Positions 1 to 64,000 of a DNA stretch of 64,000 nucleotides are shown here, piece after piece. The notes beneath the pieces were generated by a model. That model saw only the letters and a list, made by a program, of their open reading frames with translations. It was not told the origin of the DNA and searched no databases. Where the stretch lies: the NCBI RefSeq assembly GCF_029855045.1, contig NZ_CP123228.1, positions 2,108,001 to 2,172,000 on the forward strand, given 5' to 3'. The translations under genes were made by a program, and so were the position numbers. The stretch is from Piscinibacter sp. XHJ-5. GTDB taxonomy: Bacteria > Pseudomonadota > Gammaproteobacteria > Burkholderiales > Burkholderiaceae_C. The stretch's first letter is position 1. Every line of letters starts with the position of its first letter.

Positions 1-1030
1 TTGCCGATTCGTCGACCAGGCCGGCCTCCCGCGCTTCTTCCAGGGCCGCCAGGCACTCCTCGTCGGTCAGCTCATCGAGCAGGCGGCACAGCAGCGCGAA
101 GTCGAACTCGCGCCCGATCACCGCGGCGTTCTGCAGGACCGGCACGCAGGCCGGCGACAGGCGGTTCAGCCGCGCCCCGATCACGTCGCGCACGCCGCGG
201 GGGACCCGGCGGGCAGGCGGGCCGTCGCTGCGCGCAGTGCGTGACTGGACCAGGTCGCGCGCCAGTTCGGTCAGGAACAGCGGATGTCCCTCGGTCTGCT
301 CGTACATCGCCTCCGCCAGCGGGGCCGATGCGGTTCCCGCGGCCGCGACGACGAACTCGGCGGTCTCGGCCGGACTCAGGCCGCCCAGCAGCAGCCGCTG
401 CACCTGGGCGTGCCGGTGCAGCTGCGCCAACGTGTCCGACAGCGGGTGCCGGCGCGAGACCTCCGAATCGCGATACGTGCCCAGCACCATGAGCCGGCTC
501 GCGCCGGCTTCGGCCATCACGAACTGGAGCAGGCGCAGCGACGGCACGTCGGCGCGGTGCAGGTCGTCGAGCAGCAACAGCAACGGCTGGCGCGCCGCCG
601 CGCGCTGCCAGAAGGCGGCGATGGCGTCGAAGAGGCGGAAGCGCGCCTCGACCGCGTCGGGACCGGCTTGCGCACTGCCGGGCACGGAAGCCTGCTGCGG
701 GTCGAGCGCGGAGAGGGCCGAGGCCGCCGCGCCCAGCGTTTCGGCCAGCGTGCCCTCGTCGTGCAGTGCGGCGTAGCGCCGCACGAGCTGCAGCCAGGGC
801 CAGTAGGGCGGGGCGCCGGGCTCCTCCGGGCAGCGGCCCCACAGGGCGAGGACGCCGCGGCGGCCGGCGTGCTCGACCAGCTCCTGCGCGGTGCGCGTCT
901 TGCCGATGCCCGGCTCGCCGGTCAGCAGCACGATGCCGGGCCGCCCGTCCACCGCCCGCGCCAGGGCGGCCTGCAGGGCGTCGAGCTCGGAGCGCCGCCC
1001 GATGAACCTGCGTTCGGCGTCGCCGGCCAT
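1..1030 (-). CDS. AAA ATPase regulator (MalT/LuxR-type ATPase), 3' end outside window
   Basis: Partial protein of about 343 residues starting at the ATG at 1030 and running off the left edge. It opens with FIGRRSELDAL, then a Walker A P-loop GEPGIGKT (about residues 38-45) and a Walker B strand PLLLLLDDLH (about 147-156). This is the signature of the large STAND-type AAA ATPases that sit in LuxR/MalT regulators or behind cyclase domains. The visible part ends in the helical region after the ATPase core, so the output domain (TPR, HTH or other) cannot be seen. The start lies six bases past the stop of the DUF4242 gene, so the two are probably one transcript. The ATPase fold is clear, but the role (signal-dependent regulator) is inferred from the family only. 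Confidence 0.85.
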   Translation of the reverse strand, partial: MAGDAERRFIGRRSELDALQAALARAVDGRPGIVLLTGEPGIGKTRTAQELVEHAGRRGVLALWGRCPEEPGAPPYWPWLQLVRRYAALHDEGTLAETLGAAASALSALDPQQASVPGSAQAGPDAVEARFRLFDAIAAFWQRAAARQPLLLLLDDLHRADVPSLRLLQFVMAEAGASRLMVLGTYRDSEVSRRHPLSDTLAQLHRHAQVQRLLLGGLSPAETAEFVVAAAGTASAPLAEAMYEQTEGHPLFLTELARDLVQSRTARSDGPPARRVPRGVRDVIGARLNRLSPACVPVLQNAAVIGREFDFALLCRLLDELTDEECLAALEEAREAGLVDESA

Positions 1031-1036
1031 GCGCGC

Positions 1037-1297
1037 TCAGCCGGCCATCGCCGGCGGGCGGATCTCGGACACCTCGATGACGACGTCGGCCGGGAGGTTC
1101 GCGCGGCGTGCCGCTTCGCGGATGGCCTCGGCCGACGGCGCCTCGTACAGGCAATAGGTCTTCTTCTTGTCGGCCGACAGGAAGGAGAAGAGCCAATGCA
1201 CGCCCGCACTGGCGTTGATCTCGCTGACCAGGCGTGCGGATTCGTCGGTGAGCTGAAGCTGTTCGGCGAAATTGCGCTCGATGACGAACAAGGCCAT
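1037..1297 (-). CDS. DUF4242 small protein (SCO4226-like, possible nickel binder)
   Basis: An 86-residue protein starting MALFVIERNF, with the sequence HWLFSFLSADKKKTYCLYEAPS typical of DUF4242, a ferredoxin-like fold family whose member SCO4226 from Streptomyces has been described as nickel-binding. The ATG at 1297 follows a GGGGGA ribosome-binding sequence at a good distance, and the length fits the family. No signal peptide or membrane segment is present, so it should be cytoplasmic. It is the first gene of a probable two-gene operon with the AAA ATPase downstream, which suggests it may supply the ligand signal for that ATPase. That link is inference. Confidence 0.85.
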   Translation of the reverse strand: MALFVIERNFAEQLQLTDESARLVSEINASAGVHWLFSFLSADKKKTYCLYEAPSAEAIREAARRANLPADVVIEVSEIRPPAMAG

Positions 1298-1602
1298 GCG
1301 GGTCCCCCGGGCGGATGCGATCTTGTACTCCGTTGGAGCGGCGTCGCAAAGCCCGAATACGCCTCAGGCAGAGACCCTGCCGCCGTCGCAGTTCGGCTTG
1401 CGGTCGGCGGCCATCGGCGTAAGCTGGCATCGCCACCCGACGGAACCGATGGCCGAAAGGACCTCGCAAGAGGGACGAGTAAAGCGATCAGTCGCTGAAG
1501 AGTGACGGCAGCCCGCCTCCGGATCAAACCTCAGGTGGGCTGTTCCTTTTCAGGGCGCCGCTGCACCTGCAGGCTGCGGCGATGGCCAGGTCGTAGACCC
1601 GG
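1298..1602. other. Intergenic region with one hairpin, no supported gene
   Basis: About 300 bases between the DUF4242 gene and the methyltransferase gene, both on the minus strand. The part next to 1298 should hold the DUF4242 promoter and carries its GGGGGA ribosome-binding sequence. A 77-codon plus-strand frame (1272-1505) crosses it but starts inside the DUF4242 gene antisense and shows no recognisable protein. Apart from the hairpin at 1509-1550 nothing else was identified. Confidence 0.5.
1509..1550 (+). terminator. Possible terminator hairpin
   Basis: A 10-bp stem (1509-1518 with 1533-1542, one G-T pair) is followed on the plus strand by a T-rich run (TTCCTTTT). As no supported plus-strand gene precedes it, it may instead act as a hairpin downstream of the minus-strand methyltransferase gene, where it lacks a T run. 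Low certainty. Confidence 0.35.
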
Positions 1603-2400
1603 CTAGCGTCGTCCTCGCGCCGTCAACGCCCGCGCCTGCAGCAGGATGGATCCATCGGGCAGCACCGGCATGCGCTCGCGCAGGCGTTCACGCAGTTGCT
1701 CGCGCACCGGCTCCTCCAGTTGCATGGCATGGGCCGGCGCCGGCCCCTGGCCGGCGAGGAAGGGACGCCAGTAGTCGTCGAAGTCGGCGAAGCGCATCGG
1801 GATCTCGATGGCGGACACCTCGACCTGGCGCAGGCCGGCGTCTGCGAATGCCGAGGCGAGCGCATCGGGCTGGCACAGCGGAAAGCGCTCGCCCTGGTCC
1901 TGCGCACGGGCCTGCGCATCGAACTGCGCGGCCACATCCCAGTAGAGCCGGATCAGGTCCATCTTGCGCGCGTAGTCCCACACGTAGGCGCCCACCGAGC
2001 CGCCCGTCGCCGTGACGCGGACCATCTCGCGCAGCGCGGCGCCGGCATCCGGCACGAAGTTGAGCATCAGCGCGGACACGGTGGCGTCGACGGACGAATC
2101 GTCGAGCGGCAGCTGGCCCGCGGATGCGCGGTGCAGGACGACCTCCGCCGGCAGCAGTTGCCGGGCGGTGGCCAGAAAGCCTTCGGACGGGTCGATGCCG
2201 ACGACGCTGCGCGGCGCGCACCGGGCGACGATCTCCGCGCAGAGCGCCCCGGTGCCGCAGCCGACGTCCAGCCACCGCCGGTCGGCGGGCACCTCCATCC
2301 AGTGCAGGAACCGGGGCGCCACCTCGCGGCTCCAGCGGCCCATGTAGCGCTCGTAAGCGTCGCCGAGCTGCCACTTGTCGTTGCGGTTGTTCGCTTCCAT
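1603..2400 (-). CDS. Class I SAM-dependent methyltransferase
   Basis: A 265-residue protein with the SAM-binding motif I LDVGCGTG (residues 44-51), the acidic end of strand 2 in VVGIDPSEGF, and motif IV-V sequence SSVDATVSALMLNFV. This is a Methyltransf_11/25-type Rossmann methyltransferase. The N-terminal stretch WQLGDAYERYMGRWSREVAPRFL is common in Burkholderiales members annotated only as class I methyltransferases, so the substrate is unknown. It is the last gene of a minus-strand operon: S9 peptidase, alpha/beta hydrolase, then this gene 18 bases downstream. No membrane or signal segment. Confidence 0.85.
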   Translation of the reverse strand: MEANNRNDKWQLGDAYERYMGRWSREVAPRFLHWMEVPADRRWLDVGCGTGALCAEIVARCAPRSVVGIDPSEGFLATARQLLPAEVVLHRASAGQLPLDDSSVDATVSALMLNFVPDAGAALREMVRVTATGGSVGAYVWDYARKMDLIRLYWDVAAQFDAQARAQDQGERFPLCQPDALASAFADAGLRQVEVSAIEIPMRFADFDDYWRPFLAGQGPAPAHAMQLEEPVREQLRERLRERMPVLPDGSILLQARALTARGRR

Positions 2401-2418
2401 CGGTGCCTCCTGGCAAAG

Positions 2419-3255
2419 CTATTGGCGCAGCGGCAACCTGCCGATGAAGCGCCGCAGCGCGGCGTTGAATGCCTCGGGGGCATCCATGCTCGGCAGGTGC
2501 GCCGCGCCTTCGAGCATGACGCGCTGCGCGCCGGAGATGCGACGCACCAGCTCCTCGCAGCGCGCACGCAGGTGCGGCAGGTCCAGGTCGCCCCACAGCA
2601 CCAGCGTGGGCACCTGCAGTTCCTGCAGCCGGCGCCAGGCCGTGGCCGCCGGCTCCAACGCCTCGCCTACATCGTCGGCGCGCAGGGCGATGCCGTTCAT
2701 CGCAAGGAAGAGCTCGCGCGTCGCGCCGCCCACCCGTCCCGGTGGCGCCGCGGGGCCGTCGAGCCAGAGCTGCGCCTCGAGCTCGTTGACCGCATCGACA
2801 TCGCGCCGCGCCGAGGCCGCGTCGATGTCGCCGGCGAGCCGTTGCACCCGGCCGGTCAGCTCGGCCTGCGGTGCGCCGCCCACCGCCGGTGCGACCAGCA
2901 CCAGAGCGCGCACGCGCTGCGGTTGCGCCAGCGCGGCGTCGATCGCGACGCGGCCGCCTTGCGAGCAGCCGACGAGCACGGCGCTGTCGAACCGCGCCGC
3001 GTCCATCACCGCCCACAGGTCGGCTTCGCGCGAGTGGCGCGTGGGCGCGAGCGTTCGCGTCTCGCCGAAGCCGCGCCGGTCGTAGCGCAGCAGCGGATGC
3101 GACGCCGCAAAGGCTTCCCACTGCGCCTGCCACATGCGGCGGTCGCACACGCCCGCGTGCAGGAACACCAGCGGCACGCCTTGCGCGCCATGGCTCGCCT
3201 CGACCTCGGCGGCGAGCACCGCGCCGTCGACATTCACCCACGTCGTCGTGCTCAT
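2419..3255 (-). CDS. Alpha/beta-fold hydrolase
   Basis: A 278-residue protein starting at ATG 3255, which overlaps the TGA of the upstream peptidase gene by four bases (ATGA), a sign of translational coupling. It has the oxyanion region FLHAGVCDRRMW, the nucleophile elbow GCSQGG (Ser about 98), an acid in LWGDLDLPH and the catalytic His in GAAHLPSMD, so the triad is complete. The fold matches the 3-oxoadipate enol-lactonase/haloperoxidase-like branch, but these sequences do not fix a substrate. Cytoplasmic by sequence. Confidence 0.88.
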   Translation of the reverse strand: MSTTTWVNVDGAVLAAEVEASHGAQGVPLVFLHAGVCDRRMWQAQWEAFAASHPLLRYDRRGFGETRTLAPTRHSREADLWAVMDAARFDSAVLVGCSQGGRVAIDAALAQPQRVRALVLVAPAVGGAPQAELTGRVQRLAGDIDAASARRDVDAVNELEAQLWLDGPAAPPGRVGGATRELFLAMNGIALRADDVGEALEPAATAWRRLQELQVPTLVLWGDLDLPHLRARCEELVRRISGAQRVMLEGAAHLPSMDAPEAFNAALRRFIGRLPLRQ

Positions 3256-5210
3256 CGACCGTGCCTCTCTTCGAGCTCGCCCGCGATGGTCACCGGCTCG
3301 ATCGCATCGGCGGGCGCGAAGCCGAACACGCGGCCGTAGAAGTACAGCTCGGCCTCGAGGGTGCGGCGCAGCGTCTCCAGGCGGCGAAAGCCGTGTCCCT
3401 CGCCTTCGAACGCAAGGAAGGCGACCGGAACGCCGCGCGCCTTCATCGCTTCGACCATGCCCTGCGATTGCGACGGCAGGACCACCTTGTCGTCCAGCCC
3501 CTGGAAGAAGATCACCGGCCGCTTGAGCCGGTCGGCGTGCAAGGCCGGAGAGCGCTCGCGGTACAGGCGCTCGCGTTCGGGCGGTGGGGCGACCAGGTAC
3601 TCGGTGTAGCGCGACTCGAACTTGTGCGTGTCGGCATCCAGCGCCGCCAGGTCGGTGACGCCGAAGTAGCTCGCGCCGGCCTTGAACACGTCGTGGAAGA
3701 TCAGCGCGCACAGGGTCGTGTAGCCGCTGGCGCTGCTGCCGCGGATGGCCATTCGCTGCGGGTCGACGCTGCCGCGCTGCGCGAGGTGGCGCGCGGCGGC
3801 CACGCAGTCCTGCACGTCGACGATGCCCCACTGGCCCTTCAGCGTCTCCATGTAGGCACGGCCGAAGCCGGTGCTGCCGCCGTAGTTGACGTCGAGCACC
3901 GCGAAGCCGCGGCTGGTCCAGAAGTTCACCGGCAGCCGCAGGCTGGTCCCGCTCATCGACGTCGGCCCGCCGTGACTGGTCACGATGAGCGGCGGGCGCT
4001 CGCCGGGCGGCGCCTCGAAGTCGGGATTGGTCGGCGGATAGTGGAAGGCGTGGGCGATGCGGCCGCCCTCGCTCTCGAAAGCCAGGCTTTCAGGCCGCGC
4101 CAGCCAGGCCGCATCGGGCAGGTCGGTGGCGCTGCGCGCCAGCACGGTGTGCGCACCGCTGTCGAGGTCGATGCGCAGCAGGTGCTGCGGTTGTGTCGGC
4201 GATCCGGCGATGGCGACGATGAAGCCGGGACCCACCTGCAGCTCCTCGAAGTCGGTGCGGTCGGTGGCGATCGGCTGCCAGGCGCCGCTGCGCACATCGA
4301 TGCGGCCCAGCCGGCTCACGCCCTGGTCGATGCAGCTGGCGATGATCTCGTGCGCGCCATGAAAGCCGTACAGGTGACGTCCGAAGACCCATTGCGGCCT
4401 GGCGAACTCGGCGTCCGTGGGGCACAGCGGCTGCAGCGCATCGCGCTCCATGCGATGCAGGTTCCAGAATCCCGAGCGGTCCGACACCACGAACAGCTGC
4501 CCGTCGGGCGACCATTGCGGCTGGCACAGGGAATCGTCCGCGCCGCCGGCGAGGCGCCGCGGCTGCACGAGGCGGCCGTCGTCCGACACATCGGCCAGCC
4601 ACAACTCGGTGCCCTGGAACGGCATCAGCGGATGGTTCCAGCACAGCCAGGCCAGGCGGCGGCCATCGGGCGACAGGCGCGGCGCGGCGTAGAAGTCGTG
4701 GCCGCTGGCCAGCGCCGCGGCATCGCCGCGGCCGTCGAGCGGCAGGGCCACCAGCAGGTTGCGCGGCTCGTGCCCGCCTGCGGCGTGGTCCTCGCGCACG
4801 GCGATGAGGCGCTGTCGGGGGGCGTCGAGCTCGAAGTCGGCGTGGCGATGGCGGCTCTCGTGCGTGAGGGGCTCGATGGCGCCGTCCGGCGCGCGGCGGT
4901 AGACGAGGTTGTCGGCGTAGTGGGAGAAGTACAGGACACCACCGGCCGCGATGCAGGCGCCGCCGCCGTACTCGTGCACCCGAGAGCGGACGTTGTACGG
5001 CGCGGCGGTCAGCATCTCCGTCGGCGAGTCGGCCGTACCGTCGCTGCGCATCGCCGCGACGCGGCCGCCTTCCCCGGGCAGGCCTTCGAGCCAGACCACC
5101 GACGAGCCGTCGATGTGCGGCGCGGACAGCGGCCGGCTTGCGCTGGCGACGCGCTGTGCGGTGATCGGTGAAGCCCAGGTGCCGAAGGAGGCGATGGTGC
5201 GGCCGGGCAT
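3252..5210 (-). CDS. S9 family serine peptidase (acylaminoacyl/dipeptidyl peptidase type)
   Basis: A 652-residue protein made of an N-terminal seven-blade-type beta-propeller (about 1-390) and a C-terminal alpha/beta hydrolase domain. The catalytic Ser lies in IRGSSASGYT (Ser493), the Asp in FQGLDDKVV (Asp574) and the His in GEGHGFRR (His606). The length and order fit acylaminoacyl-peptidase-like S9C enzymes that trim short or N-acylated peptides. There is no signal peptide, so it is cytoplasmic. The ATG at 5210 has AAGGAG seven bases upstream. It leads the operon with the hydrolase and methyltransferase genes. Confidence 0.9.
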   Translation of the reverse strand: MPGRTIASFGTWASPITAQRVASASRPLSAPHIDGSSVVWLEGLPGEGGRVAAMRSDGTADSPTEMLTAAPYNVRSRVHEYGGGACIAAGGVLYFSHYADNLVYRRAPDGAIEPLTHESRHRHADFELDAPRQRLIAVREDHAAGGHEPRNLLVALPLDGRGDAAALASGHDFYAAPRLSPDGRRLAWLCWNHPLMPFQGTELWLADVSDDGRLVQPRRLAGGADDSLCQPQWSPDGQLFVVSDRSGFWNLHRMERDALQPLCPTDAEFARPQWVFGRHLYGFHGAHEIIASCIDQGVSRLGRIDVRSGAWQPIATDRTDFEELQVGPGFIVAIAGSPTQPQHLLRIDLDSGAHTVLARSATDLPDAAWLARPESLAFESEGGRIAHAFHYPPTNPDFEAPPGERPPLIVTSHGGPTSMSGTSLRLPVNFWTSRGFAVLDVNYGGSTGFGRAYMETLKGQWGIVDVQDCVAAARHLAQRGSVDPQRMAIRGSSASGYTTLCALIFHDVFKAGASYFGVTDLAALDADTHKFESRYTEYLVAPPPERERLYRERSPALHADRLKRPVIFFQGLDDKVVLPSQSQGMVEAMKARGVPVAFLAFEGEGHGFRRLETLRRTLEAELYFYGRVFGFAPADAIEPVTIAGELEERHGR

Positions 5211-5282
5211 GCGAAGCTCCTTGGTCGGTGAACGGGCGCAGGTTAGCGCCATTCGCTGCCCGTGTTTCAACAGGAGGCGTTC

Positions 5283-5645
5283 ATGTCCGCACTGATGATC
5301 CTCGTCGCAGGTCCCTACCGTTCCGGCACGAACGACGATCCGGCACTGATCGCGAAGAACGTGGCCGCGATGACCGAGGCCAGCCTGCGGCTGTTTCGCG
5401 CCGGGCACCTGCCGGTGATGGGCGAGTGGTTCGCGCTGCCGCTGATCGAGCACGCCGGCTCCACGGGCATCGGCGATGAGGTGTTCAACGAGATCTTCCA
5501 TCCGGTTTCGAGGCGCCTGGTCGCCAAGTGCGACGCCTGCCTGCGCATCGGCGGTCCCTCCGCCGGCGCCGACGAGATGGTCGCCATCGCGCGCCAGCAT
5601 GGCAAGGCGGTGTTTCACGGCCTCGACGAGGTGCCGGCACCCTGA
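5283..5645 (+). CDS. DUF4406 (nucleoside deoxyribosyltransferase-like) protein
   Basis: A 120-residue protein beginning MSALMILVAGPYRSGTNDDP, with a YRSG motif near the N-terminus and ADEMVAIARQHGKAVFHG near the C-terminus. This matches the small Rossmann-like DUF4406 family related to nucleoside 2-deoxyribosyltransferases; function is unproven. A start 21 bases upstream (5262) is possible, but 5283 has an AGGAGG sequence at 5272-5277 at ideal spacing and gives the family N-terminus. It is divergent from the S9 peptidase gene across about 70 bases that must hold both promoters. Confidence 0.8.
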   Translation: MSALMILVAGPYRSGTNDDPALIAKNVAAMTEASLRLFRAGHLPVMGEWFALPLIEHAGSTGIGDEVFNEIFHPVSRRLVAKCDACLRIGGPSAGADEMVAIARQHGKAVFHGLDEVPAP

Positions 5646-5727
5646 GTCCCCCCGCAGACCCCCGCACCCCGCACGGTCATTGCCCCGGCGATACAACGTC
5701 CGACTCCGTCTCGACGCAAGGATCACC

Positions 5728-6522
5728 GTGGACCTCGGCCTCAGCACCAAGCACGCACTCGTCACCGGCTCGACCGCCGGCATAGGACTGGCCACCGCCT
5801 GTGCGCTCGCACGCGAAGGCGCAGCCGTCACCGTCAACGGCCGCACGCAGCGGCGGGTCGATGAAGCGGTGGCGCAGGTGCGCAAGGCCGCGCCGCGCGC
5901 CGCGGTGAACGGCATCGCGCTCGACCTGTCCACCGCGGACGGCTGCCGCGCGATCACCGAGGTGCTGCCCGATGTCGACGTGCTGGTCAACAACCTCGGC
6001 ATCTTCGAGCCGAAGCCGTTCGAGGACATCCCGGACGAAGACTGGCTGCGCTTCTTCGAGGTCAACGTGATGAGCGGCGTGCGCCTGTCGCGCCACTACG
6101 TCGCCGGCATGCGGGCGCGCAACTGGGGCCGCATCGTCTTCGTCTCCAGCGAATCGGGACTGCAGATCCCGACCGAGATGATTCACTACGGCATGACCAA
6201 GACCGCACAGCTTGCCGTCGCCCGCGGCCTGGCCGAGACGCTGGCCGGCACCGGTGTCACGGTGAACAGCGTGCTGCCGGGCCCCACCGCTTCCGAAGGC
6301 GTCGGCGGCTTCGTCGCCGACATGGCCCGCACGCGCGGTGTTGACGTCGCCACCGTCGAGCGCGAGTTCTTCAGCAGCGCGCGGCCCTCGTCGGTGCTGC
6401 GCCGCTTCGCCACGCCCGACGAGGTCGCGTCGATGATCGTGTACGCGTGCAGCGCGGCCGCGTCGGCGACCACGGGCACGGCGCTGCGGGTCGACGGTGG
6501 CGTCGTGCGCGCCATCGCCTGA
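5728..6522 (+). CDS. Short-chain dehydrogenase/reductase (SDR)
   Basis: A 264-residue classical SDR read from a GTG at 5728 with AAGGA eight bases upstream. Earlier in-frame starts give unrelated sequence that overlaps the DUF4406 gene. It shows the cofactor motif TGSTAGIG (13-20), the NNLG motif near residue 88, and the catalytic Ser in VFVSSESG with Tyr154-x3-Lys158 in HYGMTK. Family members reduce or oxidise keto/hydroxy groups with NAD(P)H. The next gene is a 2-hydroxyacid dehydrogenase 20 bases downstream, so the pair probably work on related hydroxy or keto acids. The substrate is not evident. Confidence 0.87.
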   Translation: MDLGLSTKHALVTGSTAGIGLATACALAREGAAVTVNGRTQRRVDEAVAQVRKAAPRAAVNGIALDLSTADGCRAITEVLPDVDVLVNNLGIFEPKPFEDIPDEDWLRFFEVNVMSGVRLSRHYVAGMRARNWGRIVFVSSESGLQIPTEMIHYGMTKTAQLAVARGLAETLAGTGVTVNSVLPGPTASEGVGGFVADMARTRGVDVATVEREFFSSARPSSVLRRFATPDEVASMIVYACSAAASATTGTALRVDGGVVRAIA

Positions 6523-6542
6523 GGGGACGCCGAGGTGGCCCG

Positions 6543-7535
6543 GTGAAGCGGCTGCGCATCCTGGTGACGCACGATGCCCAGGCGCGGCGCCTGTACTACG
6601 GCGACGCGGCGATCGCGCGCCTGCGCGCGCTGGGCGACGTGAGCGTCAACGACACCGGGGGACCATTGCCGCTGCCGCAGCTGGTGGCGCTCGCGCGCGA
6701 CTGCCAGGTGATCGTCAGCGACCGGCAGACGGCCGCGCCGGCGGCCGTGTTCGAGCAGCTTCCCGGTCTCGCGGTGTTCATGCGCTGCGCGGTCGACATC
6801 CGCAACGTCGATGTGGCCGCTGCCAGCGCACACGGTGTGCTCGTGACCCGCGCGAGCGCCGGCTTCGCGACCGCGGTGGCCGAGTGGGTGATGGCCGCCA
6901 TGCTCGACCTGAGCCGCCACACGAGCGAGTACGTCGCCACCTGGCGCGCCGGCGCGGTGCCGACCGCCCGCATGGGCCGTGAGCTGCGCGGGGCCACGCT
7001 CGGCGTGCTCGGCTACGGTGCCATCGGCCGCGCGGTCGTTCGCCTCGGGCTGGCCTTCGGCATGCGGGTGTGCGTGGCCGATCCGAACGTGCAGGTGGAC
7101 GATCCGGCCGTCGAGCAGCTCACGCTGGACGCGGTGCTGGCCGCGGCCGATTGTGTCGTGTGCCTGGTCGTGGCGACGCCGCAGACGGAGAACCTGATGA
7201 ACGATGCGCGCTTCGCGCAGATGAAGGACGGCGCGTTCTTCGTCAATGCGTCGCGTGGCGAGCTCGTCGACGAGGCCGCGCTGCTGCGCGCCCTCGACAG
7301 CGGCCGGCTGGCGGGCTGCGCGATGGACGTGGGCCGCGCCCCGGACCAGATGCCATCGCGGTCGCTCGCCGCGCATCCGCGTGTCGTCGCCACGCCGCAC
7401 GTCGGCGGCCTCACGCCGCCGGCGGTGTCGCACCAGGCGATCGAGACCACCGAGCAGCTCGCGGCCATCACACGCGGCGAGACGCCGCGCGGGGCGGTGA
7501 ACCCGGAGCACGCGCGGCGCTTGCAAACCTTGTAG
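6543..7535 (+). CDS. D-2-hydroxyacid dehydrogenase family protein
   Basis: A 330-residue protein read from GTG 6543, since upstream in-frame codons give arginine-rich shadow sequence. The NAD-binding GYGAIGRA motif is at 157-164, the substrate-binding Arg in NASRGELVDE (Arg238) and the catalytic His in VATPHVGG (His286). The usual DVFExEP segment holding the catalytic Glu is replaced by DVGRAPDQMP, so Glu is absent at its usual place; Asp268 could substitute. It lies in a run SDR, this gene, GFA protein with short gaps (20 and 10 bases). Likely a reductase of a 2-keto acid, but the altered site leaves activity uncertain. Confidence 0.85.
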   Translation: MKRLRILVTHDAQARRLYYGDAAIARLRALGDVSVNDTGGPLPLPQLVALARDCQVIVSDRQTAAPAAVFEQLPGLAVFMRCAVDIRNVDVAAASAHGVLVTRASAGFATAVAEWVMAAMLDLSRHTSEYVATWRAGAVPTARMGRELRGATLGVLGYGAIGRAVVRLGLAFGMRVCVADPNVQVDDPAVEQLTLDAVLAAADCVVCLVVATPQTENLMNDARFAQMKDGAFFVNASRGELVDEAALLRALDSGRLAGCAMDVGRAPDQMPSRSLAAHPRVVATPHVGGLTPPAVSHQAIETTEQLAAITRGETPRGAVNPEHARRLQTL

Positions 7536-7545
7536 GACCTCCGCC

Positions 7546-8019
7546 ATGCATCTCCAGGGTTCCTGCCACTGCCGCGCCGTGACCTTCTCCGTCGAATCGA
7601 CGTCGCCCGTCCCCTTCATGCGCTGCTACTGCTCGATCTGCCGCAAGACCGCGGGCAGCGGCGGCTATGCGATCAACCTGGGCGCCGACTTCCACACGCT
7701 GAAGGTGAAAGGACGCCGCCATCTGCGCGTCTACCGGGCGCGGATGGGCGAAGGCGACGACGTGCGCACGAGCAGCGGGCAGCGTCACTTCTGCGGCCGC
7801 TGCGGCAGCCCGCTGTGGCTGTGGGATCCCGCCTGGCCGGACCTGGTGCATCCGCACGCCGGTGCCATCGACAGCGAGCTGCCGCCGCCGCCCGAGCATG
7901 TCCACATGATGCTGGGCTCGAAGGCGAGCTGGGTGCCGGTGGAAGGGCGGCGCGACGATCCGCGCTACGAGGACTATCCGGACATGTCGCTCGCCCAGTG
8001 GCACGAGCGGCACGGTTAG
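7546..8019 (+). CDS. GFA family protein (glutathione-dependent formaldehyde-activating-like)
   Basis: A 157-residue protein with the zinc-binding cysteine pattern of the GFA/Mss4-like fold: CHC at 7-9, CYCSIC at 27-32 and CGRC at 83-86. These small enzymes are named after Gfa, which binds formaldehyde-glutathione adducts, but most members have no shown substrate. It starts 10 bases after the dehydrogenase gene, so it is probably co-transcribed. Its last four bases overlap the end of the convergent AraC-type gene. The family call is firm; the activity is not. Confidence 0.88.
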   Translation: MHLQGSCHCRAVTFSVESTSPVPFMRCYCSICRKTAGSGGYAINLGADFHTLKVKGRRHLRVYRARMGEGDDVRTSSGQRHFCGRCGSPLWLWDPAWPDLVHPHAGAIDSELPPPPEHVHMMLGSKASWVPVEGRRDDPRYEDYPDMSLAQWHERHG

Positions 8020-8975
8020 ACGGGCACGACGGGCGCGCACAGCTCGCACGAGAACACGCCGGTCTTCTCGTCGAAGGCGAAGTCGGCGCCGTAGATCTCG
8101 ATGCGCGGACCGTCGTCGGGGCGGTAGCCGGTGGCCGGCAACCCTTCGATCATGAAGCGGCCCCAGGCGCCGTCGACCTCGTCGGTCGCGCCGGAAAAGC
8201 GCGTGCAGGCATAGCGCCCGCCCGGCAGCGCCTGCACACCGATCTCGCCATGGGGCAGGAACCCGGGACCGACTTCGACGCAGGCGTCGTAGCGGCATTG
8301 CTGCGGCGACGTCACCATCGGGTTGTCGTGCGCCACGCCGTACATCGTGCGGCGCGGCTGCATCAGCCCCTGCTGCTCGCACCAGGCGGCAAAGCGAAGC
8401 CAGGTCTTCGGAATGCCGGAGTTGCCGTAGGGGCCGACGCAGCGCATGTAGGCCACCCGCACCTCGGGCAAGGTCCTGATCTGCACCTCCATCGGATCTC
8501 CTTGTGCCGGCTCGACGCTGCCCGTCGGCCAGAGCTCGGGATCGTGCTTGAACGCCAGTGCCACCTCTTGATGCGTGTTGCGATCGGCTTGATGAATCTT
8601 GCTGAGCTGTCGCCAGCGCGACTCGGCCCAGTCGCGTGACGCCCCGCGCCGCCAGGCCGTGGGCGTGACGCCGAAGTGCGCGCTGAAGGCGCGGGTGAAG
8701 ACCTCGGCCGAGCCGAAACCCACTTCCAGCGCGATGCGCGAGGCCGCCATCTCGGGCGCGGCCACCAGGCGCCCCGCGCTCACCTCGAGCCGGCGCCGAC
8801 GCACGCACTGGGCCAGCGTCTCGCCGGTCGTCTCGTGGAACACGCGATGGAAGTGCCAGGGCGAGAAGTGCGCGACTGCGGCCAGGGTCTGCAGGTCCAG
8901 CGGCTCGGTCAGGTGCGCATCGATGTAGTCGATGACCCGGTTGATGCGGCTGACGGTGGAAGGATGGGCGGGCAT
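8016..8975 (-). CDS. AraC-family regulator with GyrI-like effector domain
   Basis: A 319-residue protein with an N-terminal AraC DNA-binding domain (about 10-110, two helix-turn-helix units, LQTLAAVAHFSPWHFHRVF and IALEVGFGSAEVFTRAF) and a C-terminal GyrI/SbmC-like small-molecule-binding domain (about 165-319, starting MEVQIRTLPEVRVAYMRCVG). This order is that of Rob/BltR-like regulators that sense hydrophobic compounds. Start chosen at ATG 8975, where the conserved region begins; the in-frame ATG at 9086 adds arginine-rich sequence. It converges on the GFA gene with a 4-base overlap. No target site was identified. Confidence 0.88.
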   Translation of the reverse strand: MPAHPSTVSRINRVIDYIDAHLTEPLDLQTLAAVAHFSPWHFHRVFHETTGETLAQCVRRRRLEVSAGRLVAAPEMAASRIALEVGFGSAEVFTRAFSAHFGVTPTAWRRGASRDWAESRWRQLSKIHQADRNTHQEVALAFKHDPELWPTGSVEPAQGDPMEVQIRTLPEVRVAYMRCVGPYGNSGIPKTWLRFAAWCEQQGLMQPRRTMYGVAHDNPMVTSPQQCRYDACVEVGPGFLPHGEIGVQALPGGRYACTRFSGATDEVDGAWGRFMIEGLPATGYRPDDGPRIEIYGADFAFDEKTGVFSCELCAPVVPV

Positions 8976-9033
8976 GGACAGCACTATGCAGCGCTGTTGG
9001 CGGAATTGCCGTCTGCGGGATGTCCGGCAGGCG

Positions 9034-10506
9034 TCAGCCGTTCTTCGCCACCCACTCGATGAACGCATCGAGCGAAGGCGTCGCACGCGCCGCCTGCGGG
9101 TGGTTCACGATCGCCGCGACGGCGTACACCTTGCCGCTGCGCGCGCGCACGTAGCCGGCCAGCGCACGCGTGTCGCGCAGCGTGCCGGTCTTCAGCCACG
9201 CCTGGCCGGTCGCCGACCCGCTGCGCATTCGCTGCGCGAGCGTGCCGTCCACGCCGGCGATCGGCAGCGAATCCACGAAGACGGTGGAGCCGCCGGCGCG
9301 CCAGGCACCCAGCAGCAGCTGCACCATCGCCCTCGGCTTGCCGCGCTCGGCTCGCGACTGGCCCGAGCCGATGTCGATGTGGATGTCGTCGTCTGCCAGG
9401 CCCTTTTCGCGCAGCCAGCCGTGCACCCGCTCCTGCGCGCGTGACAGCGCGCCCAGCGGCGTGGTGGCGCCGCTGGCCAGTGACAGCAGCAGGTTGCGGG
9501 CCGCCACGTTGTTGCTGGTCTTGTTGATCTCCCGGATCAGCTCCGGCAGCGGCGTCGACACCTCGCTGCTCCACGCCGGCGGCGGGGCGTCCGCGGCGTC
9601 GGGCGCCGCCGGCCGGCGCTGTGCCTCCACGACGCGGCCGCCCAGCTTGCCGCCGGTCTGCGCCCACAGCGCCGTGACCAGCCGCGGCGTCGGGACCACC
9701 GCCGGGGCCGGCGCGGCCAGGCGCATCGCCGCGGTCGGCCGCACGAAGGCGACGTCGCGCGCACCGCAACCGTCGTCCCAGCGGCCGCGCACCCACAGCG
9801 TCGGCAGGCCGGAAGTCTGCTGCGGCGACTTCCATTGCGCCCAGGCCTGGCAGCCGCCGCCCATGAAGACGTCGTTGACCACCTGTACGCCCAGCGGATG
9901 CGGGCGCAGGGTGACGGCGGCGCGCTGGGACCTGGTGGGATGCACCGCCACGACCAGCGCGCCTCGGTTGAAGGTGCGCGCATCCGACGCCATGCCGGTC
10001 GCGCGCTCCTCGGCGGCGGTGCCCGCCTGGGTCGGATGCTCCTCGTGCAGAAGGTCGAGCCGCTCCAGGACGATGTTGCCGGCGACGTGCACCAGGCCCT
10101 CGGCGCGCATCTGGCGGAACCAGCGCGCCAGCTCGGTCGGCGTGAGGCCGGCATCGCCGCCGGCAATGACCAGATCGCCGGCGAGACGACCGTTCACCAG
10201 CGGGCCGGCGGCGTAGGCCTCCGTGCGCCAGCGGTGCGCCTCGCCGAGAAGGTCGAGCGCGGCCAGCGAGGTGACGATCTTGGCAGTCGATCCGAGGGTG
10301 AACGGCCGCTCGGCGTTCAGCGTCGCCAGCGGAGTCGGCGCGCCTGCGTCGACCGGGCGCACGTCGAAGCCGAAGCTCGCCAGCGGCAGCCCGGAGGCGC
10401 CCAGCGCTTTCGCCACCTCGGTCGGAAGCGCCGGGGCGGCCTGCACGATGGCCGAGCACAGCCCGACCGCGACGCCGAGCCAAAGGGTTCGCGCACGATG
10501 TTGCAC
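9034..10506 (-). CDS. dacB: D-alanyl-D-alanine carboxypeptidase/endopeptidase (PBP4 type)
   Basis: A 490-residue exported protein. A signal peptide with an AxA cleavage site (IVQAAPALP) covers about residues 1-23. The three penicillin-binding motifs are present: STAK (Ser73, Lys76), SNN (332-334) and KTG (439-441), with the long insertion between the first two that marks the PBP4/peptidase S13 family. These enzymes trim or cut peptidoglycan cross-links in the periplasm and are not essential in E. coli. The gene stands alone on the minus strand, 108 bases downstream of the aldolase gene. Confidence 0.9.
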   Translation of the reverse strand: MQHRARTLWLGVAVGLCSAIVQAAPALPTEVAKALGASGLPLASFGFDVRPVDAGAPTPLATLNAERPFTLGSTAKIVTSLAALDLLGEAHRWRTEAYAAGPLVNGRLAGDLVIAGGDAGLTPTELARWFRQMRAEGLVHVAGNIVLERLDLLHEEHPTQAGTAAEERATGMASDARTFNRGALVVAVHPTRSQRAAVTLRPHPLGVQVVNDVFMGGGCQAWAQWKSPQQTSGLPTLWVRGRWDDGCGARDVAFVRPTAAMRLAAPAPAVVPTPRLVTALWAQTGGKLGGRVVEAQRRPAAPDAADAPPPAWSSEVSTPLPELIREINKTSNNVAARNLLLSLASGATTPLGALSRAQERVHGWLREKGLADDDIHIDIGSGQSRAERGKPRAMVQLLLGAWRAGGSTVFVDSLPIAGVDGTLAQRMRSGSATGQAWLKTGTLRDTRALAGYVRARSGKVYAVAAIVNHPQAARATPSLDAFIEWVAKNG

Positions 10507-10614
10507 GTCGCTGTCGAGGCAAGGAGCATGCCTCGCGAGCCTGCGGGGCGCGTGGCGGCGCGCCGCCCGCGTTCCGGCAAAACCTGCCGGAAGGCCGGCA
10601 AAAAAGTCGGCCGG

Positions 10615-11388
10615 TCAGGCGATCTGATCGAGCGTGACGCCGGCGCGCCGAACGGCGGCCCAGAACACCTTGGAGAACAGGTCGCGCTGCGGATCCGCGT
10701 CCTGGACGCTGCTCGACGACATGGCGAGCGCCTGTGCCGTGAGCGGCAGATTGGGCCCGGGCATCGAGCCGCTGAGGACCTGGATCTCGCAGGCACGCTG
10801 AAGCACGTACATCCAGTAGAAGGCCGATGCGATGTCGTGCTCGGCGACGAGCAGCCCGTGGTTGCGCAGCAGCAGGCAGGTCTTGTCGCCGAGATGCTCG
10901 ACCAGCCGCGCCTGCTCGCCTTCATCAACCGTGACGCCTTCGAAGTCGTGATAGGCGACGCGCCCATGCAGGAAGGCGGCGTAGAAGTTGTCCATCGCCA
11001 GGCCCTCGGCCTTGCACGACACCGCGATGCCGGCCGAATGGTGGGTGTGGATGATGCAGTGCGCGTCGTCGCGCGCGCGGTGGATCGCGCTGTGGATGAC
11101 GAAGCCCGCGCGGTTCACCGGATGGTCGTCGCGGCCGATCGTGTTGCCGGCGAGGTCGACCTTGACCAGGTTGCGGGCCGTGACCTCGCCGTAGTGCAGG
11201 CCGAACGGGTTGATGAGGTAGTGCCGCTCGGGTCCCGGCAGGCGCACGGTGATGTGGTTGAAGATCTCCTCGACCCAGCCGCGCCTGTCGAAGACACGGT
11301 AGCAAGCCGCGAGCTCGAGCCGCAGTCGCCATTCGTCGAGCTCGCAATCGTGCGGGCGCGTACGCTCGATGTCGTTGATAGTGAACAT
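10615..11388 (-). CDS. Class II aldolase/adducin family protein
   Basis: A 257-residue protein of the fuculose-phosphate-aldolase/adducin fold. The zinc ligands appear in HTHHSAG (His114, His116) and RNHGLL (His177), with the upstream substrate-binding NHITVRLPG and GEVTARNLVKVD. Such genes in Burkholderiales are often orphan class II aldolases with unknown substrate. Start at ATG 11388, where the family sequence begins; the longer in-frame start overlaps the sigma-factor gene. No strong ribosome-binding sequence is seen upstream. It follows the ECF sigma gene by 23 bases on the same strand and may be read from the same transcript. Confidence 0.85.
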   Translation of the reverse strand: MFTINDIERTRPHDCELDEWRLRLELAACYRVFDRRGWVEEIFNHITVRLPGPERHYLINPFGLHYGEVTARNLVKVDLAGNTIGRDDHPVNRAGFVIHSAIHRARDDAHCIIHTHHSAGIAVSCKAEGLAMDNFYAAFLHGRVAYHDFEGVTVDEGEQARLVEHLGDKTCLLLRNHGLLVAEHDIASAFYWMYVLQRACEIQVLSGSMPGPNLPLTAQALAMSSSSVQDADPQRDLFSKVFWAAVRRAGVTLDQIA

Positions 11389-11411
11389 GTTAAGTATTCC
11401 GGAAGCGGGCG

Positions 11412-12278
11412 CTATGGTACTCCCGACGCCGAGGTGTCGCCATGCCCGAGCATCGGGCTGGCCGCGATGACGTGCCGCAGCCGTCGGGTGACCTCTTCGG
11501 GCATCTTCCACTCCGGCGTCCGGCGCAGCACCGCGGCGATGCGGTGCATCAGTGACAGCTCGCGATAGCCCTCGTCGAGTGCAGGCTCCGGCTCGCTGCG
11601 GCTCATGTTGCGGATCTTCACCGGATGGCCGGCCGCGCGGCATGCGAGCGCCTGGCGCGTGCAGCTGCAGCGCGCGTTCTCGTCGACCAGGCCGCAGCGT
11701 CCTTGGAGGAAGTCATGCAGGCGCCGGCGGCCGCGCGACAGCCGCTGGCGATACGCGGCCGGACTGATGCCGAGCACACGGGCCCCGTGCGCCGTGTCGA
11801 CGCCGAAGATCTCGCTGAGGACCAGCGCCAGGCGCTGGTCGACGTCCAGCCCCATGAGCATGCCTTGCGTGCAGCGCAGGCCGAGCTCTCTGGCTTCGTG
11901 CCGCAGCGCCGGGTCGTCGCGGTGGCTGCCGATGTCGGCGTGCGCTGTCGCGGCCAGCCCCGCATCGAGCCGCTCGGCCATGGCGTCCAGGCTGGCCATC
12001 GCGCGCCTGTCGCGTCGCTCGGCGGCATCGCGCAGGTGATTGGCGGCGATGCTGTGGACCCAGGTCGCGAACGTGCTGCGGCGCTCGAACGACGCCAGCG
12101 AGGTGACGATGCGGATCAGGATCTCCTGCGACGCGTCCTGCGCGTCGGCCGGCGAGCCGAGCATGCGCAGCGACAGGCGGTACACCTGGTGCTGGATGCC
12201 GGCGATCAGCTGTTCCAGCGCGCGCTCGCTGCCGGCGACCGCGGCCTCGATCAGCGGCAGGGCCTCGTGGTCGTTCAT
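11412..12278 (-). CDS. ECF-type RNA polymerase sigma factor with Cys-rich tail
   Basis: A 288-residue sigma-70 family protein. Region 2 shows LGSPADAQDASQEILIRI and the promoter-melting stretch STFATWVHSIAANHLRD; region 4 shows the HTH VLGISPAAYRQRLSRGRRRL. Beyond region 4 is an extension of about 100 residues that begins with a cysteine cluster (RCGLVDENARCSC, then ACRA), which could bind metal or respond to redox state. The ATG at 12278 overlaps the stop of the upstream hotdog thioesterase gene by four bases. No anti-sigma gene is next to it, so the extension may provide control. That role is inference. Confidence 0.85.
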   Translation of the reverse strand: MNDHEALPLIEAAVAGSERALEQLIAGIQHQVYRLSLRMLGSPADAQDASQEILIRIVTSLASFERRSTFATWVHSIAANHLRDAAERRDRRAMASLDAMAERLDAGLAATAHADIGSHRDDPALRHEARELGLRCTQGMLMGLDVDQRLALVLSEIFGVDTAHGARVLGISPAAYRQRLSRGRRRLHDFLQGRCGLVDENARCSCTRQALACRAAGHPVKIRNMSRSEPEPALDEGYRELSLMHRIAAVLRRTPEWKMPEEVTRRLRHVIAASPMLGHGDTSASGVP

Positions 12279-12772
12279 CGCGCGTCCTCCTTGGCCTGCG
12301 GCCGCACCACCGCGATCGTGGCCAGTGCCGTCGCCACCAGCTCGCGACGCCCGCCGTCGAGCGCGTACACGTCGGCGCGGCTGACGACCTGCCGCCGGCC
12401 GGCACGCACCACTTCGCCGATCACCTCGAGCAGCTCGCCGCGAGCCGGCGCCAGCAGGTTGATCTTGTACTCCGAGGTCACGACATCGCCGACCAGCGTC
12501 GCCGCCGTCCACGACGCGGCCGTGTCCGCGAGGTAGCCCAGCACCGCGCCGTGCACCTGGCCGTGATGCTGGCGCAGGTCGTCGCGGACCGGCAGTTGCA
12601 GCACGACCCGGCCCGGACGGATGTCGCCTATGCGCGTGCCCATCCAGCGGGCGAACGGACTGCGCGTGATGACCTCTTCGCAGATCGCGCGCAGCTCGGC
12701 GGGATCGGTGGTCAGGGCAGCGGGCGCCGGGACGGCGGCCGCAACGGTGGAGGTCGGGGAGGTCGGTTGCAT
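12275..12772 (-). CDS. PaaI-type hotdog-fold thioesterase
   Basis: A 165-residue protein with the hotdog core GQVHGAVLGYLADTAASWTAA, where HG(x)n and the following acid belong to the PaaI/YigI acyl-CoA thioesterase active site. The N-terminal about 25 residues are low-complexity Ala/Pro/Thr and may not be conserved. It is transcribed just upstream of, and overlaps by four bases (ATGA), the ECF sigma gene, an uncommon pairing that suggests one operon. The substrate is unknown; aryl or acyl-CoA esters are the family norm. Confidence 0.82.
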   Translation of the reverse strand: MQPTSPTSTVAAAVPAPAALTTDPAELRAICEEVITRSPFARWMGTRIGDIRPGRVVLQLPVRDDLRQHHGQVHGAVLGYLADTAASWTAATLVGDVVTSEYKINLLAPARGELLEVIGEVVRAGRRQVVSRADVYALDGGRRELVATALATIAVVRPQAKEDAR

Positions 12773-12846
12773 GACGGGCTCCTGGGCTGTGGAACCTGGT
12801 TGGACGGAGCGACCGCCGTCGTTGTGACTGAAGACAGCGCCCGGTC

Positions 12847-13821
12847 TCAGGAGCCGGCCGCCGCGGCCCCCGCGCCGCGCTGCCGGCTGACCGCGCCGGG
12901 CGACATGCCGACGAAGCGCTTGAAGGCGCGGCTGAACGCCGCTTCCGACTGGTAGCCGACGCGGCTCGCCAGCCGCGCGATGCCTTCATCGTGCTGCTGC
13001 AGCCGGATCAGCGCGACGTGCATGCGCCAGCGCGCGACGTACTGCATGGCCGGCATGCCGACCAGCTCGGTGAAGCGCGCCGCGAAGGCGGAGCGCGACA
13101 TGCCCGCTTCGCTCGCGAGCGAGGCCAGGGTCCACGGCTGTGCCGGGTCGCGGTGGACCGCGGCCAGCACCCGCCCGATCTGCCGGTCCTTCAGCGCGCC
13201 CAGCCACCCGGCACGTGCAGCGGGCGCCTCGGCGATCCAGCTGCGGATGGCCTGGATCACCAGGATGTCCGCCAGGCGCGTGACGACCGCCTCGCCGCCG
13301 GGGCGCAGCTCGCGTGCTTCGGCGGCCATCAGGCGCAGCGTGCTGTGCATCCAGTCGGTGTAGGGCGAGCCGGGGGCTTCCATGCCCAGCACGCGCGGCA
13401 GCATGGCGACGAGGTGATGCGCGGCGGGATCGTCGAAGCGGACGGCGCCGCACACCAGGTGCGTCGCGGCCCCGCCGCCGCCCTGGCGCAGGATCTCGTA
13501 GCGCTCGCTCAGCGTCTCGCGCGGCAGCTCGAACAGCTTCGCTGCCGCGCCACCCGGCTCGCTCGCCAGTCGATGTCCCTGGCCGTGCGGCACCAGCGTG
13601 AGGTCGCCCGGCTGCAGCATGCGCGGCGCTTCGCCCGGCACCTCGAGCCAGCAGCGGCCCGCGGTGACGACGTGGAACATCAGGCAGTCCGGCATCGGCG
13701 GCAGCTCCAGTCCCCAGGGCGCCGTGAAGTCGGAGCGGCAATAGAAGACGCCGCTCATGCGCAGGTGATGCAGCGCATCGCCGAGCGCGTCCACCGGTGA
13801 CCAGGGATCGGGGTGTTCCAT
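12847..13821 (-). CDS. AraC-family regulator with N-terminal cupin domain
   Basis: A 324-residue regulator: an N-terminal cupin_6 sensor domain (about 20-200, with LEVPGEAPRMLQPGDLTLVPHGQGH) and a C-terminal AraC DNA-binding domain (about 215-315; HTH cores LASLASEAGMSRSAFAARF and IARLASRVGYQSEAAFSRAF). Start chosen at ATG 13821; an upstream in-frame start at 13935 would run through the divergent promoter and its inverted repeat. The gene is divergent from the NAD(P)H-binding reductase gene at 13965, the usual layout of these regulators with their target oxidoreductase. Confidence 0.87.
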   Translation of the reverse strand: MEHPDPWSPVDALGDALHHLRMSGVFYCRSDFTAPWGLELPPMPDCLMFHVVTAGRCWLEVPGEAPRMLQPGDLTLVPHGQGHRLASEPGGAAAKLFELPRETLSERYEILRQGGGGAATHLVCGAVRFDDPAAHHLVAMLPRVLGMEAPGSPYTDWMHSTLRLMAAEARELRPGGEAVVTRLADILVIQAIRSWIAEAPAARAGWLGALKDRQIGRVLAAVHRDPAQPWTLASLASEAGMSRSAFAARFTELVGMPAMQYVARWRMHVALIRLQQHDEGIARLASRVGYQSEAAFSRAFKRFVGMSPGAVSRQRGAGAAAAGS

Positions 13822-13849
13822 GGGGCTATGGTGCGATTGGGGAGCTTGT

Positions 13850-13870
13850 TCGTCCAGCAAGTCTGGACGA
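13850..13870. promoter_or_regulatory. Perfect inverted repeat in divergent promoter region
   Basis: An 8-bp perfect inverted repeat (TCGTCCAG at 13850-13857 and CTGGACGA at 13863-13870, 5-base spacer) lies between the start of the cupin-AraC regulator and the NmrA-like reductase gene. The position makes it a good candidate operator for the regulator. It could also be a hairpin in one of the leaders, but there is no T run. Confidence 0.5.
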
Positions 13871-13964
13871 TCGAGCATGAAATCACGATGCGCAATCATT
13901 GGAAGTCCTGACTCCGCCGCCGAAACTGGATCCATCGCAAAACTTGATTAGAAGGAGATGAGCG

Positions 13965-14621
13965 ATGAAGGTCCTGGTGGTCGGAGCGACGGGTGGCTCG
14001 GGGCGGGCGGCGGTGAGCGGCCTGCTCGCGGCAGGGCATGAGGTGACGGCGTTCTCGCGCCGTGCGCAGAGCCTGCAGGCGATGTCGCCCGCGCTGCGCT
14101 GCGTGAACGGCGACGCCATGAGCGCCGGCGACGTCGAGCGCGCCGTGCAAGGGCATGACGCGGTGATCGTGGTGCTCGGCATTGCCGAGAGCGCGCTGCG
14201 GGTGCGGCTGCTGGGCAGCGCCGGCACGCCGATGGACGTCCGCTCGGCGGGCACGCGCAACGTCGTTGCCGCGATGAAGCGGCATGGCGTGCGCCGCCTG
14301 GTGGTGCAGTCCAGCTTCGGTGTCGGCGAGACGCGCCACAAGCTGCCGTGGGTGTACCGGCTGATGTTCGCGCTGCTGCTGAAGCCGCAGATCGCCGACA
14401 CGGAGCGGCAGGAGCGCGAGGTGCGCGCCAGCGGCCTCGACTGGGTGATCGCCCAGCCGGTGAACCTGACCGACACGCCCGCCGACACGCCGCCGTTCGT
14501 CTCGGCCGAGGGTCAGACCCGGCGCATGCAGGTGTCGCGGCAGCAGGTGGGGCGCTTTCTGGCCGACGTGGTGCGCGGCGACGCTTTCGTCGGTCGCTCG
14601 GTGGCCCTGTCCGGCGGGTGA
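13965..14621 (+). CDS. NAD(P)H-binding (NmrA/SDR atypical) protein
   Basis: A 218-residue atypical SDR: it opens with MKVLVVGATGGSG, the Rossmann GxxGxxG motif, and keeps the FSR phosphate-binding turn. The classical Tyr-x3-Lys catalytic pair is not evident, as in NmrA-like and NAD(P)H-binding members that act as reductases or redox sensors. A purine-rich GAAGGAGATGAGCG sequence just before the ATG is a strong ribosome-binding site. It is divergent from the cupin-AraC gene, which is likely its regulator, and converges on the cyclic-nucleotide-binding gene with a 3-base gap. Confidence 0.85.
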   Translation: MKVLVVGATGGSGRAAVSGLLAAGHEVTAFSRRAQSLQAMSPALRCVNGDAMSAGDVERAVQGHDAVIVVLGIAESALRVRLLGSAGTPMDVRSAGTRNVVAAMKRHGVRRLVVQSSFGVGETRHKLPWVYRLMFALLLKPQIADTERQEREVRASGLDWVIAQPVNLTDTPADTPPFVSAEGQTRRMQVSRQQVGRFLADVVRGDAFVGRSVALSGG

Positions 14622-14624
14622 GAC

Positions 14625-15125
14625 TCAGTGCACCAGGTCGCGCGCGACGCTCGCCGACGCGTCCGTCGCCGCTTCCATGCCGTTGCGGAAGAGTTGCTCC
14701 ACGGCGGCGCGAAGTCGTCGCGAGACTTCGCGTCCCATGTTCATCTGCACGAGCGCGAACTGCTCGACATCCTGCCTGTACAGCGCATGCAGGTGAGCGG
14801 AGCGGATCTCGATCGCGCTGCAATCCTCGAGGGCCCTGACCGAGGCGCTGCGAGGCATCAGGTCCATCAGCGCCATCTCGCCGAAGCAGTCGCCTTCGGC
14901 CAGTTCGCGCAGCAGGAACGACTGCCCCTTCCAGTGCTTGAGCACCGCCACGCGGCCCTGTTCGAGCACGTACATGCCGGTGGCCGCATCGCCCTCGTGA
15001 AAGAAGAACTCGCCGGCGTGTATCGACACCGACCGCGCCTGGTCCAGCAGGAAGCGCAGGATGTCCTCCCGAATGGCGCCGAAGATCGGCATGCCCTGCA
15101 ACAGTTCGACTCGAGTGGTCTGCAT
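14625..15125 (-). CDS. Cyclic nucleotide-binding domain protein
   Basis: A 166-residue protein holding one Crp-like cNMP-binding beta-roll: FGAIREDILRFLL, GEFFFHEGDAATGMYVLEQGRVAV, and the phosphate-binding cassette GDCFGEMALMDLMPRSASVRA. Contrary to Crp/Fnr regulators there is no C-terminal helix-turn-helix; the protein stops after one long helix. It may therefore act through a partner protein. ATG 15125 is preferred to the upstream start at 15152 because a GGGAG sequence precedes it. Convergent with the NmrA-like gene. Confidence 0.85.
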   Translation of the reverse strand: MQTTRVELLQGMPIFGAIREDILRFLLDQARSVSIHAGEFFFHEGDAATGMYVLEQGRVAVLKHWKGQSFLLRELAEGDCFGEMALMDLMPRSASVRALEDCSAIEIRSAHLHALYRQDVEQFALVQMNMGREVSRRLRAAVEQLFRNGMEAATDASASVARDLVH

Positions 15126-15350
15126 CACCGCTCCCAGACCTCCGGAACGCACCGGTATTGGTCAGTGTAGGCCCCATGACAGGGCATCGCGATCCCTCGA
15201 GATGAGCGTGATGGCTCCGGACAAACCCCTGGATGTCGGACGCTCGCTTTAGGGGGTCAGGGGGTCAGCACGCTTGACAACCCGAAGTGCCGCAGGCTTC
15301 ATACAAGGTCGGTCCGTTCGCCGAGTTGTGGAGTTGTAGAAGGGGGTGCG

Positions 15351-16142
15351 ATGCGACCAACAGTCACTGGAGAAGCCCGCAGGCATCTGGCGGCGTGCTC
15401 CCGCTGCGGAGCTGCCAACGGCATCACCGCCTTGGCCTGCTGGCAGTGCGATCTTCAGCTCATGCCCGAACCGTTGCCGATGCGCCCGGCGGCGTCGGTA
15501 CCGCCGCCGGTCGAGGACGAGGTGCCGGTGGTCGACACGGAAGTGCCGCCGGCAGTGCTCGAGCAGATCCGTGCGCGCGCTGCGGCCGCCGTCGATCACG
15601 ACGGCCCGCGCACCCTGCCGCCGTTCGCGCCGCCGCACGACACCGTCACTGCCAACGATCCGCTGTTCGCCAGCGCGGCGCCGTCAGCCGCCAGGCCCTC
15701 GCGGCTGGTGTGGGCGGTGGCCGCGCTCACGCTGGTGGGCGGCCTGATCGGCTCGCTGCTGTGGCGAGGCGACGAGGCAACGCCGGTGAACGCGAAGGAT
15801 GCGCGCGCTCCAGCGGTGCCGGCGGCCGCGCCCGTGAAGCGCGCCGAGGTCGATCCCCCACCGGTCACGCCGCCGCCGGCCGCTGCCGTCGCCGCGCCCC
15901 AACCCGTGGCGGTCGCGCCGGTCGTCGAGCCGCCGGCCCAGGCGGTGCCGCCGCCGGTGAAGACCGCGCGCAGCAAGCCCGTCGAGCGTGTCGCGCCGCG
16001 TGCGCCGACGCGCAGCGTCGCCGTGCTTCGGCAGGATCCCGTGCCCGAGAGTCCGCCTCGGCCGGAGCAGCCCCCGCCGCCGGTCAAGGCCGCCTGCACG
16101 CCGCAGGTCGCCGCCCTGGCGCTGTGCACGCTCGACCGGTGA
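15351..16142 (+). CDS. Zinc-ribbon, single-membrane-span, proline-rich protein with C-terminal Cys pair
   Basis: A 263-residue protein not matched to a named family. Residues 16-34 form a zinc-ribbon (CSRC, then CWQC). A single membrane helix spans about 121-142 (LVWAVAALTLVGGLIGSLLW), followed by a long Pro/Ala/Val-rich segment. It ends in ACTPQVAALALC plus four residues. The N-terminus is probably cytoplasmic and the rest periplasmic. The TAXI receptor gene starts 14 bases downstream and ends with a related motif (ACTQQEKILGLC plus Lys), so the pair probably act together, for instance at one membrane site. A TTGACA sequence at 15274-15279 may be the -35 element of the operon promoter. Confidence 0.7.
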   Translation: MRPTVTGEARRHLAACSRCGAANGITALACWQCDLQLMPEPLPMRPAASVPPPVEDEVPVVDTEVPPAVLEQIRARAAAAVDHDGPRTLPPFAPPHDTVTANDPLFASAAPSAARPSRLVWAVAALTLVGGLIGSLLWRGDEATPVNAKDARAPAVPAAAPVKRAEVDPPPVTPPPAAAVAAPQPVAVAPVVEPPAQAVPPPVKTARSKPVERVAPRAPTRSVAVLRQDPVPESPPRPEQPPPPVKAACTPQVAALALCTLDR

Positions 16143-16156
16143 AGGAGACGCGACGC

Positions 16157-17194
16157 ATGCCCTGGAGATTCATCGCTGGCCTGGTCGTGGCATGCCTGGC
16201 GGGATCGACCGCCTTCGCGTCCGCGAGCTACAAGATCGTCACCGCGTCGGAGCGCGGCACCTACATCCAGATCGGCCGTGACCTCGCGAAGTTCATCGCG
16301 CCGCCGGCCGACATCGAACTCGAAGCGCTGCCGTCCGCGGGCTCGGCCGAGAACGTGGAGCGCCTGCGCTACGAGCCCGGCGTGAAGTTCGCGCTCGTGC
16401 AATCCGACGTGTACCAGGCCTTCCTGGATCACGCCGCCGGCGGCAATGCCGACGCGGACGCCATGATCCGCCCGCTGCGGGTGATCCTGCCGCTGTACAA
16501 CGAAGAGATCTACTTCATCGCGCGATCCGACTCGCCGCTGAACTTCGTGCACGAGATCAAGGACGCGAAGATCAACGTCGGCGCGCTGCGCAGCGGCACC
16601 GCGATGTCGTCGACCACGATCTTCCGCCAGATGTTCGGCTCGGCCATCCCCGAGGGCAACGCCAGCTACCTGAGCAACGAGGAGGCGCTGGTCAAGCTGA
16701 TCGGCGACAAGAGCATCGACGTCGTGGTCGTCGTGGCCGGGCAGCCCGCCAAGCTGCTGGTCGACATGAAGCCCGAGGCGCGCCAACTCATCAAGCTGCT
16801 CAAGTTCGATCCCAACCACCCCTCGAGCAAGGCGGCACTGCGCACCTACTTCAATGCCACGGTGCGAGCGGCGAGCTATCCCAACCTGCTGGCCGAGGAC
16901 ATTCCCAGCGTCGCGGTGAAGGCGTTCCTCGTCACCTACGACTACAAGCTCGCCTCCACCAGCGATCACCTCAACCGCTTCGCGCGCTCGCTGTGCCAGA
17001 ACTTCCCCCGGCTGCGCGAGCAGGGGCATCCCAAGTGGCGTGAAGTGGAGATCGGCCTGCCGGAACTCGGCCGCGGCTGGCTCTACTACCCGCAGACCGA
17101 GCGCGCGCTGCGCGCCTGCATGGCGAACCAGCCGAAGGTGCAGCCGGTGCGCGCATGCACGCAGCAGGAGAAGATCCTCGGGTTGTGCAAGTGA
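16157..17194 (+). CDS. TAXI-family TRAP solute-binding protein
   Basis: A 345-residue exported protein with signal peptide (cleavage near TAFASASYK, about residues 20-23). The N-terminal SYKIVTASERGTYIQIGRDLAKFI and the later GALRSGTAMSSTTIFRQMFG are typical of TAXI (TRAP-associated extracytoplasmic immunogenic) binding proteins, which deliver a solute to a TRAP membrane component. No TRAP permease gene is nearby. The last 13 residues, ACTQQEKILGLCK, lie outside the normal fold and repeat the motif that ends the upstream zinc-ribbon membrane protein. The ligand is unknown. Confidence 0.85.
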   Translation: MPWRFIAGLVVACLAGSTAFASASYKIVTASERGTYIQIGRDLAKFIAPPADIELEALPSAGSAENVERLRYEPGVKFALVQSDVYQAFLDHAAGGNADADAMIRPLRVILPLYNEEIYFIARSDSPLNFVHEIKDAKINVGALRSGTAMSSTTIFRQMFGSAIPEGNASYLSNEEALVKLIGDKSIDVVVVVAGQPAKLLVDMKPEARQLIKLLKFDPNHPSSKAALRTYFNATVRAASYPNLLAEDIPSVAVKAFLVTYDYKLASTSDHLNRFARSLCQNFPRLREQGHPKWREVEIGLPELGRGWLYYPQTERALRACMANQPKVQPVRACTQQEKILGLCK

Positions 17195-17215
17195 TGGTGA
17201 TGCACCACCTTCACT
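17190..17215. terminator. Possible hairpin between convergent genes
   Basis: An imperfect inverted repeat (AGTGA/TCACT arms with an inner GGTG/CACC) occupies the few bases between the ends of the TAXI receptor gene and metE. It could terminate both transcripts, but it has no T run on either side. Confidence 0.3.
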
Positions 17216-19535
17216 GAGGATCGCGCAGCAGCCGCGCGGCCAGCACCATGTTGCGCAGCGCCGCCTCGGTCTCCGGCCAGGCGCGGGTCTTCAACCCGCA
17301 ATCCGGATTGACCCAAAGCCTTTGCGCGGGCACCACGGCCGCGGCCTTGCGCATCAGGTGCAGCATCTCCTCCACCGGCGGCACGCGCGGCGAGTGGATG
17401 TCGTAGACCCCCGGCCCGATCTCGTTCGGGTACTCGAACTCGGCGAAGCCGCGCAGCAGCTCCATCTGCGAGCGGCTGGTCTCGATGGTGATGACGTCGG
17501 CATCCATCGCCGCGATGGCCGGCAGGATGTCGTTGAACTCCGCATAGCACATGTGCGTGTGGACCTGCGTGCCATCGCCGACGCCGGCCGCCGTCACGCG
17601 GAACGCGCGTGAGGCCCACGCGAGATAGTCGGCCCATTGCGAGCGCCGCAACGGCAGCCCTTCGCGGATCGCGGGCTCGTCGATCTGGATCACGGCAATG
17701 CCGGCGCGCTCCAGGTCGAGCACCTCGTCGCGCATCGCGAGCGCGATCTGCAGCGCGGTGTCGGCGCGCGGCTGGTCGTCGCGCACGAAGGACCACTGCA
17801 GGATGGTGATGGGCCCGGTCAGCATGCCCTTCATCGGACGGCGCGTGAGGCTTTGCGCGTATTCGGTCCACTCGACCGTCATCGGCGCCGCGCGCGAGAC
17901 GTCGCCGAACAGGATGGGCGGCTTCACGCAGCGAGAACCGTACGACTGCACCCAGCCGTTGGCCGTGAAGGCGAAGCCCTCGAGCTGCTCGCCGAAGTAC
18001 TCGACCATGTCGTTGCGCTCGGCTTCGCCGTGTACCAGCACATCGAGGCCGATCGCCTCCTGCCGGGCGACCGCGTCCGCGATGGCGCTGCGCATCGCCT
18101 GACGGTAGTCCGCCTCCGGCAATGCGCCGCGGCGGAAGGCGGCCCGCACGCCGCGGATGTCGGCCGTCTGCGGGAACGAGCCAATCGTCGTGGTGGGAAA
18201 AGGCGGCAATTGCAGGCGAGCGTGCTGCACGGCGGCTCGCTGCTCGAACGGCGACTGGCGGCGATCGGCATTCGAGGGCAGGGTGGCGCAGCGCGCGGCG
18301 ACGGTGGCGTTCTTCACGCGGGGGCTGCTCGCGCGAGCCGCAACGGCGGCGCGGGCGGCGAACAGCTCTCGGCGCACGGCCGCCGGTCCGTGGACCAGCG
18401 CCTGCTGCAGCACCCGGATCTCGTCCAGCTTCTCGACCGCGCCGGCGAGCCAGCTGCGCAGTTCGGCGTCGAGCGCGGAGTCGTCGCCGAGCGCGATGGG
18501 CACGTGCAGCAACGAGCAGGACGGCGCGATCCACAGGCGGCCCTGCCGCTGTGCCAGCGCCGGCTGCAGCAGCGTCAGCGCCGCATCGAGATCGGTGCGC
18601 CACACGTTGCGGCCGTCCACGATGCCGAGCGAAAGCTCGCGCTCCAGCGGCAGCCGCTGCAGTACCTGGTCGAGCTCGTGCGGCGCGCGCACGCAGTCGA
18701 GGTGCAGGCCGGCGACCGGCAGCCCGCACGCCAGCTCGAGATGCTGCTGCAGCGGCGAGAAGTAGGTGGCCAGCAGGATCGACATGTCGGCCGCCGCGAG
18801 CCGCCGATACGCGGGCTCGAAGGCAGCGACCCACGCGGGCGGCAGGTCGAGCCCCAGGATGGGCTCGTCGACCTGCACCCATTGCACGCCGGCCGCGCCC
18901 AGGCGGATGAGGACCTCGTTGTACGCCGCCAGCAGCCGCTCCAGCAGGCTCAGGCGGTCGAAGCCGTCGGCCTTTTCCTTGCCCAGCCAGAGAAAGCTCA
19001 AGGGCCCGAGCAGCACGACCTTCACCCGGTGACCCAGCGCCTGCGCCTCGGCCACTTCCCCGAGGAGGCGCCGCGAAGCGAGCCCGAAGCGCGTGTCGGC
19101 GTCGAACTCGGGCACGAGATAGTGGTAGTTGGTGTCGAACCACTTGGTCATCTCCAGTGCCGGCCGCCCTTCGGCCGCGGCATGGCCGCACGCGCAGCCG
19201 TCGTCGTGCTGGTGCTCCGCCGCGACGCCGCGCGCCAGCATGAAGTAGCGCGCGAGCTCCGGTACGTCGCCGGTGAAGCCGAAGCGCGCGGGCTCACAAC
19301 CCAGCATCTGGATGTGGTTGGCGACGTGATCGCCGTAGGCGAAGTCGCCGACGGTGACGAAGTCCAGTCCGGCGTCGCGCTGCAGCTGCCAATGTCGGCG
19401 GCGCAGTTCGCGGCCGGTGGCTTCGAGCTCGGCGACTCCGATCTCGCCGCGCCAGTGGCGCTCCAGTGCGAACTTGAGCTCGCGGGCAGCGCCCATGCGC
19501 GGGAAACCGAGGAGGTGGGTGCAGACGATGGCCAT
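17211..19535 (-). CDS. metE: Cobalamin-independent methionine synthase
   Basis: A 774-residue MetE that moves a methyl group from 5-methyltetrahydropteroyltriglutamate to homocysteine. The N-terminal domain begins with [16 protein letters not shown], matching the E. coli start region; the C-terminal domain holds the zinc ligands His661, Cys663 (HTHMCY), Glu685 and Cys746 (NPDCGLK), with the same spacing as E. coli His641/Cys643/Glu665/Cys726. ATG 19535 gives the conserved N-terminus; 45 further in-frame bases upstream (to 19580) run into the divergent promoter. It is divergent from a LysR gene of MetR type, its likely activator. Confidence 0.96.
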
Positions 19536-19628
19536 GGCAATGAGGGGACAAACGAGCTGGCATCGTCGGCCTGCGCTCATTATGATTCAAGCGAAAGTTT
19601 CTTTGATCGATCATGAAAACCGCTCAAC
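19536..19628. promoter_or_regulatory. Divergent metE/metR promoter region
   Basis: A 93-base, AT-rich stretch between metE and the LysR gene. It contains GAAAGTTTC at about 19597 and TTCAAGCG, TGATCGATCATGAA elements that could form part of a LysR-type site. The E. coli MetR consensus (TGAA, five bases, TTCA) was not found exactly, so the site is a candidate only. Confidence 0.4.
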
Positions 19629-20555
19629 ATGCAGTCGCCACTTGAGCTGCGACACCTAAAGACCCTGGTCGCCCTGCGCGAGGCCGGCAACCTGTCGCGG
19701 GCCGCGCAACTGCTGAACCTGACGCAATCGGCGCTGTCGCACCAGCTCAAGGCGCTGGAGGAGCATTACGGCGCGGTCGTCTTCGAGCGCAAGTCGAACC
19801 CGGTGAGCTTCACGGCGCCGGGCCAGCGCCTGCTCCAGCTGGCCGACGGCGTGCTCCCCCAGGTGCAGGACGCCGAGCGCGACGTCGCCCGGCTGGTGTC
19901 GGGCAGCAGCGGCGCGTTGCGCATCGTCGTGGAGTGCCACACCTGCTTCGACTGGCTGATGCCGGCGATGGACGCGTTCCGCGCCCGCTGGCCCGAGGTC
20001 GAGCTCGACATCGTCTCGGGCTTCCATGCCGACCCGGTGGCGCTGCTGCACCAGGACCGCGCCGAGGTGGCCATCGTCTCCGAGCTGGCCGAAGGCGAGG
20101 AGCAGGGCATCGAGTACCTGCCGCTGTTCAGCTTCGAGATCGTCGCGCTGCTGCCCCACAGCCACCCGCTGCTCGAGCGGCCGGCGCTCGCGGCGCAGGA
20201 CTTTGCCGGCCAGACGCTGATCACCTATCCCGTGCCCGACGACATGCTCGACCTGGTGCGCCGCGTCCTGGCGCCGGCCGGCGTGGCGCCGGCACGGCGC
20301 ACCAGCGAGCTCACGGTGGCGATCCTGCAGCTTGTCGCCAGCGGCCGCGGCCTGGCGGCGCTGCCGCTGTGGGCGGTGAAGAGCTACCTCGACCGGGGCT
20401 ATGTCGCCAGCCAGCGCATCGGCGACGACGGCCTGGTCGGGCGCCTGTATGCCGCGGTCCCGGCGCGGCTGCGCGAACGGCCGTATGTGCGCGAGTTCGT
20501 CCGCCTGATGCGCGAGACCTCGCTGCTGAGCCTGCCAGGCGTATCGCTGCTGTGA
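19629..20555 (+). CDS. metR: LysR-family regulator, MetR type
   Basis: A 308-residue LysR protein: N-terminal winged HTH (LELRHLKTLVALREAGNLSRAAQLLNLTQSALSHQLKALE) and a periplasmic-binding-like effector domain from about 90. The opening LELRHLKTL and the downstream VVECHTCFDWLMPAMDAFR resemble MetR, the homocysteine-responsive activator of metE in enterics. It stands directly divergent from metE, the classical arrangement. The gene name rests on sequence and position; binding was not shown here. Confidence 0.88.
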   Translation: MQSPLELRHLKTLVALREAGNLSRAAQLLNLTQSALSHQLKALEEHYGAVVFERKSNPVSFTAPGQRLLQLADGVLPQVQDAERDVARLVSGSSGALRIVVECHTCFDWLMPAMDAFRARWPEVELDIVSGFHADPVALLHQDRAEVAIVSELAEGEEQGIEYLPLFSFEIVALLPHSHPLLERPALAAQDFAGQTLITYPVPDDMLDLVRRVLAPAGVAPARRTSELTVAILQLVASGRGLAALPLWAVKSYLDRGYVASQRIGDDGLVGRLYAAVPARLRERPYVREFVRLMRETSLLSLPGVSLL

Positions 20556-20570
20556 CTTGCGGCGAGGGAC

Positions 20571-20586
20571 ATGGTAGCGCTATCCT
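20571..20586. promoter_or_regulatory. LacI-type operator at the repressor's own gene
   Basis: ATGGTAGCGCTATCCT, a near-palindrome, ends about 10 bases before the repressor's ATG (20597). It shares the core GGTAGCGCTA with the two palindromes before the glucarate operon, so the repressor probably controls its own gene. Confidence 0.7.
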
Positions 20587-20596
20587 TTCACGCACG

Positions 20597-21631
20597 ATGA
20601 CCATCGATGCCGCCGTCCCTTCGCGCCGTGCCCGCCGCGGCACCGGCGCCATCACGTTGCACGAGGTGGCGCGCCTGGCGGGTGTGGCGCCGATCACCGC
20701 CTCGCGCGCCCTGAACAAGCCCGAGCAGGTGTCCGAGGAGGTCCGACGCAAGGTCGCCGAAGCGGTCCAGCGAACCGGCTACGTGCCCAACCGCCTTGCC
20801 GGTTCGCTGGCGTCGTCGCGCAGCCGGCTGGTCGCGGCCGTGGTGCCCACCATCGCCGGGCCGGTGTTCCTCGAGACCGTGCAGGCGCTGACCGAATCGC
20901 TTGCCGCAGAGGGCTATCAGCTGATGCTGGGCCAGAGCGGCTACGTCGACTCGCGCGAGGACGCGCTGCTCGAGGCCATCATCGGCCGCCGCCCCGACGG
21001 CATCGTGCTGACCGGCATCGTGCATTCGGCGCAGGGCCGGCGCCGCCTGCTGTCCGCCGGCATTCCGGTGGTGGAGACCTGGGACCTCACGCCGACCCCG
21101 ATCGACATGCTGGTCGGCTTTTCGCACGACGAAGTCGGCCGCGCCGTCGTGCAGCATCTGCGGGCCAAGGGCCATCGGCGGCTGGCCATCGTGTCGGGGG
21201 ACGACGAGCGCGCGCAGCGCCGCAACCGGGGCTTCATTGCCGCGGCGTCGGCCGCGCGGCTTCCGAAGGTGCGGATCGTCGAGGTGCCGGCGCCGACCAC
21301 GCTGCGCAGCGGCCGCATCGCATTGAACGACCTGCTGATGCAGACGTCCCCGCCCGATGCGGTGTTCTGCAGCTCCGATCTCCTCGCGCTGGGCGTGCTC
21401 ACCGAGGCGCAGGCGCGCGGCCTGTCGGTGCCGGACGACCTCGCGGTGATGGGCTTCGGCGACCTGCAGTTCGCGGCGGATCTTCAGCCGGCGCTGACCA
21501 CCGTGCGCATCGACGGCACGGCCATCGGCCGGCAGGCGGCGCGCTTCATCGTCGATCGCGCGGAGGGGCGGGCGGTGGCGCAGCGCGTGGTCGACATCGG
21601 CTTCTCGATCGTCGAGCGCGACAGCGTCTGA
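20597..21631 (+). CDS. LacI/GntR-type transcriptional repressor of the glucarate operon
   Basis: A 344-residue LacI-family repressor. The DNA-binding HTH with hinge is at about 17-70 (LHEVARLAGVAPITASRALNKPEQVSEEVRRKV), and the sugar-binding domain follows. Phrases such as GIPVVETWDL, IDMLVGFSHDEVGRAV and PDAVFCSSDLLALG match the E. coli gluconate repressor GntR, so the ligand may be an aldonate or aldarate. Start ATG 20597 lies just after its own operator at 20571-20586. The glucarate operon begins 147 bases downstream with two more operators. The regulation is inferred from these shared sites. Confidence 0.88.
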   Translation: MTIDAAVPSRRARRGTGAITLHEVARLAGVAPITASRALNKPEQVSEEVRRKVAEAVQRTGYVPNRLAGSLASSRSRLVAAVVPTIAGPVFLETVQALTESLAAEGYQLMLGQSGYVDSREDALLEAIIGRRPDGIVLTGIVHSAQGRRRLLSAGIPVVETWDLTPTPIDMLVGFSHDEVGRAVVQHLRAKGHRRLAIVSGDDERAQRRNRGFIAAASAARLPKVRIVEVPAPTTLRSGRIALNDLLMQTSPPDAVFCSSDLLALGVLTEAQARGLSVPDDLAVMGFGDLQFAADLQPALTTVRIDGTAIGRQAARFIVDRAEGRAVAQRVVDIGFSIVERDSV

Positions 21632-21681
21632 GTCCTTTCGATACGTAGATCCGCGTACGCGAACCAGCTTGAAGACGACCC

Positions 21682-21697
21682 ATGGTACCGCTACCAT
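21682..21697. promoter_or_regulatory. LacI-type operator O1 of the glucarate operon
   Basis: ATGGTACCGCTACCAT, with perfectly complementary 6-base arms (ATGGTA/TACCAT). It lies about 80 bases upstream of the Bug receptor gene and 27 bases centre to centre from the second operator. Confidence 0.75.
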
Positions 21698-21708
21698 TGT
21701 GCCTCTGA

Positions 21709-21724
21709 ACGGTAGCGCTACCAG
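21709..21724. promoter_or_regulatory. LacI-type operator O2 of the glucarate operon
   Basis: ACGGTAGCGCTACCAG; the inner 12 bases (21711-21722) are a perfect palindrome. Together with the site at 21682 it brackets the probable promoter of the glucarate operon. Confidence 0.78.
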
Positions 21725-21777
21725 CCGCCGGATCCACGAGTTCGCCGCGGGCCCACCCGCTCTACAGGAGACATGCC

Positions 21778-22764
21778 ATGAAGAAGTTGTTGTCCGCCGT
21801 CGTCCTGGCGTGCGTCGCTGCCGGCGGCGCCCAGGCGCAAGCCACGGCCGGTTCGGGCCAGGCCTGGCCCTCGGCCAAGCCGATCACGCTGGTGGTGCCG
21901 TTCCCGCCGGGCGGCTCGACCGACACGGTGGCCCGCGCCATCGGTCCGAAGATGCAGGAGCGGCTCGGCCAGACCGTGCTCACCGACAACAAGCCGGGCG
22001 CGACCGGCACCATTGCCGCCGGCCAGGTCAAGCGCGCCGCGCCCGACGGCTACACGCTGTTCGTCACCTCGCTCGGACCGCTGGTCATCGTTCCCCACCT
22101 GATGAAGGGCCTGCAGTACGACCCGCTGCATGACTTCGATCCCATCACCATCGCCGTGCAGGCGCCCAATGTGCTGGCGGTGCCGGCGTCATCGCCCTAC
22201 AAGAGCGTCGCCGACGTGCTCGCGGCGCTGAAGAAGGACCCCGGCAAGGTCACCTTCGCCTCGTCCGGCAACGGCTCGTCCGACCACCTGACGGCGGCGG
22301 TGTTCTGGCAGCAGACCGGCACCACCGGCATCCACGTGCCGTACAAGGGCGGCGGCCCGGTCATGCAGGACCTGCTCGGCGGCCAGGTCGACCTCTCGTT
22401 CCAGAACATCAATGCGGTGGTGCCTCACGTGAAGTCGGGCAAGCTGCGCGCGCTGGCGGTGACCAGCAAGCAGCGCGCCGCGACGCTGCCCGACGTGCCC
22501 ACACTGGCCGAGGCCGGCGTCAACGGCGTCGACGTCTACTCGTGGCAGGCGGTGCTGGCTCCCAAGGGACTGCCGGGCGACGTCCGGTCCAAGCTGCACG
22601 CCGCCGTCGTGGCCGCGCTCGCCGACCCGGCGGTGAAGAAGCAGTTCGCCGACCTCGGCTTCGAAACGGTCGCCAACACGCCCGAGCAGTTCGCCGCCTA
22701 CCAGCAGCAGGAGTACGTCCGCTGGAAGAAGGTGATCGAAATCGGCAAGATCACCGCCGAGTGA
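21778..22764 (+). CDS. Bug-family (TctC) periplasmic solute-binding protein, probably for glucarate
   Basis: A 328-residue exported protein with signal peptide (cleavage near GGAQAQA, about residue 21). The fold is recognised from [19 protein letters not shown], the loop that grips carboxylate ligands, and [15 protein letters not shown]. Bug proteins feed carboxylic acids to TctAB permeases, but none is encoded nearby, so it is an orphan receptor. It is the first gene of the glucarate operon behind two LacI operators, with CAGGAGA before the ATG; the context suggests an aldarate such as glucarate as ligand. Confidence 0.9.
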
Positions 22765-22772
22765 GCACACCC

Positions 22773-24107
22773 ATGGCCACGTCTTCCTCTCCGACGATCA
22801 CCGGGCTGCGCGTCATCCCGGTCGCGGGCCGCGACAGCATGCTGCTGAACCTCAGCGGCGCGCACGGTCCCTTCTTCACCCGCAACCTGCTCATCCTCAC
22901 CGACAGCGCCGGCCGCACAGGCGTCGGCGAAGTGCCGGGCGGCGAGAAGATCCGCCGCACGCTGGAAGACGCAGCGGCGCTGGTCGTGGGCCAGCCGGTC
23001 GGTGCGCACCTGCAGGTGCTGCGCCGCATGGAGCGCGAGTTTGCCGACCGCGATGCGGGCGGCCGCGGCCTGCAGACCTTCGACCTGCGCACCAGCATCC
23101 ATGCGGTGACGGCCGTCGAGTCGGCGCTGCTCGACCTCCTGGGCCAGCACCTGGACGTGCCGGTCGCCGCGCTGCTCGGCGAAGGCCAGCAGCGCGACGC
23201 GGTCGAGATGCTCGGCTACCTGTTCTACGTGGGCGACCGCGGCAAGACCGACCTGGCGTACCGCAGCGAGCCAGACGCGCAGGACGACTGGCTGCGCCTG
23301 CGCCACGAGACGGCGCTCACGCCGCAGGCCATCGTGCGTCTGGCCGAGGCGGCGCAGCAGCGCTACGGCTTCAACGACTTCAAGCTCAAGGGCGGCGTGC
23401 TTCGCGGCGAGGAAGAGGTCGAAGCGATCGTCGCGCTGCACGAGCGCTTTCCCACGGCGCGGGTCACCCTCGACCCGAACGGCGGCTGGCTGCTGAAGGA
23501 CGCCATCCGGCTGATGCGCGACATGCGCGGCGTGCTGGCATACGCCGAAGACCCGTGCGGCGCGGAACAGGGCTTCTCGGGCCGCGAGGTGATGGCCGAA
23601 TTCCGTCGCGCCACCGGCCTGCCCACGGCGACCAACATGGTGGCCACCGACTGGCGCCAGATGAGCCACGCGCTCGCGCTGCAGTCGGTCGACATTCCGC
23701 TCGCCGATCCGCACTTCTGGACACTGGCCGGCTCGGTGCGCGTCGCCCAGACCTGCCGCGACTGGGGGCTCACCTGGGGCTCGCACTCGAACAATCACTT
23801 CGACGTCTCCCTGGCGATGTTCACCCACGTCGGCGCCGCTGCCCCCGGCCGCGTGACGGCGATCGACACGCACTGGATCTGGCAGGACGGCCAGCGCCTG
23901 ACCAAGGAGCCGCTGCAGATCGCAGGCGGCCATGTGCAGGTGCCGAAGAAGCCGGGGCTGGGCATCGAGCTGGACATGGCCGAAGTCGAGAAGGCGCACC
24001 AGCTGTATCGCGAGCATGGCCTCGGCGCGCGCGATGATGCGGTCGCGATGCAATACCTGGTGCCGAACTGGAGCTTCGATCCGAAGCGACCCTGCCTCGT
24101 GCGCTGA
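22773..24107 (+). CDS. gudD: Glucarate dehydratase
   Basis: A 444-residue enolase-superfamily enzyme, very close to E. coli GudD: for example [11 protein letters not shown] near the N-terminus and [18 protein letters not shown]. It removes water from D-glucarate (and usually L-idarate) to give 5-keto-4-deoxy-D-glucarate. Catalytic Lys206 (FKLKGG), metal ligand Asp234 with Asn236 (LDPNG), and the general base His338 (GSHSNNH) are in place. ATG 22773 is preferred; a GTG at 22761 overlapping the receptor's stop (GTGA) would add four residues. Second gene of the operon. Confidence 0.96.
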
Positions 24108-24125
24108 CACTGAAGGAGTGCCTGA

Positions 24126-24887
24126 ATGAGACCGAACAAGCTGCGCCAGATGTGGCAGGCGAACCAGGCCGTGGTCAACGGCTGGCTCGCCATTCCCAGC
24201 GGATTCAGCGCCGAGGTGATGGCGCACCAGGGGTGGGACTCCCTGACCATCGACCTTCAGCACGGCGTGGTCGACTACCAGGCGATGGTCGGCATGCTGC
24301 AGGCGATTTCGACCACGCCCACCGTGCCGGTGGTGCGGGTGCCGTGGCTGGAGCCCGGCATCATCATGAAGACGCTGGATGCGGGCGCCTACGGCGTGAT
24401 CTGCCCGATGGTGAACACCCGCGAGGACGCGCAGCGCCTGGTCGCCTACAGTCACTATGCGCCGCGCGGCACGCGCAGCTTCGGTCCGGTGCGCGCACTG
24501 CTCTACGGCGGCGCCGACTACCCGGAGACGGCCAACGACACCATCGTCACCTTCGCGATGATCGAGACGGCGCAGGCGCTGGACAACCTCGATGCCATCC
24601 TCTCGGTGGAGGGGCTGGACGCGATCTATGTCGGTCCTTCCGATCTGTCGCTGGCGCTCGGCTGCAAGCCCAGCTTCGACGACGTGGAGCCGCCGGTCGC
24701 GCAGGCGATCGAGCACATCCTGGAGCGCGCGACCGCCCATGGACTGGTGGCCGGCATCCACAACGGCACGCCCCAGGTCGCGCGGGGACGCGTGGAGAAG
24801 GGCTATCGGTTCGTCACGGTGAGCTCGGACGCGCGGCTCATGGCGGCGGGCTCGCAACAGGTGCTGGCGCAGATGCGCGCAAGCTGA
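24126..24887 (+). CDS. garL: 2-keto-3-deoxy-glucarate aldolase (HpcH/HpaI family)
   Basis: A 253-residue class II HpcH/HpaI aldolase. Key parts are DLQHGVVDY (the catalytic His region), VPVVRVPWLEPGIIMKTLDAGA, the metal-binding IET in VTFAMIETAQAL, and YVGPSDLSLALG. It should split 5-keto-4-deoxy-glucarate into pyruvate and tartronate semialdehyde. The assignment rests on its place between gudD and the tartronate semialdehyde reductase gene; sequence alone also fits related 4-hydroxy-2-oxo-acid aldolases. Confidence 0.88.
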   Translation: MRPNKLRQMWQANQAVVNGWLAIPSGFSAEVMAHQGWDSLTIDLQHGVVDYQAMVGMLQAISTTPTVPVVRVPWLEPGIIMKTLDAGAYGVICPMVNTREDAQRLVAYSHYAPRGTRSFGPVRALLYGGADYPETANDTIVTFAMIETAQALDNLDAILSVEGLDAIYVGPSDLSLALGCKPSFDDVEPPVAQAIEHILERATAHGLVAGIHNGTPQVARGRVEKGYRFVTVSSDARLMAAGSQQVLAQMRAS

Positions 24888-24904
24888 TTCGACGGAGACC
24901 CATC

Positions 24905-25786
24905 ATGCAACTCGGATTCATCGGACTCGGAATCATGGGCACGCCGATGTGCGGCCACTTGATCAAGGCGGGGCATCGCGTGTTCGTGCATACGCGCAGC
25001 AAGGTGCCGGCCGAGATCGCCGCGTCGGCGACCGTGTGCGCCAGCCAGCGCGAGGTCGCCGAATCGGCCGACATCGTCTTCCTGATGCTGCCGGACACGC
25101 CGGACGTGGAGGCGGTGCTGTTCGGCGAGGCGGGGGTGGCCAGCGGGCTGAGCCGTGGCAAGGCGGTGGTGGACATGAGCTCGATCTCGCCGCTGGCGAC
25201 CAAGGAGTACGCGCGGCGCATCGTGGAGCGCGGCTGCGAGTACCTGGACGCGCCGGTGTCCGGCGGGGAGGTGGGCGCCAAGGCGGGCTCGCTGACGATC
25301 ATGGTGGGGGGCACGCCGGAGGGGTTCGAGCGGGTCAAGCCGCTGTTCGAGCTGATGGGCAAGAACATCACGCTGGTGGGCGGCCACGGCGACGGGCAGA
25401 CCACGAAGGTGGCCAACCAGATCATCGTGGCGCTGAACATTGCGGCGGTGGGCGAGGCGCTGCTGTTCGCGAGCAAGGCGGGGGCGGATCCGGCCAAGGT
25501 GCGCCAGGCGCTGATGGGCGGGTTTGCGGCCAGCCGCATCCTGGAGGTGCACGGCGAGCGCATGATCCAGCGCACGTTCAACCCGGGGTTTCGCATCGGG
25601 CTGCACCAGAAGGACCTGAACCTGGCGCTGGCCGGGGCCAAGGCGATCGGCGTGGCGCTGCCGCAGACGGCCGGGGCGGCGCAGCTGATGCAGGCGTGCG
25701 CGGCCAACGGCTGGGACCAGCTCGATCACTCGGCGCTGGTCAAGGCGCTGGAGCTGATGGCGCGGCACGAAGTGGCGCCGGGGTGA
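24905..25786 (+). CDS. garR: 2-hydroxy-3-oxopropionate (tartronate semialdehyde) reductase
   Basis: A 293-residue beta-hydroxyacid dehydrogenase. It begins MQLGFIGLGIMGTPM (GxGxxG cofactor motif), followed by the substrate-binding DAPVSGGEVGAKAGSLTIMVGG and the catalytic Lys in TTKVANQIIVALN (about 169-172). It reduces tartronate semialdehyde to D-glycerate with NAD(P)H. A CGGAGA sequence precedes the ATG. Its position between the aldolase and glycerate kinase genes completes the pathway. From about 25.1 kb onward the gene uses GGG and GCG codons more than the genes before it. Confidence 0.92.
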   Translation: MQLGFIGLGIMGTPMCGHLIKAGHRVFVHTRSKVPAEIAASATVCASQREVAESADIVFLMLPDTPDVEAVLFGEAGVASGLSRGKAVVDMSSISPLATKEYARRIVERGCEYLDAPVSGGEVGAKAGSLTIMVGGTPEGFERVKPLFELMGKNITLVGGHGDGQTTKVANQIIVALNIAAVGEALLFASKAGADPAKVRQALMGGFAASRILEVHGERMIQRTFNPGFRIGLHQKDLNLALAGAKAIGVALPQTAGAAQLMQACAANGWDQLDHSALVKALELMARHEVAPG

Positions 25787-25829
25787 TGGGCGAGCCGCTG
25801 CGCCATCGTGGCGACAACCCTCCTATCTG

Positions 25830-27119
25830 ATGAAGTCGATCAATCCGCCCGAGTTGCTGCGCACGCTGTACGACGCGGCGGTGGCGCGGGCGCGGCCGGA
25901 GGTGGTGATGGGCGAGCACCTGCCGCCGCCACCGAAGGGTCGCACGCTGGTGCTGGGTGCGGGCAAGGCCGGCGGGGCGATGGCCGCGGCGGTCGATGCG
26001 CTGTGGCCGCGCGAGGCGCCGTTGAGCGGGCTGGTGGTCACGCGCTACGAGCACGTGCCGCCGGCGTACCGCGCGGCGCCCGGGCGCATCGAGGTGGTGG
26101 AGGCGGCGCACCCGGTGCCCGACGAGGCGGGGCGGCGCGCCGCGCAGCGCATCGTCGAGCTCACGCGCGGGCTGACGGCCGACGACCTGGTGCTGTGCCT
26201 GGTCTCCGGGGGTGGCTCGGCGCTGCTGTCGCTGCCGGCCGAGGGGCTGACGCTGCAGGACAAGCGTGCGATCAACCAGGCGCTGCTGCACAGCGGGGCG
26301 GCCATCGACGAGATGAACTGCGTGCGCAAGCACCTGTCGGCGATCAAGGGCGGCCGCCTGGGCGCGCTGTGCGCGCCGGCCCAGGTGGTGACGCTGCTGA
26401 TCAGCGACGTGCCGGGGGACGATCCGGCGGTGATCGCCAGCGGGCCGACGGTGGCTGACCCGAGCAGCTGCGCCGATGCGCGGGCGATCCTGCAGCGCTA
26501 CGGCATCGCGGTGCCGCAGGCGGCGCAGCGCGGGCTGGACAGCGGCGCGTTCGAGACGCCCAAGCCGGGCGACGCGCGGCTGGCCGGGCAGGTGGTCAAG
26601 CTGATCGCCACGCCGCAGCAGAGCCTGGAGGCGGCGGCCGCGCGGGCGCGCGCGGCAGGGCTTGGGGCGCACATCCTGAGCGACGAGATCGAGGGCGAGT
26701 CGCGCGAGGTGGGCAAGGTGCACGCGGCGCTGGCGCGGGCGGTGGCGCGGCGCGCGCAGCCGTTTGCCGCGCCGTGCGTGATCCTGTCGGGCGGGGAGAC
26801 GACGGTGACGGTGCGCGCCGCGGGCGGGCGCGGCGGGCGGGCCACGGAGTTCCTGCTGGGCTGCACGCTGGCGCTGCAGGGCGAGCCGCGGGTGCATGTG
26901 CTGGCCGCCGACACCGACGGCATCGACGGGGTGCAGGACAACGCCGGGGCGGTGGCCGGGCCCGACACGCTGGCGCGCGCGCGGGCGCTGGGGCTGAACG
27001 CGCGCGACGCGCTGGAGCGCCACGACGCGTACCCGTTCTTCCAGGCGCTGGGCGACCTGGTGGTGACGGGGCCGACCTTCACCAACGTGAACGACTTCCG
27101 CGCGGTGCTGGTGCTGTAG
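25830..27119 (+). CDS. gckA: Glycerate 2-kinase (MOFRL/DUF4147 family)
   Basis: A 429-residue glycerate kinase of the GckA/TtuD type with N-terminal DUF4147 and C-terminal MOFRL domains. Signature parts are LVLGAGKAGGAMA near the N-terminus, VSGGGSALLSLP, and the C-terminal LAADTDGIDG and GPTFTNVNDFRAVLV. It phosphorylates D-glycerate to 2-phosphoglycerate, feeding glycolysis, and ends the glucarate operon. Like the end of garR, its codon use is shifted towards GGG and GCG. Confidence 0.92.
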   Translation: MKSINPPELLRTLYDAAVARARPEVVMGEHLPPPPKGRTLVLGAGKAGGAMAAAVDALWPREAPLSGLVVTRYEHVPPAYRAAPGRIEVVEAAHPVPDEAGRRAAQRIVELTRGLTADDLVLCLVSGGGSALLSLPAEGLTLQDKRAINQALLHSGAAIDEMNCVRKHLSAIKGGRLGALCAPAQVVTLLISDVPGDDPAVIASGPTVADPSSCADARAILQRYGIAVPQAAQRGLDSGAFETPKPGDARLAGQVVKLIATPQQSLEAAAARARAAGLGAHILSDEIEGESREVGKVHAALARAVARRAQPFAAPCVILSGGETTVTVRAAGGRGGRATEFLLGCTLALQGEPRVHVLAADTDGIDGVQDNAGAVAGPDTLARARALGLNARDALERHDAYPFFQALGDLVVTGPTFTNVNDFRAVLVL

Positions 27120-27133
27120 AAGCCACGCCACAT

Positions 27134-27165
27134 TGGTATCTAAATGGTATTTAAGTGGTTATAAT
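27134..27165 (+). promoter_or_regulatory. Chitinase promoter with three TGGTAT-type repeats
   Basis: A -10 element TATAAT lies at 27160-27165. Upstream are TGGTAT at 27134-27139, TGGTAT at 27145-27150 and TGGTTA at 27156-27161, exactly 11 bases apart, about one helical turn. This looks like a regulator site on one face of the promoter; the regulator is unknown. No good -35 element is visible at standard spacing, so an activator may be required. Confidence 0.55.
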
Positions 27166-27191
27166 CTCCCGACGCCGTGTCAGGAGACCTC

Positions 27192-28346
27192 ATGCCCTTC
27201 CCCTCATCCTCGCTGGCCGCCCTGGGCGCCGCCGTCTTCGCCGCGACGGTACATGCCGCCACCCCCGCCGCCCCGCGCATGTATGTCGGCTACGCCGGCA
27301 GCTGGAACACCAGCATTGCGGACCTCGTGCCGGCCAACATTCCGAACTACTTCACCCACGTGAACCTGGCGTTCGCCAGGCCCGATACCCGCTATGTCAA
27401 GGGCAGTCATGCCTTCGATCAATCCGTGGCCGGCTTCGAGTTCGTCGAAGGCGCGTCGACGAGCAACGGCCAGCGTCTGCTCACGCCGCAGCAGGCACAG
27501 GCACTGCGCAGCAACATCGCGGCGCTGAAGGCGCGCGGCACCCAGGTCTGGTTGTCCGTCGGCGGGTGGGCCTACAGCCGAGGCAGCGAGTGGGCGAACT
27601 TCGATGCAGCCCGTGTGGTCGACCTCGCCCAGGACCTGGGCGCGTCCGGCGTCGACATTGACTGGGAGGCCGAGGGCTCCCGTTGCAACAAGCTGGACGC
27701 GGCCTCGTTCGGCTGCAACACCGACGGCCAGATCGTCGGCATCATCGACCGCCTGCACGACGAGATCGGCGCGCGCGGCGCGCGGCTCGGCATCTCGGTC
27801 GCCGGCTGGTCCACGGGCGCCTACTACGTGCGCGGCACGCCGTTCGAGGAGGGGAAGGTCCAGTCGGGCTCGCCGTTCGGCGGCGTGATGTACACGGTCG
27901 TGAAGACGCGGGCCTCCAAGCTGAGCCATGTGAACCTGATGTCCTACGACGGCGGCGACACCTACGATCCGCGCGAGGGCTACGAGTCGTACCGGGCGAT
28001 CTTCCCGGGCCCGATCAACGTCGGGATGGAGATCGCGCCCGAAGGCGCCGGCGACGCGACGCTGCGCATCCCGGCCCATGGCGTCGCCCCTGACGCCGAC
28101 ATGCTGACCGGCCGGAACAATGTCGCCACGCCCTACTACAACGTGGAGACGCTGGTGAACTACGTGAAGGCCAAAGGAAAGCCCAACGACGGCTTCATGC
28201 TGTGGCAGATCTGGAAGCAGCGGGTGCACCAGCCGGCGCCCGCCGGGGCCGCGACCGAGAACAGCGCCGGTCAGTTCGTGTGCCGCAACCTGCCCTTGAA
28301 GGGCGATTGCCGCCAGACGATCCCGGCGCTGCCCAAGCTGCAGTGA
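27192..28346 (+). CDS. GH18 family chitinase, secreted
   Basis: A 384-residue exported glycosyl hydrolase family 18 enzyme. The signal peptide ends near VHAATPAAP (about residue 22). The catalytic DxxDxDxE motif reads GVDIDWE (153-159), preceded by WLSVGGW, the SxGG strand of the family, and a C-terminal MLWQIWKQ Trp strand. It lacks a separate chitin-binding domain and an insertion domain is short, so it is probably an endo- or exo-chitinase on soluble chito-oligosaccharides. ATG 27192 has AGGAGAC upstream. It is single and has its own TATAAT promoter. Confidence 0.87.
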   Translation: MPFPSSSLAALGAAVFAATVHAATPAAPRMYVGYAGSWNTSIADLVPANIPNYFTHVNLAFARPDTRYVKGSHAFDQSVAGFEFVEGASTSNGQRLLTPQQAQALRSNIAALKARGTQVWLSVGGWAYSRGSEWANFDAARVVDLAQDLGASGVDIDWEAEGSRCNKLDAASFGCNTDGQIVGIIDRLHDEIGARGARLGISVAGWSTGAYYVRGTPFEEGKVQSGSPFGGVMYTVVKTRASKLSHVNLMSYDGGDTYDPREGYESYRAIFPGPINVGMEIAPEGAGDATLRIPAHGVAPDADMLTGRNNVATPYYNVETLVNYVKAKGKPNDGFMLWQIWKQRVHQPAPAGAATENSAGQFVCRNLPLKGDCRQTIPALPKLQ

Positions 28347-28424
28347 CGGCGCGCGGGCGGTGCCCCGATCCTCCGAGGGCGCATCGTGAGAGGGTCGGCC
28401 GGCGTGGCCCCGTCGTGCAGCCGC

Positions 28425-28430
28425 TACCAT
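28425..28430 (+). promoter_or_regulatory. Possible -10 element
   Basis: TACCAT at 28425-28430, about 30 bases before the ATG of the glycine-rich protein. It fits the relaxed -10 hexamers common in GC-rich betaproteobacteria. No convincing -35 element was found. Confidence 0.3.
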
Positions 28431-28461
28431 CCGCCCCCAGACGGTTTCCTTTCCCTTCCCC

Positions 28462-30006
28462 ATGACCCATTGCGGTGTGCGGCCGGCACCACGGCCGGCG
28501 GCTTGCCTGAGCGAGCTGCCCCGCTGGCTGCGCGCCGGCCTCGTCGGCCTCGGCCTCGCCGGCTGCGGCGTGGCAGCGTCGCAGCCGATCTCCGATCCGC
28601 TGGTGGTGGCACCGGCGCACATCCGCCTCGGCATCGAGAAGCTGAAGTTGCCGGGCGGCGAGAACATGGGCCTGGTCGGCAGCAGCTACCTCATCGACCT
28701 CGGCCACGGCTTCTCCGCAGGTCCAGCGGTCTACGGTGCCATCAGCGGAAGGCGCGGCGGCCTCTTCACCGTCGGCGGCGAGCTCGCCTGGCAGCACGCA
28801 CTCGCTGGCCCGCTCAGCGTGGACCTCGGCTTCTATGCCGGCGGCGGCGGCGGGGGCAGCGCGCCGGTGGGTGGCGGCCTCATGTTGCGCCCGCATGCCG
28901 ACCTGCTGTGGGACTTCGGGCCGTTTCTCGCCGGCGTGTCGGCCTCGCGGGTGCGCTTCGCCAACGGCGACATCGACAGCCGCCAGCTCGGCCTGGTGTG
29001 GAAGGCGAAGACCGATTTCCGCTATGTGCCCCGCGACCGCATCGGCGAGCGCTCCGACCTCGGCGGACGTTCCGGCATGGGCTTCGATCGTGTCCAGGCG
29101 GTGGTCGGCACCTACCGTCCGCGACCGGGAGCGCGGCTCGTCAGCGGAGGTGAGCTGAGCCGCTCCATCGGATTCGTCGGCGCGCGGCTCGAACGCGCTG
29201 CCGGCAACCACCTGTACTGGGGCATCGAAGCCGGCGGCGCAGCGCGCGGCGGCGTGGCCGGCTATGCGGAATTCCTCGGCACCGTCGGCAGCGAACTGAC
29301 CGTGTGGCCCGACGTGCTGACGGTCGGCGGGCGAGCGGCCTTCGGCATGGGAGGCGGCGGCGATGTCGACGTGGGCGGCGGTCTGCTGACGAAGGCGGCG
29401 GCCTATGCCACGCTGCGGCTGTCGCGCGAGCTCGGCCTGTCGCTCGAAGGCGGGCTCACGCAGGCGCCGCAGGGCAGCTTCAAGGCGCGGCACGCCGCGC
29501 TGTCGCTCAACTGGATCCTCGACGACCCGAGCGATCTCACCGCTCCGCCGCGCAACACGCGCACCGAGTGGGCGGGCGGCGTCGAGCGCTACGAGGCGCT
29601 GCGGCGTGACGGCAGCCGGCGCGCGCTGCAGGCGGTGTCGCTGAAGGCCAATCGATTCGTCACGCAGCACCTCTACCTCACCGGCCAGGTGCACAGCGCG
29701 GCCGGCGGGGGCGCGGGCGGCTACACGGCCGGACTGATCGGCGTCGGCCTGCAGTCGCCCGTCGGCGGACGCTGGCATGTGGGCGGCGAGGCGGTGATCG
29801 GGGCGGCCGGCGGAGGCGGCATCGAGACCCGGGGCGGCGCGATCGTGCAGCCCAGCGCCTACATCGGCTACGACCTCAGTCCCTCGCTGTCGCTGCGCGT
29901 CGGCGCCGGACGCATCAAGTCGCTGAAGAACGACGGACTCGACGCGAACATGGTCGATGTGGTCCTCGCCTTCACCTTCGGCGTGGCCGGTCACGGCTAT
30001 CGATGA
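28462..30006 (+). CDS. Glycine-rich predicted outer-membrane beta-barrel lipoprotein
   Basis: A 514-residue protein I cannot assign to a named family. The N-terminus has a lipoprotein-like signal LVGLGLAGCGVAAS (Cys at about 35). The rest consists of alternating hydrophobic/polar strands rich in Gly and aromatic residues (for example GPLSVDLGFYAGGGGGGSAP and LSLRVGAGRIKSL) in two similar halves, ending in [12 protein letters not shown]. This pattern suggests an outer-membrane barrel or surface protein, though the end is not a classical terminal Phe. Four bases overlap the next gene (ATGA), so the flavoprotein is probably translated from the same mRNA. Confidence 0.7.
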   Translation: MTHCGVRPAPRPAACLSELPRWLRAGLVGLGLAGCGVAASQPISDPLVVAPAHIRLGIEKLKLPGGENMGLVGSSYLIDLGHGFSAGPAVYGAISGRRGGLFTVGGELAWQHALAGPLSVDLGFYAGGGGGGSAPVGGGLMLRPHADLLWDFGPFLAGVSASRVRFANGDIDSRQLGLVWKAKTDFRYVPRDRIGERSDLGGRSGMGFDRVQAVVGTYRPRPGARLVSGGELSRSIGFVGARLERAAGNHLYWGIEAGGAARGGVAGYAEFLGTVGSELTVWPDVLTVGGRAAFGMGGGGDVDVGGGLLTKAAAYATLRLSRELGLSLEGGLTQAPQGSFKARHAALSLNWILDDPSDLTAPPRNTRTEWAGGVERYEALRRDGSRRALQAVSLKANRFVTQHLYLTGQVHSAAGGGAGGYTAGLIGVGLQSPVGGRWHVGGEAVIGAAGGGGIETRGGAIVQPSAYIGYDLSPSLSLRVGAGRIKSLKNDGLDANMVDVVLAFTFGVAGHGYR

Positions 30007-31232
30007 CCCGCTCGGCGATCGTCGTCGGCGGCGGCCCGGCCGGGCTGATGGCCGCCGAGACACTGGCGCAGTCGGGCGCCCGTGTCGATGTCTTCGATGC
30101 CATGCCCTCCGTCGGCCGCAAGTTCCTGCTGGCGGGCAAGGGCGGCCTGAACCTCACGCACTCCGAGCCCTTCGATGCGTTCGCTTCCCGCTTCGGCGCG
30201 CGCCGGCCGCAGATCGAGCCGCTGCTGCGCGCCTTCGATGCCGGTGCGCTGCGGCAGTGGGCCGGCGGGCTCGGTGTCACGACCTTCGTCGGAAGCTCGG
30301 GACGCGTCTTCCCGCTCGACATGAAAGCCGCTCCGCTGCTGCGCGCCTGGCTGCACCGCCTGCGCGGGCAGGGCGTGCGCTTTCACATGCGCCACCGCTG
30401 GGTCGGCTGGGGCGATGACGGCGCGGGGCTGCGCTTCGCGACGCCGGCCGGTGACCATGTCGCTCGTGCGCCGGCGGTCGTGCTGGCGCTCGGCGGGGCG
30501 AGCTGGCCGCGGCTGGGCTCGGACGGGGCGTGGCTGCCGCTGCTGCGCGATCGCGGCGTGCCGGTGCGCGAGCTCCTGCCATCGAATTGCGGCTTCGACG
30601 TCGCCTTGCCGCACGGATGGAGCGAGTTCTTCCGCGATCGATTCGCCGGTCAGCCGCTGAAGAACGTCGCGCTGTCGTTCGACGGCGCCGACGGCACGCG
30701 CCTGCATCAGCAGGGCGAGTTCATCGTCACCGAAGGCGGCGTCGAGGGCAGCCTGGTCTACGCCGCGTCGGGCGCCTTGCGCGACACGATCGCGGCGACC
30801 GGGGTCGCGCTCGCGCACATCGACCTGCTGCCGCAACGCAGCGCCGGATTCGTCGCTGCGGAAGTCGCGCGCCCGCGCGGTTCGCGTTCGCTGTCCACGC
30901 ATCTGAAGACGCGGCTCGGGATCGAAGGCGTGAAGGCCGCACTGCTGCGCGAGCTGCTGCCGCGCGAGGTGTTCAACGATGCGGCGTCGCTGGCCGGCGC
31001 GATCAAGGCGCTGCCGCTGCCGCTGGCGCGTCCGCGCCCCGTCGCCGAGGCGATCAGCAGCGCCGGTGGCGTGCCCTTCGAGGCGCTCGACGACGGCCTC
31101 ATGCTGCGGGCGCTGCCGGGTGTCTTCGTCGCCGGCGAGATGCTCGACTGGGAGGCTCCCACCGGCGGCTATCTGCTGACGGCGTGTTTTGCGACGGGTC
31201 GCGCGGCGGGCGCGGCCGCCTCGATGCGCTGA
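30003..31232 (+). CDS. TIGR03862-type HI0933-like flavoprotein
   Basis: A 409-residue FAD-binding protein. The N-terminal dinucleotide motif is [14 protein letters not shown], followed by [20 protein letters not shown], the hallmark of HI0933-like BaiN/TIGR03862 flavoproteins, and a C-terminal [29 protein letters not shown] that closes the FAD site. Members of this family are poorly characterised; some are related to bile-acid or aromatic reductases. ATG 30003 overlaps the stop of the previous gene by four bases. The fold is sure; the reaction is unknown. Confidence 0.87.
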
Positions 31233-31252
31233 GAAAAAACACCACCATCGCT

Positions 31253-33630
<2,378 letters not shown>

Positions 33631-33631
<1 letters not shown>

Positions 33632-34734
33632 TGCCGAAGGAAGCCGCGCTCGCGATCCACGCCGGCCCGCGCGCGCTGAAGCAGCTGCGCGAAGGCCGTC
33701 TTCGACCGCAGGACGTGCGCGCGATCCCCGCGGCGGCAGGCGGGCCCAAGGGACTGGTGCTGAGTCCGCTCGACCAGTTCATCTTCGGCGAATGGCTCGC
33801 GGCGAGCGATCACACCGTGCACCTGCTGGGCGCGTCGATCGGCGCCTGGCGCATGGCCACCGGCTGCCTCGACCGGCCGGCGGCCGCGTTCGCGCAGATG
33901 GCCGAGGATTACATCCGCCAGGAGTACGAGCACGCGCCCGGCAAGCCGCCCAAGGCAAGCCACGTGAGCGAGGTGTTCGGCGCCAAGCTCGCGGAGCGCT
34001 TTCTTCGAGAAGCCCACGATGGGCGAACCGGCGCGCAGCAGGTGTTGCAGCATCCGCGCTTTCGGCTGCATGTGTTCACCAGCCGCGGCCGGCATCTGAT
34101 GCGGCGAGAGGGGCGCATCCGCACGCCGCTGGGCTACCTGGGCGCCTTCGCGACGAACGCGCTGAGCCGCAAGGCCATGGGCGGCTGGCTGGAGCGCGTG
34201 ATCTTTTCCGATGCACGCGATCCGCTGCCGCTGCACCTGCACGACTACCGCACGCACATCGTTCCGCTCGATGCGCACAACCTGCAGCCCAGCATCCTCG
34301 CAAGCTGCTCCATCCCGTTCTGGCTCGAGGCGGTGCACGACATCCCCGGCGCACCGCGGGGCGCGTACTGGGACGGCGGCATCACCGACTACCACCTGCA
34401 CCTCGACTACGCGTCGATGCATGAGGGCCTGGTGCTTTACCCGCATTTCCAGAAGACGGTGATCCCGGGCTGGCTCGACAAGGCCTTCAAGCACCGGCAT
34501 CGCGCAACCCAGCATCTCGACAACGTCATCGTGCTGTCGCCCGAGCCGCAGTGGGTGAAGACGCTTCCCAACGGCAAGCTGCCGGACCGCAACGACTTCA
34601 AGCACTACGGCGACGACACGCCGGCACGTGTCAAGGCGTGGACGCGCGCGGTGCAGGAGAGCCAGAGGCTGCGCGACGAGTTCGCGGCCTGGGTGGGCGG
34701 TGCGGCAACGATCGAGCTGAAGCCGCTGACCTGA
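33631..34734 (+). CDS. Patatin-like phospholipase family protein
   Basis: A 367-residue protein with the patatin dyad: nucleophile Ser69 in LLGASIGAW (GxSxG) and an acid in WDGGITDYH (DGG-type motif). The oxyanion-hole glycines are in AAAGGPKGL at about 35-42. Patatins are lipid acyl hydrolases. ATG 33631 uses the last base of the tex stop codon (TGATG), so the two are translationally coupled. The C-terminal part is less conserved, and the substrate is not known. Confidence 0.83.
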
Positions 34735-34820
34735 CCTTTGCGCGCTACGGAAAACGCGGTGTTCGTCCTAATATCGCGACCGATCCTTCCCGACCACCAC
34801 ACCCAAAGAGGAGAGAGCGC

Positions 34821-35387
34821 ATGAACCGATTCCACTCGCTCGCGGTTGCCGCCGCCTTGACGGCACTCGGCGGCTGCGGCAGCGCGCCGGAGAGCGTGGC
34901 CGCCAGCGGCAGCACCGCTAGCCGCGCCGCTCCGGCTGCACGCGCCAAGGCCACCGCCACGCTCGAGCCGACGCGTGGCAACACCGCGGCCGGCACGGTC
35001 ACCTTCGAGCAGCACGGCGACCACGTCATGGTGGTCGCCAAGGTCACGGGCCTGAAGCCCAACCAGGATCACGGTTTCCATGCGCACGAGAAGGGTGACT
35101 GCTCGAGCGGCGACGGCATGAGCACCGGCGGCCACTTCAATCCGAACGGCAAGCCGCACGGGCCCCAGAGCGGCGACCACCATGCGGGCGACATGCCCGC
35201 GCTCAAGGCCGATGCCAACGGCAACGCCGATGCGCGTTTTCACCTCACCGGGGTGACCCTCGGCTCGGGCCCCGCCGACCTGATCGGCAAGGGGCTGATC
35301 GTCCACGCGCAGCCCGACGACTACACGACCCAGCCGACCGGCAATGCCGGCGGCCGCATTGCCTGCGGCGTCATCAAGCCGGCGTGA
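34821..35387 (+). CDS. sodC: Cu/Zn superoxide dismutase, lipoprotein form
   Basis: A 188-residue SodC that converts superoxide to oxygen and hydrogen peroxide outside the cytoplasm. The signal peptide ends in a lipobox LGGC (Cys19), so it should be lipid-anchored. Metal ligands are in HGFHAHEKGDC (His87, His89), His105, His113, His121/Asp124 and His162, with the Cys94-Cys182 bridge and the active-site Arg179 (GGRIACGV). GAGGAGAGAG precedes ATG 34821. A Cu/Zn SOD of Burkholderiales type. Confidence 0.93.
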   Translation: MNRFHSLAVAAALTALGGCGSAPESVAASGSTASRAAPAARAKATATLEPTRGNTAAGTVTFEQHGDHVMVVAKVTGLKPNQDHGFHAHEKGDCSSGDGMSTGGHFNPNGKPHGPQSGDHHAGDMPALKADANGNADARFHLTGVTLGSGPADLIGKGLIVHAQPDDYTTQPTGNAGGRIACGVIKPA

Positions 35388-35393
35388 CGTGGC

Positions 35394-35412
35394 GGTGGGG
35401 ACCACCCCCACC
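35394..35412 (+). terminator. Possible hairpin after sodC
   Basis: GGTGGGG and CCCCACC arms with a 5-base loop form a short, very GC-rich hairpin just after the sodC stop. The T run expected of an intrinsic terminator is absent. Confidence 0.3.
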
Positions 35413-35469
35413 CGAGGCGCTATGCCTGCGGCTTGAGCAGGTGCACATCAATCGCCCCAGGAGCACGCG

Positions 35470-35949
35470 ATGAACCTGCCCAACCACGAGCTGACCATGA
35501 CGGTGCTGATGACGCCCGACATGGCCAACTTCACCGGCAACGTGCACGGAGGCACCATCCTCAAGCTGCTGGACCAGGTCGCCTATGCGTGCGCGAGCCG
35601 CTACTGCGGGCGCTATGTCGTCACGCTGTCGGTGGACCAGGTGATGTTCCGCCAGCCCATCCATGTCGGTGAACTGGTGACCTTCCTGGCGAGCGTCAAC
35701 TACACCGGCACGACCTCGATGGAGGTCGGCATCAAGGTTGTCGCCGAGAACATCCAGACCCAGACCCTGCGGCACGCCAACAGCTGCTTCTTCACCATGG
35801 TCGCCATGGACGCCGAGCGCAAGGCCGCCGCCGTCCCGCCGCTGGTCCCCGCCACGCCGGACCAGGTGCGTCGTCACCACGCCGCAAAAGCCCGGCGCGA
35901 TCTGCGGCAGGAGTTCGAGCAGCGCATGAAGGCGATGCGCGCCGTCTAG
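35470..35949 (+). CDS. Acyl-CoA thioesterase, YciA-like hotdog
   Basis: A 159-residue hotdog-fold thioesterase. It carries NVHGGTILKLLDQVAYACASRYCGRYVVTLSVDQ, the YciA/BFIT helix with its catalytic Asp, and VGELVTFLASVNYTGTTSMEV. The C-terminal tail is a charged helix rich in Arg and Glu. These enzymes hydrolyse a broad range of acyl-CoAs to CoA and free acid. It is a single gene. Confidence 0.88.
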   Translation: MNLPNHELTMTVLMTPDMANFTGNVHGGTILKLLDQVAYACASRYCGRYVVTLSVDQVMFRQPIHVGELVTFLASVNYTGTTSMEVGIKVVAENIQTQTLRHANSCFFTMVAMDAERKAAAVPPLVPATPDQVRRHHAAKARRDLRQEFEQRMKAMRAV

Positions 35950-36086
35950 CTTCATCAAGTGTCTGCATCCGGTTGGAGAAAGCCTGCGTAGAGCGGCTGA
36001 GGCACCGACCCCCGGTGTCCGGAGCCGGCCCCGCTGCGCGCGCGGCCGTCCGCCATGTTTGGACCCAGCCGGAAGGAAGACACACC

Positions 36087-37616
36087 ATGAGCCATCGTTC
36101 ACTACACCCGGGCCGCTTGCTGCCCGTCGTGGCCGCCTTGTGCGCCACCGCCGCGGGGCTGCTTGCGCTGCCCGCGCATGCCTCCAGCCATCGCGAGGCG
36201 CCCTTCATCACCACCGCGCCCAAGGTCGACGGCACCGACCTCTACATGTTCTCCAGCTACGAGCCCGGCCGCGAGGGCTACGTCACGCTGATCGCCAACT
36301 ACCAGCCGCTGCAGGCGCCGTACGGCGGCCCGAACTACTTCCAGATGGACCACAACGCGCTGTACGAGATCCACATCGACAACGACGGCGATGCGCGCGA
36401 GGACCTCACCTTCCAGTTCCGCTTCAAGAACAAGCTCAACAACGCCACGCTGCCGATCGGCGGCAAGAACGTCGCGATTCCCTTGATCCAGGCGGGGCAG
36501 GTGACCGACGTGAAGTCGCCTTCGCTCAACGTCAGCGAGAGCTACACCGTCGATGTGGTGCGCGGCCACCGCCGCACCGGCTCGCGCGCGGCGGTCACCA
36601 ACGCCGTGGGCGGCAGCGCCACATTCGACAAGCCTGTCGACAACATCGGCACGAAGACGATTCCGGACTACGCGGGCTACGCGGCCAAGCACGTCTACAC
36701 CGTTGCCATTCCCGGCTGCAACATGCCCGGCAAGCTCTTCGTCGGCCAGCGCAAGGAAGCCTTCGCGGTGAACCTCGGCACGATCTTCGACCTGGTCAAT
36801 GCGCCGGTGTCGGTGATCACGAATCCCGCGCTCATCAACGCCGCCCCCAACACCATCGACGATGCCAACGTCACTTCGCTGGCGCTGGAGGTCCACAAGA
36901 GCTGCCTCACCAAAGGCTCCGATCCTGTGATCGGCGCCTGGACCACGGCCAGCCTGCGCCAGGGGCGTCTGCTCGACCCCACGCCCAGGCAGGGTCTGCA
37001 GACGAGCGAGGTCGCGGGCGGCGCGTGGACGCAGGTGTCGCGACTGGGCATGCCGCTGGTCAACGAGGTCGTCATCGGCCTGCCCGACAAGGACCGCTTC
37101 AACGGCTCGCGTCCCAAAGACGACGGGCAGTTCGCCGACTACGTCACCCACCCGACGCTGCCGGCATTGCTCGAGATCGCGCTCGGCCTGCCCAACATCG
37201 CGCCGAAGAACCTGCCGCGCACGGACCTGGTGACGACCTTCCTGACGGGCATCAAGGGCGTGAACCAGCCGGCTGCGCCGACGCCGTCGGAAATGCTGCG
37301 TCTGAACACCGGCACGCCGCCGACGCCGGAAGCCATGCAGAACCGCCTCGGCCTGGCGGGCGGCGATGCGGCGGGCTATCCGAACGGCCGCCGGCCGAAG
37401 GACGACACCGTCGACATTTCGCTGGTGGCGGTGATGGGCGGGCTGTGCATGCTGAACGGCGACAACAACGCGCTGGGTCTCGGCGCCGACTGCAAGCCGG
37501 CCAACGTCCCGCTCGGCGCCACGTCGCTGAAGCTGCACGACGCGGTCGACCAGGCCGTGGTGCCGCTGCTGCCGAAGTTTCCCTACCTGTTCACGCCGAC
37601 CCCCGGCGCCCAATGA
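36087..37616 (+). CDS. DUF4331 domain protein, exported
   Basis: A 509-residue exported protein of the DUF4331 family, recognised from ASSHREAPFITTAPKVDGTDLYMFSSYEPGR after the signal peptide (cleavage near AHAS, about residue 32). The family is found across proteobacteria and actinobacteria; many members have one or more such domains, and function is unknown. GGAAGGAAGA precedes ATG 36087. The small lipoprotein gene lies 10 bases downstream, suggesting an operon of two envelope proteins. Confidence 0.85.
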   Translation: MSHRSLHPGRLLPVVAALCATAAGLLALPAHASSHREAPFITTAPKVDGTDLYMFSSYEPGREGYVTLIANYQPLQAPYGGPNYFQMDHNALYEIHIDNDGDAREDLTFQFRFKNKLNNATLPIGGKNVAIPLIQAGQVTDVKSPSLNVSESYTVDVVRGHRRTGSRAAVTNAVGGSATFDKPVDNIGTKTIPDYAGYAAKHVYTVAIPGCNMPGKLFVGQRKEAFAVNLGTIFDLVNAPVSVITNPALINAAPNTIDDANVTSLALEVHKSCLTKGSDPVIGAWTTASLRQGRLLDPTPRQGLQTSEVAGGAWTQVSRLGMPLVNEVVIGLPDKDRFNGSRPKDDGQFADYVTHPTLPALLEIALGLPNIAPKNLPRTDLVTTFLTGIKGVNQPAAPTPSEMLRLNTGTPPTPEAMQNRLGLAGGDAAGYPNGRRPKDDTVDISLVAVMGGLCMLNGDNNALGLGADCKPANVPLGATSLKLHDAVDQAVVPLLPKFPYLFTPTPGAQ

Positions 37617-37626
37617 GGGAGTGGCC

Positions 37627-37893
37627 ATGAATCGCAGTCACACCTGGATCGCCCTGTTCTCGAGCGTCGTGCTGCTGAGCGCCTGCGGCGGCGGAGGAGG
37701 AGGCTCGCAACCGCCTGCCGAGGCGCCCGCGGCCACCGATGCGGTGCCGTCCGAAGCGAGCGCATCGATGGCGGGCCTGATGACCTACCTCACGGCGCTG
37801 GCGGCCGAGCCGGTGGAGCAGAAGGAAGCGCTGGACCTGGGCGGCTTCGCGCCGAAGAGCGACGAGGAGTCGGAGCCACAGCCGCTGCGCTGA
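37627..37893 (+). CDS. Small lipoprotein downstream of DUF4331
   Basis: An 88-residue protein with a signal peptide and lipobox LLSAC (Cys at about 19) followed by a Gly-rich spacer. The mature part has an acidic, conserved-looking end (DLGGFAPKSDEESEP). ATG 37627 is preferred to the GTG at 37621 because GGAG is better spaced. No known domain was recognised. It is probably co-expressed with the DUF4331 gene just upstream. Confidence 0.72.
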   Translation: MNRSHTWIALFSSVVLLSACGGGGGGSQPPAEAPAATDAVPSEASASMAGLMTYLTALAAEPVEQKEALDLGGFAPKSDEESEPQPLR

Positions 37894-38007
37894 TCGCGTC
37901 ACGATTGTTGCTGCATGCAAAGTGCGCGGCGTCCCGCCAACGGCGGGGCGCCGCATCCCGTTGATCGGTGCAGAGCCTCCGTCGCGGGGTGCCACAGGAG
38001 CAACGGG

Positions 38008-38460
38008 ATGAGATCGTCCGCATTCGCCGCCGCCTTGGTCGCGGCCCTGATCGCCACCGGCTGCGCCACCCCGCGGCACGGCGCACCGGTTCCTGCCGCC
38101 CCGCAGGGCGGCAGTTACTACGGCAGCCAATACGGCGTTGTCCAGAGCATCGACACCGTGAGGGCGCAAAGCCAGACCAGCGGCGGCGGCGCCCTCGTCG
38201 GCGGCGCCGTCGGCGGTCTGGTGGGCCGCCAGCTCGAGCACGGCCGCAACCGCGACCTGGCCACCGGTGTCGGCGTCGTGGCCGGCGCGATCATCGGCAA
38301 CGAGATCGAGAAGAACAGCCGCGGCGCACGCGACATCTACCGCGTCACCGTGCAGCTGCGCGGCGGCGGGCTGCGCAGCTTCGACTACGCCTCCCTGAAC
38401 GACGATCTGCGCGTGGGCGATCGTGTCCGCATCGAGAACAACCAGCTGTATCGCTGGTAG
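38008..38460 (+). CDS. Glycine-zipper outer membrane lipoprotein
   Basis: A 150-residue lipoprotein with lipobox ATGC (Cys at about 16). A glycine-zipper two-helix hairpin (GGGALVGGAVGGLVGRQLEH, then GVGVVAGAIIGNEIEK) resembles SlyB/Pcp-type proteins, and the end YRVTVQLRGGGLRSFDYASLNDDLRVGDRV forms a small beta domain usual in that family. ATG 38008 has CAGGAG upstream. The family is structural in the outer membrane; it is likely a stress or housekeeping gene, here just before the thrS leader. Confidence 0.82.
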   Translation: MRSSAFAAALVAALIATGCATPRHGAPVPAAPQGGSYYGSQYGVVQSIDTVRAQSQTSGGGALVGGAVGGLVGRQLEHGRNRDLATGVGVVAGAIIGNEIEKNSRGARDIYRVTVQLRGGGLRSFDYASLNDDLRVGDRVRIENNQLYRW

Positions 38461-38473
38461 GCCGACCTTCGCC

Positions 38474-38479
38474 TACAAT
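38474..38479 (+). promoter_or_regulatory. Candidate -10 of the thrS leader promoter
   Basis: TACAAT, 34 bases before the leader-peptide ATG, fits a -10 element. A -35 box is not clear, since the expected place falls at the end of the glycine-zipper gene. Confidence 0.4.
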
Positions 38480-38512
38480 CGACGCTCTTCACGAACAAGG
38501 GCGAGAAAGGCA

Positions 38513-38560
38513 ATGCCGGTTATGACACCGCGAACTACCACCAGCAGCACTGCTGTGTAG
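38513..38560 (+). CDS. Threonine-rich leader peptide of thrS
   Basis: A 15-codon frame ([15 protein letters not shown]) with five Thr codons: one at codon 5, three in a row at 8-10 (38534-38542) and one at 13. It ends with TAG at 38558-38560. It is followed by an intrinsic terminator (38603-38629) before thrS. GAGAAAGG precedes the ATG. This is the layout of a threonine-charging sensor: slow translation at the Thr codons would expose GCCGCG (38564-38569), which can pair with CGCGGC (38606-38611) and so break the terminator stem. Translation and regulation are inferred, not shown. Confidence 0.75.
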
Positions 38561-38602
38561 CTGGCCGCGGCTCGTCTCGACTTCATCCTTCTCGTTCCCA
38601 CG

Positions 38603-38629
38603 AAGCGCGGCTCACCCCCGCGCTTTTTT
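38603..38629 (+). terminator. Attenuator terminator upstream of thrS
   Basis: An 8-bp stem (AAGCGCGG with CCGCGCTT) and a 7-base loop, followed by six T residues, about 20 bases before the thrS ATG. An alternative pairing between 38564-38569 and 38606-38611 would prevent this stem from forming. It probably terminates transcription when threonyl-tRNA is plentiful. Confidence 0.82.
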
Positions 38630-38649
38630 GTTTTCTACGGAGCTTTTCC

Positions 38650-40569
38650 ATGGTCTCGATCCAGTTGCCCGACGGTTCCAAGCGCGAGTACCCGAGCCCT
38701 GTCACCGTCGCCGAGGTGGCGCAATCCATTGGCAGCGGGCTGGCCAAGGCGGCGATCGCCGGGCGCATCGGGCAGGGCGATTCGGCGCGAGTGGTCGACA
38801 CGAGCTTTCGCATCGACCGCGACACGCCGCTGGCCATCGTCACCGAGAAGGACCCGGCCGGCCTCGAGGTCATACGCCATTCGACGGCGCATCTGCTCGC
38901 CTACGCGGTGAAGGAGCTGTTCCCGGAGGCCCAGGTGACGATCGGGCCGGTCATCGAGAACGGGTTCTACTACGACTTCTCGTACAAGCGTCCTTTCACG
39001 CCGGAGGACCTGGCCGCCATCGAGGCGAAGATGAGCGAGCTCGCGAAGAAGGACGAGAAGGTCGAGCGGCGCGTGCTGCCGCGCGACGAGGCGGTGGCGT
39101 ATTTCAAGGGCATCGGCGAGCACTACAAGGCCGAGATCATCTCCAGCATCCCGGCCGGCGAGGATGTGTCGTTGTACCGCGAGGGCGCATTCGAGGACCT
39201 GTGCCGCGGGCCTCACGTGCCCAGCACGGGGCGGCTGAAGCACTTCAAGCTGATGAAGGTGGCCGGCGCGTACTGGCGCGGCGACCACCGCAACGAGATG
39301 CTTCAACGCATCTACGGCACGGCGTGGGCGACGAAGGACGAGCTGCAGCAATACCTGCACATGCTCGAGGAAGCCGAGAAGCGAGACCACCGCAAGCTGG
39401 GCCGGGAGCTCGATCTTTTCCACATCGATGACCACGCGCCCGGCCTGGTGTTCTGGCATCCCAAGGGCTGGACGATCTGGCAGCAGGTCGAGCAGTACAT
39501 GCGGCAGGTCTACCGCGACAACGGCTACCGCGAGGTCAAGGGCCCGCAGATCCTCGATCAGGGCCTGTGGGAGAAGACGGGCCACTGGGACAAGTACCGC
39601 GAGAACATGTTCACGACGGAATCGGAGAAGCGCGACTACGCGCTCAAGCCGATGAACTGCCCCGGGCACGTGCTGATCTACAAGCAGGGCATCAAGAGCT
39701 ACCGCGACCTGCCGCTGCGCTACGGGGAGTTCGGCCAGTGCCACCGCAACGAGCCGACGGGCGGCCTGCACGGGATCATGCGAGTGCGCGGCTTCACGCA
39801 GGACGACGGCCACATCTTCTGCACCGAGGACCACATCCTGGCGGAGTGCGTCGCCTACACGGCACTGCTGCAGCGGGTCTACAAGGACTTCGGCTTCAAG
39901 GACATCATCTACAAGGTCGCCACGCGCCCCGACGCGCGGATCGGCTCCGACGAGGTCTGGGACAAGGCCGAGGCGGCGCTCATCGAGAGCCTGAAGGCCT
40001 CGGGCTGCGAGTTCGACATCGCGCCCGGCGAGGGGGCGTTCTACGGCCCGAAGATCGAATACACGCTGAAGGACGCCCTGGGCCGCCACTGGCAATGCGG
40101 CACGATGCAGGTCGACTTCTCAATGGCCGGGCGTCTGGGCGCCGAGTACGTGGCCGAGAGCGGCGAGCGGCGCACGCCGGTCATGCTGCACCGGGCGATC
40201 GTCGGTTCGCTCGAGCGTTTCATTGGCATCCTGATCGAGGAGCACGCGGGCGCCTTGCCCGTCTGGCTGGCCCCGGTGCAGGTGGTGGTGCTCAATATCA
40301 CGGAAGCGCAAGCGGAATATGCGGCCGAAGTGGTGAAATCGCTTCAAAAACAAGGGCTTAGAGTTGAATCCGATTTGCGCAACGAGAAAATCAACTATAA
40401 AATCCGGGAGCATTCGATGCAGAAGGTCCCGTTTCTCCTTGTCGTCGGCGACAAGGAGAAGGCCAACGGGGCCGTTGCGGTGCGCGCCCGGGGCAATCAG
40501 GACCTGGGTGTGATGCCCCTGGCAGACTTCCACGCGAGGATCGCCAGCGACATCGCCCACAAGGTGTGA
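38650..40569 (+). CDS. thrS: Threonyl-tRNA synthetase
   Basis: A 639-residue class II synthetase: TGS domain (1-61), editing domain with [17 protein letters not shown] (about 76-100), catalytic core with motif 2 ([15 protein letters not shown]), zinc ligand Cys in KPMNCPGH, and the C-terminal anticodon-binding domain. It charges tRNA-Thr and edits Ser-tRNA-Thr. GGAG at 38639-38642 precedes the ATG at 38650. The upstream leader and terminator imply control by Thr-tRNA level. It starts the translation operon; infC follows 83 bases later. Confidence 0.97.
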
Positions 40570-40652
40570 ACCTCCGCCAGCAATGGCAGGGCGCGCGCAT
40601 TTCGTCATTTGGGATTCCAAGAGGCCTTGGAGTCCGCTGAGAGGTTTGAACC

Positions 40653-41201
40653 ATCGCTACTTTTGCTGACCGCCGTACTCCCAACGCCGAGCGCAAGCAC
40701 CGCCTGAACCGGGAGATCATGGCACCGGAAGTCCGTTTGAACGGCGTCGAGAACGAGCCCCTGGGCATCGTTCCGATCCAGGAGGCCCTGCGCATGGCAG
40801 GCGACCTGGACGTGGACCTGGTGGAGATCGCCGCGCAGGCGGATCCCCCGGTGTGCCGCCTGATGGACTACGGCAAGTTCAAGTACCAGGAGCAAAAGCG
40901 CGCAGCGGAAGCCAAGGCCAAGCAGAAGGTCATCGAGGTCAAGGAAGTGAAGTTCCGCCCCGGCACCGACGAGGGCGACTACCAGATCAAGATGCGCAAC
41001 CTGCGCCGCTTCATCGAGGAGGACGGCGACAAGGGCAAGGTGACCTTGCGGTACAGAGGCCGCGAAATCACCCACCAGGAGATCGGCATGCGCCTCCTGG
41101 AACGCATCCGCGACGAACTGGCGGATGTGGCAGTCGTGGAGAACATGCCAAAGCTCGAAGGGCGCCAGATGATCATGGTGCTGGCCCCGAAGCGGAAGTA
41201 A
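40653..41201 (+). CDS. infC: Translation initiation factor IF-3 (rare AUC start)
   Basis: A 182-residue IF-3 when read from the ATC codon at 40653-40655. The protein then begins [27 protein letters not shown], matching the length (about 180) of other IF-3 proteins, whereas the first ATG at 40719 would cut off the N-terminal 22 residues. An in-frame TGA (40647-40649) just before rules out an earlier start, and GAGG at 40641-40644 is well placed. infC is well known to use AUU or AUC starts, letting IF-3 repress its own translation. The IF-3 N domain and C domain follow. Confidence 0.93.
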
Positions 41202-41310
41202 GAGAGTTCAGCGGTCCGGTCTGGTCACCGGGCCGCTGTCAGAAGCGTCTGAAGGCCTACAAGACGGCGAGCCTCGCCGGCGCCTGCAGCGCAAATCAGA
41301 AGGAGCAGTC
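41202..41310 (+). promoter_or_regulatory. infC-rpmI leader with hairpin, possible L20 binding region
   Basis: A 109-base space holding a 10-bp hairpin (41210-41219 with 41228-41237, loop 41220-41227) and a second GC-rich stem near 41270. In E. coli, ribosomal protein L20 represses its own operon by binding structures in this region. The sequences here are not shown to be the same, so this is a candidate. Confidence 0.4.
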
Positions 41311-41514
41311 ATGCCCAAAATGAAGACCAAGAGCGGCGCGAAGAAGCGTTTTCGCGTTCGCCCGGGTGGCACCGTCAAGCGCGGTCAGGCGTTCAAGCGC
41401 CACATCCTCACCAAGAAGTCCACGAAGAACAAGCGCCACCTGCGTGGCTCTGTCGCCGTGCACGAGACCAACATGGGCCACATCGAGAAGATGCTGCCCT
41501 TTGCCGGCCTCTGA
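41311..41514 (+). CDS. rpmI: 50S ribosomal protein L35
   Basis: A 67-residue, very basic protein beginning [20 protein letters not shown], the L35 signature, and ending [14 protein letters not shown]. It is part of the large ribosomal subunit. AGAAGGAG lies just before the ATG. It sits between infC and rplT as in most proteobacteria. Confidence 0.97.
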
Positions 41515-41537
41515 CCCACTGCTGAAGGAGAAAACTC

Positions 41538-41894
41538 ATGCCTCGCGTCAAACGTGGTGTCACCGCCCGCGCACGTCACAAGAAGGTTCTCGCGCTCGCC
41601 AAGGGTTTCCGCGGCCGCCGCAAGAACGTGTTCCGCATCGCCAAGGAAGCGGTGATGCGGGCTGGGCAATATGCCTACCGTGACCGTCGCACCAAGAAGC
41701 GTGTTTTCCGCCAGCTCTGGATCGCCCGCATCAACGCGGCGAGCCGGGGACTGGGGCTGACCTACAGCAAATTCATGGCTGGCTTGAAGAAGGCGTCGAT
41801 CGACATCGACCGCAAGGTTCTCGCCGACATGGCTGTCAACGATCCTGCCGCCTTTGGCAGCATCGTCGAAAAGGTGAAGGCCCAGCTCGCTTGA
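41538..41894 (+). CDS. rplT: 50S ribosomal protein L20
   Basis: A 118-residue basic protein ([20 protein letters not shown]) with the L20 core [27 protein letters not shown]. It binds 23S rRNA early in assembly, and in E. coli also represses rpmI-rplT translation. CTGAAGGAG precedes the ATG. Its stop TGA overlaps the ATG of a short 38-codon frame that runs through the terminator to pheS. Confidence 0.97.
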
Positions 41895-41901
41895 TGTCGC
41901 T

Positions 41902-41927
41902 GCCGCCGGGCCTTGCGGTCCGGCGGC
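41902..41927 (+). promoter_or_regulatory. Strong hairpin downstream of rplT
   Basis: GCCGCCGG (41902-41909) and CCGGCGGC (41920-41927) form a perfect 8-bp stem. Together with a small AAGCTT/AAGCT element and the terminator behind it, it may form a switch in the pheST leader. Confidence 0.45.
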
Positions 41928-41965
41928 GCGATCCGCCCGAGGCGAAAGCTTCGGTGCAAGCTCTC

Positions 41966-41993
41966 AAGGCCGACCTCACGATCGGCCTTTTTT
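41966..41993 (+). terminator. Intrinsic terminator between rplT and pheS
   Basis: An 8-bp perfect stem (AAGGCCGA with TCGGCCTT, loop CCTCACGA) followed by TTTTTT, ending 14 bases before pheS ATG. It can end the rplT transcript and may be conditional for pheST, as in E. coli, where pheST is attenuated. A Phe-rich leader peptide was not found. Confidence 0.8.
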
Positions 41994-42006
41994 CTTTCTG
42001 CATCCG

Positions 42007-43050
42007 ATGAACGACCTCGATCAACTGGTGCTCGACGCCCAGACCGACTTCGCGAAGGCGCCGACGCCCGCAGAGCTGGAGAACGCGAAGGCGCGCTATC
42101 TCGGCAAGGCGGGCCGCGTCACCGAGCTGCTGAAGGCGCTGGGCGCGCTCACCGCCGAGGAAAAGAAGTCCCGCGGCGCGCTGATCAACGCCGCCAAGCA
42201 GCAGGTCGAATCCGCGCTCAACGCGCGCCGCCATGCGCTGGCCGAGGCCGAGCTCGAGCAGCAGCTCAAGAGCGAAGCGCTGGACGTCACGCTGCCGGGC
42301 CGCCGCCGGGGCGAAGGTGCCGTGCATCCGGTCATCCGCACGATGGAGCGCATCGAGCAGATCTTCGGCTCGATGGGTTTCGACATCGCCGACGGCCCCG
42401 AGATCGAGACCGACTGGTACAACTTCACCGCGCTCAACAGCCCCGAGAACCATCCGGCGCGCTCGATGCAGGACACCTTCTACGTCGACGCCAAGGATGC
42501 CGAAGGCCGCTGGCTCAATCTGCGCACCCACACCTCTCCGATGCAGATCCGCTATGCGCGCGCGCATGCGAAGAAATATGCGAGCGCGGCCCGCATGCCG
42601 GACATTCGCGTCATCGCCCCGGGCCGCACCTACCGGGTGGACAGCGACGCCACGCACTCGCCGATGTTCCACCAGGTCGAGGGCCTGTGGGTCGGCGAGA
42701 ACGTGAGCTTCAAGGACCTGAAGGTGATGTACCTCGACTTCATCCAGGCCTTCTTCGAGACCACCGAGCTGCAGCTGCGCTTCCGGCCGAGCTACTTCCC
42801 GTTCACCGAGCCCAGCGCCGAGATCGACATCATGTTCGAGCACGGGCCGCTGGCCGGCAAATGGCTCGAGGTGTCGGGCTCCGGCCAGGTGCATCCGCAG
42901 GTCATCCGCAACATGGGTCTCGATCCGGAGCGCTTCATCGGCTTCGCCTTCGGCTCCGGCATCGACCGGCTGGCGATGCTGCGCTACGGCATCAGCGACC
43001 TGCGCCTGTTCTTCGACGGCGACCTGCGCTTCCTGTCCCAGTTCAAGTAA
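42007..43050 (+). CDS. pheS: Phenylalanyl-tRNA synthetase alpha subunit
   Basis: A 347-residue alpha subunit: N-terminal coiled coil (about 1-90), then the class II catalytic core with [14 protein letters not shown], motif 2-like [19 protein letters not shown], and motif 3 [22 protein letters not shown]. With PheT it forms the alpha2beta2 enzyme that charges tRNA-Phe. It lies 14 bases after a terminator and 15 bases before pheT. Confidence 0.97.
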
Positions 43051-43065
43051 ACGGAAACTCGAGCA

Positions 43066-45483
43066 ATGCAATTCCCCGAGTCGTGGCTGCGCGAGTTCTG
43101 CGATCCGCCGCTGTCCACCGCCGATCTGGCCGACCTGCTCACCATGTCCGGCATGGAGGTCGAAGACCTGCGCCCGGCCGCACCGCCGTTCACGAAGGTG
43201 GTGGTCGGCGAGGTGCTGTCCGTCGAGCGGCACCCCAACGCGGACAAGCTCACCGTGTGCCGGGTCGATGCAGGCAGCGGGCAGATGCTGAACATCGTCT
43301 GCGGCGCGCCGAACGTGAAGGCCGGCATCAAGGTGCCCACCGCGCTCGTGGGTGCCGAACTGCCGCCGGCGGAAGAAGGCGGGAAGCCGTTTCAGATCCA
43401 TCTCGGCCAGCTTCGCGGCGTGGAAAGCCAGGGCATGCTCTGCTCGGCACGCGAGCTCAAGCTGTCCGATGACCACGCGGGCCTCCTCATCCTTTCCGAG
43501 GACGCTGCGGTGGGCCAGGACATCCGCCAGCATCTGGGACTCGACGACACGCTGTTCACGCTGAAGCTCACGCCCAACCTCGGCCACTGCCTCAGCGTGT
43601 ACGGCATCGCTCGCGAGGTCGCTGCGCTGACCGGCACGCCGCTCAAGCAGCCGTCCTTTCCGCCCGCGCAGCTGCGGCATGAGCAGAAGCTGCGCGTCAC
43701 GGTGGAGGCAGCCGACCTGTGCGGACGCTTCTCGGGCCGCATCGTGCGCAACGTGGACACGAAGGCCCGCACGCCGGCGTGGATGGTCGACCGCCTCGCG
43801 CGTTGCGGCCAGCGCTCGGTCACCGCGCTGGTCGACATCTCGAACTATGTGATGTTCGAGTACGGTCGGCCGTCGCACATCTTCGATCTCGACAAGATCC
43901 AGGGCGGCCTCACCGTCCGCTGGGGCCGCCGCGGCGAATCGCTGAAGCTGCTGAACGGCAGCACCATCGAGGTCGACGAGCAGGTCGGCGTGATCGCCGA
44001 CGACCAGGCGGTCGAGTCGCTCGCCGGCATCATGGGCGGCGACCGCACGGCGGTCTCCGACGACACGAAGAGCGTGTACGTCGAGGCCGCCTTCTGGTGG
44101 CCGCAAGCCGTGGCGGGCCGCTCGCGCCGCTACAACTTCGCCACCGACGCGGGCCATCGCTTCGAGCGCGGCGTCGATCCCGCGCTGACCGTCGAGCACA
44201 TCGAACGCATCACGCGGCTCATCATCGACATCTGCGGCGGTGAAGCAGGCCCGATGGACGACCACGTCGTCGCGCTGCCCGAACGCAGACCCGTCACGCT
44301 GCGCGTGGAGCGCGCGGCCAAGGTGATCGGCATGCCGGTCACGCAGGCCGATGCGGCCGGCGTGATGAAGCGCCTGGGCCTGCACACCAGCGAGGGCGAC
44401 GGCGTCCTGAAGGTCACGCCGCCCAGCTGGCGCTTCGACCTGCAGATCGAGGAGGACCTCATCGAGGAGGTGATCCGCATCCTCGGCTACGACAAGCTGC
44501 CCGACGCGCCGCCGATGGCGCCGGTGCGCGCGCGCGTGCGCAGCGAGTCGCGACGCAGCCCGCACGCGCTGCGCCGCACGATGGCCGAGCGCGGCTACGT
44601 CGAGACCCTCAACTTCAGCTTCGTGGAGGAGCGCTGGGAACGCGAGCTTGCCGGCAACGATGATCCGATCCGCGTTCTCAATCCCATTGCGAGCCCGCTG
44701 GCGGTGATGCGCTCCAGCCTGCTCGGCAGCCTGGTGCAGGTGCTGCGCTACAACCTCGCGCGCAAGGCGCCGCGGGTGCGGGTGTTCGAAGTGGGCCGTG
44801 TGTTCTTGCGCGATGCGTCCGTCACCGACACGGATGCGAGCGTGGCCGGCGTGCGTCAGCCGATGCGCCTGGGTGGACTGGCCCATGGCAGCGCCGACGA
44901 TCTGCAATGGGGCGCCAGGGAGCGCCACGTGGACTTCTTCGATGTGAAGGGCGATGTCGAGGCGCTGTTCGCACCGAAGGCGGTGCGTTTCGTGCCCGCC
45001 AGCCATCCGGCGCTGCATCCTGGCCGCGCGGCCTGCGTCGAAGTCGACGGCCGTGCCGTGGGCATCATCGGCGAGCTGCACCCGCGCTGGCGCCAGGCCT
45101 ACGAGCTGCCGACCGCGCCCATCGTTTTCGAGCTGGAGCTCGATGCGCTGGTGACGCGCGATGTGCCGCGCTTCGAGCCGATTGCGCGCCACCAATCGGT
45201 GTGGCGCGACATCGCGGTGATCGCCAAGGAAGCGGTGACGCACGATGCGCTGATGCAGGCCATCCAATCCGCGCAGACGCCGCTGGTGCGCTCGGCGCAG
45301 CTGTTCGACATCTACAAGCCGTCGCAGCCGGCAGCCGACATCCATGCCGGCGAGCGCAGCCTGGCGGTGCGCCTCGAGCTGCTGGACGACGACGCCACGC
45401 TGACCGACGAGCGTATCGACGCCGCGGTGGCACAAGTCCTCGATACCTTGGGCTCGCGCCTCGGCGTGCGGCTGCGGAGCTGA
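43066..45483 (+). CDS. pheT: Phenylalanyl-tRNA synthetase beta subunit
   Basis: An 805-residue beta subunit in the usual order: tRNA-binding OB domain ([21 protein letters not shown], about 45-150), B3/B4 editing domain, B5, catalytic-like core, and C-terminal FDX-ACB (anticodon-binding) domain ending near SRLGVRLRS. The beta subunit helps bind tRNA-Phe and removes Tyr-tRNA-Phe. The gene is followed closely (4 bases) by ihfA, the usual pheST-ihfA order. Confidence 0.97.
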
Positions 45484-45487
45484 CGCC

Positions 45488-45859
45488 ATGGCCGACAACG
45501 ACAACAAGAATCAACCCGGCGCGCGCGTCGTCCTGCCCAGCCTGGAGACGCCCACGCTGACCAAGGCCGAGCTCGCGGAGCTCCTGTTCGAGCGCCTGGG
45601 CCTCAACAAGCGCGAGTCCAAGGACATGGTCGAGGCGTTCTTCGACATCATCCATGCGACCCTGGTGTCGGGCCAGGACGTGAAGATGTCCGGTTTCGGC
45701 AACTTCAACATCCGGCGCAAAGCTCCGCGGCCTGGCCGTAATCCGCGAACCGGCGAGGCGATTCCCATCAAGGCGCGCAACGTTGTCACATTTCATGCGA
45801 GCCACAAACTCAAGGGGGTCGTGCAAGGCGACATACCTTCGGGGGAGGAGTTCGAGTAA
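45488..45859 (+). CDS. ihfA: Integration host factor alpha subunit
   Basis: A 123-residue DNA-bending protein of the HU/IHF family. Residues from about 25 give the core [33 protein letters not shown], and [25 protein letters not shown] contains the beta-arm with the Pro tip that intercalates into DNA. The N-terminal about 20 residues are a short extension. It forms a heterodimer with IhfB. The MerR gene downstream starts 36 bases later. Confidence 0.95.
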
Positions 45860-45894
45860 AGTCTTAGCTTTCTCGTCGGAACTTATTGATTTCA

Positions 45895-46344
45895 ATGGAG
45901 AAAGCGCTTCCCGCCATTCCGGCCAAACGCTACTTCACCATCGGTGAAGTCAGCGATTTGTGCGGCGTGAAGCCGTATGTGCTGCGTTACTGGGAGCAGG
46001 AGTTCACGCAGCTCAAGCCCATGAAGCGGCGTGGCAACCGCCGCTATTACCAGCACCACGAGGTGCTGCTGATTCGTCGCATCCGCGAGCTGCTGTACGA
46101 GCAGGGATTCACCATCAGCGGCGCGCGCAATCGGCTGTCCGAAGCGCCGGCGCCGCGTGCCGAGCCGCCGCACATCGACGGCCTCGAGGTCGACGAGGTG
46201 GCCATCGCCGACGTCGTCGAAGAGATCCGCATGGACCTGCCGGCCGAGCCGACCGCCTCCGCCCCCGCCGCCAAACCCTCGGAGGTGTCGCTGATGCAGA
46301 TGCGGCAGGAGCTGATCTCCATCCGCGGGCTGCTCACGCTGTGA
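45895..46344 (+). CDS. MerR-family transcriptional regulator
   Basis: A 149-residue MerR protein with N-terminal HTH ([25 protein letters not shown]) and wing ([37 protein letters not shown]). The C-terminal half is low in conserved residues and holds no cysteine metal site, so it is not a metal sensor of the MerR/ZntR type. The start is ATG 45895; a TTG at 45886 would add three residues. This ihfA-merR pair is common in Burkholderiales; the target is unknown. Confidence 0.9.
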
Positions 46345-46383
46345 ATGGTCGTGGCGCCGGCCGGAGGGCCGGGCATCTCACCG

Positions 46384-46389
46384 TATAAT
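46384..46389 (+). promoter_or_regulatory. -10 element of the tRNA-Pro promoter
   Basis: TATAAT, 12 bases before the first base of tRNA-Pro. No clear -35 element was seen upstream. Confidence 0.6.
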
Positions 46390-46400
46390 CCGCCCTTCGT

Positions 46401-46477
46401 CGGGGTGTAGCGCAGCCTGGTAGCGCACTTGCATGGGGTGCAAGGGGTCGCGAGTTCGAATCCCGCCACCCCGACCA
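46401..46477 (+). tRNA. tRNA-Pro (anticodon GGG)
   Basis: A 77-base tRNA including the encoded 3' CCA. The acceptor arms CGGGGTG and CACCCCG pair, the D arm has AGCGCAGCCTGGTAGCGC, the anticodon stem-loop CTTGC-ATGGGGT-GCAAG gives anticodon GGG, and the T arm contains the GTTCGAATC sequence. It reads CCC and, by wobble, CCU. The 3' end borders a decayed accessory region, and tRNA ends are common integration sites. Confidence 0.97.
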
Positions 46478-46485
46478 TTGAAATC

Positions 46486-46518
46486 AACGGGTTAGCTTCC
46501 GCAAGGAGCTAACCCGTT
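46486..46518 (+). terminator. Hairpin after tRNA-Pro
   Basis: A perfect 12-bp stem (AACGGGTTAGCT with AGCTAACCCGTT, loop of 9 bases) nine bases after the tRNA. The T run is weak, but position and stem suggest the tRNA transcript ends here. Confidence 0.72.
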
Positions 46519-46584
46519 CTGCTTGGTGGGTGCGTGGCAACAGAATTTTGGTTGGGTGCGACCCGCGGCGCCTGTACAACTGGT

Positions 46585-46818
46585 TCAAGTGCCGGCTTCG
46601 CTTGAGCCTTTCGGTTGCCCGCGTCCGGTGTGCGTCATGCCGAGTAGCTCGTATTCGTTCTCCGGCAAGTTGCGAATCTCGAGCGTTCCTGGCACGGGTG
46701 TTGACGTCGGGTCGCGCTCGAGCGCCTGCTCGCGTGTCATGAGGTACCGCGTCTTGATGCGCTTGCGCGGGCCGGTCTCGGCCCATGTCTCCCAGCGGTA
46801 GAACTCAGTCGGCTTCAT
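46585..46818 (-). CDS. Small conserved-looking hypothetical protein
   Basis: A 77-residue protein from ATG 46818 (MKPTEFYRWETWAETGPRKR, then MTREQALERDP). It has no membrane or signal segment. The KRIKTRYLMTREQALERDPTS stretch resembles small Burkholderiales proteins of unknown function. An upstream in-frame start at 46896 adds only arginine/serine-rich sequence. The region around it is decayed, so whether it is still expressed is open. Confidence 0.55.
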   Translation of the reverse strand: MKPTEFYRWETWAETGPRKRIKTRYLMTREQALERDPTSTPVPGTLEIRNLPENEYELLGMTHTGRGQPKGSSEAGT

Positions 46819-46865
46819 GGCACGAGCTTGAGGGCTCGGTAGCTCACTAGATGATGCCGAAGGCC

Positions 46866-47090
46866 TCAGCCCCCTGAGCCCAAAGCAGCGTTGCAAGCAG
46901 TTCGCCGGTCTTCCTGGTCGTACACCAGGATTTCCGGTTTCTCCTTCGTGCTCCAGCGCCGGAGGACGATGCGATAACCCCTTTGCGTGCCTCGGTCTAA
47001 CTCGATCGCAGCGTGCGCTGCGTCCCTCCGTACGACCCCGCGACTCCTAGCGCGGGTTAGCCCCCAACTTCAACTCGGGGCTTCTCTTAG
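46866..47090 (-). pseudogene. Possible remnant of an unidentified gene
   Basis: An open frame without a start codon, reading GYRIVLRRWSTKEKPEIL followed by VYDQEDRRTACNAAL and a stop (TGA, 46866-46868). The sequence looks protein-like, unlike neighbouring frames, so it may be the end of a gene whose front part was lost. It lies just upstream of the 77-residue protein gene on the same strand. No family assigned. Confidence 0.3.
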
Positions 47091-47315
47091 CACTTTCCTT
47101 CGGCGGGTCACCCGGCTGCACAGCCGGGTTCTGCAACAACTCCTCCGCGGCAAGGATCGGAGCCATCGTCCTGAATCGATCGATGGCCAAGCCGCGTGGA
47201 TGAGTGCCTTCGCGTCGTCGCGATCGACGTTGCGGCGGCGCCTCAGCATTGCATCCAGGCACCGCGCTTCCCACGTCTCTTGGGGCAACGTATCCGACTC
47301 GATCTGCTGCGACAT
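47047..47315 (-). pseudogene. Frameshifted small hypothetical gene
   Basis: Two overlapping frames together give one small protein of about 88 residues. The first part starts at ATG 47315 (MSQQIESDTLPQETWEARCL, then DAMLRRRRNVDRDDAKALIHAAW); the second, after a one-base shift near 47165, reads RFRTMAPILAAEELLQNP and ends at the TAG at 47047. The pattern W-x2-RCL-x-A-x2-R...RWR-x-M-AP-x3-AEE is that of short Burkholderiales proteins of unknown function. It could be a pseudogene or a sequencing error. Confidence 0.6.
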
Positions 47316-47349
47316 ATGGCCCCCGACGGCCTGTCGGCGTCGACGAGGC

Positions 47350-47870
47350 AGGCATGGGCCCGTAGACGGGCTGCTTGTTGTACGCGTTGTGCAGGTAGGC
47401 GTAGAGGTCGAGCGAACTCTGCGCGTAGATGTCGCCGTCGGTGCTCCACAGCAAGACCGGCACACCAGCGTCGACCATCTTCTGGGCCAGGTTGCCGACG
47501 GTTCGCTGCTCCCAGAACTCGGTGTAGTACGCCTTGGGGCCTCCTGCTTCGATGTCGGCCACGTTGGCGGCTCCGGCGGCCGCTGTGTCGCCAGCCATCG
47601 CAACCCCGATCACCCGCTGAAAATTGAGAGTCTGCGTCGGGACGCCGCCTGCAAAGTAGGTTTCCCGATAGAACTCTGCGCCCATGCAACTGGCCTGTGC
47701 GGCCTTGACCGGCGAGTTCGGCCCCAACGCAGCAATCGTGAAGGCCTGCGTGAGGCCCATGTAGGAATTGCCGTGCAGGCCCACCGTCGCCTTCGAGTTC
47801 TGCAGTTGATTGGCGGCCCACATGACGAGCTCTGCGCCATCGGACGCCCAGTCCCTATCCGGCGACAGCC
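47350..47870 (-). pseudogene. CocE/NonD family hydrolase fragment
   Basis: About 170 residues of an X-Pro dipeptidyl-peptidase/CocE-type alpha/beta hydrolase. The nucleophile loop VGLHGNSYMGLTQAF holds the catalytic Ser (GNSYxG), preceded by ELVMWAANQLQNS and followed by the CAP-like YRETYFAGGVPTQTLNFQRV. Both the front of the catalytic domain and everything after KQPVYGPM are gone or out of frame, and the family normally has 550-600 residues. So this is a broken gene, and its remains lie in the decayed stretch after tRNA-Pro. Confidence 0.75.
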
Positions 47871-48155
47871 GCCTGCGAAGAAGCGGGGTAGACGTGCTCG
47901 GCGAACCCGTCCGTTCGCCCCTGACGTCGCCGATCAAGCCACTTTCTGCAGATCCTGTGGCGGCCGAATCGATCGCCTGCCGCATCGCCCGGCGGTCGAG
48001 TCCCACGCGCAGCGGACGACGGTGTCGAGCATCCTGCGGTTGCGCTCCACTTGAGCCACTGGCCGCGGATGCGATTGATGCACGCACAGCATGCTCTGCT
48101 GCTCGTTGTGTGTCTGGTCGCCGTCGGAAGAAGCGCGATCGGGGGCAGGATCGGG
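47871..48155. other. Decayed region, no gene recognised
   Basis: Between the CocE remnant and phaC. No frame gives a recognisable protein on either strand; it may be the lost front of the CocE gene plus noise. Nothing regulatory stands out. Confidence 0.4.
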
Positions 48156-49190
48156 TCAGAGTGAGCGCGGGGCCAGCCAATTCACCAGCCGCGGCCAGGT
48201 TCGCGTCACCGCCCCTGCGCCCGCCACCAGGCTGACGTGGCCGCCCTTGATCGTCACTTCTTCCTTGTCGCGGCTGCCGACGAGGCGCACGAGGTCTCCC
48301 GAGGCCGCCGAAGGAACGACGTGATCGTGCTCCGCGACGACATGGAGCACCGGAACGGTGATGTCGCGCAAGTTGGCCTTTCGTCCGCGAACCTCGAATT
48401 CGCCTTTGCAGATCTTGTTGTCGTGGACGAAGTCGTGAGCCAGCTGACGGAAGGTCTCACCAGGCAGGGGCAGTGCGTCCGCGCCCCACCGCACGATCCG
48501 CAGGTGTGCCTTCACGAACGCAGGGTCTGCGGCATTGTTCAGCAGGGTCGCCTGGCCCGCCGCTTTCTGCAGCGGACGCATCAACTGGAACGCGGCCTCC
48601 ACCATTGCGGGCGGGATGTTGCCCAGCGTGTCGACGATGAGATCCGGGTCCAGTCCCTGTGTCAGCAGCTTGCGCTGCAGTTCCATGCCCTCTGCGTTGA
48701 CGGGGGTGGCGATGAACAGCAGATTCTTCACCGGTCCACGGGGATTCATTGCCGCATGCAGGGCGGTGAAGATGCCGCCAAGGCAATAGCCGATCAGCGT
48801 CAGCTCCCGCTGACCTGAATGCGCCTGCACCTGCGCGATGCATTCGGGAATGAGCTCGGCCACGTAGTCGTCGACCTTCATCTCGCGGTGCTCCGACCGG
48901 GGTGTGCCCCAATCGATCAGGTACACATCGAAGCCGGCGCGCACGAGGTGCTCGACGAAGCTCTGGCCGGGTGTGAGATCGAAGATGTACGGCTTGCTGA
49001 CGATCGACATCACGATCAGCAGGGGCACGCGAAACACATCCGCGGTTTGCGGCAGGTAGTGATGGAGCCGCAGCGTGCCCTGTGCGTGGATCAGCTCCTT
49101 CGGCGTGGTCGCGGTTTCGCGCAGCATCTCGGCTTCGAGTGCTGCCATCGCCTCACGGTGTGCATCCAGCACGGCGGTGCCCACCTTCAT
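48156..49190 (-). CDS. phaC: Class III-type polyhydroxyalkanoate synthase
   Basis: A 344-residue PhaC of the class III/IV size. The lipase-like box GYCLGG carries the catalytic Cys; the acid is in AEHDHVVPS and the His in KGGHVSLVAG. The protein runs FRVPLLIVMSIVSKPYIFDL, typical of PHA synthases. It polymerises hydroxyacyl-CoA into storage polyester. The start is ATG 49190, which overlaps the stop of the partner gene by four bases. No phaA or phaB is close by. Confidence 0.88.
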   Translation of the reverse strand: MKVGTAVLDAHREAMAALEAEMLRETATTPKELIHAQGTLRLHHYLPQTADVFRVPLLIVMSIVSKPYIFDLTPGQSFVEHLVRAGFDVYLIDWGTPRSEHREMKVDDYVAELIPECIAQVQAHSGQRELTLIGYCLGGIFTALHAAMNPRGPVKNLLFIATPVNAEGMELQRKLLTQGLDPDLIVDTLGNIPPAMVEAAFQLMRPLQKAAGQATLLNNAADPAFVKAHLRIVRWGADALPLPGETFRQLAHDFVHDNKICKGEFEVRGRKANLRDITVPVLHVVAEHDHVVPSAASGDLVRLVGSRDKEEVTIKGGHVSLVAGAGAVTRTWPRLVNWLAPRSL

Positions 49191-49627
49191 GCGCGCCGCT
49201 TTCGAGCCGGCTTGGTTCGCACCGCGGTCGTTTCGGATGCAGAAGGCTGAGCAACGGCGGGTGACGGCAGCTTGCGACCGCGCGTGGGCTTGGCGGACGC
49301 AGTGGCATCCAGCGAATGTCGCAGCTGGACCAGGTTCGCCTCCACACGCGCCACGGCGTCTTCGAGGCTGCCAAGACGCTCGGACAACGCCACCAACTGG
49401 TCCTGAGTGGGCACGTTCATCATGGCCATCGAGCCGGCCATGCCTTCCTTCACCATCTGACTGGCGTACAGCGCGGCATTGATCTCCTGCCCCAAGGCGC
49501 GCGCCGTGGCGTCGTCCTTCATCAGGCGGGTCAGGCCCTCGCTCCAATCACGTTCGGATTGAGTGAACCATTCACGCCAGGCTTTCATCGGATCGAAGCG
49601 GGCGGCCGGCGTCGGATCTTTGTTCAT
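49187..49627 (-). CDS. Short PhaE/PhaR-like PHA synthase subunit
   Basis: A 146-residue protein. The front, FDPMKAWREWFTQSERDWSEG, and the helix GSMAMMNVPTQDQLVALSERLGSLEDAVARVE match the PhaE/PhaR synthase partner family, but it is much shorter than PhaE (about 350-360 residues) and nearer PhaR (about 200). The C-terminus is a basic tail (TKPARKRRA). It is translated together with phaC (ATGA overlap), as expected for a synthase subunit. Whether it is a true PhaE or a phasin-like protein is not certain. Confidence 0.7.
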   Translation of the reverse strand: MNKDPTPAARFDPMKAWREWFTQSERDWSEGLTRLMKDDATARALGQEINAALYASQMVKEGMAGSMAMMNVPTQDQLVALSERLGSLEDAVARVEANLVQLRHSLDATASAKPTRGRKLPSPAVAQPSASETTAVRTKPARKRRA

Positions 49628-49752
49628 GTCGTTGTCGCCTCAAAGGCTGATTGGACCTCGGTGTGTTGGAACACGTTCAGTTCCGATTTTGAGCCACATT
49701 GATGAAAAACGGAATAGAGCATAGAATTTCCTCGAACAGGAGCATTCGACCC
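49628..49752. promoter_or_regulatory. Divergent promoter region of phaE-like and CoA transferase genes
   Basis: About 125 bases with GGAACACGTTC (around 49669-49679) and GTTCC directly after, then GGAAT...ATTTCC (around 49711-49731). Similar GGAA/TTCC pairs occur at other promoters of the right-hand cluster. AGGAGC precedes the CoA transferase ATG. Confidence 0.45.
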
Positions 49753-50946
49753 ATGTCGTATCCATTCGCTGGCATCACGGTGCTCGACCTCACCCAGATC
49801 TACAACGGACCCTATGCCACTTTCCTGCTTGCGCAGGCCGGCGCGGAAGTGATCAAGATCGAACCGCCGGGAGGCGAGCACCTGCGCAAGCGCTCCGGTG
49901 CTAGCGGTGCGGCCATGCCGTTCGCGATGCTCAACGCGAACAAGCGGACGATGACGCTGAACCTGAAGGCGCCGCGTGGGCGCGAGTTGCTGTTGCAGCT
50001 GGTCGAGCAGAGCGACGTGCTCGTCGAGAATTTCGCGCCGGGCGTGATGGACAGGTTGAATCTCGGTGAGAAGGTGCTTCGCGAAGCGAACCCCCGACTC
50101 ATCTACGCATCGGGCTCGGGCTACGGCAAGACGGGGCCCTACCGCGACTACCCGGCGATGGACTTGACCGTGCAGGCGATGACGGGCGTCATCGACACCA
50201 CGGGGTACCCGGAGGATCCGCCGGTGAAATCGGGTCCCGCCATTGCCGACTTCATGGCGGGCATCCACCTGTACGGCGCAATCACCACCGCACTGTTCGA
50301 GCGCGAACGCACCGGCCAGGCGCGCACCATCGAGGTCTCGATGATGGAAGCGGTGTATCCCACCCTCGCATCGAGCCTGGGCCTCTACTACGGCTCCGGC
50401 GGCGGGGCGGCTGCGCGCACGGCGAACCGGCATACCGGCATGTCCTTGTGCCCGTACAACGTGTACCCCACGTCCGACGGATACATCGCGATCATCACGA
50501 ACAACGAGCAACACTGGCGTTGGCTGGTCGAAGCGCTGAAGTGTCCGCAGCTGGCGGAGGATGAACGCTTCGTCACCGTGAAGCAGCGCGTCTTCAACAT
50601 GGATGCAGTCGATCACGCCATCGCCGAGATCACCCGTGGCTACAGCAAGGCCGCGCTGTTCGACCTGCTCATCAAGAACCGGGTGCCGTGTGCCCCGGTG
50701 CGCACGCTGGTCGAGGTGGTGAACGATCCGCACCTGCACGAGCGCGGCTCGTTGCGGTGGATCGAACATCCGGAGTACGGGCGCATCGTCGTCCCCACGA
50801 CACCGCTGCGCTTCAGCGGCGAGGACGCTGCCGTTGCGTACCAGCCGAGCGCTCGCCTTGGCGCCGACACGACGGCGATCCTCGAGGAGCGCCTCTCGCT
50901 GGACGCCGCTCAGGTCGAGGAGCTGCGCGCACAGCAGGTGCTTTGA
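49753..50946 (+). CDS. CaiB/BaiF-family CoA transferase
   Basis: A 397-residue class III CoA transferase. It begins FAGITVLDLTQIYNGPYATFLLAQAGAEVIKIEPPGG, and the active-site Asp lies in DYPAMDLTVQAMTG (Asp137). Such enzymes move CoA between carboxylic acids via an aspartyl-CoA thioester. The second CaiB gene is at 51731, so this cluster holds two. ATG 49753 follows a GGAGC ribosome-binding sequence. It is the first plus-strand gene of the cluster, divergent from the PHA synthase genes. The acid is unknown. Confidence 0.88.
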   Translation: MSYPFAGITVLDLTQIYNGPYATFLLAQAGAEVIKIEPPGGEHLRKRSGASGAAMPFAMLNANKRTMTLNLKAPRGRELLLQLVEQSDVLVENFAPGVMDRLNLGEKVLREANPRLIYASGSGYGKTGPYRDYPAMDLTVQAMTGVIDTTGYPEDPPVKSGPAIADFMAGIHLYGAITTALFERERTGQARTIEVSMMEAVYPTLASSLGLYYGSGGGAAARTANRHTGMSLCPYNVYPTSDGYIAIITNNEQHWRWLVEALKCPQLAEDERFVTVKQRVFNMDAVDHAIAEITRGYSKAALFDLLIKNRVPCAPVRTLVEVVNDPHLHERGSLRWIEHPEYGRIVVPTTPLRFSGEDAAVAYQPSARLGADTTAILEERLSLDAAQVEELRAQQVL

Positions 50947-50956
50947 CGTTGGTCGG

Positions 50957-51718
50957 TCAGACGGCCTGCCTGCCGCCGTCGGCCGGCAGCGTCACGCCGT
51001 TGACGTAGCTCGCAAGGTCCGAGGCGAGGAAAACAGCAGGCCCCGCGATCTCTTCAGGCCGGCCCAGCCGGCCGGCCGGAATTCGAGCCATGAAGCGGCC
51101 CAGCCGCTGCGGATCGTTGCGGGTGGCCTCGGTCATCTCCGTCTCGATCACGCCTGGCGCGATGGCGTTGACACGAATGCCATCCCTGGCGAGATCGGCC
51201 GTCATGGCTTGCGTCAGCATCTTGACGGCGCCCTTCGAGGGTGAATAGCCGACGCAGCCGGGCAGGCCCGTGAGGGCTGCGCCGGAGGCGATGTTGATCA
51301 CGCATCCGCGTGTCCTGCGCAAGGCCGGCAGGAACGCATGCATCGCGTTGAAGGTGCCGAAGTAGTTCACCTCCATGAGTCGTCGAACCGCCTCGTGGAC
51401 ACGCGGGCTGTCCACGCTCTCCCGGATCATCAGGCCGGCGTTGTTGACCAGCACCTGCAGGTCGCCGATGTCGCGCTGAACGTCGGCGGCCAGCCGCGCA
51501 CAGGCTTCGGGATCCGACACATCGAGCGCGAAGGCCCACGCAGAGCCGCCGCTGGCTTCGATCTCCGCCTGGATCTCGGTGCAAGAGGCGCGGTCGATGT
51601 CGGTCACGATGACGCGGGCGCCTGCGTGGGCATAGGCCAGCGCGATCGCGCGGCCGATGCCCCGACCGGCTCCAGTCACCAGGGCCAGCTTGCCTTCCAG
51701 CAACAGCACGGGATGCAT
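50957..51718 (-). CDS. Short-chain dehydrogenase/reductase
   Basis: A 253-residue classical SDR: TGAGRGIG at about 15-22, NNAG near 90, the catalytic Ser in VINIASGAALTG, and the Tyr-x3-Lys pair in GYSPSKGAVK. It would oxidise or reduce a hydroxy/keto group of a CoA ester or acid with NAD(P). It is the last gene of a minus-strand operon: NTF2-like, Bug receptor, CaiB, then this gene, spaced 12 bases from the CaiB gene. Confidence 0.87.
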   Translation of the reverse strand: MHPVLLLEGKLALVTGAGRGIGRAIALAYAHAGARVIVTDIDRASCTEIQAEIEASGGSAWAFALDVSDPEACARLAADVQRDIGDLQVLVNNAGLMIRESVDSPRVHEAVRRLMEVNYFGTFNAMHAFLPALRRTRGCVINIASGAALTGLPGCVGYSPSKGAVKMLTQAMTADLARDGIRVNAIAPGVIETEMTEATRNDPQRLGRFMARIPAGRLGRPEEIAGPAVFLASDLASYVNGVTLPADGGRQAV

Positions 51719-51730
51719 CTCGCTTCCTTC

Positions 51731-52978
51731 CTAGATCACGTCTTGCTCGCGCAGGGTCCGTCGCTTCGCCTCGTCGTAGCCGAGGAGTTCGGCGAGCACT
51801 TCATCCGTGTGCTCGCCCAGGCTCGGCGGCGGCAGGCGGTATTGCACCGGCGTGTCCGACAGCCGGATCGGGTTGGCCAGCATCGGCATGTCCGCTCGTT
51901 TCGGATGCGCCATGTGAACCAACATCCCACGCGCCAGCACCTGCGGGTCGGCGAACACGTCTTCGAGTTCGTTGACCGGTCCACAGGGCACGCCCACCGC
52001 GGCCAAGGCGTCGATCCAGTGCTGCTTCGGTCGCGTCAGAAAGATCGAATCCAGCACGGCGTTCAGCGCTGCGCGGTGGCGGATTCGGTCCGGATTGGTT
52101 GTGAAGCGAGGATCGGTCGGCAAGTCAGGTCGGCCGAGCACGCGCGTCAGCTTTTCCCATTGAGCCTTGTTGCCGACGACAAGCATGATCGGCCCATCCT
52201 CGCAGCGGTACATCTGCGAAGGCGCGGCCGTCGGCGAGGCGGTTCCGGATCGGGGCGGGGCTTCACCCGACACGAGGTAACCCATCGCCGCGTGGGAAAG
52301 CGACGCCACTTGCGCGTCGAGGAGCGCCAGGTCGATGTACTGGCCTTCGCCGGAGACGGCGTCGCGATGCTCCAGTGCGGCGAGGATCGCGACGGATGCG
52401 TACATCCCGGCCATGAGGTCGGAAACGATGAGACCGACCTTCTGTGGCCCACCGCCCGGCTCGTCGTCAGGCTGGCCGGTGACCGCCATGAGCCCGCCCA
52501 TGCCCTGGAAGATGGAGTCGTAGCCGGGCTTCCTGCAGTACGGACCCGTCTGGCCGAAGCCGGTGATGGAGCAGTACACCAGGCGCGGGGAGCCTGCTTG
52601 CAACGAGGGGTAGTCGAGTCTGTAGCGAGCAAGGTCGCCGACCTTGTAGTTCTCGATCAGCACGTCGCAGGTTTTCGCGAGTGTGCGGACGATCTCCTGG
52701 CCTTCGGGGCGGGAGATGTCCACGGTGACCGACTTCTTGTTGCGGTTGGCGCTGAGGAAAAAGCCGGATTCATGGGTCGGGGCGCCTTGGTCGTCGAGCA
52801 AGAACGGCGGTCCGAGCCGGCGGGCGTCGTCGCCTTCGCCGGGGCGCTCGACCTTGATGACTTCGGCGCCGAGATCGGCCAGCATCTGTCCGGCCCAGGG
52901 GCCCGCGAACACGCGGCTCAGGTCCAGCACGCGCAGGTGGGAGAGGGCGCCGCGGCGCGGAGTCGGCTCGCGATCCAT
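51731..52978 (-). CDS. CaiB/BaiF-family CoA transferase
   Basis: A 415-residue class III CoA transferase: LSHLRVLDLSRVFAGPWAGQMLADLGAEVIKVERPG at the front and the active-site Asp154 in KPGYDSIFQGMGG. It should attach CoA to the incoming acid. It lies directly downstream of the Bug receptor gene (5-base gap), which suggests receptor and transferase deal with the same acid. Different in length and sequence from the transferase at 49753. Confidence 0.88.
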   Translation of the reverse strand: MDREPTPRRGALSHLRVLDLSRVFAGPWAGQMLADLGAEVIKVERPGEGDDARRLGPPFLLDDQGAPTHESGFFLSANRNKKSVTVDISRPEGQEIVRTLAKTCDVLIENYKVGDLARYRLDYPSLQAGSPRLVYCSITGFGQTGPYCRKPGYDSIFQGMGGLMAVTGQPDDEPGGGPQKVGLIVSDLMAGMYASVAILAALEHRDAVSGEGQYIDLALLDAQVASLSHAAMGYLVSGEAPPRSGTASPTAAPSQMYRCEDGPIMLVVGNKAQWEKLTRVLGRPDLPTDPRFTTNPDRIRHRAALNAVLDSIFLTRPKQHWIDALAAVGVPCGPVNELEDVFADPQVLARGMLVHMAHPKRADMPMLANPIRLSDTPVQYRLPPPSLGEHTDEVLAELLGYDEAKRRTLREQDVI

Positions 52979-52983
52979 GGCGC

Positions 52984-53952
52984 TCAATCCAGCTGAAGGT
53001 TGAGCGGCTTGACGATGCGTTCCCAGGTTCGGGTGTGCTCTTCGATCAGGCCACCGAACCGTTGGGCGTCGAGCGTCGGGGCGATGGCGCCATGGGCCTC
53101 GAGTTGCGACCTCACCTCGGGCATCTTCAGCACCTCGTTCACTGTCCGATTGAGCAGTTCGACCACCGGCCCCGGCGTCGCGGCCGGCGCCACCAGCCCA
53201 TACCAGGAATAAGCCACCATCTGCGGCAGCCCGGACTCCTTGAAGGTCGGAACACCGGGCAGCAAGGGCGAGCGGGTGTCCGACGTGATGCCCAAGCCCT
53301 TCAGCTGCCCACTGCGGATGCGCGGGATGGCGGTCGACACCGCGTCGAAATTCAGCTGCACGTGACCGGCAAGCAGGTCGCTGCTCGCGGGACCGGAACC
53401 CTTGTACGGGACGTCCGGGATGTCGACGCCGGCGGCCGATCGCAGCATCTCGTCGACGAGGTGCGTCGAAGAGCCGGGGCCCAGCATGGCGAAGTTCAGC
53501 TTGCCGGGATTGGCGCGGGCATAGGCAAGGAGCCCGGCCGCATCCTGGGCCAGCACGGAAGGGTGCGCCACCAGCACGAAAGGCGTCAGCCCGGTCAGGG
53601 CCACGGGGGTGAAATCCGTCACCTTGTAGGTGAGCTTGCGGAACATCAAGGGGTTGGTGGAAAGAGTGCTCGTCGTGGCCATCAGCAAGGTATAGCCGTC
53701 GGGCGCCGATCGGGCCACGGCTTCGGCGCCCAGCATGGTGGAGGCGCCGGGCTTGTTCTCCACGACGACCGGCTGCGCCAGTTTCTCGGCCAGCCTGGTG
53801 GCCACCAGGCGAGCCAGCACGTCGGTGAAGCCCCCGGGTGCGTAGGGCACCACGATGCGGATGGGCCGCTCGGGCCAGGCGGCGGAGGCGGGTCCATGGA
53901 CAAGGGCAGCCGCTGCGGTCAAGGGAAGGAGGAGCTTGCGCAAGAACGACAT
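52984..53952 (-). CDS. Bug-family (TctC) periplasmic solute-binding protein
   Basis: A 322-residue receptor with signal peptide (cleavage near PASAAWPE, about residue 23) and the Bug motif IRIVVPYAPGGFTDVLARLVA, ENKPGASTMLGAEAV and PYKGSGPASSDLLAG. Start at ATG 53952 (GGAG six bases before). No TctAB permease genes are near. Operon position next to CaiB and SDR genes points to a carboxylic acid taken up for degradation. Confidence 0.9.
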   Translation of the reverse strand: MSFLRKLLLPLTAAAALVHGPASAAWPERPIRIVVPYAPGGFTDVLARLVATRLAEKLAQPVVVENKPGASTMLGAEAVARSAPDGYTLLMATTSTLSTNPLMFRKLTYKVTDFTPVALTGLTPFVLVAHPSVLAQDAAGLLAYARANPGKLNFAMLGPGSSTHLVDEMLRSAAGVDIPDVPYKGSGPASSDLLAGHVQLNFDAVSTAIPRIRSGQLKGLGITSDTRSPLLPGVPTFKESGLPQMVAYSWYGLVAPAATPGPVVELLNRTVNEVLKMPEVRSQLEAHGAIAPTLDAQRFGGLIEEHTRTWERIVKPLNLQLD

Positions 53953-53990
53953 CGTCGTCTCCGATGGGATTGCCAGGTCGCCGCGGGCCG

Positions 53991-54533
53991 TCAACGACGC
54001 TGGCGCACCCGTTCGAGCAAGTCGTAGACCGGGTCGGCCGGCGAGCGCTCGCCGGTGGGCTGGCGCGCCGCAAACAACGCGACGTTGTGCTGCGCGAGTT
54101 CAGCGCGCGTGCGCTCCTCGATCCAGTCATAGACCACGGTGCGTGCGGCGATGCGCCATTCGCCCTGGCGGCGTTCGAAATGATCGAGATAGCGGCCGCA
54201 CAGCAAGGTGCGCAACGTGGGGGCGGCCACGTTGGTTTGCAGAGCGAAGAAGCTGCTTTCCACTGCGGCAGCGTCGCCATGCAGCTCGATCAGGATGTTG
54301 TTGACCTGGTGGACGCCGCGGCCACCAGCGCGCAGTCGCGGCAGGGCGTGTTCGATGAAGCCGTTGGCGGAGCCGACGTAGGCGCCGTGAGTGTCGTGCG
54401 CGTCCGGCCAGTAAGCGGAGCGCAGCAGTTCCTCGTCGGCGCGATCGATGCCGCGGCAGTATCGGTACAGGCAGTCGCGAATCGCTTCCTTGTCGACGAG
54501 TGCGCGCAGCTCGGCCTGACTGGTTGCTTCCAT
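53991..54533 (-). CDS. NTF2-like (SnoaL_4) protein
   Basis: A 180-residue protein with the NTF2-like cone fold pattern of SnoaL_4: IRDCLYRYCRGIDRADEELLRSAYWPDA at the front and the later RYLDHFERRQGEWRIAARTVVYDW. The family includes small dehydratases/isomerases, dioxygenase small subunits and bile-acid BaiE. A possible role is dehydration of a hydroxyacyl intermediate; that is speculation. It opens the minus-strand operon. ATG 54533 is used; 36 further bases run into a palindrome. Confidence 0.75.
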   Translation of the reverse strand: MEATSQAELRALVDKEAIRDCLYRYCRGIDRADEELLRSAYWPDAHDTHGAYVGSANGFIEHALPRLRAGGRGVHQVNNILIELHGDAAAVESSFFALQTNVAAPTLRTLLCGRYLDHFERRQGEWRIAARTVVYDWIEERTRAELAQHNVALFAARQPTGERSPADPVYDLLERVRQRR

Positions 54534-54552
54534 GCGGCAAGCATACGTCTGA

Positions 54553-54570
54553 AGTGGAACGTAGTCCACT
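54553..54570. promoter_or_regulatory. Palindrome AGTGGA-N6-TCCACT
   Basis: Perfect 6-base arms with a 6-base spacer, 20 bases before the NTF2-like gene. Further GTTCC/GGGAAC elements lie near 54668-54691, before the IclR gene. Likely a binding site for the IclR regulator, whose gene is divergent. Confidence 0.5.
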
Positions 54571-54701
54571 AAGCGGACTCAAAGGAATGCATTGATGCGA
54601 AAGGCGGTGAAGCCTGGGAGACTTCACGACATGGATCTGTCGCAGGAACAGGTGCTTGCGATATAGTTCCATGCACCGAAACGGGAACCAGGAAGGAAAT
54701 C

Positions 54702-55559
54702 ATGATTCGTGCCGTCGGCCGTGCGCTGGCCATCTTCGATGCCTTTGACAACGAGCACCTGAGCCTCTCGCTGCAGGAGATCGCCGAGCGCATCAAGATG
54801 CCCAAGACGACTGCATTTCGCCTCGTCAATACGCTCGAACGCGCGGGCTTCCTTGTCCGCATGGACAACCAGCAGTACTGCCTGTCGCTGAAGATGGCCC
54901 GCCTGGGCGGGCTGGTGCGCAGCACCTTGAGCGTGCGCGAAATTGCTCGTGCAGTCATGCTCGAGGTGAACGCGCAAACGAAGGAAACGATCACGCTGAA
55001 CGCAGCCATGGGGAACGAGCGAATGGTGCTGGAGGTGGTCGATACCCCTTCGCCCCTGATGTCGATGGCACGGCTTGGGCAGCACATGCCGATGCTGCTC
55101 GGCGCCGCCAGCCGAGTTCTGCTGGCGTACATGGACCCGCGTGAGTTGGAGCAGGTGCTGAAGGTCAACACGGCGGGTGTCGACAACTTCGACCGCGTGG
55201 CGTTCGACCGTGAGCTCGCGCGCGCCCGCCGACAGGGCTACGCGGTCACCCGCGGCACGCGGGTTCCCGGCCTCACCGCCATCGCCGTGCCGATCTTCGA
55301 CATCCAGAACCAGGTGCCGTACTGCCTGGCGGTCACCGGCCCCAGCGTGCGCGTCGATCCTCGTGACTTGGAACTGGCCGACATCATGATCGCCGCCGGC
55401 CGCGACATCTCCAATCGGCTGGGCGCCAGTCCGGAACACGGTGTCGACATGAAGCTGCTCATGTCCGACAAGTCCATGGATCGCGAGGAGGCGCCTGCCA
55501 AGAAGAAGCCCGCCGCAAAAAAGAAGCCCGCGGCGAAGAGGTTGCTCGCGGCCGCCTGA
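54702..55559 (+). CDS. IclR-family regulator with Lys-rich tail
   Basis: A 285-residue IclR protein: winged HTH (RALAIFDAFDNEHLSLSLQEIAERIKMPKTTAFRLVNTL) and effector domain with SPLMSMARLGQHMPMLLGAASRVLLAYM, GYAVTRGTRVPGLTAIAVPIFD. After the domain (about residue 245) comes a tail with the repeated PAKKKPAAKK motif, ending in ALA-rich sequence. AGGAAGGAA precedes the ATG. It is divergent from the NTF2-like operon, which suggests it controls the CoA-ester pathway genes; the tail may bind DNA or RNA without sequence preference. Confidence 0.87.
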   Translation: MIRAVGRALAIFDAFDNEHLSLSLQEIAERIKMPKTTAFRLVNTLERAGFLVRMDNQQYCLSLKMARLGGLVRSTLSVREIARAVMLEVNAQTKETITLNAAMGNERMVLEVVDTPSPLMSMARLGQHMPMLLGAASRVLLAYMDPRELEQVLKVNTAGVDNFDRVAFDRELARARRQGYAVTRGTRVPGLTAIAVPIFDIQNQVPYCLAVTGPSVRVDPRDLELADIMIAAGRDISNRLGASPEHGVDMKLLMSDKSMDREEAPAKKKPAAKKKPAAKRLLAAA

Positions 55560-55583
55560 GCCGCTGCGGCGCTGCGAGGGCGC

Positions 55584-57686
<2,103 letters not shown>

Positions 57687-57707
57687 GGCGACGATTCTAG
57701 GATTCGG

Positions 57708-57730
57708 AATTGATTCCAACAAGCGAAACT
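57708..57730. promoter_or_regulatory. Palindrome GGAATTGATTCC
   Basis: GGAAT-TG-ATTCC (about 57713-57724) in the 58-base space between the divergent FadB-like and enoyl-CoA hydratase genes. Similar to the IclR-type consensus TGGAAATNATTTCCA, it is a candidate site of the cluster regulator. Confidence 0.55.
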
Positions 57731-57744
57731 TCTATCATCGCCGC

Positions 57745-58518
57745 ATGAGCAGCATCGACATGGAACGCCGCGGCGCCGTCGCCATCGTGACCCTCGACAA
57801 CCCGGCTGCCCGCAATGCGCTGGACCTTGAAATGCGGCGCGCGCTGCTGGAGACATTTCGAGGTCTCGCCGAGCAGGACGACGTCCGCGCAGTGCTTCTT
57901 ACCGGCGCAGGCGACGCGTTCTGCGCCGGAGCGGATGTAGGGAAGATGGGCGGCCGCGACCTGGCCGGCGCACGGCAGCGAATGAAGACCATGCACGCGA
58001 TGATCCTTGCGGTGCACGGACTCGACAAGCCGGTGGTGGCCGCCGTGCGCGGCCCGGCCGTGGGCATCGGTTTCAGTCTGGCGATGGCCTGTGACGTGGT
58101 GGTCGCATCGTCGCAGTCGAATTTCTCGCAGATCTTTACCAAGGTGGGACTCGCCCCCGACGGCGGGGCCATCTGGTTCCTGGCGCGGCAGATGGGCTTC
58201 TCGCAGGCGCGGGAACTGGTGTTCGGGGCGCGCAAGCTGGGCGGCGACGAGGCGCATGCGCTCGGGCTGGTGAACCGGCTGGTCGAGGACGAGAAGGTGT
58301 TCGACGAGGCGCTCACATTGGCAACGCAGTACGCCGAGGGCCCCGGCCTGGCGATCGCGTTGGCCAAGCAGTTGTTCGCCGCCAGCGTCTCCCCCAGCCT
58401 GGCGCAGTTCCTCGAGGCCGAATTGCTGGTCGGTCCGCAGCTGTCGCAGACCGCCGACCATGCCGAGGGGCGCGCCGCGTTCGGCGAGAAGCGCAAGCCG
58501 CGGTTCACCGGGCGCTGA
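57745..58518 (+). CDS. Enoyl-CoA hydratase/isomerase
   Basis: A 257-residue crotonase-fold protein from ATG 57745 (MSSIDMERRGAVAIVTLDNP). The oxyanion hole is formed by LTGAGDAFCAGADVG and AVRGPAVGIGFSLAMACDVV, but the usual catalytic Glu pair is not clear: the second position reads FTKVGLAPDGGAIWFL, with Asp in place of Glu. It might be an isomerase or another crotonase rather than a hydratase. It is divergent from the FadB-like gene across the GGAATTGATTCC palindrome and stops one base from the convergent thiolase-like gene. Confidence 0.85.
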   Translation: MSSIDMERRGAVAIVTLDNPAARNALDLEMRRALLETFRGLAEQDDVRAVLLTGAGDAFCAGADVGKMGGRDLAGARQRMKTMHAMILAVHGLDKPVVAAVRGPAVGIGFSLAMACDVVVASSQSNFSQIFTKVGLAPDGGAIWFLARQMGFSQARELVFGARKLGGDEAHALGLVNRLVEDEKVFDEALTLATQYAEGPGLAIALAKQLFAASVSPSLAQFLEAELLVGPQLSQTADHAEGRAAFGEKRKPRFTGR

Positions 58519-58519
58519 T

Positions 58520-59677
58520 TCAGACGGTGCTGGCGTTACCCAATACCACCGTGCTCTGGCTCGACAGCACGCCGCCATTGCCGTGGGCGATGGCCGTCTC
58601 GCAGCCGGGCACCTGACGAGCGCTGCATTCGCCTCGCAGTTGCCTCACGGCCTCCATCAGCACGAACAGGCCGTACATGCCCGGGTGGCAATAGGACAGG
58701 CCGCCGCCGTTCGTGTTGACCGGCAGCCTGCCGCCGGGGGCGATCGCGCCGTCGGCGACGAACCGGCCGCCTTCTCCCTTGGGGCAGAAGCCGAGGTCTT
58801 CGAGAAACAGCAACGTGGTGATCGTGAAGGCGTCGTACACCATCACCACGTCGATGTCCCGTGACGTGAGACCGGCCATGGCGTAGGCCTGCGCCCCGGA
58901 ACTGGCCGCGCCTGTCACAGTCAGGTCGGGCATGCTGCTGATGTTCTGGTGGCTGATGGTCTCGCCCGTTCCGAGCACGAACGTTGGCGGCTTGCGCAGC
59001 GTCCTTGCCCGCTCCGCCGAGGTCATCACGAGCGCGCCGCCCCCGTCGGTGACCAGGCAACAGTCGCGAACCGTCAATGGAGAGCTCACCAGGCGAGAAC
59101 CGAGCACCTGCTCGACGGTGAGCGGCGTCTTCTCCCACGCGGCCGGATTGAGAAGCGCCCATCCGCGCGCCGCCACCGCGATCTGCGCGAGCTGCTCCCG
59201 CGTCGTGCCGTACTGATGCATGTGCCGGGAGGCGGCCAGCGCGTAGGCGCTCGCGGGTGTGACCGGCCGATACGGCGTTTCGTAGGGATTCACTTCGCGC
59301 GGCGCCGTGTTGCTGCGTCCGGCGCTGCGCTGCGTGCTGCCGTACGCGATAACCGCGACCTCGCACAGCCCCGCCTCGATGGCGGCTTGGGCGTGGGCCA
59401 CGTGGGTCATGAACGATGAGCCGCCCATCATGGTGCAGTCCTGGTATCGGGGCGTGAGCTGGAGGTACTCGCACAGGGCGGTGCTCGGCATCCGGCTCTG
59501 GCCGGCCGCCGCGAACACGCCGTCGACGTCGGCGAGGCCGAGGCCGCAATCGGCGAGCGCCCGTTGCGCGCCTTGCGCCATGAGGTCGATGACGCTCATG
59601 CCGGCCGCCACTTCGCCGAGGTCCGACTCGGCGACACCGACGATCGCAGCCGCGCCTCGTCTCAGCGTGGGCTTCAT
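58520..59677 (-). CDS. Thiolase-like (SCP2/lipid-transfer type) protein without active-site Cys
   Basis: A 385-residue thiolase-fold protein of the lipid-transfer (SCP2-type) branch: AAIVGVAESDLG at the front, DIDVVMVYDAFTITTLLFLEDLGFCPKGEGG and PVNTNGGGLSYCHPGMYGLF near the end. At the place of the nucleophilic Cys it reads MMGGSSFMTHVAHAQAAIEAG, so no Cys is present, as in Ltp2-like proteins that act as retro-aldolases with a DUF35 partner. The partner gene lies upstream and overlaps by four bases. Confidence 0.82.
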   Translation of the reverse strand: MKPTLRRGAAAIVGVAESDLGEVAAGMSVIDLMAQGAQRALADCGLGLADVDGVFAAAGQSRMPSTALCEYLQLTPRYQDCTMMGGSSFMTHVAHAQAAIEAGLCEVAVIAYGSTQRSAGRSNTAPREVNPYETPYRPVTPASAYALAASRHMHQYGTTREQLAQIAVAARGWALLNPAAWEKTPLTVEQVLGSRLVSSPLTVRDCCLVTDGGGALVMTSAERARTLRKPPTFVLGTGETISHQNISSMPDLTVTGAASSGAQAYAMAGLTSRDIDVVMVYDAFTITTLLFLEDLGFCPKGEGGRFVADGAIAPGGRLPVNTNGGGLSYCHPGMYGLFVLMEAVRQLRGECSARQVPGCETAIAHGNGGVLSSQSTVVLGNASTV

Positions 59678-60069
59678 GCGGCGTCCACCGGATCGAACAC
59701 GGGGTAGGGGCCATCGTTCTCCTCGGCAGGGTGGATGCGCGCCTTGACGCGCATGCCGATGCGGACCTGCTCGGGGGGGATGGACTCCACCCGGCTCATG
59801 AGCCGGAAGCCTTCGTCCATGTCGACGAGAACCACGTTGTAGGCGGGCTCGCCCTTGGGCGCGATCACCGTGGCGGCGTACACGACGCCCAGGCCCTTGC
59901 TGGCCACCCAGCGCAGCTCGCCTTCGTAGCCTGCCGGCGCCACCACGCGCGGATAGAACAGCGGACGGCCGTGGTCGTCCACCTGGTAGGCCAGTTCTCC
60001 CCGCGAAAGGTGGGATCGGTACTGCTCGAGGGGAGAAGTCTCGAGGGAAGGAGTTGGATGAGTCGTCAT
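59674..60069 (-). CDS. DUF35 OB-fold protein without zinc-ribbon cysteines
   Basis: A 131-residue protein of the DUF35 (OB-fold, acyl-CoA-associated) family: GRPLFYPRVVAPAGYEG at the usual zinc-ribbon position, then the OB part TVIAPKGEPAYNVVLVDMDEG and IGMRVKARIH. Unlike the second DUF35 gene of this window, it has no cysteine at all, so the zinc ribbon is lost. ATG 60069 gives the conserved length (131); upstream starts add unrelated sequence. It is translated with the thiolase-like protein (ATGA), its likely partner. Confidence 0.82.
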   Translation of the reverse strand: MTTHPTPSLETSPLEQYRSHLSRGELAYQVDDHGRPLFYPRVVAPAGYEGELRWVASKGLGVVYAATVIAPKGEPAYNVVLVDMDEGFRLMSRVESIPPEQVRIGMRVKARIHPAEENDGPYPVFDPVDAA

Positions 60070-60219
60070 CGCGGTGCCAGTTCCATTCCGTGGAAGCTCG
60101 TTCATTATGCCCACGGCAAAGCCATGTCGCAAAGAGTCATTCCACTTGACGAACCAAGTTCCACATTGGAAACTAGATCAGATTCCACCGTCCCCGCCGC
60201 ATTGACCCGGCCCCGCTCA
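60070..60219. promoter_or_regulatory. Divergent promoter region with TTCCA/TGGAA elements
   Basis: Contains TTCCACATTGGAA (about 60159-60171) and GATTCCACC (about 60180), similar to the other GGAA/TTCC sites of the cluster. It separates the DUF35/thiolase-like pair from the acyl-CoA dehydrogenase operon. Confidence 0.45.
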
Positions 60220-61389
60220 ATGAACACTGACAGCTGGGAACTCCCCGAGGAGCTCCGCCAGATCCAGGACACCGTCGCCCGCTTCATGTCCGCGGAGGTC
60301 AAGCCCGCCGAGGACAAGCTTCCTCACGACGCGTACGAACTGCCGGCCGATGAGCTGGACCGGCTGCAACGCAAGGCTCGCGACATCGGGCTCTGGTGCG
60401 TGAGGTCGCCCGAGGAATACGGTGGTGCGGGCCTCAGCCTGCTGGGCCAGGCGGTCGTCGCAGAAGAGGCGGCCAAGTGCCGCATGGGTGCCTACGTGCC
60501 GGCCTGCGGTGCCTTCGGCGCCGACCCGCCGAACGCGATCTGGCTCGGCACCAAGGACCAGATCGAGCGCTTCGGCGTGCCCGGGATCCGGCAGGGCAAG
60601 AAGATCTACTTCGCGATCAGCGAAGCCTCCGGCGGCGCCGACCCGGCGCGCTCGATACGCGCGCGTGCCGTGCGCAAGGGCGACAAGTACCTCCTGAACG
60701 GCAGCAAGATGTGGATCACCGGCGCCAAGGGCGCCGACTGGGGAATCGTCTTCGCGCGCACCGGGGAGCAGGGCGATCGCGGCGGCATCACCGCCTTCAT
60801 CGTCAAGGGCAATCCGGAAGGCATGAGCTTGAAGCCGATCCCCGTGATCCGCTCCTACGCGCCCTACGAGATCACCTTCAAGGACGTGGAAGTCCCGGTG
60901 GAGGACCGCCTGGGCGATGAAGGGCAAGGCTTCGCGATCTGCGAGACGTGGCTCATCGAGGGCCGCATTCCGTACGCCGCGGGCACCCTGGGCGTGGCGC
61001 AGGCAGCGCTGCAGATCGCGATCGACTGGGCGAAGGAGCGCGAGACCTTTCGCTCAAAGCTGGCGGACAAGCAGGCCATCCAGTGGATGGTCGCCGACAG
61101 CGAGATGGAACTGCGCGCGGCGCGCCTGCTGACCTGGCAGGCCGCCTGGATCGCCGACCTGGGGCGAGGAGACCTGAAGATCGCCTCGTCGATCGCCAAG
61201 GTCACCGCCACTGAAACGGCGGGCCGCGTGGTGGACCGCGCGATCCAGATCCTGGGCGGCCTGGGGGTCTCGCAGGAGTTGCCGCTGGAACGCTGGTACC
61301 GGGAGCTGCGGATCAAGCGCATCGGCGAGGGACCCTCCGAGGTGCATCGCATGGTGCTCGCCCGCCACCTGCTGGGCTCGAGCCGCTGA
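60220..61389 (+). CDS. Acyl-CoA dehydrogenase
   Basis: A 389-residue flavoenzyme. N-terminal helices (LPEELRQIQDTVARFMSAEV), FAD-binding YFAISEASGGADPARSIRARA and KMWITGAKGADW, and the C-terminal GEGPSEVHRMVLARHLLG with the catalytic Glu in the MCAD-like place. It makes a 2,3-enoyl-CoA with electrons passed to ETF. ATG 60220 gives the family start; a possible ATG at 60123 would add about 32 residues, and no strong ribosome-binding site favours either. First gene of a plus-strand operon running to the right edge. Confidence 0.92.
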   Translation: MNTDSWELPEELRQIQDTVARFMSAEVKPAEDKLPHDAYELPADELDRLQRKARDIGLWCVRSPEEYGGAGLSLLGQAVVAEEAAKCRMGAYVPACGAFGADPPNAIWLGTKDQIERFGVPGIRQGKKIYFAISEASGGADPARSIRARAVRKGDKYLLNGSKMWITGAKGADWGIVFARTGEQGDRGGITAFIVKGNPEGMSLKPIPVIRSYAPYEITFKDVEVPVEDRLGDEGQGFAICETWLIEGRIPYAAGTLGVAQAALQIAIDWAKERETFRSKLADKQAIQWMVADSEMELRAARLLTWQAAWIADLGRGDLKIASSIAKVTATETAGRVVDRAIQILGGLGVSQELPLERWYRELRIKRIGEGPSEVHRMVLARHLLGSSR

Positions 61390-61391
61390 CC

Positions 61392-62168
61392 ATGTCCATC
61401 GACCTCGACGTCCCGGAAGACGGCATCGTCGTCATCACGATCAATCGGCTGGAAAAGCGCAACGCGCTGGACGCCGAGCACTACCAGGCGCTCACCGAGG
61501 CCTGGACGCGCGTGCGCGACGACGACGCGATCCGGGTGGCGATCGTCACGGGTGCGGGGGACAAGGTGTTCAGCGCGGGTGCCGACCTGAAGTCATGGAT
61601 CGGACGTGCGGCGCCCCTGTCCGAGATGTGGCAGACCCAGAAAGGGATGCTGCTCAATCGCGGTCTGGAGATCTGGAAGCCCGTGATCGCGGCCATCAAC
61701 GGCCACTGCCTGGCGGGCGGAATGACGTTGATGCTCGCCACCGACCTGCGGGTGACGGCCGACCATGCGACCTTCGCTCTCAGCGAAGTGAAGCGCGGCA
61801 TCATTCCTGCCAATGGCGGCACGCAGCGGCTTCCGGCGCAACTGCCGCACGCCATCGCGATGGAAATGCTGCTGATCGGCGATGCCATCGACGCGCCAAC
61901 GGCGCAACGCTGGGGGCTCGTCAACCGCGTGGTGCCAGCAGACCGGGTCATGGAGACGGCGCTGGAGCTTGCCCGTCGCGTCGCGGCCAATGCGCCGCTG
62001 GCCGTGCAGGCCATCAAGGAGCTCGCGCTGCGTGGACAGTCCGATGGCCTGGCCGCCGGCCTGCGCTTCGAGCAGTTCGTGCAGAAGGTGCTGCAGTCCA
62101 CCGAGGACGCCGCGGAAGGCCGGCAGGCGTTCGCCGACAAGCGACCGCCGCGGTTCAAGGGGAGCTGA
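61392..62168 (+). CDS. Enoyl-CoA hydratase/isomerase
   Basis: A 258-residue crotonase-fold enzyme (VVITINRLEKRNALDAEHYQAL). It has the oxyanion-hole segments FSAGADLKSW and INGHCLAGGMTLMLATDLRV, and LSEVKRGIIPANGGTQRL, where Glu is at the first catalytic place. It starts two bases after the dehydrogenase gene and shares its last base with the next gene's ATG, so the three are tightly coupled. Probably hydrates the enoyl-CoA from the dehydrogenase. Confidence 0.9.
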   Translation: MSIDLDVPEDGIVVITINRLEKRNALDAEHYQALTEAWTRVRDDDAIRVAIVTGAGDKVFSAGADLKSWIGRAAPLSEMWQTQKGMLLNRGLEIWKPVIAAINGHCLAGGMTLMLATDLRVTADHATFALSEVKRGIIPANGGTQRLPAQLPHAIAMEMLLIGDAIDAPTAQRWGLVNRVVPADRVMETALELARRVAANAPLAVQAIKELALRGQSDGLAAGLRFEQFVQKVLQSTEDAAEGRQAFADKRPPRFKGS

Positions 62169-63298
62169 TGGGCCTCAGCGGACGGTACGTGATCGGTGGC
62201 ATCGGCCACACTGCCTTTGGCAAATTGCCGGGCCGCGACACCGTGTCGATGAACGTCGAGGCTTGCCGCAATGCACTGGCCGAGGCCCGCATCGAGAAGT
62301 CGGTGGTGGACGCGGTCTTCGTGAAGGTGCCGAGCTCGGCGCACCAGTTCATGTACGGGCAGAAGGTCGCCGAGGCGCTGGGCATCGCGCCCCGCATGGG
62401 CGGTGCCTGGGATCAGGGAGGCGCCGCCAACATCACCTTGCTGTCGTTCGCGATCATGGGGATCGAAGCCGGTCAGTGCGACGTCGCGCTGGTCTGCTAC
62501 GCCGACAACCCGCGAACCGGGAATCGCGCGCACTTCGGTCGCCCACGTGGCGATGACGCTGCCTACGGCTGGTTCTCCACTGCAGCGGGCTACGCCATGA
62601 TCCACCGGCGCCATGCGATCGAATACGGCACGCGCCCCGAGGACTTCGCCGCGGTCGCCATCGCCTGCCGCAAGCACGGTGCGGCGAACCCGCAGGCCCA
62701 GCTGCGCGCGGCCATCGACCTGGACAAATACATGGAATCGCCCTGGGTGGTGGACCCACTGCGCAAGGACGACTGCGCTCTCGTGTCCGATGGCGGCGCT
62801 GCAATGGTCGTCATGAGTGCGAAGCGCGCTCGCGAGCTGGGGGTGCCCGAGCCTGTTCCGGTTCTCGGCTTCGGCCATGGGCAGACGTCCTTCGAGCTTC
62901 CACAGCGCGCCACGCTCACCTCCACCGAGGCGGTGCGTGCGGGCGGTACCGCGTTCGCGATGGCTGGCTTGCAGCCGAAGGACATCGACGTGGCGCAGCT
63001 GTATGACTGCTTCACGATCACGGTCCTGATGACGCTCGAGGACTACGGCTTCTGCCGCAAGGGCGAGGCGGGTGCCTTCGTCGCCGACGGCGCGATCGAG
63101 ATCGGCGGCCGCCTGCCGATCAACACGAGCGGCGGCCTGCTGTCCGAGACCGGCATGCCGGGACTGCAGCTGGTGATGGAAGGCGTGCGCCAGATGCGCG
63201 GCACCGCCGCGCTGCAGGTGCCGGGTGCGAAGACCTGCCTCGTCAGCAACCAGGGCGGGACCATGCACACCCATGCCACCCTGATCCTCGGTGCGTGA
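62168..63298 (+). CDS. Thiolase-like (SCP2/lipid-transfer type) protein without active-site Cys
   Basis: A 376-residue thiolase-fold protein. The front YVIGGIGHTAFGKLPGRDT and the end DIDVAQLYDCFTITVLMTLEDYGFCRKGEAG, LPINTSGGLLSETGMPGLQL are typical of the lipid-transfer/SCP2 branch. At the nucleophile's place it reads AWDQGGAANITLLSFAIMGIEAG, with no Cys. Like the protein at 58520 it probably needs its DUF35 neighbour (two bases downstream) and may cleave a carbon-carbon bond by retro-aldol chemistry rather than by thiolysis. Confidence 0.83.
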   Translation: MGLSGRYVIGGIGHTAFGKLPGRDTVSMNVEACRNALAEARIEKSVVDAVFVKVPSSAHQFMYGQKVAEALGIAPRMGGAWDQGGAANITLLSFAIMGIEAGQCDVALVCYADNPRTGNRAHFGRPRGDDAAYGWFSTAAGYAMIHRRHAIEYGTRPEDFAAVAIACRKHGAANPQAQLRAAIDLDKYMESPWVVDPLRKDDCALVSDGGAAMVVMSAKRARELGVPEPVPVLGFGHGQTSFELPQRATLTSTEAVRAGGTAFAMAGLQPKDIDVAQLYDCFTITVLMTLEDYGFCRKGEAGAFVADGAIEIGGRLPINTSGGLLSETGMPGLQLVMEGVRQMRGTAALQVPGAKTCLVSNQGGTMHTHATLILGA

Positions 63299-63299
63299 C

Positions 63300-63695
63300 A
63301 TGGACCTGCCCAAGCCCGAACCCACCGACGTGAGCCGCCCGTTCTGGGACGCCTTGCGAGAAGGTCATCTCGTGTTCCAGCGCTGCGCGTGCGGCCATGC
63401 GTTCCTGCCAGCCCGCCGGGAGTGTCCCGCTTGCTTGCGTCCCGACCCGACATGGGAGCGCGCCAGCGGCAAGGGCCGGCTGGTGAGCTGGGTCGTGTAC
63501 CACACCGCCTACCACCCCGCCTTCGAAGGCCGCCTGCCCTACAACGTGGCGCTCGTCGAACTCGTGGAAGGGCCCCGCCTGCTGACCAACATCGTCGACC
63601 CGAACGACGCCCTGGCCGGAGACGCGCCGGTCGAACTCAAGATCGAATGGGAAGGCGAGACCGCACTGTCACGGTTCCGCCTCGCCGCCCGCTGA
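63300..63695 (+). CDS. DUF35 zinc-ribbon OB-fold protein
   Basis: A 131-residue DUF35 protein with an intact zinc ribbon (CACGHAFLPARRECPAC, Cys pairs at about 25-27 and 40-43) and an OB-fold part LVSWVVYHTAYHPAFEGRLPYNVALVELVEG. Such proteins bind acyl-CoA and assist SCP2-type thiolases and aldolases. It begins two bases after the thiolase-like gene stop. Same length as the Cys-less DUF35 protein at 59674, showing two copies of the same pairing. Confidence 0.87.
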   Translation: MDLPKPEPTDVSRPFWDALREGHLVFQRCACGHAFLPARRECPACLRPDPTWERASGKGRLVSWVVYHTAYHPAFEGRLPYNVALVELVEGPRLLTNIVDPNDALAGDAPVELKIEWEGETALSRFRLAAR

Positions 63696-63719
63696 ACCTC
63701 CCATCCCCGAGCAAATGCC

Positions 63720-64000
63720 ATGCGTGAAGCCGTCTTCGTTTCCACCGCCCGCACGCCGCTCACCAAGGCACACCGCGGCGAATTCAACATCACGCCGGGA
63801 CCGACGCTGGCGGCCTTCGCGGTGCGTGCAGCGGTGGAGCGCGCCGGCATCGATCCCGGCCTCATCGAGGACGTGATCCTGGGATGCGGCAATCCGGAAG
63901 GTCGCCAGTCGCGCAATCTCGGCCGGCAGGCCGTCATCCGCGCCGGACTCCCCGTCTCCATCGCCGGCACCACGGTCAGCCGCTTCTGCGCCTCGGGCTT
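63720..64000 (+). CDS. Thiolase (acetyl-CoA acetyltransferase), 3' end outside window
   Basis: The first about 93 residues of a classical thiolase: MREAVFVSTARTPLTKAHRG, LIEDVILGCGNPEGRQSRNLGR, and the catalytic Cys in TVSRFCASGL, near position 90 as usual. It should split the 3-ketoacyl-CoA made by the upstream enzymes into acetyl-CoA and a shorter acyl-CoA. It is the fifth gene of the operon, 24 bases after the DUF35 gene, and the right edge cuts it. Confidence 0.92.
   Translation, partial: MREAVFVSTARTPLTKAHRGEFNITPGPTLAAFAVRAAVERAGIDPGLIEDVILGCGNPEGRQSRNLGRQAVIRAGLPVSIAGTTVSRFCASG

Follow-up and report, generated by a model that had tools for sequence, protein, structure and literature searches.

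A threonine-codon leader and an intrinsic terminator before thrS in Piscinibacter sp. XHJ-5 and other Burkholderiales: a probable attenuator

The threonine--tRNA ligase gene thrS of Piscinibacter sp. XHJ-5 is preceded by a short reading frame rich in threonine codons and by an intrinsic terminator, and the two recur together before thrS in most of the relatives surveyed. Judged by these sequences and by modelled folds, the arrangement is very probably a classical ribosome-mediated attenuator that senses charged tRNA-Thr. Amino-acid attenuation of thrS had been proposed in an earlier note on this DNA, and the Thr codons of relatives, the joint presence of leader and terminator and the predicted switching of folds support that reading; the dependence on charged tRNA-Thr itself is what we infer from the sequence comparison and the modelling. 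The thrS leader belongs to an already known class, the leader-peptide attenuators of synthetase genes. In E. coli, the known control of thrS is a translational operator bound by ThrRS. An essential synthetase gene would thus have, across much of one order, a regulator unlike the textbook E. coli case, and a swap of control on one gene is suggested, with a ThrRS-binding hairpin in other orders and a leader-peptide attenuator here.

The thrS locus, its leader frame and its presumed promoter

The features of the locus are given below in coordinates of the window, by which we mean the whole stretch of 64,000 nucleotides that was analysed.

38474..38479, + strand: -10-like box TACAAT of the putative thrS promoter, 48 nt upstream of the leader ATG
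38503..38510, + strand: Shine-Dalgarno-like GAGAAAGG of the leader frame, recognised from the sequence
38522..38560, + strand: thrS leader peptide frame, 12 codons and TAG, with the conserved start, Thr codons 2 and 5 and a Thr-rich tail
38602..38634, + strand: intrinsic terminator, its arms 38602-38610 and 38618-38626 enclosing a 7-nt loop, followed by a T-rich tract that runs to 38634
38650..40569, + strand: thrS, threonine--tRNA ligase (TIGR00418, 727 bits, E 1.4e-218)
40719-41201, + strand: infC, downstream gene of the presumed thrS operon
41538-41894, + strand: rplT, downstream gene of the presumed thrS operon
42007-43050, + strand: pheS, downstream gene of the presumed thrS operon
43066-45483, + strand: pheT, downstream gene of the presumed thrS operon
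45488-45859, + strand: ihfA, downstream gene of the presumed thrS operon

The thrS product carries the Pfam domains TGS, tRNA_SAD, tRNA-synt_2b and HGTP_anticodon, and thrS stands first in the gene order thrS-infC-rplT-pheS-pheT-ihfA, which rests on domain and profile matches for these six genes. From gene order and spacing, the genes from infC to ihfA are presumed to be co-transcribed with thrS and would then be co-regulated with it. Upstream lies the gene of a glycine-zipper protein (PF05433), which ends at 38460. The sole tRNA gene of the window encodes tRNA-Pro, at 46401; none is located upstream of thrS.

The earlier note had described a frame of 15 codons at 38513-38560 with five Thr codons, three of them consecutive, and then a stop, and this is what the sequence holds (ATG at 38513, TAG at 38558-38560). 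It should be noted that the second ATG of the frame, at 38522, is the start conserved among relatives, with ATG in 185 of 186 collected leaders, and that the ATG at 38513 is in frame but upstream of it; the leader is therefore best read as 12 codons, five of them for Thr. AGG, GGA or GAG occurs 5-18 nt ahead of the leader start in 173 of the 186 leaders, and the window thus has, as an attenuator would, a short frame with a ribosome binding site and cognate codons, which would be translated in the cell. Among its five Thr codons ACA is used once and ACT twice, two codons that together make up 1 of the 87 Thr codons in the six genes of the thrS operon. The leader stop and thrS are 89 nt apart.

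A box of the form TA[ACT]AAT was found 75-20 nt ahead of the leader ATG in 68 of 138 loci of the window's family, and in 52 of these 68 it lies at -48 to -54; a control stretch gave 1 of 118. The box was recognised by this conservation of position among family loci; a scan for consensus promoters returned no promoter before the thrS leader. This conserved position, downstream of the neighbouring gene and ahead of the leader, makes it most likely that the leader has a promoter of its own, with TACAAT as the putative -10 element, and the terminator probably sits within the thrS transcript. Transcription would start about 35 nt before the leader frame.

Conservation and range of leader and terminator

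Within the window's family, where the nearest named thrS genes are those of Roseateles, Rubrivivax, Methylibium and Rhizobacter, thrS was detected in 117 of 120 genomes, the window's own included. Upstream regions were taken in for 109 of these, and eight were left out (gene split, contig edge, or not taken). A looser form of the collecting motif was used for the leader in the survey, by which 93 of the 109 loci had both leader and terminator, 11 the terminator only and five neither, and no locus had the leader alone. Among named loci, a set that partly overlaps with that of the family, 80 records were returned, one of them (L090) without upstream sequence; the remaining 79 comprised 52 with both elements, 21 with the terminator only, five with neither and one, L054, with a leader and a degenerate terminator. 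The terminator-only named loci include six Limnohabitans records, and L049, whose apparent leader is a part of the upstream gene, was removed from the leader set and is nevertheless counted as terminator-only in the survey. Thus, the terminator was found with the leader in 93 of 93 family and 52 of 53 named loci, and the joint occurrence in relatives for which the earlier note had called was observed in 93 of 109 family loci. Several leaderless family loci (L077, L096, L110, L159, L163 and others) retain a terminator of the GCGCGG type; in L110 it lies just 27 nt past a TAAAAT box, with no leader frame.

The leader set comprised 186 distinct leaders, 143 from the window's family and 43 from eight other family groups. 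When these were aligned, codon 1 was ATG in 185, codon 2 ACA in 184 and codon 3 CCG in 185 of the 186; codon 4 was CGA in 168, CGG in ten and CTG in eight, codon 5 was ACT in 164 and ACG in 22, and GTT directly preceded the ATG in 179. As the leaders were gathered by motif, the invariance of codons 2-5 is in part a matter of ascertainment. Beyond codon 5 the sequence drifts. In the tails of leaders from the window's family Thr makes up 25% of residues in frame and 1.7 and 2.4% in the two alternative frames, and in those from other families 14% as against 2.3 and 4.5%; it ranks first among tail residues in the former and second to Arg in the latter. The Thr codons on which the earlier note had laid weight are therefore conserved, with codons 2 and 5 near universal in the collected leaders and a tail enriched in Thr in the reading frame alone. 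Apart from T2 and T5, the leaders of many relatives contain few Thr codons (e.g. MTPRTFPSLI and MTPRTQELLLLAR), and around the fixed core the number of Thr codons ranges from two in MTPRTFPSLI to nine in MTPRTTTTTTSTSTEV, a natural series on the minimum of cognate codons per attenuator.

A hairpin with a T tract follows all 186 leaders, the one of L054 being degenerate (this locus was left out of the fold and stem tests). The stems differ among relatives (GCGCGG/CCGCGC, GTGCGG/CCGCAC, GCACGG/CCGTGC and ACGCGC/GCGCGT); because hairpins were searched for, their pairing is given by construction, whereas their variety is not.

Nine family groups of the order share the leader start [GC]GTT-ATG-ACA-CCG-C(GA/GG/TG)-AC. 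A search for the pattern SGTTATGACACCGCKRAC in 399 genomes of the order gave 54 exact matches, one per genome and from nine family groups, and six matches with one mismatch. All 54 exact matches, the surroundings of each having been read, lie directly upstream of thrS, seven of them in loci of the window's family; mismatched matches were read for five of the six from the order and for one of seven from the class, and none of these is near thrS. In a looser search, 33 of the 40 matches taken, all of which are among the 54, lie before thrS, and the other seven, each with two or three mismatches, lie elsewhere. At the level of the class (274 genomes) the exact motif was found only in three genomes of the window's family.

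From 108 matched genomes of the order, forty further loci, all lacking the motif, were selected by hand, and these represent 39 family groups. Seven of them, from seven families, have ATG-(1-3 codons)-CGA-AC[TG] upstream of thrS, where shuffles lead one to expect 0.14; the leaders read MQRTSTKTITYLG, MTLRTCTKH, MNILRTATLM, MSFRTTTTGTLNQG, MGFRTCMPDSMHRF (with one Thr), MFKRTTTTRISR and MSFRTRMTTDA. By sequence, 16 family groups of the order thus have a leader of this type before thrS, and for seven of these groups it was seen at a single locus each. That Thr leaders of different sequence, such as MFKRTTTTRISR and MSFRTTTTGTLNQG, stand before thrS in families without the motif counts in favour of the attenuator. 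Three consecutive Thr codons within a short ATG frame were seen in three of the 40 loci, and runs of this kind were formed by Thr alone; when frames were instead counted by three or more of a given residue, Val (12 loci) and Arg (8) were commoner than Thr (7).

Another possible explanation is that the leader senses translation in general, or an amino acid other than threonine, for instance through slow decoding of a rare CGA codon, and that its Thr codons are incidental outside the window's group. CGA is indeed rare (5 of 187 Arg codons in the six genes of the thrS operon), it fills codon 4 in the great majority of the collected leaders and recurs in the core of the seven other families, whose search pattern included it, and some leaders have two Thr codons only. 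We nevertheless consider this quite improbable, for codon 4 is CTG (Leu) in the eight exceptions mentioned, which come from three families and keep Thr at positions 2 and 5, Thr ranks first or second among tail residues, and the gene controlled is the Thr synthetase.

Some of these observations count against the attenuator. Many leaders have few Thr codons besides the conserved two, the first 15 bases of the leader vary less than the attenuator model requires, and the terminator occurs without the leader in 11 of 109 family and 21 of 79 named loci. One could imagine that the near-invariant [GC]GTT-ATG-ACA-CCG-CGA-ACT is a second device atop the attenuator, either a programmed slow stretch of the rare codons ACA, CGA and ACT or an early stalling peptide M-T-P-R-T, which would position the ribosome so that two Thr codons suffice for sensing, and that such a sensor with two codons took the place of the ThrRS operator at or near the base of the order. 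We regard this as rather unlikely.

Competing helices and predicted folds

The terminator that the earlier note had placed before thrS is found with its stem at 38602-38626, between the leader frame and thrS at 38650. The stem has nine pairs, one such hairpin being found as against 0.2 expected in shuffles of the stretch, and 23 bases separate it from the thrS start. Three regions upstream and within it can pair in mutually exclusive ways:

38524..38532, + strand: region 1, GAC-A-CCGCG, overlapping leader codons 1-4 and predicted by folding to pair with region 2 when the ribosome is absent
38564..38576, + strand: region 2, GCCGCGGCTCGTC, common to helix 1:2 and to antiterminator 2:3 in the folds
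38600..38611, + strand: region 3, ACGAAGCGCGGC, 3' side of the antiterminator, overlapping the 5' arm of the terminator

Both pairings named in the earlier note are present: GCCGCG at 38564-38569 is complementary to CGCGGC at 38606-38611, and CCAG at 38541-38544 to CTGG at 38561-38564, the latter as a part of the fold predicted for a leader free of ribosomes. The antiterminator extends further than had been described, by TCGT (38572-38575) with ACGA (38600-38603). A third competing helix, 1:2, is formed by GAC (38524-38526) and CCGCG (38528-38532) with CGCGG (38566-38570) and GTC (38574-38576), and in the predicted fold it leaves the terminator free when the ribosome is absent. A direct pairing of region 1 with the terminator arm was also considered and rejected: the window does show complementarity between the two, but there are families in which region 1 is constant and region 3 is not. 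A stop codon followed by GTCG as a general partner of CGAACT was borne out only in part, in 22 of 143 leaders of the family and four of 43 elsewhere.

Folding of the window leader gave helix 1:2 plus the terminator without a ribosome, the 2:3 antiterminator and no terminator with the ribosomal A site at Thr codon 5, and the terminator with the ribosome at the stop. With the stall at Thr5 the antiterminator wins even when the 3' arm of the terminator is present (-22.9 kcal/mol), and the switch is on with the ribosome at codons 2-10, which include all five Thr codons, and weakens at codons 11-13. The stall-minus-stop difference of the window was reached by one of 25 shuffles and the stall-minus-free difference by none of 25. 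In a simple duplex test (200 shuffles) the window's 2:3 helix gave p=0.04 and its 1:2 helix p=0.15. That the antiterminator and the terminator exclude one another is thus predicted clearly in the window and statistically in the family, and that a stall at cognate codons favours the former and arrival at the stop the latter is a prediction of the folds alone.

The mechanism would then be as follows. With plentiful threonyl-tRNA the ribosome would reach the stop codon and cover region 2, whereupon region 3 would pair with the 3' arm of the terminator and transcription would end before thrS. When threonyl-tRNA is scarce, it would wait at the Thr codons (in the window, at any of those within codons 2-10) and cover region 1, so that regions 2 and 3 could form the antiterminator and the polymerase would continue into thrS. 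In the absence of a ribosome, region 1 would capture region 2 and the terminator would form.

Across 185 leaders the mean sequestration of the terminator arm, under the assumptions of equilibrium and of a fixed ribosome footprint, was -8.3 kcal/mol with the stall at codon 5, -5.0 at the stop and -4.0 with no ribosome. The stall exceeded the stop by more than 1 kcal/mol in 122 of 185 leaders and was weaker by more than 1 kcal/mol in 21. For 137 non-redundant leaders, stall minus stop was -3.5 kcal/mol as against -0.6 in dinucleotide shuffles, and stall minus free -4.4 as against -0.9. More negative than the shuffle mean were 104 and 115 of the 137, respectively (76 and 90 of the 106 family leaders, 28 and 25 of the 31 from other families), and 45 and 61 lay singly beyond 95% of their own shuffles; as the leaders are related by ancestry, p-values for such comparisons overstate independence. 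The direction was unchanged when the footprint edges were shifted inwards or outwards by 3 nt (90 and 111 of 137). In 70 of 113 leaders the tail Thr codons occupy stronger switch positions than the non-Thr codons. An earlier test by pairing probability (means 0.72 for stall, 0.56 for stop, 0.48 for free and 0.63 for shuffled stall) separated the ribosome states less well than the energy form used later.

When leaders were swapped between the family and other families, the stalled state became only about 1 kcal/mol weaker, the own leader being the stronger in 62 of 106 family and 21 of 31 other cases. The stall-stop difference hardly changed for terminators of the family (-3.28 with the own and -2.93 with the swapped leader), and for those of other families it was -4.32 as against -1.60. 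In the simple duplex test, helices 1:2 and 2:3 surpassed shuffles in the family (mean z of -1.13 and -1.10, respectively), and in other families they were no better than shuffles (mean z -0.38 and -0.17). The conservation of competing pairings that the earlier note had asked for is hence borne out in part: the folds lend it statistical support against shuffles, but clean paired substitutions were not found, and on the simplest test the signal is weak outside the family.

Known systems and other explanations for the arrangement

E. coli trpL, thrL and pheM-pheST are leader-peptide attenuators. The thrS leader resembles trpL, thrL and pheM in its short frame with cognate codons, its exclusive helices 1:2, 2:3 and 3:4 and its intrinsic terminator; unlike them, it precedes thrS, and its frame opens with MTPRT, which is nearly invariant, while its cognate codons are often few. 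Gram-positive thrS genes are under T-box control, in which, as proposed here, the charging of tRNA is sensed and a terminator competes with an antiterminator. In a T-box the RNA binds the tRNA directly, whereas here Rfam at gathering scores gave no leader family and no T-box in the whole window, and at E<=5 the stretch 38400-38720 gave just two weak unrelated matches. A literature search of open-access scope returned no recognisable description of a thrS leader in this order; a paper by Lopatovskaya et al. from 2010 (Mol Biol 44:128), which reportedly treats the attenuation of amino acid and aminoacyl-tRNA operons, may predict one.

The earlier note had called this type of control unusual for thrS, a claim which stands only in a weakened form. 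Leader-peptide attenuators of the synthetase genes pheST, trpS and leuS are described in PMC1262725, and one of a hisS paralog in Bacillus in PMC2965389. For thrS itself, PMC8079986 proposes thrL, an attenuator with a Thr-containing leader peptide before thrS, in Streptomyces lividans TK24. As given there, thrL differs from the leader described here in its peptide (MKRVRPFLETTPGFVPAR, with two Thr and, by eye, no resemblance to MTPRT), in its leaderless transcript, in a hairpin without a U tract and in belonging to another phylum (PMC8079986).

The E. coli operator shares with the proposed attenuator a feedback on thrS via the Thr charging system and differs in that a protein recognises an anticodon-like hairpin at the ribosome site. 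That ThrRS binds such a tRNA-Thr-like operator in the present leader as well, and blocks translation, seems very improbable. We found a hairpin with a Thr anticodon (5 bp, 9-nt loop, CGT or GGT followed by A) upstream of thrS in 12 of 29 loci (0.3 expected), which belong to other orders of the class and are the best-scoring 29 of the 52 genomes matched outside the window's family. These hairpins start 34-75 nt before thrS; the 9-nt loop was fixed after the 29 sequences had been viewed, so that this count is partly post hoc, and a stricter form with a 7-nt loop was found in three of the same best-scoring 29 of 52. By analogy, the 12 hairpins among the best-scoring 29 of 52 look like ThrRS operators of the E. 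coli type in several orders. Such hairpins are not above chance in the order studied here, with one among the 186 leaders of the MTP[RL]T set (AGT loop; 0.7 expected from shuffles) and one among the 40 loci from the rest of the order (TGT loop, located 119 nt upstream of thrS; 0.3 expected). In the window, no Thr-anticodon hairpin lies near the ribosome site of thrS, terminator stem and thrS start are only 23 bases apart, and the T-rich tract after the hairpin agrees with termination. In this order the leader and the terminator appear to stand in place of the ThrRS operator.

To the idea that the terminator merely ends an upstream transcript such as that of tRNA-Val, the short frame being a translational enhancer with no attenuation, we give hardly any credence, even though tRNA-Val(GAC) lies at most 200 nt upstream of thrS in 31 of the 40 motif-free loci of the order, terminator-only arrangements occur and re-initiation at leader frames is proposed for short leader-to-gene distances in PMC4833913, because the only tRNA gene of the window is that of tRNA-Pro, the -10-like box probably puts the terminator inside the thrS transcript, leaders without a terminator number none of 109 and one of 79 loci, the ribosome-dependent switch exceeds shuffles, and 89 nt from leader stop to thrS was taken as far for re-initiation. 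tRNA-Val(GAC) was also found at most 400 nt upstream of thrS in 18 of the 29 class loci (the best-scoring 29 of 52), and its presence near thrS both in the order and in other orders of the class suggests that this neighbourhood is an older linkage. A terminator-like hairpin of -9 kcal/mol or stronger stands before thrS in 29 of the 40 motif-free loci.

Two minor observations concern genes downstream of thrS. The ATG-started frame of infC at 40719 lacks the first residues of the profiles, with IF3_N matching from position 7 and TIGR00168 from 13, and the true start is therefore probably an unusual codon further upstream; the infC gene of E. coli has an unusual start codon. The pheM attenuator of E. 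coli lies in what we take to be the same conserved gene order as the thrS-pheT stretch here. The 112 bases that separate rplT from pheS were read and show no obvious Phe-rich frame; the gap contains, at 41966-41999, a perfect 8-bp hairpin (AAGGCCGA/TCGGCCTT) followed by a T-rich tract.
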